64,000 bases of DNA from positions 124,001 to 188,000 of the forward strand of contig NZ_RQJO01000008.1 in the NCBI RefSeq assembly GCF_003858635.1. The letters are read 5' to 3'. How positions within the stretch are numbered: position 1 is the first letter of the stretch; every line of letters begins with the position of its first letter. The DNA comes from Larkinella rosea. GTDB taxonomy: Bacteria; Bacteroidota; Bacteroidia; Cytophagales; Spirosomataceae. Made by a program: the position numbers and the translations under genes. Below, piece by piece: positions 1-64,000 of this stretch. The notes beneath the pieces were generated by a model, which saw only the letters and a list, made by a program, of their open reading frames with translations, did not search any database and was not told the origin of the DNA.

Positions 1-513
1 GTAGTGATAATCGCCAGCCTGCGCGGGGTGACCGTTGTATTGGTCAAAACCGTTGACCTCGTCTGTCAACGCGGCTCGCATGGCAGCATATTGATTGAAG
101 AACGGCACGCCGTTGAGCGAAACCCCGATGGGGCCACCGTCTGTTGCCGATTTGCCGACAGCTTCTTTCGGCGCAACGGGCAACCGGAACGTATAGTTGA
201 ACGACGCTATTTTGTTGGGATTCTGATGCCAGGCGGCATTGGTCCCGTTATAGGCTTCGTATTGCGCGGTGGCCCACTGCGTGTTCTGGAAATAAGGACT
301 TTTATGATCGGGAACGCCCGTCGTTTTGATCAGGATGTAATCGCCGGATCGCGTAATACTAGTCGCGCCGTAGATTTTTCGGTACACGTCCGGAACATCC
401 GTGGTTTCAATCGACGACTCCGGATCGTCGTCATTCATGCAGGAAACAGTTAGCGCGGTTCCGGTTAGCAGCGTCAACGCCGTCAGGACGAGTGACAGAA
501 AAGGCTTATTCAT
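1..513 (-). CDS. YHYH-domain lipoprotein, 3' end cut by window edge
   Basis: The minus-strand frame opens with ATG at 513 and stays open for 171 codons to the window edge. The N-terminus is a lipoprotein signal: a short basic start, a hydrophobic run and a lipobox ending TVSC, followed by an acidic MNDDDPESS tail. The rest is soluble. The last visible residues read AGDYHY, which is the start of the Y-H-Y-H motif that names this extracellular domain family. The protein should be anchored by lipid at the cell envelope. The function of YHYH proteins is poorly known and I assign no reaction. No clear promoter is visible in 514-642, and the neighbouring ABC gene reads in the same direction 129 bases upstream. 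Confidence 0.75.
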   Translation of the reverse strand, partial: MNKPFLSLVLTALTLLTGTALTVSCMNDDDPESSIETTDVPDVYRKIYGATSITRSGDYILIKTTGVPDHKSPYFQNTQWATAQYEAYNGTNAAWHQNPNKIASFNYTFRLPVAPKEAVGKSATDGGPIGVSLNGVPFFNQYAAMRAALTDEVNGFDQYNGHPAQAGDYHY

Positions 514-642
514 GAATCGATGGGCTTTTCTTTTAGACGCAGAGAATCGTCAAAAGCACATTTCAGGGGAAAAAAACTTCTGATACTGACGAAGAATTAC
601 GAAAAAGACAGGGTTAAGCTTCTGAAAACCAGTTATTTGACT

Positions 643-1314
643 TTACGAATTCAAATAGCCCATATCTTTCAGATTCTGCTCCGGCGAAGTTAGCCGGATG
701 GTTCGGCCACCGGAATGGAGGAAATAAATGGAATCGCTCAGGTCCAGTACGGACCGGTAGAGATGATCGGATAAAAGAATGCCTTTTCGCTGGGATTCCT
801 GTCGAATGGTTTTCTGCAACTGCTCGACCTGAACCGGCATCAGGTGTGAAAAAGGTTCGTCCAGCAAAACAAAAGCCGCGTCCGATTTCAAAATCAACAA
901 AATTTCCGCCAGCCGTTTCTCTCCGCCTGATAATTTTCCAAACGGCTGATTTTTGAACTGCCCAATTGCTCGATATTCCTCCGCTAGTTCGCGTATATCC
1001 ACACCATACCAATCAAAAGCCGCCTGGATCGTCAGCGACGGTGGCACGAACGGGTGTTGGGGTAAATACCGGATCAAACCGGGTTGCTGATACGGTTTTC
1101 CGATGTAGTGTCCATTTACCCGCACCGACTGCCATTCGGTCGGCATCAGGCCCATGATGCTTTTCAGCAGGCAGGATTTACCGCTGCCGTTTCGGCCCAG
1201 CAAACCCGTAATCCGACCGGTTTGCAACTTGACGTAAACACTCTGGAGAATTTTCTGCTCGCCAAATTGCAGCCAGATGCCATCAGCTTCCAGGGTGGTT
1301 GGCAGGCCGTTCAT
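643..1314 (-). CDS. ABC transporter ATP-binding protein
   Basis: This 223-residue single ATPase domain has every expected motif. Walker A is GRNGSGKS (about residues 40-47), the Q-loop is LPQHP (about 84-88), the signature is LSGGE (128-132), Walker B is FVLLDEP (148-154) and the H-loop histidine is in LSDH (near 184). It hydrolyses ATP to drive a membrane partner. Its start codon overlaps the stop of the upstream 108-residue membrane protein by four bases (ATGA), so the two are probably translated together. No classical permease is adjacent, so either the small membrane protein is the partner or the permease lies elsewhere. The substrate cannot be read from the sequence. Confidence 0.85.
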   Translation of the reverse strand: MNGLPTTLEADGIWLQFGEQKILQSVYVKLQTGRITGLLGRNGSGKSCLLKSIMGLMPTEWQSVRVNGHYIGKPYQQPGLIRYLPQHPFVPPSLTIQAAFDWYGVDIRELAEEYRAIGQFKNQPFGKLSGGEKRLAEILLILKSDAAFVLLDEPFSHLMPVQVEQLQKTIRQESQRKGILLSDHLYRSVLDLSDSIYFLHSGGRTIRLTSPEQNLKDMGYLNS

Positions 1315-1637
1315 AAAATCAGAAGCAGTTGATACGTAACCAATGTCAGCAGAAAACCGATCAGCAAATCGATGGTAAATGCCCCGCCGAACAGGACTTT
1401 TTCAGCTAGTCCTAAGTTGTAGTAAAACCAGAATTGCGCTTTGTAGATTTTGCGGGTTACATACCAGATACCGGCGTTGGAAAGTAGTTTAAACCATAAA
1501 GAGCTGACGATGTAAAGATGTAGATAGGTGGTGAGCTTCGGCCAGAAAGCCCAAAGCAAACCCAGCGTCAGGGCGTTGCTGAACAACCAGAACGATCGGT
1601 AAAAGAGCCAGATTGCCCGGACTTTGGGAGGGAACAT
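1311..1637 (-). CDS. Small integral membrane protein coupled to ABC ATPase
   Basis: This 108-residue protein is rich in Trp, Leu, Phe and Tyr. It has about three hydrophobic segments (roughly 8-32, 38-60 and 82-108) and no signal-peptide cleavage site. I do not recognise the family. The four-base overlap with the ABC ATPase behind it suggests a joint complex, perhaps a very reduced membrane component or an accessory subunit. It is too short for a standard ABC permease. No hairpin separates the two genes. Confidence 0.6.
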   Translation of the reverse strand: MFPPKVRAIWLFYRSFWLFSNALTLGLLWAFWPKLTTYLHLYIVSSLWFKLLSNAGIWYVTRKIYKAQFWFYYNLGLAEKVLFGGAFTIDLLIGFLLTLVTYQLLLIL

Positions 1638-1904
1638 AGTTGATTGATTTGGGGCAAAATAGCGGTATTTAGATTGATTTGGAACGCATTAACATACTTT
1701 AACAGGAGAACGAAAAAGCAGTTGAAAATCGGTAGCCAAAATCGACTAACACCCTGTTGTGCCAAATCAAATGCTTAGGTTGCTAAAACCGGTGATTGGG
1801 TGTGCTGATACATCAGGAACCTTCAACGTATAAAACATCCCGTTGAACAAATAAAACTATTACCATTTTTTGTAAATTGGATGCTGAAATTTTAGCATCT
1901 ATAC

Positions 1905-3350
1905 ATGAAATACTACCGTTACATTTTACTTTTTTTGTTACCGACTTTTTCAGTTCACGCCCAGACGATTTACAAAGAGTCCGAAGTTGACTCGGCCGCG
2001 CGGCCTCTTGGAGGATTGCCTTTGTTAGAAAAATTTATTGATGCCAACCGGCGAATGCCGTACGCAGCCGAAGTGGATCAGGCGAAAGGCAGTGTCATTC
2101 TGTCGGGCGTGGTAGAACCCAATGGCACGGTTTCAGAGGTCAAGACACTCCGCAGCCTCCGCCCCGACTGCGACCGGGAGGCCATCCGGGTTTTCAATGC
2201 GTTCAAGGCCTGGAAACCAGCGTTAAAGGGAGGAAAACCAGTTCGGCAGGAGCTTACCTTTACAGTTCCGTTCACGTCCGTTGAATTGAATGCTAAACCA
2301 GACCGGATCATCCGATATTACGATAAAAAAGGAGTGCCGGTCGCAGATGAAGCTAACTCTGTTTATCAGTTTGTGACGGTTGTCGACTCACTAGGCTATC
2401 CGAATGCGGCTCCCATTATTTATCGAAAATCGGGGAAAAACTGGAAAGAAGTTGAACGCTATCAATTGAACAAAGAACCCTTTACGTACCATAACGAGGA
2501 TGATCCGGCGCTACCCGATTCGGTAGAAGCTTACCGGCTTGAAATCATTGATAAAATGAATACTGCCCAGGAAACTCACTATTCATTTTTTACGGACGGA
2601 TCGCCCTTGTCAAAAGTGACGTTTCGCAATGGAAATCACACCCAGTCTTCACGCTTTTATTACCGGAATGGCCTAGTCAGGAAGATGGAAGAATTTGTTG
2701 AAGACTATAAAACCCACCAATGGCTCTGGTATCCGAATGGTCAGCTTCGTCAGCAAGCGCAACGCCAATCGTCCCCCCAGACGGGCCCTGAATTTCAGGT
2801 TTTGAGTCAGTGGGATTCGTTGGGAAGGCCAACCGTTGTGAACGGAGCTGGCCAGGCCACGTTTGAATCCCGGAGAAGCAAGAGTCGATTTTTGGAAAGT
2901 GGAGCGGTGAAACAAGGGCTGAAGGACGGCGAGTGGACTGGTCGGCGAAGTGATGGCTATCTGGAATACCGGGAAACATACGACATGGGCAAGTGTCTTT
3001 CCGGAAAGTTTTATGCCGAAAATGGAGAGGTTCTGACTTATACCGAGCCGGAAATAATGCCGGATTTTAAAGGCGGCAGAACCGCGTTAGGGCGGTTTTT
3101 AGCCACTACGATGCGGTATCCGCCGGAAGCTGCACGGGCGAAATTACAGGGAAGGGTGTTTGTTTCTTTTGTAATTGACAAAGAGGGAAATGTTGAAAAT
3201 GTAAAGGTCTTAAAGGGTATTGGCGCAAGTGCCGACGAAGAAGCCGTTCGGGTGGTGAAAGCAACCAGTGGACAATGGATACCCGGTGTCGAACGAGGTC
3301 GGAATGTAAAGGTACGATTCAACCTCCCCATTAACTTTGAGTTGGAGTAA
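1905..3350 (+). CDS. Secreted protein with two TonB C-terminal domains (copy 1)
   Basis: This 481-residue protein has a cleavable signal peptide ending near VHAQT. A first TonB_C-like region spans about 25-120 (RMPYAAEV, GTVSEVKTLRSL and an Ala-Phe-Lys-Ala-Trp-Lys-Pro segment). The middle part has repeated Y-x-N-G-x-L/V elements (YRNGLVRKME, YPNGQLRQQ) like MORN-type antitoxin-fold repeats. A second TonB_C domain lies at about 390-481 (RYPPEAARAKLQGRVFVSF, then VRFNLPINFELE). Unlike true TonB it has no N-terminal membrane anchor or proline-rich spacer, so it is probably a periplasmic or outer-envelope protein of unknown role. It is followed by a second copy of identical length, so the pair is a tandem duplication. 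Confidence 0.8.
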   Translation: MKYYRYILLFLLPTFSVHAQTIYKESEVDSAARPLGGLPLLEKFIDANRRMPYAAEVDQAKGSVILSGVVEPNGTVSEVKTLRSLRPDCDREAIRVFNAFKAWKPALKGGKPVRQELTFTVPFTSVELNAKPDRIIRYYDKKGVPVADEANSVYQFVTVVDSLGYPNAAPIIYRKSGKNWKEVERYQLNKEPFTYHNEDDPALPDSVEAYRLEIIDKMNTAQETHYSFFTDGSPLSKVTFRNGNHTQSSRFYYRNGLVRKMEEFVEDYKTHQWLWYPNGQLRQQAQRQSSPQTGPEFQVLSQWDSLGRPTVVNGAGQATFESRRSKSRFLESGAVKQGLKDGEWTGRRSDGYLEYRETYDMGKCLSGKFYAENGEVLTYTEPEIMPDFKGGRTALGRFLATTMRYPPEAARAKLQGRVFVSFVIDKEGNVENVKVLKGIGASADEEAVRVVKATSGQWIPGVERGRNVKVRFNLPINFELE

Positions 3351-3407
3351 AGACCAGCCATCGGGCTATGGCAGCATAGCAGAAGCGATAGAATCCGTTT
3401 TAAAAAT

Positions 3408-3469
3408 AAAATGTTGGCACAAGCAAGTAGGATTATTACCAGATTTTATAAATTTAATTCCAACATTTT
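3408..3469. repeat. Short inverted repeat between the TonB-domain paralogues
   Basis: AAAATGTTGG (3408-3417) is exactly repeated in inverse as CCAACATTTT (3460-3469), spaced by 42 AT-rich bases. It lies 11 bases upstream of the second paralogue's start. It could be an RNA hairpin in the leader or an operator pair. The evidence is the symmetry alone. Confidence 0.4.
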
Positions 3470-3480
3470 CTTATCCACCC

Positions 3481-4926
3481 ATGAAACATTGGTTTTATTC
3501 CCTACTCTTTCTGCTGATAACGCAGGCGGCAATCGCCCAAACGATTTATAAAGAGTTTGAAGTTGATTCCGCTGCGAAACCGCACGGCGGTTTGCCACTG
3601 CTGGAGAAGTTTATCGATGTCAACCGGCGAATGCCCTACGCAGCCGAAGTGGCCCGCGTCAAAGGCACGGTTATTCTGTCGATGGTTATTGAACCGAACG
3701 GCACGGTTTCAGAGATAGCGGTTTTGCGCAGCCTTCGCCCGGATTGTGATCGTGAAGCGATTCGGTTGCTACGCTCGTTCAAAGCCTGGAAACCAGCCCT
3801 GAAAGCCGGTCAGTCGGTTCGGCAGAGTTTAACCTACACCATCCGGTTTACGCCCTCGGCCACCCAAAGCGAACCCGGTGCGATCACCGCGTATTATGGC
3901 AAAGATGGCAGCGCGGTTGCTGGCGAAGCACAGGCACAGTTCAAGCTGATGACTCCCGTCGACACCCTGGGATTGCCCAACGGAAATCCGGTTATTTCGG
4001 AGCGGAAAGGGAATAAATGGCAGAAAACCGTAGAAAATAGTTTTGAACGAATACCGTATAACCGCGCCAATGAAGATGATCCCTCCCTGCCGGATTCAAT
4101 CCCGGCAATCCGTCTGGCAATCAAAGACCCGCAGTATCAATTTCTGAATGGAACGATTTATTCGCTGTATCCGAACGGGGTGATTATGGCCCGGGAACCG
4201 TACGACGATGGTCGACGGATCGGGCGATCGATTTATTATTACCGCAATGGATTGGTTAAATTGATTAGCGAAATCCGGCCGGATGGAAAAACGGAAGAAT
4301 GGGCCTGGCATCCAAACGGGCAGCTACGGCATGTTTTGATGAGAAAACTGGTGGCGATGTCACCTGAGGAAATTGAATTGTTCAGCCAGTGGGATTCAAC
4401 CGGTAAACAGTTGGTACAGAACGGGCAGGGAACCGCCCGGTTTTTGTCCAGACAGGACGGTAAATGGGTAACGGAAACCGGCCTGATCAAAGAACAACGA
4501 AAAGAAGGGCTCTGGTTAGGCCGGTTTGACGACGGTAAACTGGCTTTCCGGGAATCGTACCAGAACGGCAAATGTGAATCCGGAGTCGCTTATTACGAAT
4601 CGGACTCCCTAACGTATACCGATCCGAATCAAAACCCTGAATTCCAGGGCGGTTTAAATGGTTTGGGACGGTTTCTCTCGGCCAACATCCGTTATCCGGT
4701 GGATGCTTCCAGAGCTGGAATCCAGGGTAAAGTTTTTGTCAGTTTTGTTGTTTGCCAGGACGGCTCACTCTGCGATTACGAAGTGCTGCGGGGTGTTCAC
4801 CCGAGTGTCGATAACGAAGCCTTGCGGGTCGTGAAAGCGTCGAACGGAAAATGGAAACCGGGCGCCATTCGGGGAAAGCAAGTGCGGGTTAAGTACAACC
4901 TGCCCATCAATTTTCACTTGCAGTAG
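3481..4926 (+). CDS. Secreted protein with two TonB C-terminal domains (copy 2)
   Basis: The gene is the tandem paralogue of the preceding one and has exactly the same length (481 residues). I chose ATG at 3481 because it begins a clean signal peptide (MKHWFYSLLFLL, cleavage near AIAQT) that aligns with copy 1. The open frame upstream to 3337 adds non-signal residues. The N-terminal TonB_C region is almost identical to copy 1 (PLLEKFID.NRRMPYAAEV). The Y-x-N-G repeat region (YYRNGLVKLI, HPNGQLRHV) and the C-terminal TonB_C domain (RYPVDASRAGIQGKVFVSF) are more diverged. Function is unknown; it is presumably periplasmic or surface-associated. Confidence 0.8.
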   Translation: MKHWFYSLLFLLITQAAIAQTIYKEFEVDSAAKPHGGLPLLEKFIDVNRRMPYAAEVARVKGTVILSMVIEPNGTVSEIAVLRSLRPDCDREAIRLLRSFKAWKPALKAGQSVRQSLTYTIRFTPSATQSEPGAITAYYGKDGSAVAGEAQAQFKLMTPVDTLGLPNGNPVISERKGNKWQKTVENSFERIPYNRANEDDPSLPDSIPAIRLAIKDPQYQFLNGTIYSLYPNGVIMAREPYDDGRRIGRSIYYYRNGLVKLISEIRPDGKTEEWAWHPNGQLRHVLMRKLVAMSPEEIELFSQWDSTGKQLVQNGQGTARFLSRQDGKWVTETGLIKEQRKEGLWLGRFDDGKLAFRESYQNGKCESGVAYYESDSLTYTDPNQNPEFQGGLNGLGRFLSANIRYPVDASRAGIQGKVFVSFVVCQDGSLCDYEVLRGVHPSVDNEALRVVKASNGKWKPGAIRGKQVRVKYNLPINFHLQ

Positions 4927-4936
4927 CGCGGGTTTA

Positions 4937-4978
4937 AAAAGGCTCGCAGCTCCACCAGCCAGAAGCCGCGAGCCTTTT
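4937..4978. terminator. Bidirectional terminator between convergent genes
   Basis: The 11-base arms AAAAGGCTCGC (4937-4947) and GCGAGCCTTTT (4968-4978) are perfect inverse complements around a 20-base loop. The A/T ends supply a U-run in either direction. The hairpin sits between the stop codons of the TonB-domain gene (plus) and serS (minus), as expected for a shared terminator. Confidence 0.85.
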
Positions 4979-4983
4979 CGTGA

Positions 4984-6255
4984 TTAGTTAATGGTATCAA
5001 AACCGCAATACGGCACCAGCACTTCTGGGATCCGGATGCCTTCGGGTGTCTGGTTATTTTCCAGAATGGATGCCAGAATTCGGGGTAACGCCAGCGCCGA
5101 ACCGTTCAGGGTGTGCAGCAACTGGGTTTTTCCTTCCACGCGTGACCGGAGTTTCAGCCGGTTGGCCTGAAAGGTTTCAAAATTGGACACCGAGCTTACT
5201 TCCAGCCAGCGTTGCTGAGCCGCCGACCAGACTTCCATGTCGTACGTCAGCGCGGACGCAAAGCCCATATCGCCCCCGCAAAGCCGCAGCACGCGGTAGG
5301 GCAGTTCCAGTTTCTGCAACAGCGATTGCACGTACTGGCTCATTTCCTCCAGTGCCTGGTAGGATTCTTCCGGTTTGCGGATTTGCACAATCTCCACTTT
5401 ATCAAACTGGTGCAAGCGGTTCAGACCGCGAACGTGCGCACCCCAGGATCCGGCTTCGCGCCGGAAACAGGGCGTGTGACCCACATTCTTCACCGGCAAT
5501 TGATCGTCCGGCAAAATGACGTCGCGGTACAAATTGGTAATCGGAACTTCAGCCGTCGGAATCAGGTAGAGTTTATCTTCCGTGGCGTAATACATCTGCC
5601 CTTCCTTGTCGGGTAACTGGCCGGTGCCGAATCCGGAATCTTCGTTGATCAGAATGGGCGGCTGAATCTCGAAATAACCGGCTTTCAGGGCTTCGTCCAG
5701 AAAGAAATTGATCATCGCCCGCTGAATCCGTGCTCCTTTGCCCCGATAAACCGGAAAACCGGCCCCGGTAATTTTATTGCCCAGCTCGAAATCGATGATC
5801 CCGTATTTTTTGATCAACTCCCAATGCGGCTGAGCGCCTTCGGGTAAAACCGGAATTTCGCCGTGCTGCAAAACTACTTCGTTTTCTTCGGGTGTACGGC
5901 CTTCGGGCACGCTGCTGTGCGGCAGATTCGGCAAGGTGACCAGCACTTCCTGCAATTGCTGCTCGGCGATTTTCAGGCTTTCTTCCAGTTCTTTCGAGCG
6001 CGTTTTCAGCTCGGCGGTTTCGACTTTGGCCGCATCCGCTTCCGCTTTTTGTCCGGCTTTCATCAACGCCCCAATCTCTTTGGCTTTCGCGTTGGAGCGA
6101 GTCAGCACATCTTCCAGTTCTTTTTGAGTATCCCGCCGTTGTTGATCAAACGCCAGCACCTGCTCGACGGCGGTTTCGGCGTTGGCAAACCGTTTCTTTT
6201 TCAGGCCCGCCAGCGTGGTTTCTTTGTTATCGCGGATGAAAGGAAGTAAAAGCAT
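4984..6255 (-). CDS. serS: Serine--tRNA ligase
   Basis: This 423-residue class II aminoacyl-tRNA synthetase charges tRNA-Ser with serine in the cytoplasm. The N-terminal tRNA-binding arm is a long charged coiled coil (about 26-105). Class II motif 2 is FRREAGSWG (264-272), followed by the TPTAEVPITNLYRD-type serine-site region seen here as LIPTAEVPITNLY (231-243). Motif 3 is NGSALALPRILASILE (about 384-399). Length and ends match the family. It is convergent with the TonB-domain gene and separated from it by a strong hairpin. A broken nucleotidyltransferase gene lies directly upstream on the same strand. Confidence 0.97.
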   Translation of the reverse strand: MLLLPFIRDNKETTLAGLKKKRFANAETAVEQVLAFDQQRRDTQKELEDVLTRSNAKAKEIGALMKAGQKAEADAAKVETAELKTRSKELEESLKIAEQQLQEVLVTLPNLPHSSVPEGRTPEENEVVLQHGEIPVLPEGAQPHWELIKKYGIIDFELGNKITGAGFPVYRGKGARIQRAMINFFLDEALKAGYFEIQPPILINEDSGFGTGQLPDKEGQMYYATEDKLYLIPTAEVPITNLYRDVILPDDQLPVKNVGHTPCFRREAGSWGAHVRGLNRLHQFDKVEIVQIRKPEESYQALEEMSQYVQSLLQKLELPYRVLRLCGGDMGFASALTYDMEVWSAAQQRWLEVSSVSNFETFQANRLKLRSRVEGKTQLLHTLNGSALALPRILASILENNQTPEGIRIPEVLVPYCGFDTIN

Positions 6256-6551
6256 GGTTATTCAGGTAATAACTGCCGGATGGCAGCGATGAATTGCCTT
6301 GTTTTATCGAAAAGGAAATTGTGCTAATGACTTTTTTAGCATCCAATTCCAACTCAAAAAGCTGATCCCGGATCGTATTTTTCAAATCACCAGTCACTTT
6401 TCCAGAAGTAAGCACCAAAAAATCCCAGTCCGAATCCTTCCGGTGATCCCTGCGCGCGGGATCCAAACAGATACACATCCGCCTGTGAATCAATGGAGTG
6501 GATCGATTCCTTGACCTTTTGGAGAAATGCTTTATTGGTTAACCGGGCCAT
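6227..6551 (-). pseudogene. Frameshifted MNT-type nucleotidyltransferase remnant
   Basis: Reading from ATG at 6551, the first frame gives MARLTNKAFLQKVKESIHSI and then DVYLFGSRA, the first half of the G-S-R-A-R-x-D signature of small nucleotidyltransferase (MNT/NTP_transf_2) proteins. The second half, RRDHRKDSDWDFLVL, continues in the next frame (open from 6493 to 6227). The switch falls in a CGCGCGC run near 6459-6465. Restoring one lost GC dinucleotide would give a continuous GSRARRDHRKDSDWDF. The C-terminal part (after VISTISFS) also departs from the family and runs into the serS start. The gene is therefore probably inactive, unless the run is a sequencing error or a phase-variable site. 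Confidence 0.65.
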
Positions 6552-6582
6552 ATCACAATGGATAAACCGTAAAGGTAGTCAG

Positions 6583-6612
6583 GCCCGTGCGGTTTTTAAA
6601 AACCGCACGGGC
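6583..6612 (-). terminator. Perfect 30-base palindrome after aspartate kinase
   Basis: The sequence is a perfect 15+15 palindrome with a GCCCGTGCGGTTTTT half, and its folded hairpin tip is T/A-rich. It begins 13 bases past the aspartate kinase stop codon on the minus strand. This is the usual place for an intrinsic terminator, although there is no strong T-run behind the stem. Confidence 0.65.
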
Positions 6613-6625
6613 TTTGGGTCGTCTT

Positions 6626-7960
6626 TCAGGCTTCTCCCAAATTGAATAGTCCTTCGTTGAGGGCATTCAAGGCTTCGGCTTTGTACCGACCGTGCATCAA
6701 CAATGAAATGTTATGTTCGGTGCCGCCGTACGAAATCATCCGGATCGGAATGCCTTCCAGCGCTTTCAGCACCTGCAGGGCAATACCGGCATGGTCGGCG
6801 CTGAAATTACCCACGATGCACACAATGGTCTGGTCGTAATCCGGTTCTTCCAGGTCACAGAACGTCCGCAGTTCGGCCATCAACTCGGTCAGGTTATCGG
6901 TCTTGTCGATCGTGACCGAAACCGATACTTCCGAAGTTGCAATCAGATCGACCGGCGTTTTGTATTTCTCGAACACCTCGAAAATCCGGCGCAGAAAACC
7001 GTAGGCATTCAGCATCCGTAGCGAATGGATGTACAAGGCCGTAATGCCGTCTTTGGCGGCCACGGCTTTGAACACCTGATCGGAAGTTTTGCTGGCGATC
7101 AGCGTACCTTCGGCTTGCGGGTCCATCGTGTTTTTCAGGCGAACCGGAACACCGAACATCTTCGCCGGGGTGATCGTAGACGGGTGCAGGATTTTTGCCC
7201 CGAAATACGCCAACTCGGCCGCTTCTTCAAACGTCAGTGCCCGGATCGGGAAGGTTTTCTTGACAATCCGCGGATCGTTGTTGTGCATGCCGTCGATGTC
7301 GGTCCAGATCTGGATTTCGTCGGCCCGGATGGCTCCGCCGATCAGCGAGGCCGTGTAATCCGAACCACCGCGTTTCAGGTTATCGACTTCGCCACGCGGA
7401 TTTCGGCAGATAAATCCCTGGGTCACAATCAGTTTTTTATCGCCGTGCGCCCGCAGCAACTCCCGCAGTTTCCGCTCCGTAAAATCCAGCTCGGGTTCAC
7501 CGTCGGCATCCACCCGCATAAACTCCAGCGCCGGCAGCAAAATGGACTCTTCGCTGGACTCTTCCAGACAAGCCTGAAACATCTGCGTACTCAGCAATTC
7601 GCCTTCGGCCACCAGTTCCTTTTCCTGTTTCAGCGTAAACGGACGAATCCGGGTCAGCGACCGAATGAACGAGAACTCGTTTTCGATGATCTTCTGACCT
7701 TTCGTCAAACCGTCGGACGTCTTGTACAATTCGCGCACGAACGAATCGTAATGCGCTTTCAGGTGCTCGATTTTTTCGGCTGCTTCCTCCGGCTGATCCG
7801 CTTTCAGGGATTCGGCAATGGACAACAGCGCGTTGGTGGTACCGGACAAAGCCGACAGAACGATGATTTTTTGCTGATCATCGGAAGTAATCAGGTTGCG
7901 GATCGAATGCATTCGTTCGGGCTTGCCAACGGACGTTCCGCCAAATTTCCAGACTTGCAT
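6626..7960 (-). CDS. Aspartate kinase (monofunctional)
   Basis: This 444-residue enzyme phosphorylates L-aspartate, the first step to lysine, threonine and methionine. The N-terminus VWKFGGTSVG (about 3-12) is the kinase nucleotide-binding signature, and GGSDYTASLIGGAIRADE is the substrate and ATP loop. A C-terminal region with two ACT-type regulatory segments (from about residue 300) suggests feedback control by end-product amino acids. There is no homoserine dehydrogenase domain, so it is not a ThrA-type fusion. It is separated from the ribH gene upstream by a long inverted repeat. A promoter-like TAATTTTG lies on the minus strand at 8037-8030, overlapping the ribH stop. Confidence 0.93.
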   Translation of the reverse strand: MQVWKFGGTSVGKPERMHSIRNLITSDDQQKIIVLSALSGTTNALLSIAESLKADQPEEAAEKIEHLKAHYDSFVRELYKTSDGLTKGQKIIENEFSFIRSLTRIRPFTLKQEKELVAEGELLSTQMFQACLEESSEESILLPALEFMRVDADGEPELDFTERKLRELLRAHGDKKLIVTQGFICRNPRGEVDNLKRGGSDYTASLIGGAIRADEIQIWTDIDGMHNNDPRIVKKTFPIRALTFEEAAELAYFGAKILHPSTITPAKMFGVPVRLKNTMDPQAEGTLIASKTSDQVFKAVAAKDGITALYIHSLRMLNAYGFLRRIFEVFEKYKTPVDLIATSEVSVSVTIDKTDNLTELMAELRTFCDLEEPDYDQTIVCIVGNFSADHAGIALQVLKALEGIPIRMISYGGTEHNISLLMHGRYKAEALNALNEGLFNLGEA

Positions 7961-7974
7961 GGTTTTGGAATGAG

Positions 7975-8031
7975 TGAATGAGTGAATAGCTTTGCCATTT
8001 TCTGCTCCCTGCGGAGCTATTCACTCATTCA
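7975..8031. repeat. Long inverted repeat between ribH and aspartate kinase
   Basis: The 17-base arms TGAATGAGTGAATAGCT (7975-7991) and its exact inverse complement (8015-8031) flank a 23-base loop. The arm itself contains a repeated GTGAATGA phrase. The repeat fills most of the gap between two genes on the minus strand. It may serve as a terminator of ribH. It belongs to a set of structurally similar but mostly sequence-unrelated hairpins in this window. Confidence 0.8.
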
Positions 8032-8034
8032 AAA

Positions 8035-8544
8035 TTAGATTTTTGGTGAATAACTATAAACTTGTTGCTGTAAGCCTAACATTTTGATGGCTGTCATGGC
8101 GGCTTCGTCGCCTTTGTTGCCGTGAATCCCACCTGCGCGGTCGAGGGCCTGCTGTTGGTTGTTGGGCGTCAGAACGCCGAAAATGACCGGTTTTCCGGTA
8201 TTGACGCCAACCTGCGTCAAGCCCTGCGCCACGGCGTGGTTGATGTAATCGTTGTGCTTGGTTTCGCCCTGAATCACGCAACCCAACGCAATGACGGCAT
8301 CGATATCGTTGCGTTGGGCAAACCACTGCGCGCCCAGACTCAGCTCAAAACTACCCGGAACGTTGCCCCGGATCACGTTTTCGGCAGCGGCTCCGTAGTG
8401 CAGCAAAGTCTGGTAAGCTCCTTCGAACAGGGCTTCGGTTACTTCAGCATTCCACTCGGCCACCACAATGGCAAACCGCCGTTTACTGATATCGGGGAGG
8501 TTATCGGTTGAAAAAACACTCAGATTCTTTAATTCACTTGCCAT
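8035..8544 (-). CDS. ribH: 6,7-dimethyl-8-ribityllumazine synthase
   Basis: This 169-residue enzyme makes 6,7-dimethyl-8-ribityllumazine from 5-amino-6-ribitylaminouracil and dihydroxybutanone phosphate, the penultimate riboflavin step. Family motifs are all present: EWNAEVT (about 30-36), VPGSFELSLGAQW (62-74), ALGCVIQGETKHNDYI (86-101, with the catalytic His near 97) and the C-terminal NKGDEAAMTAIKML. It usually assembles as an icosahedral shell or a pentamer. Its gene follows a TPR membrane protein in Bacteroidota, as here. No FMN riboswitch is visible upstream; a 29-bp inverted repeat starts one base before the start codon instead. Confidence 0.96.
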   Translation of the reverse strand: MASELKNLSVFSTDNLPDISKRRFAIVVAEWNAEVTEALFEGAYQTLLHYGAAAENVIRGNVPGSFELSLGAQWFAQRNDIDAVIALGCVIQGETKHNDYINHAVAQGLTQVGVNTGKPVIFGVLTPNNQQQALDRAGGIHGNKGDEAAMTAIKMLGLQQQVYSYSPKI

Positions 8545-8662
8545 GGACTATGAGTACGGTGATTAAAATGATACTGATGATGGATTAAGATGGATTTGGA
8601 GTAAATACAGAGATCAAAATTAGAAATCATAGTTATCATTTTAATCACCGTAATCATAGTCC
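8545..8662. repeat. Long inverted repeat directly upstream of ribH
   Basis: The 29-base arms at 8545-8573 and 8634-8662 match as inverse complements with one mismatch. The arm begins GGACTATGA and contains GGTGATTAAAATGATA. The left arm begins at the base before the ribH start codon. A minus-strand TAATTTTG promoter element (8622-8615) lies in the loop, so a transcript starting there would carry only one arm. Upstream read-through would fold the whole hairpin. Confidence 0.8.
8615..8622 (-). promoter_or_regulatory. Candidate -7 element for ribH
   Basis: The minus strand reads TAATTTTG, which matches the Bacteroidota -7 consensus TAnnTTTG. It lies about 70 bases upstream of the ribH start, inside the loop of the inverted repeat. 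I see no good TTTG element at the -33 distance, so the call is tentative. Confidence 0.35.
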
Positions 8663-8722
8663 AAAAAGAAAGGACAAAACCGGTCGGCTTTGTCCTTTCG
8701 CAATGGGTTGTTTCAACGCTGC

Positions 8723-9424
8723 TTACGACTCACCGACAGTGCTTTCCAGCACGGATTTATACTTCTTGGCGTTGGCCGCTTCCGAAGAGGTTGGGTATTT
8801 GTCGATGATCGAACCATACGTATCAATAGCCTCCTGATTCTGTTTGCTTTGCTCGTAGGCAACCGCCAGCTTCATCAGGTAACCGGGCGTAAATTGTGCG
8901 TTAGGCTTATAATCAGCTGCTTTTTTATAATAATCGATAGCGTCGCTGTAGGATTTCTTTTCCATGTATGCATCACCGATCAGCGCATACGCACGCGCCT
9001 GCACCAGCAAATCCGACGAACTGAATTTCTTCAGCCGGTCAATGGCGTCGTCGTATTTACCTAATTTCAGCAGCGCAAAACCGGACCGGAAGTTAGAGAT
9101 ATTACCGGCAGGTGTTGCACTGTTTTCGTCTGCAATGGTGAGTAAGCCTTCGTTAGCTCCGTTGCCGTTCAGGGCCTTTTTGAGCGAATCCGCTTCCCAT
9201 TCGTAGACCGACGGGAACATGGCCGTCTGGGCTTCCTGATCCTGACTGTCAATCCAATACCGGTAACCGATAAAACCGGCCACTATCAGGACAATACCGC
9301 CTAACAGACCCAGAACCAGTTTCTGGTTTTTCTCAAAAAACAACTCCGCCTTCCCTAACGAACCCGCCAACGCAGCGGGATCTTCCAGAAACTCCAGTTT
9401 GGAGTTTGTTTGTGTCTTACTCAT
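8723..9424 (-). CDS. TPR protein with single N-terminal membrane anchor (YfgM-like)
   Basis: This 233-residue protein has about 36 cytoplasmic residues, one transmembrane segment (about 37-57, LVLGLLGGIVLIVAGFIGYRYW region) and TPR-like helical repeats to the end (LKLGKYDDAIDRLKKF, KKSYSDAIDYYKKAADYKP, SKQNQEAIDTYGSIIDKYP). The layout is that of YfgM/TPR_21 proteins, periplasmic co-chaperones of the Sec translocon; that role is inferred by resemblance. In many Bacteroidota it sits next to ribH and near recF, as here. It lies between two different long inverted repeats. Confidence 0.82.
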   Translation of the reverse strand: MSKTQTNSKLEFLEDPAALAGSLGKAELFFEKNQKLVLGLLGGIVLIVAGFIGYRYWIDSQDQEAQTAMFPSVYEWEADSLKKALNGNGANEGLLTIADENSATPAGNISNFRSGFALLKLGKYDDAIDRLKKFSSSDLLVQARAYALIGDAYMEKKSYSDAIDYYKKAADYKPNAQFTPGYLMKLAVAYEQSKQNQEAIDTYGSIIDKYPTSSEAANAKKYKSVLESTVGES

Positions 9425-9450
9425 TTATAATTAGACAAAATTTCGGACTG

Positions 9451-9458
9451 CAAATTTA
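9451..9458 (-). promoter_or_regulatory. Candidate -7 element for the TPR gene
   Basis: The minus strand reads TAAATTTG, a match to TAnnTTTG. It ends 27 bases upstream of the TPR gene's ATG. No convincing -33 TTTG is found at the usual 19-21-base spacing. Confidence 0.35.
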
Positions 9459-9506
9459 GTAAATCTCTGGATAATAGAAAGAACAAAAGAAAAATAAAGG
9501 ACGAAG

Positions 9507-9588
9507 GGAATAAAGGAGGAAGGGACGAAGGGATAAAACGGAAAACATTGACGTCCATTTATCCCTTCGTCCCTTCCTCCTTTATTCC
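9507..9588. repeat. 31-bp perfect inverted repeat after pdhA
   Basis: The arms at 9507-9537 and 9558-9588 are exact inverse complements over 31 bases, with a 20-base loop. The left arm and its flank repeat the phrase GGACGAAGGGA, so the arm is internally repetitive (purine-only on one strand apart from a few T and C). It ends 12 bases from the pdhA stop and probably terminates or stabilises that transcript. Confidence 0.9.
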
Positions 9589-9599
9589 TCTTTTCTTTC

Positions 9600-10658
9600 T
9601 TACTCCATGATAAATGGATAATCTTTCTGCATATACACATCCTTAAATGCTTCATCGGCAGCCGGATAAGGCGACTCTTCCGCGAACTTCACCGATTCAT
9701 CCACAATGCCTTTGATTTTCTGATCAATAGCCGCCAGATCCTCTTCGGTCGCCAGTTTCTCTTTCAGAATGGTTGCCCGGACGTTCTCAATCGGGTCGCG
9801 TTGTTTGTATTGCTCCAGTTCGTCTTTCGTGCGGTATTTCTGCGGATCGGACATCGAGTGACCCCGATACCGGTACGTCCGAAACTCCAGAAACGTGGGG
9901 CCTTCGCCTTTGCGGGCGCGCTCGGCCGCCCGGCTAACGGCTTCGTGAACGGCTTCCACATCCATCGCATCGACCGGTTCCGACGGCATGTCGTACGCTT
10001 CACCCAGTGTATAAAGGTCGGTTACGTTGGAGGTACGGGCCACGGAGGTGCCCATGGCATAACCGTTGTTTTCAACCACGAAAATAACCGGCAGTTTCCA
10101 CGTCATGGCAATGTTGAGCGTTTCGTGGAATGAACCCTGGCGAACGGCGCCATCACCCATAAAGGTAATGCAGAGATTCGTGGTCTTGTTGTATTTCTCG
10201 GCGAAAGCGATACCGGCTCCCATCGGAATCTGGCCGCCCACGATTCCGTGGCCACCCATAAAATTCACTGACTTATCGAAAATGTGCATGGAACCGCCTT
10301 TGCCTTTCGACGAACCGGTTTGTTTGCCGAATAACTCGGCCATGATGGCGTTCGGATCGGAGCCCAGCGCCAGCGGAATCCCGTGGTCGCGGTAGGCCGT
10401 AATCCATTTATCATCTTTGGTCAGCGCGGAGTATGCCCCTGACGAGCAGGCTTCCTGCCCGATGTAGAGGTGACAAAAACCCCGGATTTTCTGCTGCCCG
10501 TAGAGCTGACCGGCTTTTTCTTCAAATTTACGTTGCAACATCATCGACTCGTACCAATACAGGTAGCGTTCTTTGGGATGCTTGGTTTTTGCAGCGGCTG
10601 GCGATGCGTCGCCCGGCGAACCGGCGCCCGGCTTAGATTTTTCCTTTACACTTGCCAT
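9600..10658 (-). CDS. pdhA: Pyruvate dehydrogenase E1 component, alpha subunit
   Basis: This 352-residue subunit decarboxylates pyruvate with thiamine diphosphate and hands the acetyl group to E2-bound lipoate. The TPP-binding motif GDGAVRQG ... ENN spans about 168-198. GKGGSMHIF (119-127) and YRYRGHSMSDP (262-272, the loop that carries phosphorylation sites in mitochondrial E1) are typical. The N-terminus has a Pro/Ala/Lys-rich extension of about 25 residues that looks like a flexible tail. The E1 beta and E2 genes are not in the window. Acetyl-CoA supply links it to lipB at 47 kb, which makes the lipoyl cofactor. The gene diverges from recF. Confidence 0.95.
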   Translation of the reverse strand: MASVKEKSKPGAGSPGDASPAAAKTKHPKERYLYWYESMMLQRKFEEKAGQLYGQQKIRGFCHLYIGQEACSSGAYSALTKDDKWITAYRDHGIPLALGSDPNAIMAELFGKQTGSSKGKGGSMHIFDKSVNFMGGHGIVGGQIPMGAGIAFAEKYNKTTNLCITFMGDGAVRQGSFHETLNIAMTWKLPVIFVVENNGYAMGTSVARTSNVTDLYTLGEAYDMPSEPVDAMDVEAVHEAVSRAAERARKGEGPTFLEFRTYRYRGHSMSDPQKYRTKDELEQYKQRDPIENVRATILKEKLATEEDLAAIDQKIKGIVDESVKFAEESPYPAADEAFKDVYMQKDYPFIME

Positions 10659-10749
10659 ATAGTTCGTTGGGCGTAAAAAAAGGATAACCGAATAAAACGG
10701 AAATCGTTGTGCGATATAGATAAGCGGTCATTACGTAACAAACGACCTG

Positions 10750-10757
10750 TATCTTTG
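10750..10757 (+). promoter_or_regulatory. Candidate -7 element for recF
   Basis: TATCTTTG matches the Bacteroidota TAnnTTTG element and lies about 70 bases before the recF ATG in the divergent pdhA-recF gap. No clear -33 TTTG is at the right spacing. Confidence 0.4.
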
Positions 10758-10827
10758 TTGCTTAAACACGCGGCTGTTACCACCACGATGCCGCGAAAAT
10801 ACGCAATTCCTGCTAACAACCATACCG

Positions 10828-11913
10828 ATGTATTTGGAAAAACTCAACCTGACCAACTTCAAGAATTATGAGGAAGGGAGTTTTACATTTAGCGAACAGA
10901 TTAATTGCATCGTTGGACCGAATGGGAGCGGCAAAACCAATCTGCTGGACGCGGTTTATTTTTTGTCGCTGAGCAAAAGTGCGTTCCATAACCAGGATGC
11001 GTTGAGTATTCACCACCAGAGCGATTTCTTTATTATTGACGGTATTTTCCGAACCGGTGACAAATCCACCCAGATCACGTGCAGCCTGCAACGCGGCCAG
11101 CGCAAGGTGTTGTTGTCAGACAAAAAACCGTACGAACGAATCAGCGAACACATCGGGCGGTTTCCGGTCGTGATGCTGGCCCCGAACGATACCGATCTGG
11201 TGCGGGAACACAGCGAAGAACGGCGGCATTTTTTCGACGGCGTGCTGTCGCAACTGGATGCCGATTACCTGCGTGATTATTTGTTCTACCAGCAGATTCT
11301 GAAACAGCGCAACGGCACCCTGAAACTGTTTGCCGAACGAAATTACCTGGACGAAGAGTTGCTGGAAACCTACAACGAACCGCTGCTCCAACTGGCCGGG
11401 CGCATTTACCAGCGCCGGAAGCGGTTTGTCAGCGAGTTTTTGCCGATTGTTCAAAAACATTACGCGTATTTGAGCGACGCCCGCGAAGCCGTCGATATTA
11501 TTTACGAATCGGAAGTGGGCAACGAAGAATTCCCGAAAGATTTCCGCCGAAACCGCCAGCGGGACATTCAGTTGCAACGCACCAACAAGGGCGTTCACAA
11601 AGATGATTACGTGTTTGAAGCCAACGGCGTTGCGCTGAAAAAATTCGGTTCGCAGGGCCAGCAGAAAACCTTTGTCATTGCGCTGAAGCTGGCGCAGTTC
11701 GAGCAATTACAGGCCGAGAAAGGCGTCAAACCGATGCTGCTACTGGACGATATTTTCGATAAACTCGACGACCGCCGGATCGACAAACTCATTACGTTAA
11801 TGGAACACTACACCTTCGGCCAGATTTTCATCACCGACGCCCGCCCCGACCGCACCAAAGACCTGCTGACCGCCGTGAAAGCCGATGTGGCCTATTTCCG
11901 GACGGAAGAGTAA
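10828..11913 (+). CDS. recF: DNA replication/repair protein RecF
   Basis: This 361-residue SMC-like ATPase helps load RecA at single-strand gaps together with RecO and RecR. Walker A GPNGSGKT (30-37) follows the MYLEKLNLTNFKNY start typical of RecF. The signature-like region GSQGQQKTFVIALKLAQ precedes Walker B in MLLLDDIFDKLD (about 303-314). Length matches the family. It is not next to dnaA, dnaN or gyrB here, which is normal for Bacteroidota, where recF lies near ribH and TPR genes. The 3' end almost touches the convergent YifB gene (six bases between stops), and I see no hairpin there. Confidence 0.96.
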   Translation: MYLEKLNLTNFKNYEEGSFTFSEQINCIVGPNGSGKTNLLDAVYFLSLSKSAFHNQDALSIHHQSDFFIIDGIFRTGDKSTQITCSLQRGQRKVLLSDKKPYERISEHIGRFPVVMLAPNDTDLVREHSEERRHFFDGVLSQLDADYLRDYLFYQQILKQRNGTLKLFAERNYLDEELLETYNEPLLQLAGRIYQRRKRFVSEFLPIVQKHYAYLSDAREAVDIIYESEVGNEEFPKDFRRNRQRDIQLQRTNKGVHKDDYVFEANGVALKKFGSQGQQKTFVIALKLAQFEQLQAEKGVKPMLLLDDIFDKLDDRRIDKLITLMEHYTFGQIFITDARPDRTKDLLTAVKADVAYFRTEE

Positions 11914-11919
11914 GTCATC

Positions 11920-13461
11920 TCACCCCGCCCAATTTTCCCGGTCCAGACTCCGGTATTGAATGGCCTCGGCCAGGTGTTCGATTTCGATGTGGTCAGCGCC
12001 CGCCAGATCCGCAATCGTGCGCGATACTTTCAGAATCCGGTCGTAGGCACGGGCCGATAAACCCAGTCGTTCCATAGCGGTTTTTAACAGCGTCAACCCT
12101 TCCGAACGGATGACGCAGATCTCTTTCACCATCTGCGACGGCATCATGGCGTTGGAGTAAATACCGGATTGCTCAGAAAACCGTTTCGTCTGAATTTCCC
12201 GCGCCCGGATCACCCGCTCCCGAATGGTTTCGCTGCCTTCGGACGGCCGGTTGGCGGTCATCTGATCGAACGAAACCGGCGTCACTTCCACGTGCAGATC
12301 GATGCGATCCAGCAATGGTCCGCTGATTTTATTCAAATACCGCTGCACCACGCCCGGCCCGCAAACACACTCTTTTTCGGGATGATTGTAATATCCGCAG
12401 GGACACGGGTTCATGCTGGCGATCAGCATAAAATTGGCCGGAAACTCCACCGCCCACTTGGCGCGCGAAATGCTCACTTTCCGTTCTTCGAGCGGCTGAC
12501 GCATCACTTCCAGCGCGGTTCGTTTGAACTCCGGCAGTTCGTCCAGAAACAAAACGCCGTTGTGCGACAATGAAATTTCGCCGGGCTGCGGAAAACTGCC
12601 GCCACCCACCAAAGCCGCATCGCTGATCGTGTGGTGTGGCGACCGAAACGGCCGGGTCGCAATCAGCGTGGCCCGACTTCCGAGTTTTCCGGCCACCGAA
12701 TGAATCTTGGTGGTTTCCAGCGCTTCGTGCAAGGTCAGCGGAGGCAAAATGCTGGGCAATCGCTTCGCCAACATCGTTTTCCCGGCACCTGGCGGTCCGA
12801 TCATGATGACGTTATGCCCACCGGCGGCCGCAATTTCCATCGCCCGTTTGATGTTTTCCTGCCCCTGAACGTGGGCAAAATCGGCGTCGTACGCGTTTTG
12901 CGTATTCGTAAACAATTCCCGCGTATCGGTTACCAGCGGTTTTATTTCTTTTTTTCCTTCAAAATATTCCACGGCATCCATCATCGTTTCGACGCCGATC
13001 ACATCCAGATTGTTGACAATGGCGGCTTCGGGGGCGTTCTCGGCGGGCAACACAAAGCCTTTAAAACCGCGTTTACGGGCTTCGATCGCAATCGGCAAAA
13101 CACCTTTGATGGGCCTCAGCTTTCCGTCGAGCGACAGTTCACCCATGATCACGTAATCTTCCAGCTTGCGTTCCAGTGTCATTTGCTCCGACGCCTGCAG
13201 CACGCAGAGTCCGATCGGTAAATCGTAGGACGAGCCTTCTTTCCGGATGTCGGCCGGGGCCAGGTTGACGACGACCTTCTGCCGGGGCATCCGGTAGCCA
13301 AAATATTTCAGGGACGATTCGACGCGTTGTTCGCTTTCTTTGACGGCACTGTCGGGCAAACCCACCAGGAAAAAGTGCAAGCCCTGCGCCACCGTCACTT
13401 CAATCGTAATAATCGTTGCGCCCACACCGTGAACGGCGCTTCCGAAGGTTTTTGCCAGCAT
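11920..13461 (-). CDS. YifB/ComM-family Mg chelatase-like AAA+ ATPase
   Basis: The protein has 513 residues from the ATG at 13461. I chose that start because MLAKTFGSAVHGVGA is the conserved N-terminus; the frame stays open 48 codons further upstream without similarity. An N-terminal ChlI-type domain (about 20-140) precedes the AAA+ core. Walker A is GPPGAGKT (222-229) and Walker B is VLFLDELPEF (303-312). A Cys cluster NPCPCGYYNHPEKECVCGPG and a C-terminal Mg-chelatase helical domain follow. In Gram-negative bacteria ComM is a hexameric helicase that speeds branch migration during natural transformation. That role is plausible here, but competence is not shown by the neighbours. Confidence 0.92.
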   Translation of the reverse strand: MLAKTFGSAVHGVGATIITIEVTVAQGLHFFLVGLPDSAVKESEQRVESSLKYFGYRMPRQKVVVNLAPADIRKEGSSYDLPIGLCVLQASEQMTLERKLEDYVIMGELSLDGKLRPIKGVLPIAIEARKRGFKGFVLPAENAPEAAIVNNLDVIGVETMMDAVEYFEGKKEIKPLVTDTRELFTNTQNAYDADFAHVQGQENIKRAMEIAAAGGHNVIMIGPPGAGKTMLAKRLPSILPPLTLHEALETTKIHSVAGKLGSRATLIATRPFRSPHHTISDAALVGGGSFPQPGEISLSHNGVLFLDELPEFKRTALEVMRQPLEERKVSISRAKWAVEFPANFMLIASMNPCPCGYYNHPEKECVCGPGVVQRYLNKISGPLLDRIDLHVEVTPVSFDQMTANRPSEGSETIRERVIRAREIQTKRFSEQSGIYSNAMMPSQMVKEICVIRSEGLTLLKTAMERLGLSARAYDRILKVSRTIADLAGADHIEIEHLAEAIQYRSLDRENWAG

Positions 13462-13688
13462 GAAAAGCAGGATGCGGTTTTGATTGTTCTTTTTGTTAGA
13501 CGAACAACCGCACGAAAGGATACAGGAAAACCGGACTTTCTTTCTGACTTTTGTAGAATAGATTACGAATGAATTTTCGTCAGAATCGACAGATTTACCA
13601 CCCACCTGTTTGTAAACTCTGAAAAGGCAGCAAAATTTGGGGCGAAATTGATTTCTCTATTGTCCGAACGTTTCTTAACACTAGTTCT

Positions 13689-14861
13689 ATGATTGCTCAG
13701 CAAGCTTACGTTCACCAGGTCGAGGCTGTTTTTTGGAAGGAGTTTAACCGGCAACCGGAGTTGCTGGTGCGTGGGCCGGGTCGGATCAATCTGCTGGGCG
13801 AGCATACGGATTACAACGGCGGGCTGGTATTGCCAGCCAGCATCGACAAAGAGATCATTTTTGCCCTTGGCAAGCGTTCCGATCAAACCGGGCGGATTGT
13901 GGCCGAAAATCTAAACCGATCGTTTTCCTTTTCGCTCGATCAAATCACACCCTCCCCGCAGGGCTGGCCGAATTATTTGATGGGCGTGGTCGATCAGATG
14001 CAGAAAGCGGGTTATTTCCCGGGCGGTTTTGACCTGGTTTTTGGCGGAAATATTCCGTCCGGAGCCGGTTTGTCGTCCTCGGCGGCTTTGGAATGCGGGC
14101 TGGCATTCGGTTTGAATAAACTCTACAACCTGGGCTTAGCCACCATCGACATGGTGAAATTAAGCCAACGCGCCGAAAACCAGTTTGTGGGCGTCAATTG
14201 CGGCATCATGGATCAGTTTGCCTCCATGTTTGGGCGCGATCAGGCAGTCATTCAGCTGGATTGTAAATCCCTGCATCACGAATATTTCCCGTTTCAGGCA
14301 ACGGATTACGTGCTGATTTTGTGTGATACGGGCGTGAAGCACTCCCTCAACGACAGTGAGTACAACACCCGGCGGCAGGAATGCGAAACCGGTGTTTCGA
14401 TTTTGCAACAATACAATCCCGACATCCGGTTGCTACGCGACGCGACAACGGCCCTGGTGGAGGCCCACCGTGACGAAATGCCGGGGAAAGTGTACCAGCG
14501 TTGCCACTATGTTACCGAAGAAATCCAGCGCGTTCGGGAAGCGTGTGAGTATTTGCTGGAAAATGACCTGGCGGCTTTTGGGAAAAAAATGTACGAAACC
14601 CACAACGGTTTGCAGCACGACTATGAAGTGAGTTGCCCGGAATTGGATTTTCTGGTCGATCAAACCCGGATGGATGACGCGGTTTTGGGTGCCCGCATGA
14701 TGGGGGGCGGTTTTGGCGGTTGCACCATCAACATCGTCGAAAGCAGTGCCGCTGATGCCTTCGTGGCCCGGATGAGTGCGGTTTATGAGGAAAAATTCAA
14801 CATCGAGCTGAAATGCTACCCGGTGCGGATTACGGATGGAACGTCGGAGATTTCGTCATGA
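13689..14861 (+). CDS. galK: Galactokinase
   Basis: This 390-residue GHMP kinase converts galactose to galactose-1-phosphate (Leloir pathway). The galactokinase signature GPGRINLLGEHTDYNGG (about 30-46), the GHMP ATP loop IPSGAGLSSSAALECG (about 119-134) and the C-terminal motif GARMMGGGFGGCTINIV are all present. Length matches. It is alone among Leloir genes in the window. A second, more divergent GHMP kinase lies at 34.2 kb in the sugar-use region. The 226-base gap to the divergent YifB gene holds no clear promoter consensus. No terminator hairpin is seen before the toxin-antitoxin genes. Confidence 0.95.
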   Translation: MIAQQAYVHQVEAVFWKEFNRQPELLVRGPGRINLLGEHTDYNGGLVLPASIDKEIIFALGKRSDQTGRIVAENLNRSFSFSLDQITPSPQGWPNYLMGVVDQMQKAGYFPGGFDLVFGGNIPSGAGLSSSAALECGLAFGLNKLYNLGLATIDMVKLSQRAENQFVGVNCGIMDQFASMFGRDQAVIQLDCKSLHHEYFPFQATDYVLILCDTGVKHSLNDSEYNTRRQECETGVSILQQYNPDIRLLRDATTALVEAHRDEMPGKVYQRCHYVTEEIQRVREACEYLLENDLAAFGKKMYETHNGLQHDYEVSCPELDFLVDQTRMDDAVLGARMMGGGFGGCTINIVESSAADAFVARMSAVYEEKFNIELKCYPVRITDGTSEISS

Positions 14862-14892
14862 AATCCATAAAATAAGACTTCGTTCAAAATGT

Positions 14893-14900
14893 TATCTTTG
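14893..14900 (+). promoter_or_regulatory. Candidate -7 element for toxin-antitoxin operon
   Basis: TATCTTTG matches TAnnTTTG and ends 14 bases before the antitoxin ATG, which would give a very short leader. The -33 side is weak. Confidence 0.45.
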
Positions 14901-14914
14901 TAAAAAAAGATGTT

Positions 14915-15121
14915 ATGGTCATTGAGCGTCAGAACAACGAAATCGTCATTCGACTCAACAGTTCCTTAATCGATATTGAGGAAGTGCAGAAGTTTGTCAA
15001 CTATTTTAGATTTCTGGAATCCAATGCCAGTAATCAGGGAACAGAAGAACAAGCCGCCGAACTGGCGCGGGAAGTTGACCAAAAGTGGTGGAAAGAAAAC
15101 AAGCATCGTTTCCTTCCATGA
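14915..15121 (+). CDS. Antitoxin-like small protein paired with PIN toxin
   Basis: This 68-residue protein begins VIERQNNEIVIRL, a short beta-strand start. Helical segments follow (DIEEVQKFVNYFRFL and EEQAAELAREVDQKWWKENKHRF). Small proteins of this shape regularly precede PIN-domain genes in Bacteroidota. Its stop overlaps the toxin start by four bases (ATGA). By position and size it should neutralise the toxin and repress its own operon. I see no ribbon-helix-helix or AbrB signature that would give a family name. Confidence 0.7.
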   Translation: MVIERQNNEIVIRLNSSLIDIEEVQKFVNYFRFLESNASNQGTEEQAAELAREVDQKWWKENKHRFLP

Positions 15122-15570
15122 TCGTAATCGTTGATGCCAATATTTTGTTTAGCGCCCTCATTTCCGCCAATGGTAAAATCGCACGTCTGCTTACCGATCC
15201 CACGCTTTCTATCCGACGTGTAAGCTGCCATTATGCGGTGGTCGAGCTTTTCAAACACCAGCCTAAAATTGTTAAATACGCCAAAAAACCGTTAGAAGAA
15301 GTGATTGATGATCTTTCCACGCTCATCAACAATCTGAAACTATACAATGAAACCTTGATTGAGTCACAACACTGGCAAGAAGCCGCACGCCTTACGGCGG
15401 GTGTAGATAGCTTCGATATTAGCTATGTCGCCTTGACTTTACAAACCGATGGATGGCTGTGGACAGGTGACAAAAAATTGACTGCTCATTTACAAGGATT
15501 AGAATTTAATCGGGTAATCAATACGGAAGAATTGTATCAAATACTGAATCAGCCTGAGAAAGAAAGTTGA
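15118..15570 (+). CDS. PIN-domain ribonuclease toxin
   Basis: The protein has 150 residues from the ATG at 15118, which overlaps the antitoxin stop. The open frame begins earlier, at 15085, but that start would lie inside the antitoxin. The N-terminus MIVIVDANILFSAL carries the first catalytic Asp (6). VVELFKH gives Glu 43, FDISYVALTLQ gives Asp 100 and TGDKKL gives Asp 118, so the four acidic metal ligands of a PIN nuclease are present. Such toxins cut RNA (often tRNA or mRNA) when freed from the antitoxin. The last codons and stop lie inside a terminator hairpin. Confidence 0.85.
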   Translation: MIVIVDANILFSALISANGKIARLLTDPTLSIRRVSCHYAVVELFKHQPKIVKYAKKPLEEVIDDLSTLINNLKLYNETLIESQHWQEAARLTAGVDSFDISYVALTLQTDGWLWTGDKKLTAHLQGLEFNRVINTEELYQILNQPEKES

Positions 15571-15592
15571 TTCTTCTCTCTCAGGCTGATTC
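15546..15592. terminator. Terminator overlapping the toxin 3' end
   Basis: GAATCAGCCTGAGA (15546-15559) is exactly repeated in inverse at 15579-15592, with a 19-base loop. The left arm encodes the last toxin residues. It sits between the toxin (plus) and a convergent oxidoreductase gene (minus), so it may serve both. Confidence 0.75.
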
Positions 15593-15614
15593 GTACTAAA
15601 AACCGCTACGGTAT

Positions 15615-17063
15615 TTACACCACCAGGCTCCAGCCCTCGCGGTATTCCCGCTTCACGTACTGATTCGCCAGGTCGTAGTTAGTAACTTTCATATTGGCGG
15701 CATCCCACATCAATTTTTTCCGTCCGTTGTACTTGTCAACGGTCTTTTTGGCGGTCGGATTATCGCGCAGCATCCAGCTCCGCAGGGCCAGATTCCCGAT
15801 CAGAATGCTTTCCGCAAACGGAGCCGCGTATTCAAACGGCGAGCTCGTCACCCCTTTGCCGTACCCGGCAATGCAGGCATCGACCCACTGCAAATAATGG
15901 TCTTCGTTCGGAACGCGGGCGATTGTTTCCGGAATATTAATCGATTCGTTGGCTTTCAGCGGCAATAACCGCGGATTCGCGCCGTAGCAGTCGGCCATCA
16001 GTTTGCCTTTCGAACCGATGAACAGGACGCCCCCGTCGGAATTGCCGAACGCTTCACCCGGTAACAACTCTTCCGGCAGTTCGGGCAGAATGCCACCGTC
16101 GTACCAGCTCAGTTTGATATCGCCCTTGTTGTCTTTTCGGGGATAATTCAGGTGAATCGACGACGAGAATGGCGTCCAATCCGGATTGTGATCCTGTTCC
16201 CGGAGCGTAAATGTCCAGGTTCCGGCCACGCTGCATTCCACCGAATTGGGATAATCGAGTGGCAAAATCCGGAAAACCGGGTCCAGAATGTGGCAGGCCA
16301 TATCGCCCAAAGCCCCCGTCCCGTAAGGCCACCAGCCGCGCCAGTTCCAGGGCAGATACGCCTGATTATAAGGCACTTTCTTGGCCGGTCCGAGCCACAG
16401 ATCGAAGTCCAGTTCTTTCGGAATCTCGTACGACTGGTCGGTTGGCACGGCTTGCGGCCAAACCGGGCGGTTCGTCCACGCCAGCACTTTATGCACTTCG
16501 CCGATCGTTCCCGCGTCGTAAATTTCCTTCATCCGGCGAACCCCATTTCCCGAGCCGCCCTGGTTGCCCATCTGGGTAATGACCTTGTATTTTTTAGCCG
16601 CCTGCCCCAGAATCCGGGATTCGTAGATGTCGTGCGTGAGCGGTTTTTGCGTATAGACGTGTTTGCCGAGCTGCATCGCAGCCAGCGTAGCCACGGCGTG
16701 CGTGTTGTCGGGCGTCGAAATGGAGCAGGCGTCGATGTTCTTGCGTTCTTTCGTCAGCATCTCCCGGAAATCCTTGTAATACGTCGCTTTCGGAAACTTG
16801 CTGCGGGATTCAACCGCCTGACGATCATCCACATCGCACAACGCCACAATATTTACGTTCGGACTTTTCGAAAAAGCCGCCAGATCGCTTTTACCCTTGC
16901 CGCCGACGCCAATCCCGGCAATATTCAGCTTATCGCTCGGGGCAATAAAGCCTTTTCCCAGCACGTGCCGGGGAACAATCATAAACGAGGTTGCCGCCAG
17001 TGACGATGTTTTCAGGAAATTCCGGCGGCCCGAATTCTCCGTAGTTCCGTGGTTGTCTTCCAT
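15615..17063 (-). CDS. Exported Gfo/Idh/MocA-family oxidoreductase
   Basis: This 482-residue protein has a twin-arginine signal (GRRNFLKTSSLAATSF, about 14-29), so it is exported folded, probably with its nicotinamide cofactor. The Rossmann motif GIGVGGKGKSD lies near 51-61. The family's Lys-Pro dyad is in YTQKPLTHD, and the C-terminal Gfo/Idh/MocA domain is intact. Such proteins in Bacteroidota are usually sugar or inositol dehydrogenases or glycosidase-like enzymes. The substrate is not readable. It follows the M28 peptidase gene on the same strand with a terminator between, so it has its own transcript. The 143 bases before that hairpin (17064-17206) show no further feature. Confidence 0.88.
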   Translation of the reverse strand: MEDNHGTTENSGRRNFLKTSSLAATSFMIVPRHVLGKGFIAPSDKLNIAGIGVGGKGKSDLAAFSKSPNVNIVALCDVDDRQAVESRSKFPKATYYKDFREMLTKERKNIDACSISTPDNTHAVATLAAMQLGKHVYTQKPLTHDIYESRILGQAAKKYKVITQMGNQGGSGNGVRRMKEIYDAGTIGEVHKVLAWTNRPVWPQAVPTDQSYEIPKELDFDLWLGPAKKVPYNQAYLPWNWRGWWPYGTGALGDMACHILDPVFRILPLDYPNSVECSVAGTWTFTLREQDHNPDWTPFSSSIHLNYPRKDNKGDIKLSWYDGGILPELPEELLPGEAFGNSDGGVLFIGSKGKLMADCYGANPRLLPLKANESINIPETIARVPNEDHYLQWVDACIAGYGKGVTSSPFEYAAPFAESILIGNLALRSWMLRDNPTAKKTVDKYNGRKKLMWDAANMKVTNYDLANQYVKREYREGWSLVV

Positions 17064-17206
17064 AAAAGAGGGGTTTAGTAATAAGAATTTACGCCCAAGT
17101 TGAGATTTAATGAGCTAAGGCTGAAATCAATACGAAAAAAAGGGGCGATTGGGCTAGTTCAACGCCAAAATTCTTGTCAGATTTTCGCGAAAGGAATAAA
17201 AAAATA

Positions 17207-17239
17207 AGCCCCGTTATACCGGTTGCGGCTAACGGGGCT
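17207..17239 (-). terminator. Terminator of the M28 peptidase gene
   Basis: AGCCCCGTTA (17207-17216) pairs perfectly with TAACGGGGCT (17230-17239) around a 13-base loop. On the minus strand the stem is followed by a T-rich run (complement of AATAAAAAAAT). It lies 26 bases beyond the peptidase stop. Confidence 0.85.
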
Positions 17240-17265
17240 CGTTTCACAGAATCAAAAGCATCAAA

Positions 17266-18774
17266 TCACTCCTTCCAGCGCCACTCATTCGCGATTTGCA
17301 GCGACGTTCGCAAGCCCTGCGCAATGAGAAAATCGCGGGTTTTCGTGTCGTCCATCCGTTGCGTCGGAATGGCGTCGGCATTCGCGAGCGCGTAGAGAAG
17401 CATGGCCGAATAGCGAACGGTATTTTTCAGCTGGTCTTTGTTCACCAGATTCATCCGGTCGCAATTGGCGTGGTAACAATCCAGCACGTTCCGGTCCAGG
17501 TGGCCGCTCATACCCACCACCGGCACGCCTTCCATCATAAACGGCTGATGGTCACTGTGTAAACCGGCCTGATTCGATAAGGTATTCTGAAAAGCGGGTT
17601 CGATTTGTTTGATTTTGTCGCCAACCTCGGTCAGAAACGGCATCATTTCGTTGCGGCCAAATGCATTAAAACCGCTCGGGTCGTTGGTCATGTCCAGATT
17701 CAGAATGTACCGAACGTTGTCCAGTTGACCGGTTTTCTTCAAGTCCTCCACCAGACTCCGCGAACCGAGCAGGCCCTGCTCCTCACCCATGAACATCACA
17801 AATTCAATGGTGCGTTTCGGTTTGATTTTCAACGCCTTGAAGGTCCGGGCGATATCCAGAATCGAGAAGGAACCGATGCCATTGTCGATCGCGCCCGTCG
17901 CCAGATCCCAGGAATCGAGGTGGCCGCCGACGATGATTTTTTCGTCGGGAAACTGCGAGCCTTTCAGCGTTGCCACCACGTTCCGCGCTTTGATTTTCTT
18001 GCTCACGTTGGTCATGTCGATCACCGCGTGCAGGTTCTTTTCGTCGTGCATCCACTGCCGGATTTCCTGACCGCTTTCCAGTGAAACACAAACCGACGGA
18101 ATCGAAATGAGCTTCCCGGTTACGGAAGCCGTTCCGGTCAGCAGCACATTGCCCGGCACCAGATTGACCATGATGACGCCGATGGCGCCGTGCTGAATCG
18201 CCAGGGCAGTTTTTTCGGAGCGGTGAAGATTCCGGGCGCCTTTTGTGGGAGCGGCCAGACCGATGTTGACGAGGGCAACTTTCCCTTTCAGCCGGTCTTT
18301 CGCAGCCGCAAAATCACCTTCCAGGCCATTGCCCAGGTCCACAATCTCGCCCTGAATGTGGGCTTCCACGGGCGAATGCGCCAGGGCCACGACCTGCACA
18401 TCCCGGAAATTATCACTTTTGTAAGGCACCACCGCCAGCGTAACCGTATCGCGCATCCACGATTCAACCTCAAACGGCGCGTATTGGGTATCCGAATACC
18501 CGTAGTCTTTCAGCAAATTGTGGGTGTATTCTTCGGCTTTGCTGCCGTTGGGGCTGCCCGTCAGCCGGTGACCGATTCGCTGCGTGGCATCGGTGAGGGT
18601 TTCATACACCCGGCTGTTTTTCAGAACTTCCTGATTGATTTTCGCAAATACTTTTTCAAGCGACGGACGGGCCGGTTCGCCGTCGGTCGGGTCGCCCGGT
18701 TTTTTCAGGGTGTAGGCACTTAGCAAATAAATACCGCCCGAAAGCAGCAGATAAACGTAGACTTTTTTTCGCAT
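17266..18774 (-). CDS. Secreted M28-family zinc metallopeptidase
   Basis: This 502-residue protein has an N-terminal hydrophobic signal or anchor (VYVYLLLSGGIYLLSAYTL). A PA (protease-associated) insert domain occupies the middle, and the M28 catalytic domain follows. Zinc-site motifs are all visible: GGHLDSWD (His), TGAIDNGIG (bridging Asp), FMGEEQGLLGS (catalytic Glu plus a ligand Glu), LNLDMTND (Asp) and DHQPFMMEGVP (His). This is the layout of carboxypeptidase Q-like di-zinc exopeptidases, which take amino acids from peptides in the periplasm or outside the cell. It diverges from the S9 peptidase, and the two would act together on peptides. Confidence 0.9.
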   Translation of the reverse strand: MRKKVYVYLLLSGGIYLLSAYTLKKPGDPTDGEPARPSLEKVFAKINQEVLKNSRVYETLTDATQRIGHRLTGSPNGSKAEEYTHNLLKDYGYSDTQYAPFEVESWMRDTVTLAVVPYKSDNFRDVQVVALAHSPVEAHIQGEIVDLGNGLEGDFAAAKDRLKGKVALVNIGLAAPTKGARNLHRSEKTALAIQHGAIGVIMVNLVPGNVLLTGTASVTGKLISIPSVCVSLESGQEIRQWMHDEKNLHAVIDMTNVSKKIKARNVVATLKGSQFPDEKIIVGGHLDSWDLATGAIDNGIGSFSILDIARTFKALKIKPKRTIEFVMFMGEEQGLLGSRSLVEDLKKTGQLDNVRYILNLDMTNDPSGFNAFGRNEMMPFLTEVGDKIKQIEPAFQNTLSNQAGLHSDHQPFMMEGVPVVGMSGHLDRNVLDCYHANCDRMNLVNKDQLKNTVRYSAMLLYALANADAIPTQRMDDTKTRDFLIAQGLRTSLQIANEWRWKE

Positions 18775-18903
18775 AGTGAGGATTGCAATACAACTCCCAA
18801 AATAACTAAAAACCGGCTGAATGCCATTTGCAAATACCTAAAAATCTTTAAGTTTCTTTGCCAAACCAAAACTCCTCAACGAATCCTGAAAAAAAGGTGT
18901 TTA

Positions 18904-21006
18904 TTGGGTTTATTATTCGTTCCAACTCTTTTTATGACAAACGCGCAGACGACACCGGTTTTGCCCAAAGCGGCCATCAAACCGACCGAACTGACCACTC
19001 ACGGGCACACCCGCATCGATAATTATTACTGGCTCAACGAACGGGAAAACCCCGAAGTTCTGGATTATCTGAAAGCCGAAAACGACTATCTGGAAGAAAT
19101 TCTGGCCCCCGTCAAAGATTTTCGGGTGAAACTGTTCGAGGAAATGAAGGGCCGGATCAAGCAACAGGACGAATCGGTGCCCTATAAAGAAGGCAATTAT
19201 TATTACTACACCCGGTTTATTGAAGGGGGTGAATACCCGGTTTATTGCCGGAAACCCGGTTCGCTGGACGCCGAAGAGGAAATCGTGCTGGACGTCAACG
19301 AAATGGCCAAACCATATTCGTACTACAACGTCGGTGGGCTGGAGGTTTCGGATAATGAAGAACTCGTGGCTTATGGCGAAGATACCGTCAGTCGGCGGAT
19401 GTATACGCTGCGGGTCAAAAACCTGAAAACCGGTGAGATTCACCCCGACGCCATTCCCGATACGGAAGGCGGAAGTTATGCCTGGGCCGCTGATAATCAG
19501 ACGCTTTTCTACATCCGGAAAGACCCGCAGACGCTGCTGGGCTATCGGGTATACCGCCATGCACTCGGCACCGATCCAGCCGATGATGTGCTGATGTACG
19601 AAGAAACCGACAACCAGTATTATATGGGGCTGGGGCGCATGAAGTCGAAGAAGTACATCGCCGTGGTGTCGGACCACAATGGAGTGGCAACGGAATACCG
19701 GCTTTTGGAAGCGACCAATCCAACGGGCGAGTTTGCGGTGTTTCTGCCCCGCGAGAAAGGCCACGAATACGACGTTCAGCACCTGGAAACGACGTTTTAT
19801 GTCCGGACCAACTGGAAAGCCGACAATTTCCGGCTGATGGAGGTGAAGGAAAATAAAACCAACGACCGTTCGGCCTGGAAAGAAGTGATTCCCCACCGGC
19901 CGCACGTGTACCTGGAGCAACTGGACGCGTTCAAAAACCACCTGGTGTTGGGGGAACGGCAGGCCGGTTTGATCAACCTGCGCATTCTGGACCGGAAAAA
20001 TAAGCAGGAACACTACCTCGATTTCGGCGAACCGGCCTACGTGGCAGGAATCGGTCATAACCCGGATTTCAATACCAACATCCTGCGGTTCGGCTATTCG
20101 TCGCTGACCACGCCCGGTTCCACCTTCGACTATAACATGGATACGAAGGAAAAAACGCTGATGAAGCAGCAGGCCGTGCTGGGCGGTTTCGACGCGTCGA
20201 AGTATACGTCGGAGCGGTTTTTTGTCAAGTCGCGCGACGGCGCGAAGGTGCCGGTTTCGGTGGTGTACCGGAAAGACACGCCGAAAGACGGTTCGGCTCC
20301 GCTGCTGCAATATTCCTACGGTTCGTACGGCTATTCGACCGAACCCGGTTTTAGCTCCACCCGCCTGAGTTTGCTCGACCGCGGTTTTCTGTTCGCCATT
20401 GCCCACATTCGCGGGGGGCAGGAAATGGGCCGGAAGTGGTACGACAACGGAAAAATGCTCAAGAAGAAAAACACCTTCAACGATTTTGTGGACGTGTCGG
20501 ATTACCTGATTGCCAATAAATATACCAGCGCGGACCGGTTGTTTGCGATGGGCGGCAGCGCGGGCGGTTTGCTGATGGGTGCGGTCGTGAACCAGAAACC
20601 GGAGTTGTACCGGGGCGTGGTGGCGTCCGTGCCGTTTGTCGATGTGGTCACGACGATGCTCGACGAAAGCATTCCGCTGACGACCGGCGAGTTCGAAGAG
20701 TGGGGAAATCCGAAAATCAAGAAATACTACGATTACATGCTTTCGTATTCGCCCTACGACAATGTGAAGGAAAAAGCCTACCCCAACATGCTGGTGATGA
20801 CCGGATTACACGATTCGCAGGTGCAATACTGGGAACCGGCCAAGTGGGTTGCCAAACTCCGCGCGATGAAAACCGACACCAATCAACTGCTACTGCAAAC
20901 CAACCTGGAAGCCGGACACGGTGGCGCATCGGGGCGGTTTGAGGCATTGAAAGAGATTGCGCTGGAGTACGCGTTTATGCTAAATCTGGTCGGAATTCGG
21001 GAGTAA
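18904..21006 (+). CDS. Exported S9 peptidase (oligopeptidase B-like)
   Basis: This protein of about 700 residues has an N-terminal beta-propeller and a C-terminal alpha/beta hydrolase. The catalytic Ser is in GGSAGGLLMG, the Asp in MTGLHDSQVQYWEP and the His in EAGHGGASGRFE, as in oligopeptidase B, which cleaves after basic residues in short peptides. The start is unusual. TTG at 18904 is used here, but the same frame extends back to CTG at 18886, giving LKKRCLLGLLF, a far better signal-peptide start; ATG at 18934 would remove the signal. Cleavage would be near TNAQT. Oligopeptidase B is normally cytoplasmic, so export is a lineage feature. Confidence 0.88.
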   Translation: MGLLFVPTLFMTNAQTTPVLPKAAIKPTELTTHGHTRIDNYYWLNERENPEVLDYLKAENDYLEEILAPVKDFRVKLFEEMKGRIKQQDESVPYKEGNYYYYTRFIEGGEYPVYCRKPGSLDAEEEIVLDVNEMAKPYSYYNVGGLEVSDNEELVAYGEDTVSRRMYTLRVKNLKTGEIHPDAIPDTEGGSYAWAADNQTLFYIRKDPQTLLGYRVYRHALGTDPADDVLMYEETDNQYYMGLGRMKSKKYIAVVSDHNGVATEYRLLEATNPTGEFAVFLPREKGHEYDVQHLETTFYVRTNWKADNFRLMEVKENKTNDRSAWKEVIPHRPHVYLEQLDAFKNHLVLGERQAGLINLRILDRKNKQEHYLDFGEPAYVAGIGHNPDFNTNILRFGYSSLTTPGSTFDYNMDTKEKTLMKQQAVLGGFDASKYTSERFFVKSRDGAKVPVSVVYRKDTPKDGSAPLLQYSYGSYGYSTEPGFSSTRLSLLDRGFLFAIAHIRGGQEMGRKWYDNGKMLKKKNTFNDFVDVSDYLIANKYTSADRLFAMGGSAGGLLMGAVVNQKPELYRGVVASVPFVDVVTTMLDESIPLTTGEFEEWGNPKIKKYYDYMLSYSPYDNVKEKAYPNMLVMTGLHDSQVQYWEPAKWVAKLRAMKTDTNQLLLQTNLEAGHGGASGRFEALKEIALEYAFMLNLVGIRE

Positions 21007-21025
21007 CAAGAATCCGTTCCTAAAT

Positions 21026-21063
21026 AAAGTCCCCGGTTGCTGTGACAATCGGGGACTTTTTAC
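21026..21063 (+). terminator. Terminator of the S9 peptidase gene
   Basis: AAAGTCCCCGGTTG (21026-21039) pairs with 21046-21059 with one G-U type mismatch around a six-base loop and runs into TTTTT. It lies 20 bases past the S9 stop. Confidence 0.9.
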
Positions 21064-21110
21064 TTCCAAAGGGTAATGCCCCGGCCAACTTCTCCGGTGC
21101 GCATCCCCTT

Positions 21111-21941
21111 ATGAAATTCGCTAAACTCCTGATCTGTCTTCTTTTTTGTCTCAATGTTTCCAGCGGTTTTGGGCAAAATACGCCCACGCAGGTCAAACAG
21201 GGCGGTGTTGTCCGCTGGACCGACAACTGCGTCCGGTGCGCGATGGGCAATCACCGCTGGCGGGCCGTGGACGGCACCTGTTATTTTCCCATCGATTTGA
21301 TTGAAAAAACGGGTTACCACCGGGTGTATCGCTGGACGAAAAACGGTCGGCGGAAATCCCGGACGATTCTGGTTGCCAAAGGCGAATTCAAAAACGAAGA
21401 TTTCAAGGATTTTGAGAAGAAAGAATACGTGTACGTTTCGGCGGCTAACCAGCGACGCCAGCGCCGGGAACAGGCCCAGGTGTTTCCACTCTTCGCCCGC
21501 ACGGAAACAAAACCGCTTTTTACATTGCCATTGGGCAAACCCGCCAATCCACTTCCCTCAACAGAAGGCAACTTCGGTGCTTATCGGACGTTCGACGGCA
21601 GCCCCCGAAACCGCCACACCGGAACCGATTACCCGATCGGAACCGGCCAACCGGTTTTGAGCATGGCCGATGGCAAAATCGTTCTGACGGCCAATCATTT
21701 CTTCGGCGGGAATTCCGTCTTTATCGACCACGGCAACGGGCTCGTCACGATGTATCTGCACCTGAGCGGTTTTGCGGTGAAAAAAGGAGATAGTGTGAAA
21801 AAAGGCCAGAAAATCGGCGAAGTGGGCGAAACCGGTCGCGCAACGGGGCCGCATTTGCACCTGGGCGTCCGCTGGCACAACGCCCGCATCGACCCGGCGT
21901 TTCTGCTGGACGATCCGGCCAAATTACCCGCACTTAATTGA
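21111..21941 (+). CDS. Secreted M23-family peptidase (LytM-like)
   Basis: The protein has 276 residues from the ATG at 21111. I chose this start because it begins a clean signal peptide (MKFAKLLICLLFCL, cleavage near GFGQN), whereas the frame open from 21042 runs through the upstream terminator. The C-terminal half is a zinc endopeptidase of the LytM/M23 type: RNRHTGTDYPIGTGQPV (first His and Asp), MADGKIVLTANHF, FIDHGNGLVTMYLHLSGF (second His) and GRATGPHLHLGVRW (H-x-H). It should cut peptidoglycan cross-links or other Gly-rich peptides in the periplasm. The N-terminal 120 residues are unrecognised and hold CVRC and a Tyr/Arg-rich stretch. Confidence 0.88.
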   Translation: MKFAKLLICLLFCLNVSSGFGQNTPTQVKQGGVVRWTDNCVRCAMGNHRWRAVDGTCYFPIDLIEKTGYHRVYRWTKNGRRKSRTILVAKGEFKNEDFKDFEKKEYVYVSAANQRRQRREQAQVFPLFARTETKPLFTLPLGKPANPLPSTEGNFGAYRTFDGSPRNRHTGTDYPIGTGQPVLSMADGKIVLTANHFFGGNSVFIDHGNGLVTMYLHLSGFAVKKGDSVKKGQKIGEVGETGRATGPHLHLGVRWHNARIDPAFLLDDPAKLPALN

Positions 21942-21950
21942 TGAGTTTGG

Positions 21951-21985
21951 AAAACCGCTTAGCTTTTGATCGACTAAGCGGTTTT
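21951..21985. terminator. Bidirectional terminator between M23 peptidase and serine hydrolase
   Basis: AAAACCGCTTAG (21951-21962) and CTAAGCGGTTTT (21974-21985) form a perfect 12-bp stem with an 11-base loop. The A and T ends give a U-run on either strand. The two flanking genes converge. Confidence 0.85.
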
Positions 21986-22025
21986 GCAAGGATTTGTTCA
22001 CCCGATTTCGGGCCTTGCGACTGGT

Positions 22026-24059
22026 CTATTTTTTGTAAAACAACTCGCTAATCTTTTGAATATCAAATGCGACGCCATCCTGCGAATTGGCCAGGAAGGC
22101 GATGACGAGTTGATCATCGGGATAAATCAGTAAATGCGAACTGCTGCTGAACGAGTCGCCCTGGTGGTGCCAGATCCGGTGTCCATTTTTATCTTTTCCG
22201 ACATACCAGCCTAAACCGTATCCGGTTTCGTTACCATCCGTTGTGCGTTGTGATGTGAAAAGAATATCCTTGCTTTTTTTATCGAAAAGAGTGCCGTACA
22301 ACAACGCATTGCCCAGCTTGACCAAATCCTGCGTTGTCGAAAGAAGGCCACCTCCGGCGTATTTATAACTCCAGTCGCCCAGTTCATTTTCCTGCCCGGT
22401 GGCATCATAGAATTTACTTCGATTGGGCTGCTTCTTACGAATATCGTCGCCGGAAGTATGTTGCAAACCCAGCGGTTTCCAGACGTGTTTAGCCATGTAA
22501 TCGAGGTAGTTTTCGCCACTGATGCCTTCGATGACCGCACCGATCAGGTTCCAGCCAAAAGTTGAGTATCCGAATGTTGCACCGGGTTTGAACAAGAGCG
22601 TATCGTTTTCGAAAATCCGCAGGGCTTGTGTTGCCGACTCAAAATGCTCCGTTCGAATAAAATCACTCAGATCCGTTTCGTTGTAATCCCGAAATCCGGC
22701 CAGATGACCGGCCAGTTGCCGGGTGGTAACCGGGTATTTTTTCAGCGGAAAAGCGGGCACGTAGGTTTGAATCGGTGCATCCAGATCCAGTTTTCCCTCC
22801 GACACCAGGTTCATCAACGCCAGCGAAGTCACGGCTTTCGATACGCTGTTGATCCGGAAAAGCGTGGAATCGGTTACGGCAATGTTGTTTTTCACATCGG
22901 CAAACCCCAGCGCGGCCGACCAGGCCGGTTTATTCGCCATGCTGACACTGATTTGCATGCCGTTCAGACCCGTGTTGTCCATGAAATCCCGGCAAAGCTG
23001 TTCGGCCAGGCATTCAGGCTGGTCACTCTGGCACGGTTTTTCGGAAATTGGGGTTGGCGCGGGATTGGGTTGGCTACTTACCGTGACGGTGGCCGACACG
23101 ATTCCACGAACCTTTTTCCATTCGCCAAAACTGGTTTCCCGGACATAACTCGTGAATTGGTCGGCAGCAGCCTGCGAACTTGCGATGCCGATAAACGTTC
23201 CGGGCAAATCAATACCGCCCCTGAGCATCTGGCGAACTGCCTTTTTCCCTTCGAATTCAACGGTATCGATTTTTAATCTTTCGGGATGCTCCTGCATGTA
23301 TTTCCGGTACCCATCCGCGATGTCGGTCCGGTCTTTTAAATCCGTTATTTGCTCGAATGTAACAAAAAACGGCCCGGAAACCGGGTAACGCAACGCCGAC
23401 AGATCAAACGCCAGCCAGCCGTTTTTCATCGTCGATTCCACGATCATGCTTTGCTGAACGAGGTCTTCGCCGGGCTGACCCGTCAACGGATCGACCTTGT
23501 TGAACCGGATTCTGAACCGGAACGACTTCAGGTTATTTCTGAAAATACGAAGGCTGGCTTTCTCGAGAAAAACCGGAAAAGTAAATCCTTTCTTCACATC
23601 AGCTTCTTTGGGCTTGATCAATAACGCCATCGAGCGCCCGGCGTAGGTCGTATCGGTTTCCAGCACACCACCCCGAAAGCTGCGGTTTCCTAGCTCAAAC
23701 GTTTGATTTCGTTCTTTTTTCCCGGTTATCGTAATTGCATGTAACGTTTTAGTCCGTTCAGCAAGGAAAACCGTTAGCGGCTTTTCCGGTTGAAAAAACC
23801 GCATAGGCACCGCTTTTTTCCTAAAGCCGAGCGCCGAAAAATGGAGTATATCCTTTCGATGTTTCTGGGGAATCATGATCGAAAAACTCCCATCTGGATT
23901 GGACAGCGTTCCGACATTCGAATTGAGGATACCGATGTTGGCGTACGGAACCGGCTGTTGGGTAGCCTGGTTCAAAACCGTGCCTTTGATGATCAGTTGC
24001 CCAAAACCGGTCGTTGCGAAAAGAAAAAATAGAGGAATAATCCGCATAAATCGCTTCAT
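22026..24059 (-). CDS. Beta-lactamase-like serine hydrolase with carboxypeptidase-regulatory domain
   Basis: The protein has 677 residues from the ATG at 24059, chosen because it begins the signal peptide MKRFMRIIPLFFLFATTGFG. An N-terminal CarboxypepD_reg-like beta domain (about 20-105, QPVPYANIGI, SNPDGSFSI) is followed by a beta-sandwich stretch. A class C beta-lactamase/DD-peptidase domain occupies the C-terminal half. The active-site S-x-x-K is in NSVSKAVTS, the Tyr region is YSTFGWN, and HHQGDSF replaces the K-T-G triad. Such serine hydrolases cleave esters, amides or D-peptides. True beta-lactamase activity is unlikely to be the main role. It is convergent with the M23 peptidase. Confidence 0.85.
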   Translation of the reverse strand: MKRFMRIIPLFFLFATTGFGQLIIKGTVLNQATQQPVPYANIGILNSNVGTLSNPDGSFSIMIPQKHRKDILHFSALGFRKKAVPMRFFQPEKPLTVFLAERTKTLHAITITGKKERNQTFELGNRSFRGGVLETDTTYAGRSMALLIKPKEADVKKGFTFPVFLEKASLRIFRNNLKSFRFRIRFNKVDPLTGQPGEDLVQQSMIVESTMKNGWLAFDLSALRYPVSGPFFVTFEQITDLKDRTDIADGYRKYMQEHPERLKIDTVEFEGKKAVRQMLRGGIDLPGTFIGIASSQAAADQFTSYVRETSFGEWKKVRGIVSATVTVSSQPNPAPTPISEKPCQSDQPECLAEQLCRDFMDNTGLNGMQISVSMANKPAWSAALGFADVKNNIAVTDSTLFRINSVSKAVTSLALMNLVSEGKLDLDAPIQTYVPAFPLKKYPVTTRQLAGHLAGFRDYNETDLSDFIRTEHFESATQALRIFENDTLLFKPGATFGYSTFGWNLIGAVIEGISGENYLDYMAKHVWKPLGLQHTSGDDIRKKQPNRSKFYDATGQENELGDWSYKYAGGGLLSTTQDLVKLGNALLYGTLFDKKSKDILFTSQRTTDGNETGYGLGWYVGKDKNGHRIWHHQGDSFSSSSHLLIYPDDQLVIAFLANSQDGVAFDIQKISELFYKK

Positions 24060-24235
24060 GTAAGCCCGCATTGTTGCACCAGAGAAAGAACGAATCAAAG
24101 CACTGATTTGTCTAATTTCATTGCTTTTGACGACAATACCAACCCATTCGTAAGGGCGCTCTGTCCTTCACCGTTTGTCTAACTTCTCCGCGCTGCGTAC
24201 TTTGCAGTTCTTTTTGTATTTGAACCCTGCGTATA

Positions 24236-25714
24236 ATGTATCTTCTTGGATTTGATGTCGGCAGTTCGTCCGTAAAAGCCTGTTTGTTGGAAGTTGAAAC
24301 CGGTGCCGTAGTAGCCTCCGCGTTTTTCCCCGAATCGGAAATGCCCATCGACGCACCCTTGCCGGGTTATGCCGAACAGAATCCGGATGCTTGGTGGAAA
24401 AATGCCTGCCTGGCGTCGAAAACCGTGTTGTCGAAAGCCGGGGTAAAACCGGAAGACGTCAAAGCCATCGGCATTTCCTACCAGATGCACGGGTTGGTGG
24501 TCGTCGATCAGGCGTTGAATGTGCTGCGCCCGTCGATCATCTGGTGCGACAGCCGGGCGGTTTCCTACGGCGAAAAAGCGTTCGAAACCGTTGGCCGAAC
24601 CAAAAGCCTCCAGCATCTGCTCAACTCGCCGGGCAACTTTACAGCCGCCAAACTGGCGTGGGTGAAGGAAAACGAACCGGCGGTTTACGATAAAATCCAT
24701 AAATTCATGCTGCCGGGCGATTACCTGGCCGCCCGCATGACCGGCGAAATTGTCACGACGCCCTCCGGTTTGTCGGAAGGGATTCTCTGGGATTTTCAGG
24801 GCGGAAAACCGGCGGATTTTTTACTCGATTATTTCGGCTTCGATCCGTCGCTCGTCGCCGATTTGAAACCGACCTTTTCGGTTCAGGGTGAACTGACGTC
24901 GACAGCCGCCAGCGAGCTGGGTCTGGCTGCCGGAACCCCCATAACCTACCGGGCGGGCGATCAGCCCAACAACGCGTTCTCGCTCAACGTCCTGGAACCC
25001 AACGAAATTGCGGCCACCGCCGGAACGTCGGGCGTAGTCTATGGGGTCAGTGATCAGGCCAAATACGATTCGCAGTCGCGCGTAAACACCTTTCTGCACG
25101 TGAGCCACACGCCGGAAGCCCCGCGTTATGGCGTGTTGCTTTGCATCAACGGAACCGGCATTCTGAATAGCTGGCTGCGGAATCAGTTGCTGCGCGGAAC
25201 GGTCGGTTACGCCGAAATGAACGAATTGGCGAGTCACGCGCCCGTCGGAGCCGACGGTTTGCTGTGTCTGCCGTTTGGCAACGGGGCCGAGCGTGTACTC
25301 GAAAACCGTGATCCGGGCGCTTCGTTCCATGGGTTGCAATTGACCCGCCACAGTCTTCCCCACTGGATTCGGGCGGCTCAGGAAGGCATCGTTTTTGCAT
25401 TTTATTACGGCATTCAGGTCATGGAGCAGGTTGGTGTTGGGCTGAAAACCATCCGTGCCGGAGAAGCTAACATGTTCCTGAGTCCGCTCTTTCGCGACAC
25501 GCTGGCTAACCTGACTGGTGCTGAAATTCAGCTCTTTAACACCGATGGCGCTCAGGGAGCTGCCCGTGGTGCCGGTTTGGGACTCGGTATCTACAAAAAC
25601 CGTCAGGAAGCCTTTACGGGCCTGAAAGTGACCCGGACCATTGAACCCGATATGCGGGCGCAGGAAGCCTATCGCGATGCGTACGAAAAATGGCGGAAAG
25701 TGCTGGTGAAGTGA
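24236..25714 (+). CDS. xylB: Xylulokinase (FGGY family)
   Basis: This 492-residue FGGY kinase phosphorylates D-xylulose to xylulose-5-phosphate for the pentose phosphate pathway. The N-terminal phosphate loop GFDVGSSSVKACLLE, the xylulokinase motif YQMHGLVVVD with IIWCDSRAV, and the second ATP loop AATAGTSGVVYG are present. The closely matching MHG and CDSR motifs favour xylulokinase over glycerol or gluconate kinase. No xylose isomerase is in the window. It converges on the LacI gene with a 25-base gap. A TACTTTG at 24197-24203 is a poor -7 candidate. The preceding 176-base gap shows nothing else. Confidence 0.88.
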   Translation: MYLLGFDVGSSSVKACLLEVETGAVVASAFFPESEMPIDAPLPGYAEQNPDAWWKNACLASKTVLSKAGVKPEDVKAIGISYQMHGLVVVDQALNVLRPSIIWCDSRAVSYGEKAFETVGRTKSLQHLLNSPGNFTAAKLAWVKENEPAVYDKIHKFMLPGDYLAARMTGEIVTTPSGLSEGILWDFQGGKPADFLLDYFGFDPSLVADLKPTFSVQGELTSTAASELGLAAGTPITYRAGDQPNNAFSLNVLEPNEIAATAGTSGVVYGVSDQAKYDSQSRVNTFLHVSHTPEAPRYGVLLCINGTGILNSWLRNQLLRGTVGYAEMNELASHAPVGADGLLCLPFGNGAERVLENRDPGASFHGLQLTRHSLPHWIRAAQEGIVFAFYYGIQVMEQVGVGLKTIRAGEANMFLSPLFRDTLANLTGAEIQLFNTDGAQGAARGAGLGLGIYKNRQEAFTGLKVTRTIEPDMRAQEAYRDAYEKWRKVLVK

Positions 25715-25739
25715 TTCGGGCCTGAACCTACACGACTTC

Positions 25740-26750
25740 CTACTGTCCCCGGATCACGAGCTCCGGTTCGAGAATGACCTTCTGCAAATCCGTCGGCGCT
25801 ATTTTTCCGTTGATGACGTTCAGCAGGATTTCAGCCGCCATAAACCCGATTTGGTAGGGATGCTGCTCCACCGACGCCAGGGGCGGGTGTTCGAGATAGG
25901 TATTCAAGGGCAGATTGGCAAAGCTCACAAATGCAATGTCGCGGTTGACCACCAGCCCGTAATTCCGGCAAACCTGCATGGCATCCAATGCTACGTAATC
26001 ATTGAACGTTAATACGGCATCCGGTCGGGTTGTCGATGACAAAAGCTGGTTCATTTTCAGGGCGGTTTCCGGCGTCGTGAGGTCGCTTCGCTTGATCAGC
26101 GCATTTTCAACCGGCAATCCTTCTTCCACCAACGCCGTAATATAACCCCGATACCGCTCCTCGCTGGCGATCAGGGCGTGCGGGCCGTTCAGCAGTGCAA
26201 TGCGTCGGTGACCGCGCCGGGCGAGCCATTTGGTGGCTTCATACGCCCCTTTCTCCATATTACATTCCACCTGATGGGCCGCAATGTGGGGCGGAATGCG
26301 GTCGAAAAGCACCAGCGGAATCTGACGATCCAATACTTCCTGAATGTGGTGAATCTGCTGGGTCTCCTTCGCAACTGATAACAACACCCCATCGACCCGG
26401 TTGGAAGCCAAAACCGTCAGAATCTGCTTCTCGCGGTCAAACCGGTCGTGGGATTGGTACAGAGCAACGGTCATGTGGTGTTCAAACGCCAGTTCTTCCA
26501 CGCCGTTGATGACTTCCGAAAAAAAGTTCTCCCGGATTTCCGGCAACACCATGCCAATCACGCCCGTTCGGCCCCGCTGGAGATTTCGGGCCGTCGTGCT
26601 GGGCAGGTATTTTAACTGATCGGCCAGCGCATGAACGGCATCGCGGGTATACGCACTGATACGGGGATGGTTTTGCAACGCCCTGGATACGGTAGATGGC
26701 GATACATTTAATTGACGGGCAATCTCTTTAATGGTAACAACATCTTTCAT
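25740..26750 (-). CDS. LacI-family transcriptional regulator
   Basis: This 336-residue regulator has an N-terminal LacI helix-turn-helix (VTIKEIARQLNVSPSTVSRAL, about 5-25), the hinge helix LPSTTARNLQRGR and a periplasmic-binding-protein-like sugar-binding core (GVIGMVLPEIRENFFSEVINGVE, DGVLLSVAKETQ, RPDAVLTFNDYVALDAMQ). It should bind a palindromic operator and release it, or bind it, with a sugar ligand. It diverges from the GH109-like oxidoreductase that opens the SusC/SusD region. Two identical 15-base sites with an AAACGTTT core lie in the shared upstream region, so it probably controls both itself and the sugar operon. Confidence 0.92.
   Translation of the reverse strand: MKDVVTIKEIARQLNVSPSTVSRALQNHPRISAYTRDAVHALADQLKYLPSTTARNLQRGRTGVIGMVLPEIRENFFSEVINGVEELAFEHHMTVALYQSHDRFDREKQILTVLASNRVDGVLLSVAKETQQIHHIQEVLDRQIPLVLFDRIPPHIAAHQVECNMEKGAYEATKWLARRGHRRIALLNGPHALIASEERYRGYITALVEEGLPVENALIKRSDLTTPETALKMNQLLSSTTRPDAVLTFNDYVALDAMQVCRNYGLVVNRDIAFVSFANLPLNTYLEHPPLASVEQHPYQIGFMAAEILLNVINGKIAPTDLQKVILEPELVIRGQ
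26405..26424 (+). repeat. 20-nt direct repeat, copy inside lacI-type gene
   Basis: AAGCCAAAACCGTCAGAATC here is identical to 26855-26874 in the regulator's own upstream region, exactly 450 bases apart and in the same orientation. Confidence 0.6.
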
Positions 26751-26816
26751 GTTGATTCGCTGTCTGCCTTACAATTTACGCTTTTTGTCCATTATCCCGA
26801 AATTTTCTTCGGTTTT

Positions 26817-26832
26817 GCACAAACGTTTGCAC
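26817..26832. promoter_or_regulatory. LacI-type operator, site 1
   Basis: GCACAAACGTTTGCAC is a near-palindrome around the central CG of AAACGTTT, the pattern bound by LacI-family dimers. It lies 67 bases upstream of the regulator's start and about 150 bases upstream of the oxidoreductase. Confidence 0.65.
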
Positions 26833-26838
26833 ACCTCA

Positions 26839-26854
26839 GAACAAACGTTTGCAC
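26839..26854. promoter_or_regulatory. LacI-type operator, site 2
   Basis: The site repeats the 15-base ACAAACGTTTGCACA of site 1. Its AAACGTTT core lies 22 bases downstream, about two helical turns, so both sites face the same side of the DNA and could bind two dimers cooperatively. Confidence 0.65.
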
Positions 26855-26874
26855 AAGCCAAAACCGTCAGAATC
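26855..26874 (+). repeat. 20-nt direct repeat, copy next to operator site 2
   Basis: This is the exact copy of 26405-26424 and abuts operator site 2. It could be a chance transfer of the gene-internal sequence or a regulatory element. Confidence 0.6.
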
Positions 26875-26979
26875 AGGTTTATGAGTTCCCGGTTTTGGTT
26901 GATCAATTGTTACCTTTTCTTCAATTTTCGAAATCAACTAACTCAAATTCCTTCACAAAAGGTAACCCTAACGTAAGCC

Positions 26980-28350
26980 ATGCCGACCTCTTCACGCCGA
27001 AACTTCCTGCGAACCGCTGCCCTCAGTACGGCGGCCGCACCCTTTATTCCTTCGTTATTCGAACCAGCTGCAGCGGCTTCCAACCCGTCGGCTTTGTCGC
27101 AGGTTCGGCTGGCTTTTATTGGAGTCGGTTCGCGGGGCCGCAGTCACGTTCGTCAGGCACTCTTCCGCGATGATGTGGTCATTACGGCCATTTGTGATCC
27201 GGATCCGGAAGCCATCAGCCGCACCAACGCCATGATCGAAAAAAGTGGCAAGAAAACGCCGGTGGCCTACACCAAAGGCGGGGAGGATTTTGTGAACATG
27301 CTTAAGCGCGACGACATCGACGGCGTTGTGATCGCGACGCCCTGGGAATGGCACGTTCCGATGGCTGTTGCCACCATGAAAGCCGGGAAATATGCGGGCG
27401 TGGAAGTATCGGCGACGGTCACCCTCAAAGAATCGTGGGATCTGGTCAATACGTTCGAGAAAACCGGATCGCACTGCATGATTCTGGAAAACGTCTGCTA
27501 CCGGCGCGATGTACTGGCGGTTTTGAACATGATCCGTCAGGGCATGTTCGGCGAAATGCTGTACGCTCACTGCGGCTATCAGCACGATCTGCGGAACGTC
27601 AAATTCAATGGCGGCATGGGTAAAGAAGGCGTCGAATTTGGTGAGAAAGCCTATTCCGAAGCCCGCTGGCGGACGCAGCACTCCGTCGATCGCAACGGTG
27701 ATTTGTACCCGACCCACGGCCTCGGCCCCGTGGCTCACTGGATGAACATCAACCGCGGCAACCGGTTTTTGTCGCTGACCTCAACCGCCACCAAAGCCCG
27801 CAGCCTGCACAAATACATCGTCGATAAGGGTGGGCCTGATCATCCCAACGCCAAAGTCAATTTCAAGTTGGGCGATGTGGTGACGACCGTCGTCAACTGT
27901 GCCAATGGCGAAAACATCGTGATCATGCACGATACGAACTCACCCCGGCCTTACTCACTCGGTTTTCGGGCGCAGGGAACGCAGGGCATCTGGATGGACG
28001 ACGGCAAAACGATTTACCTGGAAGGAACAAGCCCGAAACCGCACCAGTGGGAACCGTTTGCGGGGTATCAGGATAAATACGATCACCCGCTCTGGAAACA
28101 GCATGGCCAAACCGCCCAGAGCGGTGGCCACGGCGGTATCGATTTCTTCGTGATGCGGGCCTTCATCGAATCCATCAAAGCCCAAACCGCTCCGCCGATC
28201 GATGTGTACGATGCCGCTGTCTGGAGCGCCATTAGCCCGCTGTCGGAACAGTCGATTGCGCAGGGCAGCAAACCGATTGAAATCCCGGATTTCACGCGCG
28301 GAAAGTGGAAAACAAACCGCCCCATTTTCGGCCTGAACGAAATTTATTAA
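26980..28350 (+). CDS. Exported GH109-like Gfo/Idh/MocA protein
   Basis: This 456-residue protein has a Tat signal (SRRNFLRTAALSTAAAPF). The Rossmann loop GVGSRGRSH precedes the Gfo/Idh/MocA fold. The motif LYPTHGLGPVAHWMNINRGNR matches glycoside hydrolase family 109 (NAD-dependent alpha-N-acetylgalactosaminidase), where the Tyr and His act in catalysis; YEVSATVTL/EVSATV replaces the E-K-P dyad of dehydrogenases. It may therefore remove a sugar by the NAD-assisted oxidation-elimination route, in the periplasm. The exact substrate is unproven. It is the first gene after the LacI operators and leads into susC, so it is probably the first enzyme of the operon. Confidence 0.85.
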   Translation: MPTSSRRNFLRTAALSTAAAPFIPSLFEPAAAASNPSALSQVRLAFIGVGSRGRSHVRQALFRDDVVITAICDPDPEAISRTNAMIEKSGKKTPVAYTKGGEDFVNMLKRDDIDGVVIATPWEWHVPMAVATMKAGKYAGVEVSATVTLKESWDLVNTFEKTGSHCMILENVCYRRDVLAVLNMIRQGMFGEMLYAHCGYQHDLRNVKFNGGMGKEGVEFGEKAYSEARWRTQHSVDRNGDLYPTHGLGPVAHWMNINRGNRFLSLTSTATKARSLHKYIVDKGGPDHPNAKVNFKLGDVVTTVVNCANGENIVIMHDTNSPRPYSLGFRAQGTQGIWMDDGKTIYLEGTSPKPHQWEPFAGYQDKYDHPLWKQHGQTAQSGGHGGIDFFVMRAFIESIKAQTAPPIDVYDAAVWSAISPLSEQSIAQGSKPIEIPDFTRGKWKTNRPIFGLNEIY

Positions 28351-28375
28351 TAACCTGATTTGCTCAACTACCCGA

Positions 28376-28405
28376 CCGGGTTGGAACCGTCTGGTTCTGA
28401 CCCGG
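28376..28405 (+). other. Hairpin between GH109-like gene and susC
   Basis: CCGGGTTGGAACC (28376-28388) and GGTTCTGACCCGG (28393-28405) form a 13-bp stem with two G-U pairs and a four-base loop (GTCT). It lies 25 bases after the upstream stop. No T-run follows, so it may be an RNA processing or stability element rather than a full terminator. Confidence 0.6.
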
Positions 28406-28487
28406 ACACCCTTCCGTTGCCTTTACCCAATGCCCTAAGCCCTTTCCTTTTGCTTGTTAACGCTCCACTTTATCAATCAACCAACAC

Positions 28488-31415
28488 ATGAAACAGCTTT
28501 CCGTAAGTTTACTTCTGTGGCTATCGGTAACCGTTTGCGGTTATGCGCAGTCAGGCCTTCGGGGCACGGTCCGCGACGATGCCGGACAACCGCTGCCGGG
28601 TGCCACCATCATCGTCCGGGGAACCACGCAGGGAACCACCACCGACGATAAAGGGGCCTTCTCCGTTCGCGCAACGCCAGCCGATGTGCTGGAAATCAGC
28701 TCGATTGGGTATCAGGGAACGACCGTTACGGTCGGAAACCGCACGACGGTGGAAATCACGCTCAAAAAAGCCGACACCATGCTGGACGAGGTGGTCGTGA
28801 TGGGCTATACCACGACGAACCAGCGCAACCTGACCGGTTCGGCGCAGGTCGTAACGGCCAAAGAACTGAAAGACGTAACGGCCAACAACGTTGGCCAACT
28901 ATTGCAGGGAAAAGCGGCTGGCGTGTTTGTCGGCAACAGTTCCGGCGACCCGCGTACGCCCCCCAAAGTGTTGATCCGGGGTGTTGGGACGCTGACCGCC
29001 AGTTCCAATCCGCTGTACGTCGTCGATGGCGTCATTGGCGGGATTCCAAACCCCAGCGACATCGAATCGATGACGGTTTTGAAAGATGCTTCCGCAACGG
29101 CGCTATACGGCGCACGGGCTTCCAACGGCGTTATTGTGATCACGACCCGCCGGGGGGCTTCCGGCAAAACCCGCCTGACCGCGCGTCTGAATCAGGGCGT
29201 TGGCACCTTGAGTCTGGGCAACTTCCGGTTGCTGGACGGCCCGCAACTGTATGATTTACAGAAAAAAGTATTCCAGCGCGACCGGCCAACGGGGGTTCTC
29301 AACGATTATCTGCCCACGCCCGAAGCGAATGCCAACACCAACTGGTTCGATCAGGCGTTTCGGACAGCCACCAACACGCTGGCCGAACTGAGTGCGTCGG
29401 GTGGGAGCGACAAAACCAAGTTTTTCCTGAGTGGCAACTACTACAAGGAACAGGGTATTTTGCAGGGAACCGGGCTCGACCGGTTTGGCGGACGGTTGAA
29501 TTTCAGCCACAACATCAGCGACAAATTCCGGGTCAGTCTGAATACCGCCGGGCTGTATACACGCGGTTATGACAACAGCAACGGCGGGCTTTATGCAGCT
29601 TACACCTACCTGCCCTACGACGATCCCTACTACAACGGACAACCGTATAACCCGGTGACGGGCGCGAAAAAATGGTATGGCCGCGATAACGCCAACTTCA
29701 TTTACAACCGCCAGTTCAATACGTTCAATGAAAACACGATGTCGGCGGATGTGCTTTTCAAAGCCGAATACGACCTGTTGCCCTGGCTGACCTTGACGAC
29801 GACCAACCGTGGACAGACCACTTATTACGGCAGCCAGAGCAGTCAGGACATGCGCGGCCCCAGTGCGCTGGATGTGCAGGGGCGGCTTTCCCGAACCAAT
29901 ACACGCGATTATACTTTGTTGACTTCTAACCTCTTACGGTTTAAACATAGTTTCGAGGGCGGACATACGCTGGACGGTTTGGCCGGTTACGAATTCCAGA
30001 ATTATTATTACGAATCACTGGCGGCCACCGGAAAAGGGATTTTCTCGGGCCTGAGCATTCTGGATGCGACCTCACAACCCGAAACCATCGGCGGTACCAA
30101 AACCGACAATGCGTTTTCGTCGTACCTGTTTCAGGCCAACTACGGGTATCAGGACAAATACCTCGTCACCACTTCCTTCCGCCGGGACGGTTCGTCCAAG
30201 TTTGGCCGGGATAAGAAATACGGTAATTTCTATGCCGTCGGCCTGACCTGGAATGCCTCGAACGAAGCGTTTCTGCGCAGCAATCCGTTGCTGACCAATC
30301 TCAAATTCCGGCTGAGTTACGGAACCACCGGGAACGCCGACGGCATCAACGATTATGCCGCGCAGGGTTTGTATAACCTGACCGGGCAATACGCCGGTAT
30401 TCCGTCGGCCTATCCGACCCGGATCGAAAACCCGAACCTGTCGTGGGAAGTGTCGAACAACACCAACTTTGGGATCGACGCCAGTTTGTGGAACCGGCTG
30501 TCGATCACCGTCGATCTGTATAACCGTCTGACCAACAACCTATTGTTTAATCGTCCCTTGCAGGCAACCAGCGGTTATTCGTTCATAACCGAAAACGTGG
30601 GAGCGGTTCGAAACAAAGGGCTGGAAGTGGTTTTGTCGGCGGATATTTTGCAGAAAACCGCCCTGAAATGGCGCATGGACATCAATGCCGGAATAAACCG
30701 CAACGCGGTGACGGCCCTCTACGGCGACCGGGTTTTGGTCGCCAACGGCCAGCGTCCGTATGCCCTCGATCAGCCGCTCAACAGTTGGTATTTGCGTCGG
30801 TGGATGGGCGTCGATCCGCAAACCGGTGGGCCGCTCTGGGAGAAAGTCGGCACCGACGGAACCAGCACCACCACGACCAATTACAACGACGCGACGATCC
30901 AGTTTATCGGCAGCAACGCCAACCCCAAACTGTTCGGCGGTTTTCGGCAGGTGCTGAGCTGGAAAGGGCTGGAACTGAACGCGTTCTTTACCTACAGCAC
31001 CGGTGCTATTCTGTACAACGGCGACCGGAACCTGTTCGACAACGACGGCGCTTACGACCGCTACAACCTCATGGCGCTGCAGGATGGCTGGAGCCGCTGG
31101 GAACAGCCGGGCGACATTGCCACGCATCCGAAATACGTCATCGGCGGCAACAACAATGCCCAACGCCCCTCATCCCGGTTTCTGGAAAATGGCAATTACC
31201 TCCGGTTGCGCAACATCAGCTTGACGTATGATTTGCCAGCGGCTTTGGTCAGCAGAGCCAAACTGGACGGTGTCCGGCTGTCGGTTTCGGCGGATAACGT
31301 GTTCACGATCACGAAGTTTTCCGGCATTGATCCCGACGTAACCGAGACGGGCGAAGTAGGTACGAAATACCCATTCAGCCGGAAGTTGGTCTTTGGTCTC
31401 CAGTTTAACTTTTAA
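28488..31415 (+). CDS. SusC/RagA-family TonB-dependent outer-membrane transporter
   Basis: This 975-residue transporter has a signal peptide ending near GYAQSG. A CarboxypepD_reg-like domain follows (about 22-95, GLRGTVRDDAGQPLPGATIIV), then the SusC plug signature (VVVMGYTTTNQRNLTGSAQVV, VLIRGVGTL, LYVVDGVI, LYGARASNGVIVITT) and a 22-strand barrel ending in FSRKLVFGLQFNF with the terminal aromatic. It imports glycan fragments across the outer membrane with energy from TonB. The partner SusD gene starts 12 bases later. Just under 1000 residues is normal for the family. Confidence 0.96.
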   Translation: MKQLSVSLLLWLSVTVCGYAQSGLRGTVRDDAGQPLPGATIIVRGTTQGTTTDDKGAFSVRATPADVLEISSIGYQGTTVTVGNRTTVEITLKKADTMLDEVVVMGYTTTNQRNLTGSAQVVTAKELKDVTANNVGQLLQGKAAGVFVGNSSGDPRTPPKVLIRGVGTLTASSNPLYVVDGVIGGIPNPSDIESMTVLKDASATALYGARASNGVIVITTRRGASGKTRLTARLNQGVGTLSLGNFRLLDGPQLYDLQKKVFQRDRPTGVLNDYLPTPEANANTNWFDQAFRTATNTLAELSASGGSDKTKFFLSGNYYKEQGILQGTGLDRFGGRLNFSHNISDKFRVSLNTAGLYTRGYDNSNGGLYAAYTYLPYDDPYYNGQPYNPVTGAKKWYGRDNANFIYNRQFNTFNENTMSADVLFKAEYDLLPWLTLTTTNRGQTTYYGSQSSQDMRGPSALDVQGRLSRTNTRDYTLLTSNLLRFKHSFEGGHTLDGLAGYEFQNYYYESLAATGKGIFSGLSILDATSQPETIGGTKTDNAFSSYLFQANYGYQDKYLVTTSFRRDGSSKFGRDKKYGNFYAVGLTWNASNEAFLRSNPLLTNLKFRLSYGTTGNADGINDYAAQGLYNLTGQYAGIPSAYPTRIENPNLSWEVSNNTNFGIDASLWNRLSITVDLYNRLTNNLLFNRPLQATSGYSFITENVGAVRNKGLEVVLSADILQKTALKWRMDINAGINRNAVTALYGDRVLVANGQRPYALDQPLNSWYLRRWMGVDPQTGGPLWEKVGTDGTSTTTTNYNDATIQFIGSNANPKLFGGFRQVLSWKGLELNAFFTYSTGAILYNGDRNLFDNDGAYDRYNLMALQDGWSRWEQPGDIATHPKYVIGGNNNAQRPSSRFLENGNYLRLRNISLTYDLPAALVSRAKLDGVRLSVSADNVFTITKFSGIDPDVTETGEVGTKYPFSRKLVFGLQFNF

Positions 31416-31427
31416 TCATCAACACCC

Positions 31428-32879
31428 ATGAAATTCACTCTTTCGCGCTTTTTATTGCTGGGTTGTGTGGTGGTAACCACCGCCTGCGAAATTGATACAA
31501 CACCCTATAACGGTTTGTCTGAATCAGCCATCCTGCAAGGTGCGCAGGGTCTACGGGCGGCAACCGACGGGAATTATACGTTTCTCAAAGAATCCGATTA
31601 TACCCGTAACCTGTTCATTATGAACGAATATCCGGGGGACAACCTGACGCTCAGCGGAACAACCACGGACGCGCTTTTCCTGACGTACACCTACCGGCAC
31701 ACCTCCGATCAGGCCAACGCGCTCCAGATTTACCGGAAAGCTTACCAGATTATCGTCGGTGCGAACAAAGTGATCGGGGCGGTTCAGGAAGGAACGTCAA
31801 AAGAAATGGACCAGATTCTGGGCGAGAATATTTTCCTGCGCGCCAGTGTCCATTTCGATCTGGTCCGGTTGTTCGGGCGGCCTTACAACCAGAGTCCGGA
31901 AACGAATCTGGGTGTGATCATCAAAACCGATACAAAAGCGGACGACAATGCCGCCCGGGCGACGGTGAAAGAGGTGTATGCGTTTGTGGTCAGTGAGTTG
32001 CAGAAAGCCGCCAAACTGATGACGGTTTCGCGGACCAGCAGTTATGCCACGGCCGCGGCCGCCAATGCGCTCCTTTCGCGGGTGTATCTCTACATGAACG
32101 ACAATGCCAACGCCATCAAATACGCCGATCTGGTGATTACCGAAAACCGGTTTACGCTGGCGACACCGACGCAGGTGCCGGATTTTTACACGGTGGAAAA
32201 CGAGCAAAATAAGGAAGTCATTCTGGCAATCAAACACACGCTGAAAGACGACCGCGCCTGGAGTTCGCTGGGATCGATGCTGTATACGTCGCCGGGTGGT
32301 GTCGGCTGGGGCGAGGTTTACGCGTCGCAGGATTACCAGGATCTGGTGAACAAATTTCCGAACGACAAACGCCGGTCGTTTATCGTGAAGAAGCTGACGG
32401 CGCAGGGCGCGCAGGAAAAACGGAACGGGATTGACAAAGTGTACGTCACGAAATTTTCCAACCAGGGCGGTATTGCCACACTCAGTTCGCCGATTCTGCT
32501 GCGGTTGTCGGAAGTGTACCTGAACCGGGCCGAAGCCTACGCCAAAACCGGCGCACCGGACAAGGCGATCGCGGATGTGAACCTGATTCGCCAACGGGCG
32601 GGCCTGAGCGGAACGGAGCTTTATTCGACAGCCGACCTGAAAGGATTGCCGACGGTTTTGGACGTGGTGTTGCAGGAACGTCGACTCGAACTGGCGTTTG
32701 AAGGCCACCGCGCCTACGACCTCTACCGCAATGGCCGGAGTCTGGTTCGCAATTATCCCGGTTATCACAACACCACGACCGGCCAGCAAACCGTTCCTGC
32801 CGACGACAAACAAGTGGTTCACCTGATTCCGGAAGCCGAAATTATCTTAAATTCCAACCTGAAACAGAACCCATTGTAG
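31428..32879 (+). CDS. RagB/SusD-family nutrient-binding lipoprotein
   Basis: This 483-residue surface lipoprotein has a lipobox ending VTTAC (Cys about 20) and binds the glycan for its SusC partner. SusD/RagB features are the TPR-like helical repeats (AATDGNYTFLKE, IYRKAYQIIVGANKVIGA), ENIFLRASVHFDLVRLFGRPYN and the C-terminal SusD region with LRLSEVYLNRAEAYAKTG and VVLQERRLELAFEGHRAYDLYRNGRSL. It is 12 bases downstream of susC and surely co-transcribed. Its start is firm because only this ATG yields the lipoprotein signal. Confidence 0.96.
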   Translation: MKFTLSRFLLLGCVVVTTACEIDTTPYNGLSESAILQGAQGLRAATDGNYTFLKESDYTRNLFIMNEYPGDNLTLSGTTTDALFLTYTYRHTSDQANALQIYRKAYQIIVGANKVIGAVQEGTSKEMDQILGENIFLRASVHFDLVRLFGRPYNQSPETNLGVIIKTDTKADDNAARATVKEVYAFVVSELQKAAKLMTVSRTSSYATAAAANALLSRVYLYMNDNANAIKYADLVITENRFTLATPTQVPDFYTVENEQNKEVILAIKHTLKDDRAWSSLGSMLYTSPGGVGWGEVYASQDYQDLVNKFPNDKRRSFIVKKLTAQGAQEKRNGIDKVYVTKFSNQGGIATLSSPILLRLSEVYLNRAEAYAKTGAPDKAIADVNLIRQRAGLSGTELYSTADLKGLPTVLDVVLQERRLELAFEGHRAYDLYRNGRSLVRNYPGYHNTTTGQQTVPADDKQVVHLIPEAEIILNSNLKQNPL

Positions 32880-32889
32880 TGATTTGCTG

Positions 32890-34185
32890 ATGAATGTCCT
32901 GACCCCGATCCTTTTTCTAGTAAGTTGGTTGATTACCCCGGCAACCGGTTCGCACGACGCGAATCGGTTGGCGGTTCCCCTCGGCGGCAATGCCTGGGTT
33001 TCGAAGTCGGGCAGCGGTTCCGAGAAAATCACCAACGACGGATTAACCGGCTGGACGTCTTCGGAAAGCGTGGTTTCCATCTACATCCGCTTCGACCGCG
33101 CCGGGAAGTTGAAACTCTCGGCAACCCTCAGCGTTCCGGAAGGCGAAAGCAAGCTACGGGTCAGTTTGTTGGGAAAACCGGTCGAGTTTTCGGCCGGCGG
33201 CAGCGCAGAGAAGGAATATTACCTCGGAGAATGGGCGGTGCCAAAACCGGGTTACGTCAAAATCGACGTTCAGGGTTTGGCGAAAACCGGTGCCACGTTC
33301 GGGCAGTTCCGCGAACTGGGCATCAGCGGGGATATGGTGGACGAAAAGACGGGTTTTGTCCGTAACAACAACGGCAATTATTTCCATTGGGGTCGTCGCG
33401 GGCCGTCGGTTCACCTGAAATATACCACGCCGGAGCATGTCGATTCCGAATGGTTTTACAACGAAATTACGGTTGCCGAAGGCAACGACGTGCTGGGTTC
33501 CTACTTCATGGCGAACGGTTTTGCCGAAGGGTATTTCGGCATGCAGGTGAATTCGCCGACGGAGCGCCGGATTCTGTTTTCGGTCTGGAGCCCATTTAAA
33601 ACCGATAATCCCAAAGACATTCCCGACGACCAGAAAATTTTGCTGGAGAAAAAAGGCGAGGGCGTTACGACCAACGATTTCGGAAACGAAGGTTCGGGCG
33701 GGCAAAGCTACCGGCGTTACAACTGGAAAGCGGGCCACACCTACCGGTTTTTGCTCCGGGGCCGGCCAACGGAAAACGGCTATACGACTTACACGGCGTA
33801 TTTCTCGGATTCCAGCGAGCAAGACTGGCAGTTGATCGCCAGTTTCAAACGACCCAAAACCACGACGTATTTAACATCGTTTCACTCTTTTTTGGAGAAT
33901 TTCATGCCCAACACGGGTAACACAACCCGACAGGTAACCTTTGGGAATCAGTGGGTCCGAAGCAGGGAAGGAAACTGGCAGGAAATTATTAGGGCCAAAT
34001 TTACCGGCGACGCCACCGCCCGGGCGGGCTTTCGGCTCGATTACGCGGGCGGTTTACAAGCCGGTGAAACGCAATTCTTCCTGAAAAACTGCGGTTTTTT
34101 CGACAACAACATTCCGCTCAATACGGACTTTACCCGGAAACCGCTCCAAAAAGCACCCTCGATTGATTTTTCCCGATTACCCTAA
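32890..34185 (+). CDS. Secreted DUF3472-domain protein with N-terminal DUF5077-like domain
   Basis: The protein has 431 residues from the ATG at 32890 (the frame also allows TTG at 32884) and a signal peptide (LTPILFLVSWLITPATG). The N-terminal part (about 25-145) resembles the DUF5077 carbohydrate-binding sandwich (NAWVSKSGSGSEKITNDGLTGWTSS). The rest matches the DUF3472 pattern (NYFHWGRRGPSVHL, EWFYNEITVAEG, SYFMANGFAEGYFGMQVNSP, RILFSVWSPF). Such proteins occur in polysaccharide utilisation loci and are thought to bind or process glycans. No catalytic residue is established. It starts 10 bases after susD, so it is part of the same operon. Confidence 0.82.
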   Translation: MNVLTPILFLVSWLITPATGSHDANRLAVPLGGNAWVSKSGSGSEKITNDGLTGWTSSESVVSIYIRFDRAGKLKLSATLSVPEGESKLRVSLLGKPVEFSAGGSAEKEYYLGEWAVPKPGYVKIDVQGLAKTGATFGQFRELGISGDMVDEKTGFVRNNNGNYFHWGRRGPSVHLKYTTPEHVDSEWFYNEITVAEGNDVLGSYFMANGFAEGYFGMQVNSPTERRILFSVWSPFKTDNPKDIPDDQKILLEKKGEGVTTNDFGNEGSGGQSYRRYNWKAGHTYRFLLRGRPTENGYTTYTAYFSDSSEQDWQLIASFKRPKTTTYLTSFHSFLENFMPNTGNTTRQVTFGNQWVRSREGNWQEIIRAKFTGDATARAGFRLDYAGGLQAGETQFFLKNCGFFDNNIPLNTDFTRKPLQKAPSIDFSRLP

Positions 34186-34188
34186 TTT

Positions 34189-35301
34189 GTGATTGATTTG
34201 GCTATGTTTTTACCCCTTTCTATATCCACGCCCGGTCGTATCTGTTTGTTTGGAGAACACCAGGATTACCTCGGTTTACCGGTTATTGCTGCGGCCATTT
34301 CCAAACGAATCCAAATTACAGCTGAGCCCACCACCAAACCGGAGGTTCGGCTGTTTCTGCCCGACATTGACGCGGAGGAGCGGTTTTCGCTACGCACCTT
34401 TCCGCTTTCGTACCAGCACGACCGCGACTATTTTCGCTCGGCCATCAATGTGTTGCTGCGGGAAGGTTTTCGGTTTTCCAGCGGAATTCAGGGCGAAGTC
34501 CGGGGCAATATTCCCATCAATTCCGGCACCTCCAGTTCCTCGGCGCTGTTGATCACCTGGTTAGCTATTCTCAGTAAGTTAGCTGACAATCCGCAGCCGT
34601 TGTCGCCCAGGCAGCTGGCAGAACTCGCGTACCGGGCCGAAATCCTGGAATTTGGCGAACCCGGTGGTATGATGGATCATTACGCCACGGCGGTTGGCGG
34701 GGTGATTTACCTTGAATCCAAACCGGCCATTCATCTTGAGTCGTTTCAGTCTCAGTTGGGCACATTTGTGCTGGGTGATTCGCGCCAGCCGAAAGACACC
34801 ATTGGCGTGTTGCGGCACGTCAAATTCGGGATGCTGGGAGCGATGGAGAAAATCCGGCAGTACGATCCCGGTTTTTCACTTGATTCGTGTCCACAGGAAA
34901 AAGTGGACGAATACCGCCACTTGCTGACGCCGGACGAAACCGTGCTGTTGAAAGGCAACCTGTCCGACCGCGATGTATTGCAGGAAGCCCTGACTATGTT
35001 CAAAACGGGCATCATCGACCACCAGCGACTGGGTGCTTTGTTAACGATTCATCAAACCAGCCTGCGGGAAGCCAAGCGTGTCTCGACCCCCAAAATCGAC
35101 CGAATGATTGAAGAAGCCCTCAAGGCCGGGGCTTACGGCGGCAAAATCAACGGTTCCGGCGGTGGCGGCTGCATGTTTGCCTACGCGCCCGAAAACCCGG
35201 AAGCAGTGGCCGAAGCCATTGAGCGGGCGGGCGGAAAAGCGTACATCATCCAGGTTGATCAGGGCGTTTCAGTTCAGCCTCAGGTTCAGTCAGTTGAGTA
35301 G
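34189..35301 (+). CDS. GHMP-family sugar kinase (galactokinase-like)
   Basis: The protein has 370 residues from GTG at 34189 or 365 from ATG at 34204. It has the GHMP fold motifs GRICLFGEHQDYLG (substrate loop, near 17-30), GNIPINSGTSSSSALL (ATP loop, near 104-119) and KINGSGGGGCMFAYA near the C-terminus. The substrate loop has H-Q-D-Y in place of the H-T-D-Y of galK in this window, so the sugar may differ (galacturonate, L-arabinose or a related aldose are possibilities). It begins three bases after the DUF3472 stop, so it is the cytoplasmic phosphorylation step of the sugar operon. Confidence 0.83.
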   Translation: MIDLAMFLPLSISTPGRICLFGEHQDYLGLPVIAAAISKRIQITAEPTTKPEVRLFLPDIDAEERFSLRTFPLSYQHDRDYFRSAINVLLREGFRFSSGIQGEVRGNIPINSGTSSSSALLITWLAILSKLADNPQPLSPRQLAELAYRAEILEFGEPGGMMDHYATAVGGVIYLESKPAIHLESFQSQLGTFVLGDSRQPKDTIGVLRHVKFGMLGAMEKIRQYDPGFSLDSCPQEKVDEYRHLLTPDETVLLKGNLSDRDVLQEALTMFKTGIIDHQRLGALLTIHQTSLREAKRVSTPKIDRMIEEALKAGAYGGKINGSGGGGCMFAYAPENPEAVAEAIERAGGKAYIIQVDQGVSVQPQVQSVE

Positions 35302-35311
35302 AATGTCTGAT

Positions 35312-35416
35312 TTCGCCTGTTGCCCCTAAGTTCCGATCGGCCAGTGCCGGACTTTTTGAATCCGGATCAACCGCGCGTCGCAGTCCCATTCAGGGGATTC
35401 TGGGGCAACAGGCGAA
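35312..35416. repeat. Inverted repeat after the sugar operon
   Basis: TTCGCCTGTTGCCCC (35312-35326) is exactly repeated in inverse at 35402-35416, enclosing 75 bases that hold a smaller CCGGA/TCCGG hairpin. It begins 10 bases past the GHMP kinase stop and probably ends that transcript. No coding is seen in it. Confidence 0.7.
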
Positions 35417-35454
35417 CGTTTTAAAATATTATCCTATAAATAATATAGATTTAG

Positions 35455-35486
35455 TTTGGAATATAAAAAACCGCCTTTTATTTTTG
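35455..35486 (+). promoter_or_regulatory. Promoter of the SAM-riboswitch unit
   Basis: TTTG (35455-35458) and TATTTTTG (35479-35486) are separated by 20 bases, an exact fit to the Bacteroidota sigma-factor consensus TTTG-N19-21-TAnnTTTG. Transcription should start near 35492-35494, about 40 bases before the aptamer. Confidence 0.75.
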
Positions 35487-35532
35487 CATCATCATCTTGA
35501 TTACTTGCAAAAGTAATTCCCGGTTGCCGGTG

Positions 35533-35648
35533 TGATGGTTTATACAGAAAGGGGGAGAGACAGGCTCGATGAACCCTTAGCAACTTTCCATTTAGTGGAA
35601 TAAGTGCTAACCTGCCTAGTAGTAGGAACTATAAATGATCAACCATCA
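35533..35648 (+). promoter_or_regulatory. SAM-I-type (S-box) riboswitch
   Basis: The core reads GGGAGAGACAGGCTCGATGA, then ACCCTTAGCAAC, GTGCTAA and CCTGC, in the order of the S-box consensus (GAGGGAC-GGCCC-AUGAA-CC-GGCAAC ... GUGC-AA-CCUGC). Four helices can be drawn. P1 is TGATGGTT (35533-35540) with AACCATCA (35641-35648). P2 contains AAGGG with CCCTT. P3 is TTCCA-TTTAG-TGGAA. P4 is CCTGC with GTAGG. It should bind S-adenosylmethionine. P1 ends on the A of the ATG of the 22-codon ORF, so ligand binding would hide the start codon. No methionine-metabolism gene follows. Confidence 0.85.
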
Positions 35649-35716
35649 TGAGCAATCAAACGTCAAAGCAACGTTGTGACCCCGATCAGGACTGGCATCT
35701 TTGTCCGATCCGGTAA
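35648..35716 (+). CDS. 22-codon ORF controlled by the SAM riboswitch
   Basis: ATG at 35648 opens 22 codons and a TAA. The product begins MSNQTSKQRC and ends DWHLCPIR. It is hydrophilic, has two Cys residues eight positions apart and contains no membrane segment. The start codon forms the 3' end of riboswitch helix P1, and a terminator follows 16 bases after the stop, so it is the only ORF of its transcript. I do not recognise the peptide. It could be a small regulatory protein, or a decoy ORF on a trans-acting riboswitch RNA. The coding call rests on position alone. Confidence 0.5.
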   Translation: MSNQTSKQRCDPDQDWHLCPIR

Positions 35717-35732
35717 TCAGTTTCCACGTGCG

Positions 35733-35767
35733 AAAAGCCAGCGATTAGATCGTTGGCTTTTCGTTTT
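35733..35767 (+). terminator. Terminator of the SAM-riboswitch unit
   Basis: AAAAGCCAGCGAT (35733-35745) pairs with ATCGTTGGCTTTT (35749-35761) with one G-U pair and a three-base loop. It is followed by CGTTTTTATT. It closes a unit of about 275 bases and also faces the end of the convergent membrane-protein gene. Confidence 0.88.
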
Positions 35768-35785
35768 TATTCAAATTTTGATTTA

Positions 35786-36274
35786 TTAGTAGGCCAGCAA
35801 ACGGCCACAGGTGATGGTTGCCAGCCAGAGCAGCAGCGAACCAATGGCGGCCACTTTGGCCCCAATTGGCGTTGCGCCCGACTCCCAGCCGGCGGGCGCC
35901 CGAAACGTGATCCGGTGGAAAATAGCCACGTTAATGCCCGCGACAAGAATCAGGAACAGCTTCAATCCGAACATCGGATCGTTGCCCAGCGCTTCGGCAT
36001 TGGTCGTAAAAAGCAGCATTCCGGACGGAATGACGAGCGCCAATCCGCGCCTTGACCAAGGCAAAACATGCGTTGCCAGATCGAAAACCGGTATTTTTTT
36101 GGAGAAACCCAACAAGCGGAAATCGAACAGAAACGCCCCACCAACGAGGAGAGCAAGCCCGGTAATGTGCACGATTTCGAGACCGGGATACAACCACGTC
36201 GATTGGCGGATGACAACGGCCAAAGTGGTATTTTCAACCCATTGCAGCCACTCGACGGGAAAGGTCAGCCTCAT
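35786..36274 (-). CDS. Four-segment integral membrane protein (DUF6644/DUF2214-like)
   Basis: This 162-residue protein has about four transmembrane helices: STWLYPGLEIVHITGLALLVGGAFLFDFRLLGF, SRRGLALVIPSGMLLF, FGLKLFLILVAGINVAIFH and GAKVAAIGSLLLWLATITCGRLLAY. The YPxxExxHxxG pattern in helix one, with its buried His, resembles DUF6644/DUF2214-type membrane proteins that may bind haem; this is by memory of the pattern only. It overlaps the DUF6152 gene by four bases (ATGA), so the two form an operon. Confidence 0.7.
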   Translation of the reverse strand: MRLTFPVEWLQWVENTTLAVVIRQSTWLYPGLEIVHITGLALLVGGAFLFDFRLLGFSKKIPVFDLATHVLPWSRRGLALVIPSGMLLFTTNAEALGNDPMFGLKLFLILVAGINVAIFHRITFRAPAGWESGATPIGAKVAAIGSLLLWLATITCGRLLAY

Positions 36275-36627
36275 TTCCGCAGTTCAACTTTCTTGCCGTC
36301 GATGAAAATACGTTCGGCGCGCATTTCGCCTTTTTTAGTTTTATGCGGATACCCAACGACCCGCAATGAAACGCCTTTTTTCAGCATGTCGGCGGTGGCG
36401 CCCCGCTCCTGCATCCGGCTCGGAGGAGCCAAAACAACAAACCAGGTTTTGTCTTTATCTTTTACGTTGGCTGTAGCGTGCGGATTTTCATACTTCGATT
36501 CTTCGATGATTCCGGTATAATCCAGCACTTTGGTCTGGTCGTAATCGGCCCAACCGTGGTGTAAAGGAGCGAAAGCCGTTCCGAGGAAAAAAAGCAGCGC
36601 AAACGGCGTGATTTTCAGTAAGTTCAT
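36271..36627 (-). CDS. DUF6152-like secreted protein
   Basis: This 118-residue protein has a signal peptide (ITPFALLFFLGTAFA), a His pair in PLHHGWADYDQ right after the predicted cleavage region, and a small beta-barrel body (YTGIIEESKYENPHATANV, LRVVGYPHKTKKGEMRAERIFIDGK). This is the pattern of DUF6152 proteins, small periplasmic domains found with membrane proteins like its downstream partner. The NPHA and HH elements suggest metal binding, but I assign no function. The partner membrane-protein gene overlaps its stop. Confidence 0.75.
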   Translation of the reverse strand: MNLLKITPFALLFFLGTAFAPLHHGWADYDQTKVLDYTGIIEESKYENPHATANVKDKDKTWFVVLAPPSRMQERGATADMLKKGVSLRVVGYPHKTKKGEMRAERIFIDGKKVELRK

Positions 36628-36715
36628 AATTGATTGGGTTTACGATCAAAGAGAAAAGACATGAGAGCACAGAGGAATCTCTCATCAATCAACAACCTGA
36701 AAAAAAGCGATTTGT

Positions 36716-36806
36716 TAACGTACCCATGGACTTTAGTCCGTGTTTTTTTGTGGGCCCGCTTTATGAAATTCTCAAAAAACACGGACTAAAGTCCGTGGGT
36801 ACGTTA
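36716..36806. repeat. Inverted pair of ACGGACTAAAGTCCGT repeat units
   Basis: Two 33-base units, 36716-36748 and 36774-36806, are inverse complements with one mismatch. Each has an inner palindrome around ACGGACTAAAGTCCGT and an outer GTACGTTA. A third single unit lies at 48039-48068. The outer end of the right unit supplies the stop codon (TAA on the minus strand, 36804-36806) of the next gene. This looks like a REP-type mobile palindrome. Confidence 0.88.
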
Positions 36807-37562
36807 GCCTTTTTCCTGAACCAGAAAATCCTTCAGGCAACCGCGAATGGCTACGATCAAATCGTACTCATTGGCTTCCAGAACGAATTTTTCGGGGAGT
36901 TTGCAGAACTGCATAAACGCTGTCAGCCGTTCTTCTTTCAGTTCCGTAATGCGCGAAATCCAGATCGGATCCAAACGCGCCTGATACCGTTTTTTGTTTA
37001 ATTCGGCCTGGTTGAACTGCTGGAGTTTCTTCTCGTTTTTGGCTTCTTTACTGAACCGGCCATAGAGGGCAGAAATCGGGCCTTTCAATGTCATTTTAGG
37101 AGCCAGAGTCGCGTAATCGTACCCCATTCGCCCGACGTTGCCGAGGGATACACCCACCAGTTCCGGGGCGGTCTTGATTTCGATGACTGGTTTTGGGGCA
37201 ATGTTCAACTTCATGAATTCCTGCTTGAACCGGCTTTCGGTCCAGCCTTTGATCACTACTTCGTTCAGCATTTTTACGTCTTGAATCAGCTCAACGATCA
37301 ATTCCTGCTCATCGATCGGAACAATTAGCTGGACGGTTTTATACCCAATACACGAAATTAGCAGGGTGTCATTCGGGGAAGCCGTGATCCGGAATTGTCC
37401 GGTTTCGGTGCTCATCGTCGCCCGGGAAAGCGAGGTGTTCTGTACCGTAGCCGAAACGATCGGTTTTTGGTTGCTTTTATCGACCACCGAACCGCTCCGG
37501 ATCGTCTGAGCGTGGCCGATTGCCGACAGCAATACCAAAAAGAAAAGTAGTGTTTTTTTCAT
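36804..37562 (-). CDS. Secreted CarboxypepD_reg-like domain protein
   Basis: This 252-residue protein has a signal peptide (cleavage near GHAQT) and an N-terminal carboxypeptidase-regulatory-like beta domain (about 20-105: SGSVVDKSNQKPIVSATVQNTSLS, ISCIGYKTVQL, MLNEVVIKGW). A charged helical C-terminal part follows (FSKEAKNEKKLQQFNQAELNKKRYQARLD). It resembles the plug-leading domain of TonB receptors but lacks a barrel. Such proteins in Bacteroidota are cell-envelope proteins of unknown role. The stop codon lies inside a palindromic repeat unit, so the C-terminus may have been reset by insertion of that repeat. Confidence 0.75.
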   Translation of the reverse strand: MKKTLLFFLVLLSAIGHAQTIRSGSVVDKSNQKPIVSATVQNTSLSRATMSTETGQFRITASPNDTLLISCIGYKTVQLIVPIDEQELIVELIQDVKMLNEVVIKGWTESRFKQEFMKLNIAPKPVIEIKTAPELVGVSLGNVGRMGYDYATLAPKMTLKGPISALYGRFSKEAKNEKKLQQFNQAELNKKRYQARLDPIWISRITELKEERLTAFMQFCKLPEKFVLEANEYDLIVAIRGCLKDFLVQEKG

Positions 37563-37683
37563 CTGCGCTGGAAACCGGTGCTATCATCCGAACGCAAACT
37601 AACCGATTTTAGGATAGTTTACCCGGTTTTTAACATTTTTTAGGGTTTCCGGAAATAGGCTGGAAGGAGAGAAAACCGGTCGA

Positions 37684-38424
37684 TCAGTGCTCTTCGGCGG
37701 TTTGAATAAATGCCTTGGCCTTGCGGATATTCTTGTTGATGAGGTCCGTTTCGATCAGGCCATCGCGTAGCCGGACAATCCGGTGGGCGTATTCGGCGAT
37801 GTCTTCTTCGTGCGTCACCATGATCACCGTGTTGCCTTTGCTGTGAATCTGATCGAACAAATCCATGATTTCGTACGACGTCTTGCTGTCGAGGTTACCG
37901 GTCGGTTCATCCGCCAGCAGAATACTCGGGTCATTGACCAGCGCCCGCGCCACGGCCACGCGTTGGCGTTGCCCACCGGAAAGCTCGTTGGGTCGGTGGC
38001 CCGCCCGGTGTTCGAGTCCTACGTTTTTGAGCGCCTGCATGGCCTTTTCAGTTCGGTCGGCTTTGTTAAAACCGGCGTAAATCAGCGGCAGGGCCACATT
38101 TTCCAACGAGGTCTGGCGGGGTAGCAGGTTAAAGGTCTGAAACACAAAACCGATTTCCTTGTTCCGCACTTCGGCCAACGCGTTTTCGCTCATATTACTG
38201 ACGTCCAGCCCGTTCAGAATATACGTACCGGAGGTCGGCGTATCCAGACAGCCCACGATGTTCATCAGTGTCGATTTCCCCGAACCCGACGGCCCCATGA
38301 AGGCAACGTATTCTCCTTTTTTGATCGTAATGGTCACCGATTTCAACGCTTCGATGACCTCGCTGCCCATCACGTACCGTTTCGAGATTTCGTTGGTTTC
38401 AATAATATTTTTGTTCATGATCAA
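37684..38424 (-). CDS. MacB/LolD-type ABC transporter ATP-binding protein
   Basis: This 246-residue ATPase has Walker A GPSGSGKS (about 44-51), Q-loop [11 protein letters not shown], signature LSGGQRQR, Walker [14 protein letters not shown] and H-loop MVTHEE. The [23 protein letters not shown] stretch and ADEPTGNLD are typical of the MacB/LolD/FtsE group, which power extrusion of lipoproteins, peptides or drugs rather than substrate import. The start may be ATG 38424 or the second ATG at 38418. No MacB permease is adjacent, so it must act with a partner elsewhere. It is on the same strand as its neighbours, 40 bases from the next gene. Confidence 0.88.
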
Positions 38425-38464
38425 TTGGGAACAGCATCATACGAAAACCGCATGACAGAGTTGG

Positions 38465-38965
38465 CTACGTAGCGGCAATTTTGCGTCGACGCAGAAAATA
38501 ATTTCGGACAAACAAACCCGTCAATATCAGCATTTCGGCATTCGGCAGGGCAGTCACCAGTTCAATGGTCCCTTCATCGGCCAGAAACATCCGCGTGCGG
38601 TCGTAATGGATGATTTCGTTCCCGGTTTTTGATTCCGGCGTGTCGGCCACGATACTCCATTCGTGCATCATGAAGTTTTCCCGCTGCCAGGTATATTTCT
38701 CACCGGTCTCCAGCCGAACCACGGCACCGTTGAAACCTTCAAATTCAATCCGGCCAACGATTTTATCCCCGGCATCTTTGTCGTGAATATTGACCGAATG
38801 AACCAGAAAACCCCTGACATCGAAAAAGATGTGAACCCCGTTCAGATGGGCATCGACATCCCGAACCAACAGATCGCGGTGCATGCCACCGACCACCTTT
38901 TCGCCATCCATAATGACGATGCTGCGACTGAACGCTTCTTTAACCCAGTGAAGTTGTTTTTCCAT
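38465..38965 (-). CDS. Uncharacterised 166-residue protein
   Basis: I do not recognise this protein. It starts MEKQLHWVKEAFSRSIVIMDGEKVVGGMHRD and is mainly predicted beta-strand (LVRDVDAHLNGVHIFFDVRG, RIEFEGFNGAVVRLETGEKYTW). A short hydrophobic stretch (VTALPNAEMLILTGLFVRNYF) is followed by a basic tail RRRKI, which could be a C-terminal membrane anchor. The beta-rich pattern resembles LURP-one/tubby-like folds, but only vaguely. It lies between the 1009-residue TPR membrane protein (40 bases upstream) and the ABC ATPase on the same strand. Confidence 0.6.
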   Translation of the reverse strand: MEKQLHWVKEAFSRSIVIMDGEKVVGGMHRDLLVRDVDAHLNGVHIFFDVRGFLVHSVNIHDKDAGDKIVGRIEFEGFNGAVVRLETGEKYTWQRENFMMHEWSIVADTPESKTGNEIIHYDRTRMFLADEGTIELVTALPNAEMLILTGLFVRNYFLRRRKIAAT

Positions 38966-39005
38966 AATGGCCGAGGGGAGAAACCACCTCTTAAACTTAC
39001 GGATT

Positions 39006-42000
39006 TTATTGAAATGACTCCCGCTGTTTTTTAATCAACGCACGTTTGGCCTGATAGCGGGCCAGAAATGCCTGATAATCGGTGGGAGAGGTGGCCGAAC
39101 GCAGACGCGTCAGGCTCTCGTCGGCGTAGTCAGTCAGGCTCAGATCGAGACAAAGCAGCGCGTATATTTTCAGCAGATCCGGGTTTCGTTCGTTCAGTGG
39201 CAGGGCTTCCAATACCAGATTATAGGCTTTTTCAGCCCTGCCGTTCTGCTGTTCAAAACCGGCCGCAGCCGCTACGATTTCGGCGTTAAACGGCGCTCGT
39301 TTTAAGGCATTTTCATAGGCTAATCGGGCCGGAGCGGTTTGGCGTTTAGCCTGATAAGCCTGCGCCAGAACGAAATCTTTTTCGGGCTGAAAAGCCGCTA
39401 CTACCGATTGCCGGGCGTCGCTGATAGTCTGATCATATTGCCCTTTCGCATTCCGCAAACGCAGGTACGCGATCGTCATGGCCGATCCGGCGTAAGGATT
39501 TAGCCGGGCTTCCTGCGGAATTTGTTCGTACCAGCTCTCGGCAACGACGGGTTGGTTGAGAGTTAGAAACCGGTTGACAAAAACCGAAGCCACAATCGTT
39601 TTTAGGTTGTCGTCCCGCATTGATCGGTACAAAGCCCGCTGCGATTCGGGCTGATCGAGCAAGGGGTTATACAGCAACACAAAGGCTTTTTCGAGATCGG
39701 TTGCGGGTTGTCTTTTTTCGTACAAAACCTCCGCCAGCGTTTGCACACCGGGATCGTTCTGCCCGGCGGTTTCCCAAAGCGATTGTGCAATGAGCGGATC
39801 ACCGGATTTGGTCAGTGCGAGTGCCTGATAATAGATGGAAAGCGTATCGGCGTTCTGGCTTAGAATGTCGGCGGCTTTGCGGTTCAGCCCCTGTTCCATC
39901 ATCCAGAGTCCCGTAATGAAATTGTAAAAAGCGCCATTGCGCTGATTGTCGCGGGCAATCTGGTCGGTTAGCTCAAAAGCCGTGCGTTTATTGCCGGTAT
40001 AATACTGGCTTGCAGCCCGCGCAAACAGCAAATCGTCCGTAAAATCCTGATTGGCCGGATTCTGCCCCAACCGGTTCAGAATAGTCAGTAAGGTTGTGTC
40101 GGTCGTGCGGTTTTGAACCGAATAATTATACAGCTGAGCAAACCGGGACACATTCAGGCCGTCGTCGGTAAGTGGGGCATCGAGCCAGTTGGGGCGCTGA
40201 ACTCCGGTGCTGTCGGTGGGGTTGCGGAAAAATGCCAAGGCTGAGCGGTTTGCTTCGTAGGATTCATACGAGCGGTTTTCCATCGTGCGTGCCAGCGAAT
40301 CGAGCGAAATCAGTCGCGGATTGCGCGCCCAAAACGCCAGCAGGTTCGTTTGCGGAACTTCTTCCCGGGCCGTATTACCGGCGGCTGCGGCCAGGTAATA
40401 ATAAGCCGAATCGGCCACGCTGGTTCGGGCGTAGAGATAGCCCAGATTGTTCTGCAATTCACCGTTTTTCGGAAAAGACCGAATGCCGCGCTGCAACATT
40501 TTAATCGCTTCGAAAAGCAGGTTATCCTGCAACAAAACCGCTGATAATCCGGCATACGCCTGGGCCGAAGGTTGTTTCAACAACGCCTGCTGAAAATAAT
40601 GGACCGCCGTCACCTTGTCGTCTTGGGAAAGTGCCAGCGAGGCCAGCGCGTAATTGGATTTATGATTCTGAAATTCGCTGTTCAGGGCCAGACTGTAATA
40701 TTGCTCGGCCACCCGAATTTCGCCCGTCCCGGCGTGGTAATCGCCCACGCTATTAAAATAACCGGCAACCGCCTGACTGATGGGGAAGAAATTTTCGAAC
40801 GCCAGGATCACAACCGTTACAATGGCAGTCACCAGACGGGCTTGTAACACCGAAAACCGCGTTGGTTTGTACAAAACTTTATAAACCGGTAAGCCTTGTC
40901 GGTACAGGGATAGAAAGTTAAAAATCACGTAAGCCACGAACGCCAGACCAGCGGCCAGATGGGTATAGACAATCACGTCCTCCAGTGCTTCGACAAGCGG
41001 ATCATTGGCGGACGCAAAGGCATACGAAATGACCATGAGGGTAATGAGTGCCAATCCCAGGTACAAATACGCCCCGGCATCCCGAAACGGCAGGGCGGTT
41101 TCGTTCTGGCGCAATTGCTGCCGAAACCCCCAAATTCCTAAAATCAATGAAATTAGAATCAGGACAAATGGACTGACTACCAGTGGATTCCAGGCAATGA
41201 CTTTGGTGTTATTAAGCCAGATCAGCACCAGATTCACAATATACAGCGAACCAATGACCAGAAAGTTGGCTACCCCCAGCGGACGCCCCGATCCGTCGCT
41301 GCGGTTAGTCCGGGTCACGGAGGTGAGGTAGACCAGTCCCGCAATGATTTCCGGGGAAATCCAGAAAATAAAGCCCAGCGACAGCACCAGCAAACCCGGC
41401 AACGAATAACCGACAAACGCCAGCGCGGGCAACTGTTGTCCGGGTAACCGATCAATAACCAGCCAGCCCAGCAGCGTTATGGCCGCAAAAACACCGAGAC
41501 GGGCGGGCAGTTCGATTTCCGGCCGGAAGGCGTGGAAATAATAACTGACCAGACCAAATCCCAGCGCCACCACGACAAACAGGAACCGACCTCCCAAAAC
41601 CGTTCCCAAAAAACCGGGTAGTTGCAATACTTCCAGCCGGAACGTAGCCAGAAGCACAATTAAAACCGCCATTGCGATTAGGTAATACCAGCGGGGCAGT
41701 TCTGTAATGGCGGCCAGGACAAAGGCCATACCTACACAAATTCCCAGTGTTACCAATTGGGCCGCCAGCCCATTGACCTGCATGACCGAGGCTGCAAACT
41801 GTTCGGTAACGATGTAGGCTTTGCCCGACACCGAATAATCGAAAAGTCCGTCGGTAAAGGTGCCGATGGAAGCCGGGAGTTCCGTCAGGTCGCTCAGGAC
41901 ATCCCAGCGAACGACGTTCTGCAAGCCTTGCATCCAGGCCCAGATCATCCCAATGATGGCCGCAGCCAAAAGCACTAAACCCGTCCAGTAGGTTGTCCGG

Positions 42001-42035
42001 TGGGCAGTATTCCAGTTTTTCCAGAAAAAAAGCAT
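39006..42035 (-). CDS. 1009-residue multi-pass membrane protein with TPR domain
   Basis: The N-terminal half has about twelve transmembrane helices (from GLVLLAAAIIGMIWAW to TAIVTVVILAFENF, residues about 18-410). The C-terminal half is a long TPR superhelix (GEIRVAEQYYSLALNSE, KVTAVHYFQQALLKQPSAQAY, FEAIKMLQRGIRSFPKNGELQNNLGYLYAR, PARLAYENALKRAPFNAEI). Large membrane-TPR proteins of this type are common in Cytophagales and lack an assigned function. The TPR part should face the periplasm or cytoplasm as a docking surface. It diverges from atpD across a 398-base gap. A minus-strand TATTTTTG (42047-42040) lies just before its start, too close for a normal leader. Confidence 0.72.
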   Translation of the reverse strand: MLFFWKNWNTAHRTTYWTGLVLLAAAIIGMIWAWMQGLQNVVRWDVLSDLTELPASIGTFTDGLFDYSVSGKAYIVTEQFAASVMQVNGLAAQLVTLGICVGMAFVLAAITELPRWYYLIAMAVLIVLLATFRLEVLQLPGFLGTVLGGRFLFVVVALGFGLVSYYFHAFRPEIELPARLGVFAAITLLGWLVIDRLPGQQLPALAFVGYSLPGLLVLSLGFIFWISPEIIAGLVYLTSVTRTNRSDGSGRPLGVANFLVIGSLYIVNLVLIWLNNTKVIAWNPLVVSPFVLILISLILGIWGFRQQLRQNETALPFRDAGAYLYLGLALITLMVISYAFASANDPLVEALEDVIVYTHLAAGLAFVAYVIFNFLSLYRQGLPVYKVLYKPTRFSVLQARLVTAIVTVVILAFENFFPISQAVAGYFNSVGDYHAGTGEIRVAEQYYSLALNSEFQNHKSNYALASLALSQDDKVTAVHYFQQALLKQPSAQAYAGLSAVLLQDNLLFEAIKMLQRGIRSFPKNGELQNNLGYLYARTSVADSAYYYLAAAAGNTAREEVPQTNLLAFWARNPRLISLDSLARTMENRSYESYEANRSALAFFRNPTDSTGVQRPNWLDAPLTDDGLNVSRFAQLYNYSVQNRTTDTTLLTILNRLGQNPANQDFTDDLLFARAASQYYTGNKRTAFELTDQIARDNQRNGAFYNFITGLWMMEQGLNRKAADILSQNADTLSIYYQALALTKSGDPLIAQSLWETAGQNDPGVQTLAEVLYEKRQPATDLEKAFVLLYNPLLDQPESQRALYRSMRDDNLKTIVASVFVNRFLTLNQPVVAESWYEQIPQEARLNPYAGSAMTIAYLRLRNAKGQYDQTISDARQSVVAAFQPEKDFVLAQAYQAKRQTAPARLAYENALKRAPFNAEIVAAAAGFEQQNGRAEKAYNLVLEALPLNERNPDLLKIYALLCLDLSLTDYADESLTRLRSATSPTDYQAFLARYQAKRALIKKQRESFQ

Positions 42036-42354
42036 ACGTCAAAAATAAACCGACAAGGGGTTACATTGTGCCGGTTAAACTACCAATAGCAACGCTGCAA
42101 GCGGTTTGTTAGTGCCTGTGGATAAATTCTATCTCATCAGTCCGTTTATGTTGCAAAGATCCGGATAAAACCGGTAAACGAGCGGGAGTACCCATCAGAA
42201 CGACAGCCGATTAGGCCCTCTGCGAACGAATAAACCGGTTTGTCCCCAAAATCTTTGTTTTGTGCAAACGGAGTAACCCGGGCGATTAACAGCGAACTAA
42301 CTGGAACAAAAACGGTTTCGTCGTTAAAATCTTAAAAATAGATTAAAAGTCAAC

Positions 42355-42385
42355 TTGGGTTTAAGCAAATTATCATCTAATTTTG
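42355..42385 (+). promoter_or_regulatory. Promoter of atpD-atpC
   Basis: TTG (42355-42357) and TAATTTTG (42378-42385) are 20 bases apart, fitting the Bacteroidota promoter consensus. The atpD ATG is 49 bases beyond the -7 element. The rest of the 398-base gap (42036-42433) shows no gene but holds six AAACCG/CGGTTT hexamers. Confidence 0.7.
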
Positions 42386-42415
42386 CGGTCGCATTGAGTA
42401 CGCTTTTCCTATTAA

Positions 42416-43957
<1,542 letters not shown>

Positions 43958-43974
43958 GTGCAGATTAAAAGACA

Positions 43975-44027
43975 AGAGATGTGAGACAAGAGACGCAGTT
44001 ATAACGGTTGTCTTTTGTCTCATCTCT
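43975..44027. repeat. Inverted repeat between atpD and atpC
   Basis: The left arm 43975-43994 and right arm 44010-44027 pair over about 18 bases with a two-base bulge and one mismatch. The left arm repeats the phrase GACAAGAGA twice. It lies 18 bases after the atpD stop and 30 before the atpC start. The same GAGACAAGAGA phrase builds the hairpin at 52863-52930. Confidence 0.75.
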
Positions 44028-44056
44028 CAGATCTTTCATCTTATTATAAAAGAAAA

Positions 44057-44305
44057 ATGCATCTGGAAATCATTACACCCGATAAGAAGGTCTTCACCGG
44101 CGAAGCAACGGCGGTTACATTTCCGGGCACCGAAGGCCAGTTTCAGGTTTTGAACGACCACGCACCCATTGTCAGCACGCTGGCGAAGGGGCCGGTTACG
44201 ATTGCGACCGGAACCGGAACGCAGACGTTTACCGTCGATGGGGGCGTTGTGGAAGTGTTGAATAACAACGTGCTGGTATTGGCCGAAGCGGTTGTCGCGG
44301 CTTAA
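44057..44305 (+). CDS. atpC: F1 ATP synthase epsilon subunit, short form
   Basis: The subunit has 82 residues from the ATG at 44057. The frame also opens at 44015, but MHLEIITPDKKVFTGEA is the conserved N-terminus and the extra residues come from the repeat. It consists only of the N-terminal beta-sandwich (PGTEGQFQVLNDHAPIVSTLAKGPV, FTVDGGVVEVLNNNVLVLAEAV). The C-terminal helical hairpin that inhibits ATP hydrolysis in E. coli is absent, as usual for Bacteroidota. It joins the gamma subunit to the c-ring in the central stalk. A long hairpin divides it from atpD, and a strong terminator follows. Confidence 0.94.
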   Translation: MHLEIITPDKKVFTGEATAVTFPGTEGQFQVLNDHAPIVSTLAKGPVTIATGTGTQTFTVDGGVVEVLNNNVLVLAEAVVAA

Positions 44306-44334
44306 ATCGGTCGTTAGCTTTATATAAATTAAGG

Positions 44335-44366
44335 AGGACAGGTCTGCGAAGGCTTGTCCTTTTTAT
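44335..44366 (+). terminator. Terminator of atpD-atpC
   Basis: AGGACAGGTCT (44335-44345) pairs fully with AGGCTTGTCCT (44350-44360), counting two G-U pairs, around a GCGA tetraloop. TTTTATTTTG follows. The run overlaps the 3' end of the convergent Rpn-family gene. Confidence 0.9.
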
Positions 44367-45166
44367 TTTGTCTCAGAAAGCTTCTGTTGAATATTTTGGA
44401 CAAACTCAATGGGAACATTGACGAGATCTGCTATTTTTTCAACGCTAAAATCACTCTTTTTAAGCAAGCTTGTCACAAACCTAATTTGTTCTTTTTCCTG
44501 ACCCCGCAAATAGAGAACATCCCTTTCTTCGCTAATATGTTGTGCAATACTATCCATAGCGGTTTTCAATTTTAATTCTAAATTACGCAACTGCGCTAAC
44601 ACGCGCAACTGGCTAAAGTACCTCTTTAACGAAAAATCGCCATCGGTCGTTTCTTCAATACGTTGAATAATCTGCTTCAACGCGCTGTCAGGGCTTTCAT
44701 CCCTGAAATCCGCCAGGACACCTAAAATGACTTCTTCTGGCTGATTGGATTTAAGGAAAATATGATAGTCAAGTTGCGAAAATGCAATCAGAGGAAACTC
44801 ATATTTTAAGAGATCGCTTTCGTAACGGATTGCCATTTTTGGAGTTCCAGAGCCGAGAAATAACACAAACTGGCGAATGGGCAATTTATATTTTCTGGCC
44901 AACATAATGTGATACTCCGCCATACGGTAAACCATTTCCGGTTCATCAACTACCTGAAATTCAATTTGAAGAATAAACGTATTGTTTTGATTGTCAAGTA
45001 TTTTCTTTAAAACATCCGGCTTGCGTTCTTTGGTATGCTGAATGTCGTCGGGTAATTCTTCCGAAGAAAGAGCCATAATACCCAGTAAGTTTTTCATCAA
45101 ACTCGGTATGACGGCTTCAATATTTTCTTTAAAAATTTTGTCGTATTGGTTCGATTGCTTGCCCAT
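44363..45166 (-). CDS. Rpn-family PD-(D/E)XK nuclease / putative transposase
   Basis: This 267-residue protein has the nuclease core of the Rpn/PDDEXK_2 family: RKPDVLKKI (Asp 51) and TFILQIEFQ (Glu 69, Gln 71, the E-x-Q form seen in this family). MVYRMAEYHIMLARKY and PIRQFVLFLG follow. The C-terminal half is helical and charged (ERDVLYLRGQEKEQIRFVTSLLKKS). Rpn proteins promote RecA-independent DNA transfer in E. coli and have been linked to phage defence. Its base composition is more AT-rich than its neighbours, consistent with transfer. It converges with atpC, whose terminator overlaps its 3' end. Confidence 0.8.
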   Translation of the reverse strand: MGKQSNQYDKIFKENIEAVIPSLMKNLLGIMALSSEELPDDIQHTKERKPDVLKKILDNQNNTFILQIEFQVVDEPEMVYRMAEYHIMLARKYKLPIRQFVLFLGSGTPKMAIRYESDLLKYEFPLIAFSQLDYHIFLKSNQPEEVILGVLADFRDESPDSALKQIIQRIEETTDGDFSLKRYFSQLRVLAQLRNLELKLKTAMDSIAQHISEERDVLYLRGQEKEQIRFVTSLLKKSDFSVEKIADLVNVPIEFVQNIQQKLSETK

Positions 45167-45215
45167 ACAACAAATGTATCAAAAACGAGATTGAATACTA
45201 TTTTACATCAGTAAC

Positions 45216-46742
45216 TCACCGCGCCGTCACTTTCCGTTTGTTATCCTGAATCAATTCCAGGGCTTTTTCCATGTCGCGGTCGCGCTGTTTGATCCGGTCG
45301 GTAACGGAATAATCAACCGGATAGTCGGGCATGACCCCCCGACCCTGGTCGGGATTTCGGCTGGCGGTGGCAATCCAGAAAACCGGAAACCGCACCCGCA
45401 GCCGGGTTTCAGGCAACGTCAGGGTTTGAATGATGCCGCCGTTACAGCCCGCTTCGCCCCCGCCGGTTTCCTGGCCAATGACCGTAACCGGTCGCTGGGC
45501 TTTCAGGCTGGCGGTGAAAATAGAAGCTGCCGAGAAGGTTCGGCCGCTGGTCAGAATATACACTTTTCCGCTAAACCGGTGGTCCGACGCGGGTTTGTTC
45601 CAGCCAACGTTGGACTTGCCAAACTGGTAGCGTCCGGCTTCCGATTTCATAAACCGGAAATTCTGCCGCAAAAGCCGCTTTTCTTTCCGGTCGAAATACG
45701 CGCAGGAATTGGGTCGGCGAACGCGGCTTTCGGCCCGGTCGACCTGGCGGAAATCGGATTTCATCAGATACGACATCAAATCCGAACCGATTTCGGCATT
45801 ACCGCCGGTATTTTGCCGCAAATCGATCACCAGATCCTGTACTTTCAGCTTTTCGAGGGTTTCAAAAACGTCCCGGTGGTAGGATTCGTAATGGTCATAC
45901 GCAAAACCGTTGATGATCAACATGGCCGCCGTCGAATCACCGTTCAGGAAATGCAGCGAACGCATGAGCTGCAGTTTCGCATCCTCATCGTAAAAGGATG
46001 TCTCGGTTTTGTGGCGATTTTTACGGCTCCGTTTCACTGTCTCAGGCATTGAGCTTGTGGGAATATCACCGGAACTGACCGGCCGCCGACGGACGGTGGT
46101 GATGCGCTCGGTCGAGGTCGTGTCGCGCACAGTCATCGTCCAGGGCGAATGACCATCAAAATGCCGCCAGTATGTTTCCTCCAGGTGGTATAATTCCAGA
46201 AAATAATTTTTAAAGGTTTGGTTATAACCGTCTGATGGCCAGCGATCCCGAGCGGCCTGAATCACTTCCTTGACGGGATGATTGCCCAGTTTAAGCACTT
46301 CCGTACCGCAAACCAGCGACGAATCGGTACTGCGGTTTCGTCCGATAAACATCCGGTCGTTTTGTAGAATAATATCGAACGGTAACCATTGCGGTTGCGG
46401 TTTCTTTCCAGAACGACTGGAATAGAGTGATTCCTGCACGTCGGTATGGCCGCAGCGAATCTGGACAATCAGCGGGCGGAGCAATTCGCGGAACTCACTT
46501 TCGGTCATCGGGCGGTATAACTGCCGGGCAACCGCGTCGAACTGGCGGTTCATTTCCTCGCGTTGGACATACCGGTACAAGCTCGGATGGCGCTCTTCCA
46601 GCGTCTTCCGAAGCACCGCAAAGTCGCTCCGCAACTGCTCGACCGTGTACATCCGGGGGCGGTAGGGCGCGCTTTTCGGATGGGCCGGAAAACAATAAAC
46701 CGTGCTGATAGTCAACGCCATCAGCCACACCAGGAACCGCAT
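45216..46742 (-). CDS. Secreted S41-family peptidase
   Basis: This 508-residue protein has a signal peptide (FLVWLMALTISTVYCFPA). A helical N-terminal domain (YTVEQLRSDFAVLRKTLEERHPSLYRY, IRCGHTDV) precedes the S41/tricorn-like core: DLVIDLRQNTGGNAEIGSDLMSYL, then VYILTSGRTFSAASIF with the likely catalytic Ser, and VIGQETGGGEAGCNGG with the substrate loop. No PDZ domain is obvious, so it resembles the PDZ-less S41 proteins of Bacteroidota rather than CtpA. It should be periplasmic or secreted and cleave C-terminal peptides. It lies on the same strand as YraN, 66 bases apart. Confidence 0.85.
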   Translation of the reverse strand: MRFLVWLMALTISTVYCFPAHPKSAPYRPRMYTVEQLRSDFAVLRKTLEERHPSLYRYVQREEMNRQFDAVARQLYRPMTESEFRELLRPLIVQIRCGHTDVQESLYSSRSGKKPQPQWLPFDIILQNDRMFIGRNRSTDSSLVCGTEVLKLGNHPVKEVIQAARDRWPSDGYNQTFKNYFLELYHLEETYWRHFDGHSPWTMTVRDTTSTERITTVRRRPVSSGDIPTSSMPETVKRSRKNRHKTETSFYDEDAKLQLMRSLHFLNGDSTAAMLIINGFAYDHYESYHRDVFETLEKLKVQDLVIDLRQNTGGNAEIGSDLMSYLMKSDFRQVDRAESRVRRPNSCAYFDRKEKRLLRQNFRFMKSEAGRYQFGKSNVGWNKPASDHRFSGKVYILTSGRTFSAASIFTASLKAQRPVTVIGQETGGGEAGCNGGIIQTLTLPETRLRVRFPVFWIATASRNPDQGRGVMPDYPVDYSVTDRIKQRDRDMEKALELIQDNKRKVTAR

Positions 46743-46808
46743 ACTATTTTTCTGACTAATCAGTAAAATCTGTTCCCGAAACTACCTTTTTTTTTATGGG
46801 AAACAAAA

Positions 46809-47162
46809 TTAGTAAAACGCATCTTCGATGTGCTTGATGTTCACCTCGTCCGGCAAAACCGTCACGGCCACAATGTCGAAACGGACATCGTGCTGCCAGT
46901 CTTTGGCGAAAATATAATGCTCGGCGGCTTTCATCACCAGCCGCGCTTTGGTGGAATTGACGAATTCTTCCGGATTGCCAAACCGCGTTCCGGTTCGGGT
47001 TTTTACTTCGGCAAAAATGATCAGTTTGCCTTTTTGGGCAATCAAATCAATTTCGGCGTGTTGGTGCCGGTAATTGCGTTCCAGGATCTCGTAGCCTTGC
47101 TGCTGGAGGTAGCGAACGGCCTCGTCTTCGCCCTGTTTGCCGGTCTCATTGTGCTGTGCCAT
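46809..47162 (-). CDS. YraN-family endonuclease-like protein (UPF0102)
   Basis: This 117-residue protein matches the YraN family along its length: GEDEAVRYLQQQGYEILERNYRHQHAEIDLIAQ (Glu and Asp of the nuclease core), then FAEVKTRTGTRFGNPEEFV with the E-x-K motif. The fold is that of archaeal Holliday-junction resolvases, and the conserved Asp and E-x-K suggest metal-dependent nuclease activity, but the role is not established. It diverges from lipB with 92 bases between. Confidence 0.9.
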   Translation of the reverse strand: MAQHNETGKQGEDEAVRYLQQQGYEILERNYRHQHAEIDLIAQKGKLIIFAEVKTRTGTRFGNPEEFVNSTKARLVMKAAEHYIFAKDWQHDVRFDIVAVTVLPDEVNIKHIEDAFY

Positions 47163-47254
47163 CGGTCGTTTTTCCTATTAGACGGAAAACCGCTTCGATA
47201 GATACGAACGAAAACGTACGGTTTTGGTGTTTTTTCCGCAAGTAGTACGCTAAA

Positions 47255-48040
47255 ATGAACAGTATCTGCAATAAAAAAGTACAGATTCAGGATCTGGGGC
47301 TTATTGATTATCAGGCCGGTTGGGACTATCAGGAGCGGTTATTGGCGGATATTGTAGCCACCAAAATTGCCAACCGGACTCTGGCAACCGACCAACACCG
47401 TCTGACGTCCAATTACCTGCTTTTCTGCCAGCATCCGCACGTTTATACACTGGGAAAAAGCGGGAAAGAAGGTCATTTGCTCGCCAACGATGGTTTTCTG
47501 GAAACCATCGGGGCGACCTATTACAAAATAAACCGGGGGGGCGACATCACCTACCACGGGCCGGGTCAGTTGGTGGGTTATCCGATTCTGGACCTGGATA
47601 ATTTCTTTACGGACATTCACCGCTACATGCGCGTGCTGGAAGAAGCCATCATTCAAACGCTGGCCGATTATGGACTGGATGCGGGCCGCATCGATGGCCT
47701 GACGGGTGTCTGGCTGGATTACGAAACGTCGGAAAACCGCCCGAATGGCATTCCCCGGAAAATCTGCGCGATGGGCGTTAAAGCGAGCCGCTGGGTAACG
47801 ATGCACGGCTTTGCCTTGAATGTCAACACGGATTTGAGTTACTTTAATCACATCGTGCCGTGCGGCATTGCGGACAAAGCCGTGACGTCGATGCAGGCCG
47901 AACTGGGCCGGGAAGTGCCGATGGTTGAAGTTACCGAACGGGTTAGCCAACACCTGGCCAACCTGTTTGAAATGGAGTTGGTTTCCGTACCTACGGATCG
48001 CACGGGCGCCCCCGTTCAGTCCGTTTGCGGTATAACATAA
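47255..48040 (+). CDS. lipB: Octanoyl-[ACP]:protein N-octanoyltransferase
   Basis: This 261-residue enzyme transfers octanoate from acyl carrier protein to lipoyl domains, the first step of lipoate formation for pyruvate dehydrogenase (pdhA at 9.6 kb) and related complexes. Motifs are GKSGKEGHLL, NRGGDITYHGPGQLVGYPILDL, and AMGVKASRWVTMHGFALNVNTDL with the catalytic Lys. The catalytic Cys is in HIVPCGIADKAVTSM. The length includes an N-terminal extension of about 35 residues usual in Bacteroidota. A single palindromic repeat unit fills the gap to the next gene. Confidence 0.96.
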   Translation: MNSICNKKVQIQDLGLIDYQAGWDYQERLLADIVATKIANRTLATDQHRLTSNYLLFCQHPHVYTLGKSGKEGHLLANDGFLETIGATYYKINRGGDITYHGPGQLVGYPILDLDNFFTDIHRYMRVLEEAIIQTLADYGLDAGRIDGLTGVWLDYETSENRPNGIPRKICAMGVKASRWVTMHGFALNVNTDLSYFNHIVPCGIADKAVTSMQAELGREVPMVEVTERVSQHLANLFEMELVSVPTDRTGAPVQSVCGIT

Positions 48041-48068
48041 AACACGGACTAAAGTCCGTGGGTACGTT
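48039..48068 (+). repeat. Single ACGGACTAAAGTCCGT repeat unit
   Basis: Thirty bases match the right unit of 36774-36806 and include the palindrome ACGGACTAAAGTCCGT and the GTACGTT end. The unit begins on the last two bases of the lipB stop and ends two bases before the next ATG, so it makes up the whole intergenic gap. Confidence 0.88.
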
Positions 48069-48070
48069 GA

Positions 48071-48484
48071 ATGAAGAGAGATATTTCGTTTTTACCGGTC
48101 GAAGGAATACAGGTCGTGATTGCGCGGAAACCGACCGAATTGGATCAATACGATTGGCAGGTTTATCTGATCAATCAAAATAATGTAATGATCCGCAACG
48201 TCTTTGTTACCTCGAAGGGATACGGTTTTCGGGATGAAACGCAGCAACAGCAGCAGACGACCTCCACGTTGCGGCATTATTTTGCGGAATTACAGCCGAA
48301 TGAGCACGTAGCCGTCGAAACCATCATGCCGGATGTGTTTCACCTGAACAACCAATATTGGGTCAGTTACTACATTGGCGACCAGATTTTTGACAAAAAG
48401 TTTATCTTCGTGCCGGACAGCATTACCGAGCAGAACCTGATTCCGATTCATGAATTGGGACTGGACGGAATCCTGCACACCTAA
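48071..48484 (+). CDS. Conserved hypothetical protein, 137 residues
   Basis: I recognise no named domain. The protein is soluble, without a signal peptide or membrane segment. It begins FLPVEGIQVVIARKPTELDQYDWQVYLINQN and has a run of Gln (RDETQQQQQTTSTLRHYF). It ends in acidic and aromatic strands (FHLNNQYWVSYYIGDQIFDKKFIFVPDSI). The pattern looks like a small beta-rich cytoplasmic protein of the type kept throughout Cytophagales, but I cannot name it. It sits between lipB and an exonuclease-like gene, 29 bases from the latter, probably co-transcribed with both. Confidence 0.65.
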   Translation: MKRDISFLPVEGIQVVIARKPTELDQYDWQVYLINQNNVMIRNVFVTSKGYGFRDETQQQQQTTSTLRHYFAELQPNEHVAVETIMPDVFHLNNQYWVSYYIGDQIFDKKFIFVPDSITEQNLIPIHELGLDGILHT

Positions 48485-48513
48485 CCGTTGTCATTCGTCT
48501 TTTTGCCACTGCC

Positions 48514-49245
48514 ATGCCCGTATCCTGGAAAAAACGCCTTAAAAATCTGTTGTTTATCGACATCAAAACCGTTGCCGGAGCCCCTTCCTACGATGAATTA
48601 GACGAACGAATACGGCAGCAATGGGGACAGAAAACCAGCTATTTTCAGAACGAAGAAAACTGGTCGGTCGCGAAATGGTACGACAACCGGGCGTCCTACT
48701 ACGCCGAATACGGCAAAATCGTTTGCATCGGCATTGGTGGTTTGTACTGGGACGATGAGGAGAACATTTTCCTGAAAGTAAAAACGCTGGCCAACGACGA
48801 TGAGGAAGCGCTGTTGGGCGAGTTTATCAGCCTGATTGAAAAATACCCGACGAATGAGTTGATTCTCTGCGCCCACAATGGCAAGGAATTTGACTATCCG
48901 TACCTGTGTCGCCGGATGCTGGTTCATGAACACCAACTCCCGGCTACGCTCCGGTTGTCGGGCCGAAAACCGTGGGACATTCCGCACCAGGATGTGCTGG
49001 AAATGTGGCGGTTTGGCGATAGTCGCCATTACGTTCCGCTCGATTTACTGGCCGCCGTTCTGAACCTGCCCACCCAACCGCTCGAACTGACGGGCGACCA
49101 AACCAGTTTAGTATATTACCAGAAACAGGGGCTGGCCAAAGTGCGCGAATACGCCCGCTCGTCCATCGTGACGCTGGTGCAGGTGTACCTGCGACTCCTG
49201 GGCGCCCCGCTGGTGAAAGACCAGCACATCACGCGATTGGAGTGA
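48514..49245 (+). CDS. DnaQ-like 3'-5' exonuclease homologue with lost catalytic residues
   Basis: This 243-residue protein has the fold of predicted 3'-5' exonucleases (DNA_pol_B_exo2-like): LLFIDIKTV (residues 12-20), CAHNGKEFDYPYLCRRML (119-135) and DVLEMWRFGDSRHYVPLDLLAAVL (160-183). Two metal ligands are missing. Exo I should read D-x-E, but it reads D-I-K (Lys 18, codon AAA). Exo III, normally Y-C-x-x-D, reads YARSS (213-217). Asp 16 and Asp 127 remain. The rest of the sequence is well kept and no frame is broken. It is thus probably a non-catalytic nucleic-acid-binding paralogue. A 26-bp inverted repeat follows. Confidence 0.82.
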   Translation: MPVSWKKRLKNLLFIDIKTVAGAPSYDELDERIRQQWGQKTSYFQNEENWSVAKWYDNRASYYAEYGKIVCIGIGGLYWDDEENIFLKVKTLANDDEEALLGEFISLIEKYPTNELILCAHNGKEFDYPYLCRRMLVHEHQLPATLRLSGRKPWDIPHQDVLEMWRFGDSRHYVPLDLLAAVLNLPTQPLELTGDQTSLVYYQKQGLAKVREYARSSIVTLVQVYLRLLGAPLVKDQHITRLE

Positions 49246-49255
49246 AAAGGTGGCT

Positions 49256-49348
49256 GTTTCGCAGAGTTTAGCGGAGAAAAAACGAGTTAAGCGGAGTTTT
49301 ATTCCTTCTCTGCGTAACTCCCTTTTTCTCCGCTAAACTCTGCGAAAC
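49256..49348. repeat. 26-bp perfect inverted repeat between exonuclease-like gene and RNase R
   Basis: The arms at 49256-49281 and 49323-49348 are exact inverse complements over 26 bases (arm begins GTTTCGCAGAGTTTAGCGGA). The loop contains a second, imperfect inverted copy of GAGTTA.GC.GAG, so the whole element is a long hairpin built of CGCAGAG-like phrases. It lies between two plus-strand genes. Confidence 0.9.
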
Positions 49349-49386
49349 AACTCTTCCAAACTCCAACGTCTTTTTAAACGAAAAAT

Positions 49387-51765
49387 ATGAGAAATAACCG
49401 AAATAAACTAAGAGAACAACACAGCCGCAGAAGCCCGCAGAACCGCCCGGTTCCGGCCGCCGACTCATTTCTCGATGAAATGAAGAACGACATTGTGGCT
49501 TTTTTTGAAATAAACAGCAAAGATTCCTTTTCCCAAACCGACGTACTCGAGAATTTTGACGTCACCGACCGAAAAACGAAACTGCTTACCCACGGCCTGC
49601 TGGGCGAATTGGTGGACGAAAGCCAACTGACCCGCCACCCCGACGGAACGTATCAATTTAACGAAAACGACCGCACGATTGAAGGCACCGTCGACCACGT
49701 AAACCCGCGATTTGCCTTTGTCGGCAATGGCGACCGTGACACGGATATTTACGTCAGTACCGAAGATCTGAACGGAGCCATCGATGGCGACAAGGTGAAA
49801 GTCACGCGCTTGAGCGGATCGTCGAATTCGGGCGGTTTTTCGCGCGGGTCGCAAAACCGCAGCCGCCGGATCGAAGGCAAGGTCGTCGGCATTGTCGAAC
49901 GCGGCCGTTCGGAGATCGTGGGCCGGATTTCGACCTGGCCGAATTACGGGCAGGTGGTTCCCGACAGCAAGAAGATTTACGAGGAGATTTATATTCCGAA
50001 AGACAAACTCGGCGCAGCCAAAGATGGCGACAAAGTCATTGTGAAGCTCACGCGCTTCCCCGACGGTCGTCAACGGCCCGAAGGCGAGGTAACGGCGGTT
50101 TTGGGACAGGCCGGACAGAACAATACCGAAATGCACGCGATTCTGGCCGAATTCGGTTTGCCCGTGCATTTCCCGGATGCCGTCGAACAGCAGTCCGAAG
50201 CCATTTCCGAGAAAATACCGGAGCAGGAAATCAGCAAACGGCGCGACATGCGCGGCATCACCACGTTTACGATTGACCCCGACGACGCCAAAGATTTCGA
50301 TGATGCGCTGTCGATCCGGCATTTGGATAACGGCAACTACGAAATCGGGGTGCACATCGCCGACGTCACGCATTACATCCAGCCCGGCACTCCCCTGGAA
50401 GACGAAGCTTTCAAACGCGGCACCTCAGTTTATCTGGTGGATCGCGTGGTGCCGATGTTGCCCGAAAAGCTGTCGAATAACCTGTGTTCGCTGCGTCCGA
50501 ATGAAGATAAGCTGACGTTTTCGACGGTTTTTGAAATCACGCCCGATGCCAAAATTAAAAAAGAATGGTTTGGCCGCACGGTGATTCATTCCGACCGCCG
50601 GTTTGCCTACGAAGAAGCGCAGGACATTGTCGACCGTGGTCAGGGCGATTATTTGGAAGAATTGCGGTTGTTGAACGAACTCGCTTTCAAGTTCCGCGAC
50701 GAGCGGTTTCGGCACGGTGCCATCAACTTTGAAACCGTGGAAGTGAAATTCAAGCTCGACGAAAATGGCGTGCCGCTGTCGGTGTATCCGAAAATCCGGA
50801 AAGATGCGCACAAACTGATCGAGGAATTTATGCTGCTCGCCAACAAACGGGTGGCCGAATTTGTCCACGGTCTGTCGCGCGGAGAACACCCGAACGTAAT
50901 GGTTTACCGGGTACACGATTCGCCGGATTTCGAGAAACTGAAGACGTTTGCCACGTTTGCCGGGCGGTTTGGGTACAAACTCAAAATTGACAGCGAAAAA
51001 GAGCTCTCGAAGTCGTTCAACACGATGATGGAAAGCCTGGAAGGGCAGCCGGAGCAGAACGCCTTGCAGCAACTCGCTATCCGAACGATGGCCAAGGCGC
51101 GTTACAGCACCGAGGACATTGGCCACTTTGGCTTGTCGTTCCGGCGGTATTCGCACTTTACGTCGCCGATCCGTCGCTATCCCGATATGATGGCTCACCG
51201 GCTGTTGCAGCATTACCTGGACGGCGGTAAATCGGTCGACAAAGAGGAATACGAAGCCAAATGCAAGCATTCGTCCGACCGCGAGCGCGTGGCTGTGGAA
51301 GCCGAACGGGCGTCCATCAAGTACAAGCAGGTTGAATTCATGAACCGGATGGATCAGGATCAGGAATTTAACGGCATCATTACGGGCGTCACGGATTTTG
51401 GGCTGTTCGTTGAAATCACCGAAACCAGTGCGGAAGGTTTGGTGCGAATGACCGATCTGGGCGACGATTTCTACGAATTCGACAAGGACAATTACCGCCT
51501 GATCGGCAAACGGAACAAACGGATTTTTGCCTTTGGCGATGCCGTAACAGTACGTGTGAAAGAAGCCAATCTGGCCCGGCGGAGTCTGGATTTGTGGCTG
51601 GTCGAAGACAAAGGAGCGGTAAAACTTTCGCTCAAAAACCGCCTGACGCGCCGGGAAAACAACGACGGTGAAAGCCGGGCAGCCCGACGGTCCGGTTCGG
51701 CAGGAAGTCAACGAGAGAAGGCTGCAAAAACCGCCAAATCCGGTAAAGAGCGCCGTAAGCGTTGA
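49387..51765 (+). CDS. rnr: Ribonuclease R
   Basis: This 792-residue processive 3'-5' exoribonuclease degrades structured RNA. Cold-shock-like OB domains lie in the N-terminal third (IEGTVDHVNPRFAFV). The RNB catalytic domain carries the Asp cluster DPDDAKDFDDALSI (near residue 300), followed by HIADVTHYI, VPMLPEKLSNNLCSLRPNEDKLTF and HFTSPIRRYPDMMAHR. An S1 domain lies near 665-745 (GIITGVTDFGLFVEI). The C-terminal tail is Arg/Lys-rich. It would clear the many hairpin-tipped transcripts of this region. It starts 38 bases after a long inverted repeat. Confidence 0.95.
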   Translation: MRNNRNKLREQHSRRSPQNRPVPAADSFLDEMKNDIVAFFEINSKDSFSQTDVLENFDVTDRKTKLLTHGLLGELVDESQLTRHPDGTYQFNENDRTIEGTVDHVNPRFAFVGNGDRDTDIYVSTEDLNGAIDGDKVKVTRLSGSSNSGGFSRGSQNRSRRIEGKVVGIVERGRSEIVGRISTWPNYGQVVPDSKKIYEEIYIPKDKLGAAKDGDKVIVKLTRFPDGRQRPEGEVTAVLGQAGQNNTEMHAILAEFGLPVHFPDAVEQQSEAISEKIPEQEISKRRDMRGITTFTIDPDDAKDFDDALSIRHLDNGNYEIGVHIADVTHYIQPGTPLEDEAFKRGTSVYLVDRVVPMLPEKLSNNLCSLRPNEDKLTFSTVFEITPDAKIKKEWFGRTVIHSDRRFAYEEAQDIVDRGQGDYLEELRLLNELAFKFRDERFRHGAINFETVEVKFKLDENGVPLSVYPKIRKDAHKLIEEFMLLANKRVAEFVHGLSRGEHPNVMVYRVHDSPDFEKLKTFATFAGRFGYKLKIDSEKELSKSFNTMMESLEGQPEQNALQQLAIRTMAKARYSTEDIGHFGLSFRRYSHFTSPIRRYPDMMAHRLLQHYLDGGKSVDKEEYEAKCKHSSDRERVAVEAERASIKYKQVEFMNRMDQDQEFNGIITGVTDFGLFVEITETSAEGLVRMTDLGDDFYEFDKDNYRLIGKRNKRIFAFGDAVTVRVKEANLARRSLDLWLVEDKGAVKLSLKNRLTRRENNDGESRAARRSGSAGSQREKAAKTAKSGKERRKR

Positions 51766-51808
51766 ATCACTACCCGGGGTTTTAACCGGGGGAATTTCAG
51801 ATAAAATT

Positions 51809-52246
51809 ATGAACGACGAATTCATGCAGGAAGCCATTCGGCAGGCAAGGAAAAGCCTCTCGGAGGGCGGTATTCCCATCGGCTCGGCGCTGGTGAAAAA
51901 TGGTGAACTGGTGGCATCGGGCCACAACAAGCGGGTGCAGGAAAACAACCCGATTCTGCACGGCGAAATGGATTGCCTCAACAACGCCGGGCGCGTGGGC
52001 TCGTTCCGCAACACCGTGATTTACTCCACGCTCATGCCGTGCTACATGTGTGCCGGAACGATCGTGCAATTCAAAATTCCGAAGGTGATTGTGGGCGAGT
52101 CGCGAACCTTTGCCGGAGCGCGGGAGTTCATGGAACAACACGGCGTCGAAGTCATCGACCTCGATCTGCCGGAATGCGTCGACATGATGAACCTGTTTAT
52201 CGCTCAAAAACCGGAGGTTTGGAACGAAGACATTGGGGAATTGTAG
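51809..52246 (+). CDS. Cytosine deaminase-like nucleoside deaminase (FCY1 type)
   Basis: The protein has 145 residues from the ATG at 51809. The open frame extends back into RNase R, but homology starts with this Met. Zinc motifs are HGEMDCL (His and catalytic Glu) and PCYMCAG (two Cys). The pattern GGIPIGSALV, HNKRVQENN, CLNNAGR, VVGES-like VIVGESRTF and the terminal WNEDIGEL match yeast FCY1 cytosine deaminase closely, more than tRNA adenosine deaminase TadA. It likely converts cytosine to uracil for salvage. It follows RNase R by 43 bases and precedes an FMN reductase. Confidence 0.87.
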   Translation: MNDEFMQEAIRQARKSLSEGGIPIGSALVKNGELVASGHNKRVQENNPILHGEMDCLNNAGRVGSFRNTVIYSTLMPCYMCAGTIVQFKIPKVIVGESRTFAGAREFMEQHGVEVIDLDLPECVDMMNLFIAQKPEVWNEDIGEL

Positions 52247-52291
52247 CCGCACGGAGTGGCCGCGCGTTGCGAATCCAATTTAACCAATCGT

Positions 52292-52858
52292 ATGTACAAC
52301 CTGAAAATTATTAACTCGACCGTCCGGCCCAGTCGCAAAGGGCCGCTGGTCACCGCCTGGATTGCTGATTTAGCCCGGAAGCACGGCGAATTTAACGTTG
52401 AAGTGCTGGATCTGGCCGAAATTAACCTGCCGTTTATGGACGAGCCTGCTCACCCGCGGCTGAAGCAGTATGAGCACGAGCACACCAAAAAATGGAGTGC
52501 AAAAATTGATGAAGCCGATGCCTTCATTTTCGTAACGGCCGAATACGATCACGGATACCCGGCTCCGCTGAAAAACGCCCTGCAATTCCTGTTGCAGGAA
52601 TGGGCCTATAAAGCCGCTGGAATTGTCAGTTACGGCGGGATTTCGGCCGGAACCCGGGCAACTGTCCAACTGAAATCCGACCTGATCGCGCTGAAAATTG
52701 TCCCGCTCTTTGAAGCGGTGAATTTCCCCTTCTTCGATCAGTTTATCAACGACGAATCCGAATTTCAGCCCAATGAAACCAGTCACCGATCCGCTCAGAC
52801 CATGCTCAACGAGTTGGTTCGCTGGACGAAAGGCATGCTGGTGGTTCGGAATCAATAG
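52292..52858 (+). CDS. NAD(P)H-dependent FMN reductase family protein
   Basis: The protein has 188 residues from the ATG at 52292. The frame opens at a GTG at 52256, but MYNLKIINSTVRPSRKG carries the flavodoxin-like phosphate loop that normally starts the protein. The motif FVTAEYDHGYPAPLKNALQFL is the family's FMN and dimer signature, followed by KAAGIVSYGGISAGTRA. It should reduce FMN, quinones or azo compounds. It begins 45 bases after the deaminase stop and is probably co-transcribed. A long hairpin follows its stop. Confidence 0.9.
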   Translation: MYNLKIINSTVRPSRKGPLVTAWIADLARKHGEFNVEVLDLAEINLPFMDEPAHPRLKQYEHEHTKKWSAKIDEADAFIFVTAEYDHGYPAPLKNALQFLLQEWAYKAAGIVSYGGISAGTRATVQLKSDLIALKIVPLFEAVNFPFFDQFINDESEFQPNETSHRSAQTMLNELVRWTKGMLVVRNQ

Positions 52859-52862
52859 ACAA

Positions 52863-52930
52863 GAGAGGGGAGACAAGAGAATAAAGACCACTGATCGCGA
52901 TTGTGTCTTTATTCTCTTGTCTCATTTCTC
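52863..52930. repeat. Inverted repeat between FMN reductase and CehA-like gene
   Basis: The arms at 52863-52888 and 52905-52930 match in inverse over about 26 bases, with a perfect 19-base core containing GAGACAAGAGAATAAAGAC. The genes converge here, so it probably terminates both. It shares the GAGACAAGAGA phrase with the atpD-atpC hairpin. Confidence 0.88.
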
Positions 52931-52934
52931 ACTT

Positions 52935-54563
52935 CTATTTTAACCTCTTCTTCAAGCCCTCGATCACCTCCCGTGTTTCGGCAATCCGGGTTTTCAGGCC
53001 TTTTTTGTAATGCCACAGCTGAAATTCCGGGTTTGAGCTTTCTTTTTCCAGTTCCTGTTCAATTTCCCGCAAATAGCTTTCGCTCAGCTTCAGGTAGCGG
53101 TCGGCGGTTTCGGGATTGTGAAAACCGCTTCCATCGACGGTGACATAAATGGGTGTCGTGTGGGCCGCCTGTTGCGAACCGGCAAAACACCGGACCGCCA
53201 GCCAGATGCCGTGCGTTAGTGTATCCAGATTCAGCTTGATCGTTAATTGATTAACCGACTGTCCCGGCTGGTTTTTGGTGACGCTGGCCAGCACCTTTCC
53301 GTGGCCAACCAGTTCGATTCGTTCCAGCGGAACCTGTTTGGAATGACCAAAAGCCGTTGCCGAAATGACGAGTTTCGTGTGTTTTTTAACGTCGAAACGA
53401 TCGCCCGGCCGGGCGTTGTTCACGCGAAAATCGAGCATTGGTCCGCTGGTTACCACGGTATGTCCGGCTTTTAAGCCTTCCTTCCACGACTGATTCGTGA
53501 GCGGTTTTTCGGTGAACACGTAAAACCGGGCGTTGCCGATCCGGGCCGAATGTTCCGGCGAACCGTGGTCGTGGTCCTGCCCGCACCAGGGAAAATCGGA
53601 GCCTGCCGTGGCTGTCACCGGAAAGCCCAGATCCAGCAAATGGTAATAGTGTTCGGTGCGCAACGGATTGGCATCCACACAATACTGCAAAATTTCGAGC
53701 ACATCAACTTTGTCCCGCAGCCCGTCGAGCGTCAATCCCCGGTAGCCGTGAAACGTTTCGGCGTGGTGGGCGTACCCGGCAAGTCCCCCCAGTTCGTGCA
53801 GTTTGTCAAAAACCGTATCGTAATGGTAGTATTCCTTCGAAAACCGCACCTTATCGGAAGCGCCGTAGCCGAGCGCGTGACCGATTTCGGGCGTTCGCGG
53901 GTCTTCCTGACCCGAAACAAGGAGGTAATTATCCCGGCGGTAAACGCCTTTTTCGCCGTACGCATACTGCGGATAATAGGTTTCCCAGAAATCGCCCATG
54001 CGCAGCAACACGCCCACCCGAACATCCTCAGCCTGTAGCCAGTTCATCAGCAGGGGGTCTTCGCGCGGGGAACGCCGGATGTGAATATGGCCGTCGGTCG
54101 AGTACCAGCCCCGGGCTGCCATGTCGATCCAGCGCGCCAGCCGAAATGCTTTCCGCTGCGTTTGACCGGATCGAACAACCAGTTGGTGCTGCTGATCAAT
54201 AAATTCCGGGCCTTTCGAAAGCGATAACTGATAGGTGCCCGGCGGCAAGGCCAGCCGAAAGCGCCCATCGACGTAAAACGAACTATCGGGCTGAAAGCCA
54301 AAACCGTCGGCGTGGTCCCACAACCCGTACATGACGCCAATGGCTTCCGTCGGCAGCCGTTTAACGACCCGACCCTGCTGCGTCAGCCGTACCCGAACCG
54401 GGGTTGGTTTGGAGCCAGTTGTCGTGGTTATTTCGATAGCGACCTGGCCGGGTTTAACGGGTTGTGCCTCCACCGAAATAGCAGCAAACAGGCCCAGGAA
54501 AAAGCCGGTGAGCGCTTGTAGCCAACGCCAGTGATTCCAACAAAAAACCGGTAGATTATCCAT
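52935..54563 (-). CDS. CehA/McbA-family metallohydrolase (PHP-like), secreted
   Basis: This 542-residue protein has an N-terminal signal region (LTGFFLGLFAAISVEAQ). A beta-sandwich domain precedes a PHP-type metal-dependent hydrolase: STDGHIHIRRSPRED (H-x-H), GGLAGYAHHAETFHGYRG (His pair), TAGSDFPWCGQDHDHGSPE (Asp and His). Such enzymes include CehA and McbA carbaryl hydrolases and cleave phosphoesters or esters. The biological substrate here is unknown. It is convergent with the FMN reductase and followed by a long hairpin. Confidence 0.85.
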   Translation of the reverse strand: MDNLPVFCWNHWRWLQALTGFFLGLFAAISVEAQPVKPGQVAIEITTTTGSKPTPVRVRLTQQGRVVKRLPTEAIGVMYGLWDHADGFGFQPDSSFYVDGRFRLALPPGTYQLSLSKGPEFIDQQHQLVVRSGQTQRKAFRLARWIDMAARGWYSTDGHIHIRRSPREDPLLMNWLQAEDVRVGVLLRMGDFWETYYPQYAYGEKGVYRRDNYLLVSGQEDPRTPEIGHALGYGASDKVRFSKEYYHYDTVFDKLHELGGLAGYAHHAETFHGYRGLTLDGLRDKVDVLEILQYCVDANPLRTEHYYHLLDLGFPVTATAGSDFPWCGQDHDHGSPEHSARIGNARFYVFTEKPLTNQSWKEGLKAGHTVVTSGPMLDFRVNNARPGDRFDVKKHTKLVISATAFGHSKQVPLERIELVGHGKVLASVTKNQPGQSVNQLTIKLNLDTLTHGIWLAVRCFAGSQQAAHTTPIYVTVDGSGFHNPETADRYLKLSESYLREIEQELEKESSNPEFQLWHYKKGLKTRIAETREVIEGLKKRLK

Positions 54564-54688
54564 TTCTCCAGACGAAAGAACCAGCGATCATTTTCTGGGC
54601 TAAAACTCAGTATTTTTCTTCAAATACTCCGCTTTCTCAATTTCTTTTGCGTACTTACAAGTCCGCTTTTTCTCAAATTTCAGTCGTA

Positions 54689-55231
54689 ATGTCAGTAGTA
54701 CCAACGATTCGGAGCAAATACGGTTTTTACCGAAAACTGCTGCGGGAACATAAATACGTTCTCCGGGATACGGTCGATGTAGTTAAAGTGACCGGTCAGC
54801 CGACGTTTCTGGAGGGGAAAGTGGCCGTTTCGCACAGTGATCTGGACGCGGAAATCACGCTGTCGGTTCGGGTGAAAAGCAACGATCACGACTTTTTCCG
54901 GTTCGAACTGCAATGCGCCGAACTGAGCGAGGAACCATTTTTTCAGTTTCAAAGCGACGGTTGTGCGCATCGAAATGCCGATGAAACCATTCCGCTGGCT
55001 GAACAACGCGTGACCACCCCGCACTTCAGTCAATACAATCAGCAGGGTGCCAACGTTACGTTTAAAATGGGGACACCCGAGGATGACATAAACCGCAGTA
55101 TGCTGTATTTTTGTCAGGAAGCGAGGCTGAACCTGCGCGACGACGAAATACCGCTCATCCGCATTCTGCCTAATGCGCTGCCGCTGCACGTAACCCAAAA
55201 AGACCCCAATTCAACGGTTTTGTTTTTGTGA
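54689..55231 (+). CDS. DUF6978-like protein, first gene of two-gene unit
   Basis: The protein has 180 residues from ATG at 54689; the frame also allows ATG at 54647. It is soluble, with no signal. The segment FQFQSDGCAHRNADETIPLAEQ, then TPHFSQYNQQGANVTF, matches my memory of the DUF6978 pattern (R-x-D ... H-x-N-P-D ... PHxHxY), with its His partly replaced. I give this family name only as likely. The stop codon shares a base with the next start (TGATG), so the two are translated together. Such a unit resembles toxin-antitoxin or small defence modules. Confidence 0.55.
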   Translation: MSVVPTIRSKYGFYRKLLREHKYVLRDTVDVVKVTGQPTFLEGKVAVSHSDLDAEITLSVRVKSNDHDFFRFELQCAELSEEPFFQFQSDGCAHRNADETIPLAEQRVTTPHFSQYNQQGANVTFKMGTPEDDINRSMLYFCQEARLNLRDDEIPLIRILPNALPLHVTQKDPNSTVLFL

Positions 55232-56049
55232 TGGTATTCGAGGAGATTTATAACGATATAAAAAACGCATTCGGCCAGCTTTGGACGTTTAAGGAGCGGG
55301 GTAAATCGCTGGAAATCATTACGCCTTACACGACGACAACGCAGAAATTCATTTCCGTTTTTCTGTCCTACAAAGATGACGAGTACATCGTTTCCGACGG
55401 CGGCTGGATCGACAGCGGTTTTTACGAAAACGCGTACAACCTGGAAGACGATGTGTACCGGAAAATTGCCCATCATTATTTCAACGCCTTCGGTATCAAG
55501 GAAATAAAGGGGCCGAGTCAGAAAGCGTATTTCTACAAAAAAACCATTACACCCATTGCGGTTCCGTCGCTGGTTTTCGACCTATCCAATTTCATTGCGG
55601 CTATGGTGAGCATGTCCGAAATCGAGTTCGTCGAACCCGAGGAGCGTGAAACCAAGGAGCAATTCCGGCGGTCGGCGAACGAATACCTGCAGGCGGTTTT
55701 TCCGAAGGAAAAAATGGAACTGGGCGCTTACCTGGACGATAAGAAACAAATCCGGATGCACGCCGTCGTCAAGCAGTCGTCGTCAAAGCTGATCCTGATC
55801 AATTACATCACCGGCAGCAACCCTTATTTTTTCAACAACAGCATTACCAAAACCAACTTTCTGTTCGAGCTGGCGGAGAAGTCGGTGGTGGGGCGGTTTG
55901 TGAAAAAGAAAATTTCGCTGATCGACAACACGGCGGCCGGATACGTTCCCACCCGCATCGCGACCTTCATCAATCATCTGCTGGAAAATACCGGTTCCGA
56001 AAAAATCGACTGGTCGGAGCGCGAAAAGCTGAACGAGCTGATCACTTAA
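55231..56049 (+). CDS. DUF1828-like protein, second gene of two-gene unit
   Basis: The protein has 272 residues from ATG at 55231, one codon after a GTG in the same frame. The N-terminal third (EIITPYTTTTQKFISVFLSYKDDEYIVSDGGWIDSGFYE) matches the DUF1828 pattern (T-P-x ... D-x-I-x-V ... Y-x-L-S-D-x-G). The C-terminal part (ISLIDNTAAGYVPTRIATFINHLLE) is beta-alpha rich, similar to the DUF1829 companion. No membrane segment is present. It overlaps the upstream gene by one base and overlaps the convergent macroglobulin-like gene by eight bases at its 3' end. Confidence 0.6.
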   Translation: MVFEEIYNDIKNAFGQLWTFKERGKSLEIITPYTTTTQKFISVFLSYKDDEYIVSDGGWIDSGFYENAYNLEDDVYRKIAHHYFNAFGIKEIKGPSQKAYFYKKTITPIAVPSLVFDLSNFIAAMVSMSEIEFVEPEERETKEQFRRSANEYLQAVFPKEKMELGAYLDDKKQIRMHAVVKQSSSKLILINYITGSNPYFFNNSITKTNFLFELAEKSVVGRFVKKKISLIDNTAAGYVPTRIATFINHLLENTGSEKIDWSEREKLNELIT

Positions 56050-58435
56050 TCACCTTCGTCACCTCAAACGTCCCCTGTTTGCCTCCGGTCCGGCCGTCGA
56101 CCGCGATTCCGTTGATGACAAACCGGTAGGTTCCGTCCTCGTCCGACGTATAAAATTCCAGTTGAGCCTTGCCCTGATCATTGAGTTTCACGGACGGCGC
56201 CCAGTGCAGCAGATTGCGCAGATCCGGTAATCGACTCCCCGATTTTTGGGGCGTGTCGTAACGCGGAACGTAGAAATCGCGCGGAACCTGCAAGCCTTCG
56301 TAGTCGGCCAGCAACGCTTTGGCATCGGGTCGATAGCCCGCCAGATCGCCTTTGTAGGTCGTAAAACTGATGAGTCCATCGAAAACCAGCGGCCCAACGA
56401 TGTAACGCCGGGTCATGACTTCCAGCTTCTGCACTTTTCGCGGGTCAATTTCCATCACCCGATCCATGCTGAAAATCGGAACGCCGTCGAGCAGCGCCAT
56501 CGGGCTGGCGTCAAAAAACAGTTTGTGCTGCACATCCAGCACGCTGATCGTGTAGCCATCCCGGCGCTTGCGGGCCATGACGCCCGGAACGTATTCGCGA
56601 AAAATCTCCTCCATCACCGGAAACCGGGTGAAATCGTCGAGCAGGTATTTTTCGTTTGCAACGCCGTAAAACGGAATGCTATCGACTTTGGGTGGCTGAT
56701 ATCGGCTCAGATTCCCGCGGTAGTAGGCGTTCTGGGCCTGCATCGAAATACTGCGGTTCAGCAGCGGATCTTTCAGCGCGGGCGAAAAATCGAAAATCGG
56801 TAGTCGTGATGATGCAAACCGCTCAAAAAACGGGTTCTGCAATTCAATCCGGAAGATGCTGTCTTTCGGATTGAGCTGCGCGACGAGGTCTTTGGGGCCG
56901 TAAAAATCCTTCGTTTCAAAGTGAATCCGCCCTTCCGAATCCGAGCGCGAACCATACAGCAAAATGTGTTTTCCCGGTACCGACAGATACGAACTAAGCC
57001 CGCGTCCGGGCATTCCCGTGCCGGAATGAACGATTTTCCCGCGAATAAAATGGCCGTTCACTTCGGGTAAATACTCGTCCTGCGGTTGATTGAGCTGCTG
57101 CACATTCTCCCAGCGAAACCGGCGCCAACCTTGTGTCAGCATCAGGTTGTCGGTGGCTTCGGCAACTTCTGATCCGCTGGCCGAAAAGTAATAGTCCGGC
57201 GATTCGACCGCACCCCGCAAATCGGAAGTCATTAACAGATACGTCTGAATATCACCGGATTCGGCTGGTTGCAGCGAATCGAGCCGGTAAATCGCTACGG
57301 AAAGATCGGCGAGTGCGGCTTTGCCGGTTTCGTCCTGCGCCGTCAATTCAACCACGGCTTTTTCGCGGGTCGATAAGGCGCCACTGGTGAACCTGGTGTC
57401 GATGGCGAGTCGGCGCTCCGGCCGTTTGAAATACAGCCGTTCGCAAACCGGTTTCCGGCTGGCGTCGAAAACCGTCAGGTGCGAAATGCCTTCGCCCAGT
57501 GTTTTTTTGTCGATAGTGAACGAAGCCCGGTTGTCGCGAATCGATTGCTGTTCGGCCTGAATGGACGCCAGCCGCGTGTGGGCCAGCAAATAAACCGTGG
57601 CTGCGTTGGTGGTTGAGTTGACCGAAATCCGAAGCTGTCCGTTTCCCGCTTCTGTCACCTGCATCGTGTAACCCTGCTCCTGAATGGCCGGAAAGGGGCG
57701 TATCATCACTTTTCCGTTCGCGTCGGTCAAAACCGCCCGGTATTGTTGGCCTTCGGCGGGCGTAAATTCAAAACGACCCATGCCAAACTTCAGCGGTTTG
57801 AACCGAACCACCGTATCGTTGGTCTGATCGACAATCGCACCCCGCAAATCAACGCCTTTCCCGCGGCTGCCGACGGTTTTGAACCCCACCGTACTGGTCA
57901 GTTTCCGAACCAGATTACCGCCTTCGGGAAAAAACTGGACATCGACCGTCAGCGAATCTTTCAGCGCGGGCAACTCCAGTTTGCGAAACGTGTTGACAAT
58001 CGTAACCGTTTTTTCAAAGAAATAATCGGGGCTGAAATTTTTCATCCAGTTCGTATAGGCCCGAACGAGGTAATTTCCGGATGCTAAAGTCGTTGGGAGA
58101 AACAACGAACCGTATCCGCCACCGGCGGCCATGGCCACTTTCGTTTGCAAAACCGGGCGGTTTTCCTTGTCGAGCACTTCCAGGTACGTGACTTTGCTCA
58201 GCGACAGCGGTTTATGAAACGAGCCATCGACGTAATTGATCTTGAACCACATCAGCTCCCCGGCAACGTAGAACGTTCGGTCGATGTGAACGAACAGTTT
58301 TTCCTGCAACGCCCGGTTTCGGTACGCTTCGAGTTGCTTCTGCGGATCAACCTGCGCCCAAACCGGTCGAATACTCACCTGCAACAGGAGCAGAAAAACC
58401 GGGCCAAGCAGAAAAAAACGTTTCATTCGGGTCAT
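56042..58435 (-). CDS. Macroglobulin-like (MG2-type) secreted protein
   Basis: The protein has 797 residues from the ATG at 58435, chosen for the signal peptide (MKRFFLLGPVFLLLLQ, cleavage near VWAQ); the frame extends upstream into the previous gene. The N-terminal 100 residues (EKLFVHIDRTFYVAGELMWFKINYVD, LEVLDKENRPVLQTKVAM) match the MG2/alpha-2-macroglobulin-like beta domain. Further beta domains follow, and no barrel is seen. Such proteins in Bacteroidota accompany TonB receptors and act in the envelope, perhaps in adhesion or substrate capture. It is the last gene of the TonB-DUF4249 operon. Confidence 0.78.
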   Translation of the reverse strand: MTRMKRFFLLGPVFLLLLQVSIRPVWAQVDPQKQLEAYRNRALQEKLFVHIDRTFYVAGELMWFKINYVDGSFHKPLSLSKVTYLEVLDKENRPVLQTKVAMAAGGGYGSLFLPTTLASGNYLVRAYTNWMKNFSPDYFFEKTVTIVNTFRKLELPALKDSLTVDVQFFPEGGNLVRKLTSTVGFKTVGSRGKGVDLRGAIVDQTNDTVVRFKPLKFGMGRFEFTPAEGQQYRAVLTDANGKVMIRPFPAIQEQGYTMQVTEAGNGQLRISVNSTTNAATVYLLAHTRLASIQAEQQSIRDNRASFTIDKKTLGEGISHLTVFDASRKPVCERLYFKRPERRLAIDTRFTSGALSTREKAVVELTAQDETGKAALADLSVAIYRLDSLQPAESGDIQTYLLMTSDLRGAVESPDYYFSASGSEVAEATDNLMLTQGWRRFRWENVQQLNQPQDEYLPEVNGHFIRGKIVHSGTGMPGRGLSSYLSVPGKHILLYGSRSDSEGRIHFETKDFYGPKDLVAQLNPKDSIFRIELQNPFFERFASSRLPIFDFSPALKDPLLNRSISMQAQNAYYRGNLSRYQPPKVDSIPFYGVANEKYLLDDFTRFPVMEEIFREYVPGVMARKRRDGYTISVLDVQHKLFFDASPMALLDGVPIFSMDRVMEIDPRKVQKLEVMTRRYIVGPLVFDGLISFTTYKGDLAGYRPDAKALLADYEGLQVPRDFYVPRYDTPQKSGSRLPDLRNLLHWAPSVKLNDQGKAQLEFYTSDEDGTYRFVINGIAVDGRTGGKQGTFEVTKVIK

Positions 58436-58449
58436 AGTAAGGTTCACAA

Positions 58450-59604
58450 TTACCAAAAACTCGGTTTGACATTGGTGCCGACGACTCGGCAATCGACGCA
58501 GGCCGGAGATGCCATCCGGTAGCCGTGTACATTTCCGATCGAATTCAAAACCGCATCAATCGGAATAAAACCGGCTTCTCCCATCGCCACGGCCGACACT
58601 TCGGTTGGTGGTGGCTTCAGCAGATAGGTATCGGCCTCACAGGCTTCGTACCCATTCGGAATTCGCCAGGACGGCAATTCGGACGATTCGATGAAAACAC
58701 GCTTTTCTTCCATCGAATGACTGTTTAAATACCCCACCACCGGCTCGTCAGGATCGGTGATGCCGTGAATATTGCCAGCGGCCTGAAACGGCTGCGGATC
58801 GAACAGCGATCCCAGCATTTCGGTGTTTTTTTTCAGATTCTGCCAGTAGTCGAACGCTTCCGCCGTTAATGCATACTGTTTGACCAGGATGCTGTACCGA
58901 ACTTTCAGCCGGTTGGACGCCGAAGCGGAAACAAAGGTCAGCGGAAACCGGGCAATAACATCCTGCGACAGTTTGTCCGACGTAGCGACCGAAACACTAT
59001 TTGATTTGTCGGTCCGCCAGCAGTGATTAATATTGTCTTCCCGATATAAAAACTGGGTTTTCAGGTATTTAAACTGGGAATAATAAGCCGAATAATACTC
59101 CCAGGTTTCTTCGTATTCCCAGCGGTAATACCGGGTGTTGTTCGTTTCGTCGTGGGTGCTGACGTAAAACTGCACGCCATCCTCCCGTGCTTTCCAGCTC
59201 AGGTCGTCGATCGGGGGTGTTCGTTTAATCGTCACGTAATCCGACGCATAGTTCCGCCCGGCGGCTGTTTGAATTTTCAGCCGGTATGTCTGCCCCATCT
59301 GCAAACGGCCCTGCTCCAGCGTATACGTTCCGTCGCCTTGGTCAACAAAGGTGTGGCCTGTGCCTTTTTCATCTTCCACCTGAACGATGGCCCGGGTTTC
59401 GACCGGCGGTTTTTTATTTTCCGTCAGATTTTGCGTACGTGACAATCGCACGGTGCTGATTCCCAAGCCATTCAGAAAGCCGTCGACCACCAGAAACTTG
59501 TTGGGTGCCGAAATTTCCGGTGGACGATACGGATCGACGCAGCTCCCGGCCAGGAACAGGACGACCAGGACAACCCGAATGACGTTATTTCCAATTCCAA
59601 CCAT
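58450..59604 (-). CDS. DUF4249 lipoprotein, copy 2
   Basis: The protein has 384 residues from the ATG at 59604, which gives the lipobox LFLAGSC (Cys about 22); the open frame upstream lacks a signal. It matches the DUF4249 pattern: CVDPYRPPEISAPNKFLVVDGFLNG, TVRLSRTQNL, STHDETNNTRYYRWEYEETWEYYSAYYS, GNIHGITDPDEPVVGYLNSHSMEEKRVFI and a C-terminal CVDCR. DUF4249 proteins form surface partners of TonB-dependent receptors, much as SusD does for SusC. It is a tandem paralogue of the next gene, with strong similarity along the whole length. Confidence 0.9.
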   Translation of the reverse strand: MVGIGNNVIRVVLVVLFLAGSCVDPYRPPEISAPNKFLVVDGFLNGLGISTVRLSRTQNLTENKKPPVETRAIVQVEDEKGTGHTFVDQGDGTYTLEQGRLQMGQTYRLKIQTAAGRNYASDYVTIKRTPPIDDLSWKAREDGVQFYVSTHDETNNTRYYRWEYEETWEYYSAYYSQFKYLKTQFLYREDNINHCWRTDKSNSVSVATSDKLSQDVIARFPLTFVSASASNRLKVRYSILVKQYALTAEAFDYWQNLKKNTEMLGSLFDPQPFQAAGNIHGITDPDEPVVGYLNSHSMEEKRVFIESSELPSWRIPNGYEACEADTYLLKPPPTEVSAVAMGEAGFIPIDAVLNSIGNVHGYRMASPACVDCRVVGTNVKPSFW

Positions 59605-59641
59605 AACTGACGCAGCAATCACACCCCCTTTCCCGACAATT

Positions 59642-60784
59642 TTACCAGAAACTCGGCCTGACATTGCTGCCCGCCGTTCGACAATCGACACAATACGCTG
59701 AACTCATCCGATAGGCGATAATGGCCCCAAAGGGCGAAAAAATCTCGTCGATGGGGATGGCGCCCGATTCCGCCTGTTGAGCCGCTGACGGCTTCTCCCG
59801 CGTTGCATTGATCGGCGCCGTATCGGGCAGGCAGGACTCATACATGCTCGGCACGTTCCACTCGGTCGGCAATTCGCTGGAGTTAACAAAAATCCGTTTT
59901 TCTTCCACCGAATAACCGCTCAGGTAACCGACGACGGATTCGGTCGGGTCGGTGATGCCATGAATATTTCCGATGACCTGAAACGGCTGCGGATCGAAAA
60001 TGGAACCCAGACTTTCGGTATTTTTCTTCAGATTCTGCCAGTATTCGAACGACTCGGCGGTTTGGGCGTATTGTTTGACCAGTAAGCTATAGCGGTATTT
60101 GAGTCGATTGGATGCGGTTCTGGACACAAACAACAACGGCGCTTTATTGATCACATCCTGCGTCAATTGCGTCGTTGAACCCACAAAAATACCGCTCGAT
60201 TTTAAGGAGCCCCAGCAATGGTTGATGTCGTCCATCCGGGTCACAAACGCCTTTTTTAGGTATTCGACGCGGGAATAAAAAGCGGAATAGAACTCCCAGG
60301 TTTCTTCGTATTCCCAGCGGTAATATTTGGTGCTGTTCGTTTCGTCGTGGGTGCTGACGTAAAACTGGATGCCCTCGTTCTGAAGAACCTTCCAGCTTAC
60401 TTCGTCAATTTTGGGCGTTTTTTTAATGACGACGTAATCCGATTGGTAGTTTCGCCCGGCGGCCGTTTTGATGCTCACCCGGTATTTCTGGCCGAACTGC
60501 AAATTTCCATTTTCCAGCGTGTAGGTTCCGTCACCCTTGTCGACAAAGGTCTGGCTTCCGCCTTTTTCGCCTTCCACCTTCACCGTAGCTTTGGTTTCGA
60601 CGGTCGGTTTCTTGCCATCCGACAGATTTTGCGTCCGGGTCAGGCGAATGGAACTGGTGCCCGCACCGTTCAAAAAACCGTCGACGACCAGGTAGGTATT
60701 CGGGGCCGAAATCGCGGGTGGCCGGTAGGGATCGACACAACTCCCGATGATCAATGAAACCAGTATAGCGAGGTATTTTTTCAT
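59642..60784 (-). CDS. DUF4249 lipoprotein, copy 1
   Basis: The protein has 380 residues from the ATG at 60784 (MKKYLAILVSLIIGSC, lipobox Cys 16). The frame also has ATG three codons earlier. It has the same DUF4249 features as its tandem copy: VDPYRPPAISAPNTYLVVDGFLNG, STHDETNSTKYYRWEYEETWEFYSAFYS, GNIHGITDPTESVVGYLSGYS and CVDCR near the end. It sits five bases after the TonB receptor stop, so it is co-transcribed with it. Two copies next to one receptor suggest alternative or joint ligand capture. Confidence 0.9.
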   Translation of the reverse strand: MKKYLAILVSLIIGSCVDPYRPPAISAPNTYLVVDGFLNGAGTSSIRLTRTQNLSDGKKPTVETKATVKVEGEKGGSQTFVDKGDGTYTLENGNLQFGQKYRVSIKTAAGRNYQSDYVVIKKTPKIDEVSWKVLQNEGIQFYVSTHDETNSTKYYRWEYEETWEFYSAFYSRVEYLKKAFVTRMDDINHCWGSLKSSGIFVGSTTQLTQDVINKAPLLFVSRTASNRLKYRYSLLVKQYAQTAESFEYWQNLKKNTESLGSIFDPQPFQVIGNIHGITDPTESVVGYLSGYSVEEKRIFVNSSELPTEWNVPSMYESCLPDTAPINATREKPSAAQQAESGAIPIDEIFSPFGAIIAYRMSSAYCVDCRTAGSNVRPSFW

Positions 60785-60789
60785 TACGC

Positions 60790-63564
60790 TCAAAATTTGA
60801 AATTGTACGTAACCGTCGGGATCGCCTGCCCAAATATGGACAGTTTGTAACCCCGAACGATTCCGCCGACTGAATTGAAATAAACCGAATACGGATTTCG
60901 TCGACCGGTCAGGTTGTAAACTGCCACCGTCCAGGAGCTGTGGGCCAGCTTCTTGACCTTGTGATTGCCTTCGATGTTGAGCGACAGGTCGGTGCGGTAA
61001 TAATCCGGAATGCGGTACTGGTTTCGTTCGGAATAATAGACCCGCTGCGAACCGGCCAATTCGTATTTCGCCAGCGGCAAGGTGATGGGCCGCCCGGTGC
61101 TGTACGTAAAATTGAGCGAAATGCTAAACCGGCGGTTGATGCGGTAATTGCCGACCCAGGTCACGTCGTGTGGTTTATCGAAGTTGCTCGGATAATACTC
61201 ACCCTTGTTGATGATTTCCTGCGGTACGCTTTTGTCGATGCGTAAAAACGTGCGGGAATAGGTGTAACTCAGCCAGCCGTTAAACCGCCCGGTCAGTTTT
61301 TTAATCAGAAATTCAACGCCATAGGCAATGCCATTGGCCCGAACGACCTCCGTTTCCGGGTGGTGATTCATGATCAAAACGGCTCCGCTCCGGAAATCCA
61401 GCACGTTATCCATCGTTTTATAATAGCCTTCGACGGAGGTTTCGATGGTGTTGTTTCGCAAATTCTTGTAGAGACCGAGCGAAAACTGATCGCCGATCTG
61501 GGGCAAAATATTCGGATCACTCAGCTTCCAGGTGGCCGTTGGCGCAATGGCTGCGGTGTTCGAAAGCATGTGCAGATATTGCCGCATCCGGTTGAAACTG
61601 ACCTTGATCGACGCGTCGGGCGTAAAGGCGTAGCGTGCCGAAATGCGGTATTCCGGTCCATGGTAGGTTTGTATGTTCTTCCCGGCACCGTACGAAAGCG
61701 TATCCTGGATGTTGGCTTCCGTTCGGGGCGAACCATTCGGATAGACGTAAATATCTTTCGGTCCGAGGTAATTGAACAGGGAATACCGCAACCCGAAGCT
61801 GATCGAAAACCGGGGCGAAATATCAAACCGGTCGCCAATGTACAGCGCACTTTCGAGCGCTTTTTCGTTCGAAACCTGGTCCGGCCGGACGAGTGATTTT
61901 TCGCCTAACGGCTCGAATGTTCCCGGATGCAGGTTGTAGAGACTGGTGCTGATGCCAAAATCAATCGTGTGTTTGGCCGTCGGATAGTAGTTAAAATCAG
62001 TTTTAAACGTCGATTGATCGACCTGAAACTTCAGTTTGTAGGCATTAACCGGGTTTTCTTCGCTCGAAACCGAATAGCCGTAACGGCTCGTGGTGGCTGT
62101 AAAAACGCTGTATAGCTTCGTGTTGAAAATGTGTTTCCACTTCAGCGTCGCATTCAGGTTGTTGTAATTGTAAACCGTATCGCTGTTGAGCCGGAATGCG
62201 TCCTGGCTGTAATAACCGGTCAGGTACAGCGTATTTTTTTCGTTGAATTCGTGGGTAACGTGCGCATTCAGATCGTAGAAATTCGCCCGGCTGTTTTTGA
62301 ACGATTTGTTGTTCAGGCTTTTCAGCAGCCAGTCGGAATAAGTCGACCGCACGCCAATCAGAAACGACGATTTTTCCTTGATAATCGGCCCTTCGAGCGT
62401 CAGACGGCCCGTCAGAACGCCAATACCGCCCGAGCCTTCCAGTTTTTTCTTGTTGCCATCGCGCGTGGTCACTTCCAGCACCGACGACAACCGCCCGCCA
62501 TACCGCGACGGAATCCCGCTTTTATACAGCTCAACACTCTTGATCATGTCGGGATTGAAGGCCGAAAAGAAACCGAACAGGTGCGACGGATTGTAAACCG
62601 TCGCGTCGTTATAGAGAATCAGGTTCTGGTCGGTTGAGCCGCCCCGCACGTTCAGCCCCACGCTGCTTTCGCCCACCGATTTTACGCCCGGCAGCGTTAG
62701 CACCACTTTCAGCAGATCGGCTTCACCAAAGGCCGTGGGCACCTGTTTCAGCGTCCGGATGTCGAGCCGTTCCAACCCCATCTGCAAACCCGACACGTTC
62801 ACGTCCTTCTCAGCTTCGATCAGCACTTCTTTCAGCGCAATCACGTCGTCTTCCATCTCAATTTCCAGCTTGCCGTCGGAATACAGCATCACCTGCCGCT
62901 TCGTATCCTTCATGCCGATGCTGCGCACCTTGAGTTCGTGCCGTCCGCGCGGCAGCGTAATCGAGTAATAGCCAAACTGATCGGTGACGACACCGATGCG
63001 CGGTTTTTCGATGTAAACCGCCACGCCAATCACCGGCTCACCGGAGGCCGCATTGCGAATGTGCCCCGCCAGATTCGCATTGCCGGGCCGGATCGGATTG
63101 GTGGGTCGGCCAATGTTGAACAGTCGGGTTTCGAGCGTAATCCGCCGTTTTTCTTTCTCCGCCAGGTAATCGACAATCGTGGTGTCAGGCTCGGTCGACG
63201 TGCTGCCTCCCCGGTCAAAAAAACCGATCGGCAAATCCGTCCGGATGGCGCGTTCGGGCGTAATGAAAACCTGCTTTTTGGTGTCGATGGCGTAAAACAG
63301 ACTCGTGCCTTCGAGCACCTGCCGCAAAACCGCCGGTAACAATTGGTTGGTGTTCTGGTAATTGACCCGAATGCTGTCGACATCGCGGAGGTTATAAAAA
63401 AACCGGTAGCTGCTCTGGCTTTCAACCTCGCGCACAAACTCCACAAACGACACGTTGGTAAACGGCCCGCGAATTGGTTTCTCGGCGGTCTGCTGGCCGA
63501 AAGTGGTGGTCAGCGAAAGCACAAAACAGGAGAAGAGAAATAAGGTGCGGTAGAAATTCGTCAT
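60790..63564 (-). CDS. TonB-dependent receptor with N-terminal STN domain
   Basis: This 924-residue protein has a signal peptide (LFLFSCFVLSLTTTFGQQ). An STN-like domain follows (about 35-105: NVSFVEFVREVESQSSYRFFYNLRDVDS, LEGTSLFYAIDTKKQVFI), then a CarboxypepD_reg-like domain (NAASGEPVIGVAVYIEKPRIGVVTDQFGYYSI), a plug (GLNVRGGSTDQNLILYNDATVYNPSHLFGFFSAF) and a barrel ending YNFKF. It moves a ligand through the outer membrane using TonB; the STN domain often links to an anti-sigma FecR system, though none is visible here. It overlaps the preceding gene by four bases and leads the DUF4249 pair. Confidence 0.93.
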   Translation of the reverse strand: MTNFYRTLFLFSCFVLSLTTTFGQQTAEKPIRGPFTNVSFVEFVREVESQSSYRFFYNLRDVDSIRVNYQNTNQLLPAVLRQVLEGTSLFYAIDTKKQVFITPERAIRTDLPIGFFDRGGSTSTEPDTTIVDYLAEKEKRRITLETRLFNIGRPTNPIRPGNANLAGHIRNAASGEPVIGVAVYIEKPRIGVVTDQFGYYSITLPRGRHELKVRSIGMKDTKRQVMLYSDGKLEIEMEDDVIALKEVLIEAEKDVNVSGLQMGLERLDIRTLKQVPTAFGEADLLKVVLTLPGVKSVGESSVGLNVRGGSTDQNLILYNDATVYNPSHLFGFFSAFNPDMIKSVELYKSGIPSRYGGRLSSVLEVTTRDGNKKKLEGSGGIGVLTGRLTLEGPIIKEKSSFLIGVRSTYSDWLLKSLNNKSFKNSRANFYDLNAHVTHEFNEKNTLYLTGYYSQDAFRLNSDTVYNYNNLNATLKWKHIFNTKLYSVFTATTSRYGYSVSSEENPVNAYKLKFQVDQSTFKTDFNYYPTAKHTIDFGISTSLYNLHPGTFEPLGEKSLVRPDQVSNEKALESALYIGDRFDISPRFSISFGLRYSLFNYLGPKDIYVYPNGSPRTEANIQDTLSYGAGKNIQTYHGPEYRISARYAFTPDASIKVSFNRMRQYLHMLSNTAAIAPTATWKLSDPNILPQIGDQFSLGLYKNLRNNTIETSVEGYYKTMDNVLDFRSGAVLIMNHHPETEVVRANGIAYGVEFLIKKLTGRFNGWLSYTYSRTFLRIDKSVPQEIINKGEYYPSNFDKPHDVTWVGNYRINRRFSISLNFTYSTGRPITLPLAKYELAGSQRVYYSERNQYRIPDYYRTDLSLNIEGNHKVKKLAHSSWTVAVYNLTGRRNPYSVYFNSVGGIVRGYKLSIFGQAIPTVTYNFKF

Positions 63565-64000
63565 AACGATCGGGTTGCTTCGTCGTACTGTTGGGCAAGT
63601 TTGACAATCGCGGCTTCGCGGTCTTTGGCGAACTTGATGCGGTTTTCGCGGAGGTATTTTCGGAGGACTTTTTTCTGATCGGCAAACAGGTTCAATACCG
63701 ACCGTTTGGATTTAACCGGATAGAAAAGGCCATTTTTCCCGATGTAGTAATAGGTTACCGACAAGTATTCTTCTTTGACGGCATTTTGCACCAGTTCCGT
63801 GTTGATGGTTTTGATCCGCCGGGCCAGCACTTTCGACCGGCCGTCGTAGAGCTGGTCGTAAAAACCGGTGCGGAGTCCGACGTTGTGGGCCGTGTCGCGC
63901 ACGATGCGAACGAAGGTGTGGTTGGGAATCGAAAACCGGCTGATTTTGATGCCCTGTAACTGAATGCGGTATACGCTGTCAATGTGCGGTACCACCACCA
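63561..64000 (-). CDS. Unknown protein upstream of TonB receptor, 5' end cut by window edge
   Basis: The frame runs from the window edge to a TGA at 63561, so the true start is outside. The visible 146 codons include FSIPNHTFVRIVRDTAHNVGLRTGFYDQLYDGRSKVLARRIKTI, EEYLSVTYYYIGKNGLFYPVKSKRSVLNLF and a C-terminal Lys/Arg-rich helix with LRKYLRENRIKF. I do not recognise a domain. Similar proteins precede STN-type TonB receptors in Bacteroidota. Its stop overlaps the receptor start by four bases (ATGA), which makes co-translation likely. Confidence 0.6.
   Translation of the reverse strand, partial: VVVPHIDSVYRIQLQGIKISRFSIPNHTFVRIVRDTAHNVGLRTGFYDQLYDGRSKVLARRIKTINTELVQNAVKEEYLSVTYYYIGKNGLFYPVKSKRSVLNLFADQKKVLRKYLRENRIKFAKDREAAIVKLAQQYDEATRSL

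Follow-up and report, generated by a model that had tools for sequence, protein, structure and literature searches.

A free-standing SAM-I aptamer unit in Larkinella rosea as a probable SAM-gated microprotein gene related to metY leaders

Results

Organization of the unit and its neighborhood

The window, a stretch of 64,000 nucleotides of the Larkinella rosea genome, contains a promoter, an S-box aptamer, a 22-codon open reading frame (ORF) and a strong terminator between 35455 and 35768, an arrangement that an earlier note on this DNA had proposed and that is confirmed in the sequence for all four elements (Table 1). The promoter was called by the -33/-7 consensus of Bacteroidetes, and it is the sole match to TTTG-N17-23-TAnnTTTG in 3,015 bases (0.10 expected); transcription would start near 35490. 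Together, promoter and terminator predict a short, terminated transcript of about 280 nt. The arms of its predicted 5' hairpin have look-alikes, judged by eye, in many other units. Upstream, a GHMP kinase gene ends at 35301. Downstream, the genes read the opposite way, as the earlier note had stated: a DUF6644 gene (35786-36274) and then a DUF6152 gene, both recognized by Pfam, converge on the unit, and not until 42434 does another evident gene begin on the plus strand. On that strand, a frame of 164 codons (35811-36305) overlaps DUF6644 in antisense and was taken as spurious.

Table 1. Features of the unit and the sequence directly 5' of it (window positions)
Feature	Position	Strand	Basis
Near-palindrome CTATAAATAATATAG, candidate regulator site directly 5' of the -33 box	35434-35448		By-eye comparison
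Promoter TTTG-N20-TATTTTTG, Bacteroidetes -33/-7 type	35455-35486	+	Pattern match
5' hairpin of the predicted transcript	35499-35518	+	Fold
P0 5' strand TGTGATGGTT, predicted partner of 35641-35650	35531-35540	+	Leader-only fold
SAM-I (S-box) aptamer, RF00162	35537-35637	+	74.8 bits
P0 3' strand AACCATCATG, ORF start region including the start codon	35641-35650	+	Fold prediction
22-codon ORF MSNQTSKQRCDPDQDWHLCPIR, motif [RK]C-x5-W-[RHK]	35648-35716	+	Core invariant in 10/10
Intrinsic terminator: 16-bp stem (35730-35764), 3-nt loop, T tract after the stem	35730-35768	+	-24 kcal/mol, z -8.05

The earlier note had also placed no methionine or SAM gene near the unit, and our by-eye reading of the window ORFs of at least 120 aa agrees; the nearest aspartate-family gene in the window, also by eye, is aspartate-kinase-like (6626-7960). 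By eye, no methionine, SAM or cysteine gene lies under cis control of the aptamer, the unit being followed by its terminator and a convergent gene. A search of a plasmid collection with the unit gave no match. Pfam was applied to the peptide and to four proteins encoded in the window; the labels metY, metX, metH, cysteine desulfurase, YceI, TonB receptor, M28 and SUMF1 used throughout are by-eye assignments from sequence features. Between DUF6152 and the next gene, a long inverted repeat (about 36714-36808, arms around GTACCCA..GGACTTTAGTCCGTG) was seen by eye and is possibly a mobile hairpin element.

Near-palindromes resembling CTATnnnnnnnATAG stand 5' of many unit promoters in Larkinella, Spirosoma, Siphonobacter and a genome of a second unit-bearing genus (G220, below), but not in Dyadobacter (by eye), and the copy at 35434-35448 is a possible regulator site. 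As a marker of a regulon in the L. rosea genome, the palindrome CTATnnAATnnATAG showed no clear enrichment (70 matches, and 60 for the reversed control, when at most one mismatch was allowed). Three sites in this genome are exact, one of them about 40 bases before a TonB/SusC-like gene.

The aptamer

The S-box call of the earlier note held in an Rfam covariance check, which gave no poor score: the match to RF00162 scores 74.8 bits where 44.4 are needed for the gathering threshold (E 1e-15, spanning model positions 1-108), and no other match in the window reaches that threshold. Two further SAM-I aptamers in this genome precede, by eye, MetH-like and MetY-like genes, in keeping with the earlier statement that SAM-I riboswitches normally sit before met genes. 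Across ten sequences the pairing is kept in 99.1% of cells, covering P1-P4 and the pseudoknot. Compensatory changes were found in 2 of 33 aptamer pairs, one of them in the pseudoknot, a thin test since 27 of the 33 pairs never vary. Shuffles equalled the observed pairing, two-sided changes and covariation score in 2 of 500 cases each and the number of further pair types in 58 of 500, a comparison in which related sequences can exceed the shuffles without any structure. From its sequence, the window aptamer is predicted to bind SAM. L. rosea is the only one of the ten genomes in which the P1 3' strand has changed so as to give an extra out-of-frame ATG (35635-35637, a 14-codon ORF) shortly before the conserved start.

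Selection on the peptide

The peptide core RCDPDQDWHL is invariant in all ten sequences compared. Ten of its 30 nucleotide columns vary and all ten do so silently, a pattern matched by none of 200,000 random placements, and this silent-only variation rules out a chance ORF. In the seven pairs computed, core pS was 0.40-1.66 against a pN of 0-0.04, with the non-zero pN values arising from two-step Leu codons; over codons 1-18 of the same number of pairs, pS was 0.55-1.25 and pN 0.11-0.19, the N-terminal part being freer. Purifying selection maintains the amino-acid sequence of the core, and the ORF is presumably translated.

The earlier note had left two roles open, a SAM-controlled small protein or a regulatory RNA acting in trans. 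Protein-level selection on the core favors the first; for the second we found no positive evidence. An RNA of the SreA kind would be a terminated SAM-riboswitch transcript that pairs with mRNAs, with SAM altering its free parts and the ORF secondary. The unit is suitably compact, terminated and free-standing, and Listeria offers a precedent in SreA, which according to the available text of PMC3179153 binds prfA mRNA and is itself a terminated SAM riboswitch. That the core is selected as protein while drifting at silent sites argues against a pure SreA-like RNA, and the silent drift makes it less likely that the core pairs with a target. We regard an RNA-only role as unlikely, and a dual role of RNA and peptide as possible.

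The peptides are short, conserved and Cys-containing, with conserved motifs, and could thus be precursors of a modified peptide (RiPP) or metal binders produced at low SAM. Neither Pfam (window peptide) nor NCBIfam (ten peptides) gave a match, no modifying enzyme was seen by eye beside the unit, and the neighbors vary between genera; we give such a precursor very little weight.

Distribution of the unit

The search for the unit and its peptide proposed in the earlier note, carried out across the family, recovered a conserved ORF with its synonymous-site pattern: a DNA match to the unit occurs in 9/9 Larkinella genomes searched (L. rosea included), and the unit is also present in G220, at a different locus and with its own RF00162 aptamer. 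With up to two mismatches, the peptide-core pattern matched 11 of 222 family genomes, ten times beside an aptamer; the remaining match, in G183, is by chance, with a terminator-like hairpin and no aptamer. A DUF6644-like gene end converges on the unit in 8 of the 9 Larkinella genomes (Pfam applied to the window only). In L. soli (G006), no DUF6644-like gene lies within the 5 kb shown downstream, and the next same-strand ORF of at least 90 aa begins 2.1 kb away. In G220 the unit lies between SUMF1-like and M28-peptidase-like genes (by eye), the latter on the same strand 88 nt beyond the ORF, with a hairpin of -20.8 kcal/mol between. Since its neighbors differ in G220 and L. soli, the unit has been kept in three contexts, and antisense action on DUF6644 is weakened as a general function.

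These data also bear on whether the unit is a relic, a copy of a metY-type leader stranded by rearrangement and now functionless. In favor of a relic, no same-strand gene follows the unit, and ordinary metY leaders match a covariance model of the aptamer plus ORF start (R1), more weakly. Silent-only change in the core at high silent divergence disfavors it, as do retention in every Larkinella genome searched and an intact promoter and aptamer, and we consider a relic most improbable.

A wider family of aptamer and short-ORF units

Run on 222 family genomes, R1 gave 36 matches of at least 86 bits in 30 genomes, the next best reaching 74.7 bits. The second tier, which comprises 26 matches (20 genomes), is drawn from Dyadobacter, Spirosoma, Siphonobacter and the SCN 52-12 type. 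Its ORFs differ in sequence and mostly contain Cys, often near the stop (FCCCPC, CCCCH, CFCCH), with one Spirosoma ORF lacking it. For comparison, 38 loci were reduced to 32 units, four having a leader identical to a kept one and two (L123, L125) being missed by the pattern. The motif [RK]C-x5-W-[RHK] occurs in 16 of the 32 (nine Larkinella, G220, five Dyadobacter and the SCN 52-12 type) and is absent from all 16 units of Spirosoma and Siphonobacter; it arises in 0.1-0.6% of single-peptide shuffles, a rate to be read in the knowledge that the motif was picked after inspecting the peptides. The Spirosoma and Siphonobacter peptides look unrelated to the window peptide, so any shared peptide function stops short of them. 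The five Dyadobacter peptides end in [KR]CCPxDKWRS, with 12 of 30 columns varying, eight at third positions; the exact peptide pattern was found in 6 of 48 Dyadobacter genomes, the same six that carry the unit, and allowing one mismatch added four genomes (two for the reversed control).

The contexts of these units vary. Cysteine desulfurase genes, and not methionine genes, follow on the same strand at five Siphonobacter loci and one Spirosoma locus (by eye; L043-L045, L049, L051, L052), and the SCN 52-12 type has a SufS-like partial frame in that position. In Dyadobacter, Spirosoma and one Siphonobacter, YceI and TonB-receptor genes lie downstream on the same strand (by eye). At two Spirosoma loci (L041, L053) the next evident gene is on the opposite strand, and these units may be stand-alone too. 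A terminator stands directly 3' of the ORF in 7/9 Larkinella units compared with 4/23 others, two of the four being weak (-7.6 and -7.8 kcal/mol).

SAM-I leaders of metY and other genes

Forty regions were hand-picked from the R1 matches, six of them units (L120-L125) and 34 ordinary; the latter, with two leaders from the L. rosea genome, form a set of 36 family leaders. A short Cys-containing ORF was present in 22 of 23 metY, 3 of 9 metX and 0 of 3 metH leaders and in one unassigned leader, counts that lean to leaders with an ATG because R1 includes start-codon columns, that contain near copies where several loci come from one genus, and that include one hand-set aptamer edge (L133, 2041 versus 2054 by cmscan). 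Among the metY leader ORFs, 21 of 22 begin 8-10 nt beyond the aptamer and one at 12, and CMP is present in 15 of the 23 metY leaders; the metY leader of L. rosea itself consists of an aptamer and then a Cys-containing short ORF. Among 11 loci outside the family but within the order (a set with the same lean to leaders with an ATG), eight have an ORF with at least four consecutive Cys at its end or no more than two residues short of it, and three of these eight precede genes other than metY; runs in leader ORFs of the order reach seven Cys codons.

A further set was free of the R1 lean. Ranked by aptamer score alone, 59 loci from class and order samples comprised 11 metY, 29 metH and 19 other leaders. 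Of the 11 metY leaders, 10 had Cys, 9 had CC and 8 had at least three Cys among the last nine residues; CC occurred in 0/29 metH and 0/19 other leaders, and 3/29 metH leaders had a short ORF bearing one Cys. By place and spacing, the window unit matches a leader design common at metY in Cytophagales. Since metY leaders share the position of a Cys-containing short ORF, the unit reads as a detached relative of such a leader and not an isolated oddity.

Among the leaders read, two loci (L076, L078) carry a SAM-I aptamer and a poly-Cys ORF before an ATP-grasp-like gene (by eye, start near ...FHEHxxWFRPLFNELD), an unusual SAM riboswitch partner, and at L083 an aptamer and an ORF ending in CCCC precede a PAPS-reductase-like gene (by eye).

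The likeness to cysteine leaders raises the possibility of a leader-peptide attenuator acting in cis, in which ribosome position would set the terminator and read-through would be antisense to DUF6644 and DUF6152. Polycysteine ORFs are reportedly the subject of a mycobacterial paper, Canestrari 2020. The terminator, 13 nt beyond the stop codon, and the convergent DUF6644-like end in eight of nine Larkinella genomes also fit attenuation. Against it, L. soli lacks the DUF6644-like gene in the 5 kb downstream and has its same-strand ORF 2.1 kb off, the G220 ORF is cut off from the M28-peptidase-like gene by its hairpin, and an unsystematic look revealed no antiterminator. The window peptide contains two Cys, set apart from each other, and no run of Cys codons; its counterparts in G001 and G003 have a single Cys. 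Lacking both a Cys run and a cis gene, the window ORF does not qualify as a polycysteine attenuator, and we judge attenuation in cis to be quite improbable.

Gating of the start region

The ORF starts 10 nt 3' of the aptamer, and in a leader-only fold the P0 strands pair so as to include the AUG. The whole-transcript minimum-energy fold (-87.3 kcal/mol) contains neither P0 nor P1; forcing P1 gives a best fold of -86.2, less stable by 1.1 kcal/mol. In 30 of the 32 units the start region was more closed with P1 forced (mean openness 0.47, versus 0.70 with P1/P0 barred), a comparison in which forcing P1 partly builds in the result and for which the start codon was moved by hand in four units (L004, L043, L044, L045). 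Two units (L035, L042) went in the reverse direction, and the difference for the window's own start region is small (0.41 versus 0.48). Free-energy gaps in this comparison range from -4.6 to +6.8 kcal/mol across units; in such models, SAM binding could tip them.

Pairing between the 5' and 3' flanks was also compared with that of swapped flanks in 69 hand-chosen leaders (32 units, 20 of the 36 family leaders, 9 of the 11 from other families and 8 of the 59 ranked by score). Own flanks gave -4.15 against -3.57 for swapped ones (20 of 2000 as low) and, with one leader per group (n=32), -4.17 against -3.26 (15 of 5000 as low). The window's best duplex in this test is a pairing other than P0, and the strands flanking P1 in Larkinella do not pair in simple register. 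Barrick and Breaker (PMC2258182) place the ribosome binding site in the P1 3' side of those SAM-I switches that occlude it, which fits a translational OFF switch. For the window switch, control of the start region is a prediction with modest support, and the OFF direction is the probable one.

Discussion

In this study, we describe a compact transcription unit in which a SAM-I aptamer is joined to a 22-codon ORF whose core is selected as protein. The reading that we favor, and hold to be somewhat better than an even bet, is that the unit is a complete small gene, formerly a leader and now a free-standing, SAM-gated microprotein gene. The SAM sensor probably switches off the conserved 22-residue peptide. 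The promoter would give rise to a transcript of about 280 nt that opens with a hairpin and the aptamer. At high SAM, the ligand would stabilize P1, and bases 5' of P1 would pair around the AUG as P0, masking the translation start and keeping peptide synthesis low. At low SAM, this site would be accessible and the microprotein with its RCDPDQDWHL core would be translated, with the transcript stopping at the terminator. The peptide itself probably acts in trans in the sulfur or methionine economy, and it may serve another purpose than the related peptides do.

The unit appears to descend from control regions, combining a SAM sensor and a cysteine peptide, that precede sulfur genes of related bacteria. 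Its origin would lie in the Cytophagales leader type, in which a SAM-I aptamer adjoins a Cys-containing short ORF before metY and other genes, and the Larkinella module, with no downstream gene, would have been retained for its peptide. A broader proposal, which we advance tentatively as falling a little short of even, is that these leaders are tandem sensors in Cytophagales, the aptamer gating a Cys-rich leader ORF so that one leader reads SAM and cysteine, and that the module was freed in two or more genera, Larkinella among them, as a SAM-switched gene for a microprotein acting in trans in sulfur metabolism. If the favored reading is correct, this riboswitch has a microprotein as its entire output and its likely ancestor is still visible in relatives, offering a testable route from a cis-acting leader peptide to a free-standing gene; if the broader one is correct, a single leader could read both SAM and cysteine.

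Among the literature matches listed, mostly without subscription papers, none described a SAM-I aptamer combined with a cysteine leader ORF, or a unit of the present kind. By analogy, the nearest known system in arrangement is the Mbox riboswitch of M. tuberculosis, which controls the conserved small ORF rv1805A: according to the available text of PMC12810186, the switch acts through a translational platform on a short conserved ORF whose peptide has no assigned role, and a related peptide is found away from any such riboswitch. It differs in sensing magnesium rather than SAM, in having its ORF upstream of pe20 in an operon and in belonging to another phylum, and the available text reports no cysteine feature for the peptide. 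The M. tuberculosis pairs of B12 riboswitches and upstream ORFs are similar in that translational OFF riboswitches interact with translated short ORFs, but B12 is the ligand there and the modulation by the short ORFs is exerted in cis, on metE or ppe2 (PMC11260477, in part). As to the type of peptide, the closest parallel is with the cysteine leader ORFs of Actinobacteria, which resemble the metY leaders described here; no SAM aptamer is reported in the available portion of that source (PMC1262725), and the window ORF differs from them in its two separated Cys and its lack of a downstream gene. For trans action, the nearest analogs are Listeria SreA and Sinorhizobium peTrpL. SreA is likewise a short terminated transcript with a SAM riboswitch, but, as far as the available text of PMC3179153 goes, it derives by termination from the leader of an operon downstream and binds prfA mRNA, whereas the window unit has no operon and carries a selected coding ORF. 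peTrpL, like the peptide proposed here, is a leader peptide with a job in trans; the available text of PMC7298713 gives it a transcription-attenuator origin and antibiotic-dependent RNP complexes and reports no riboswitch.
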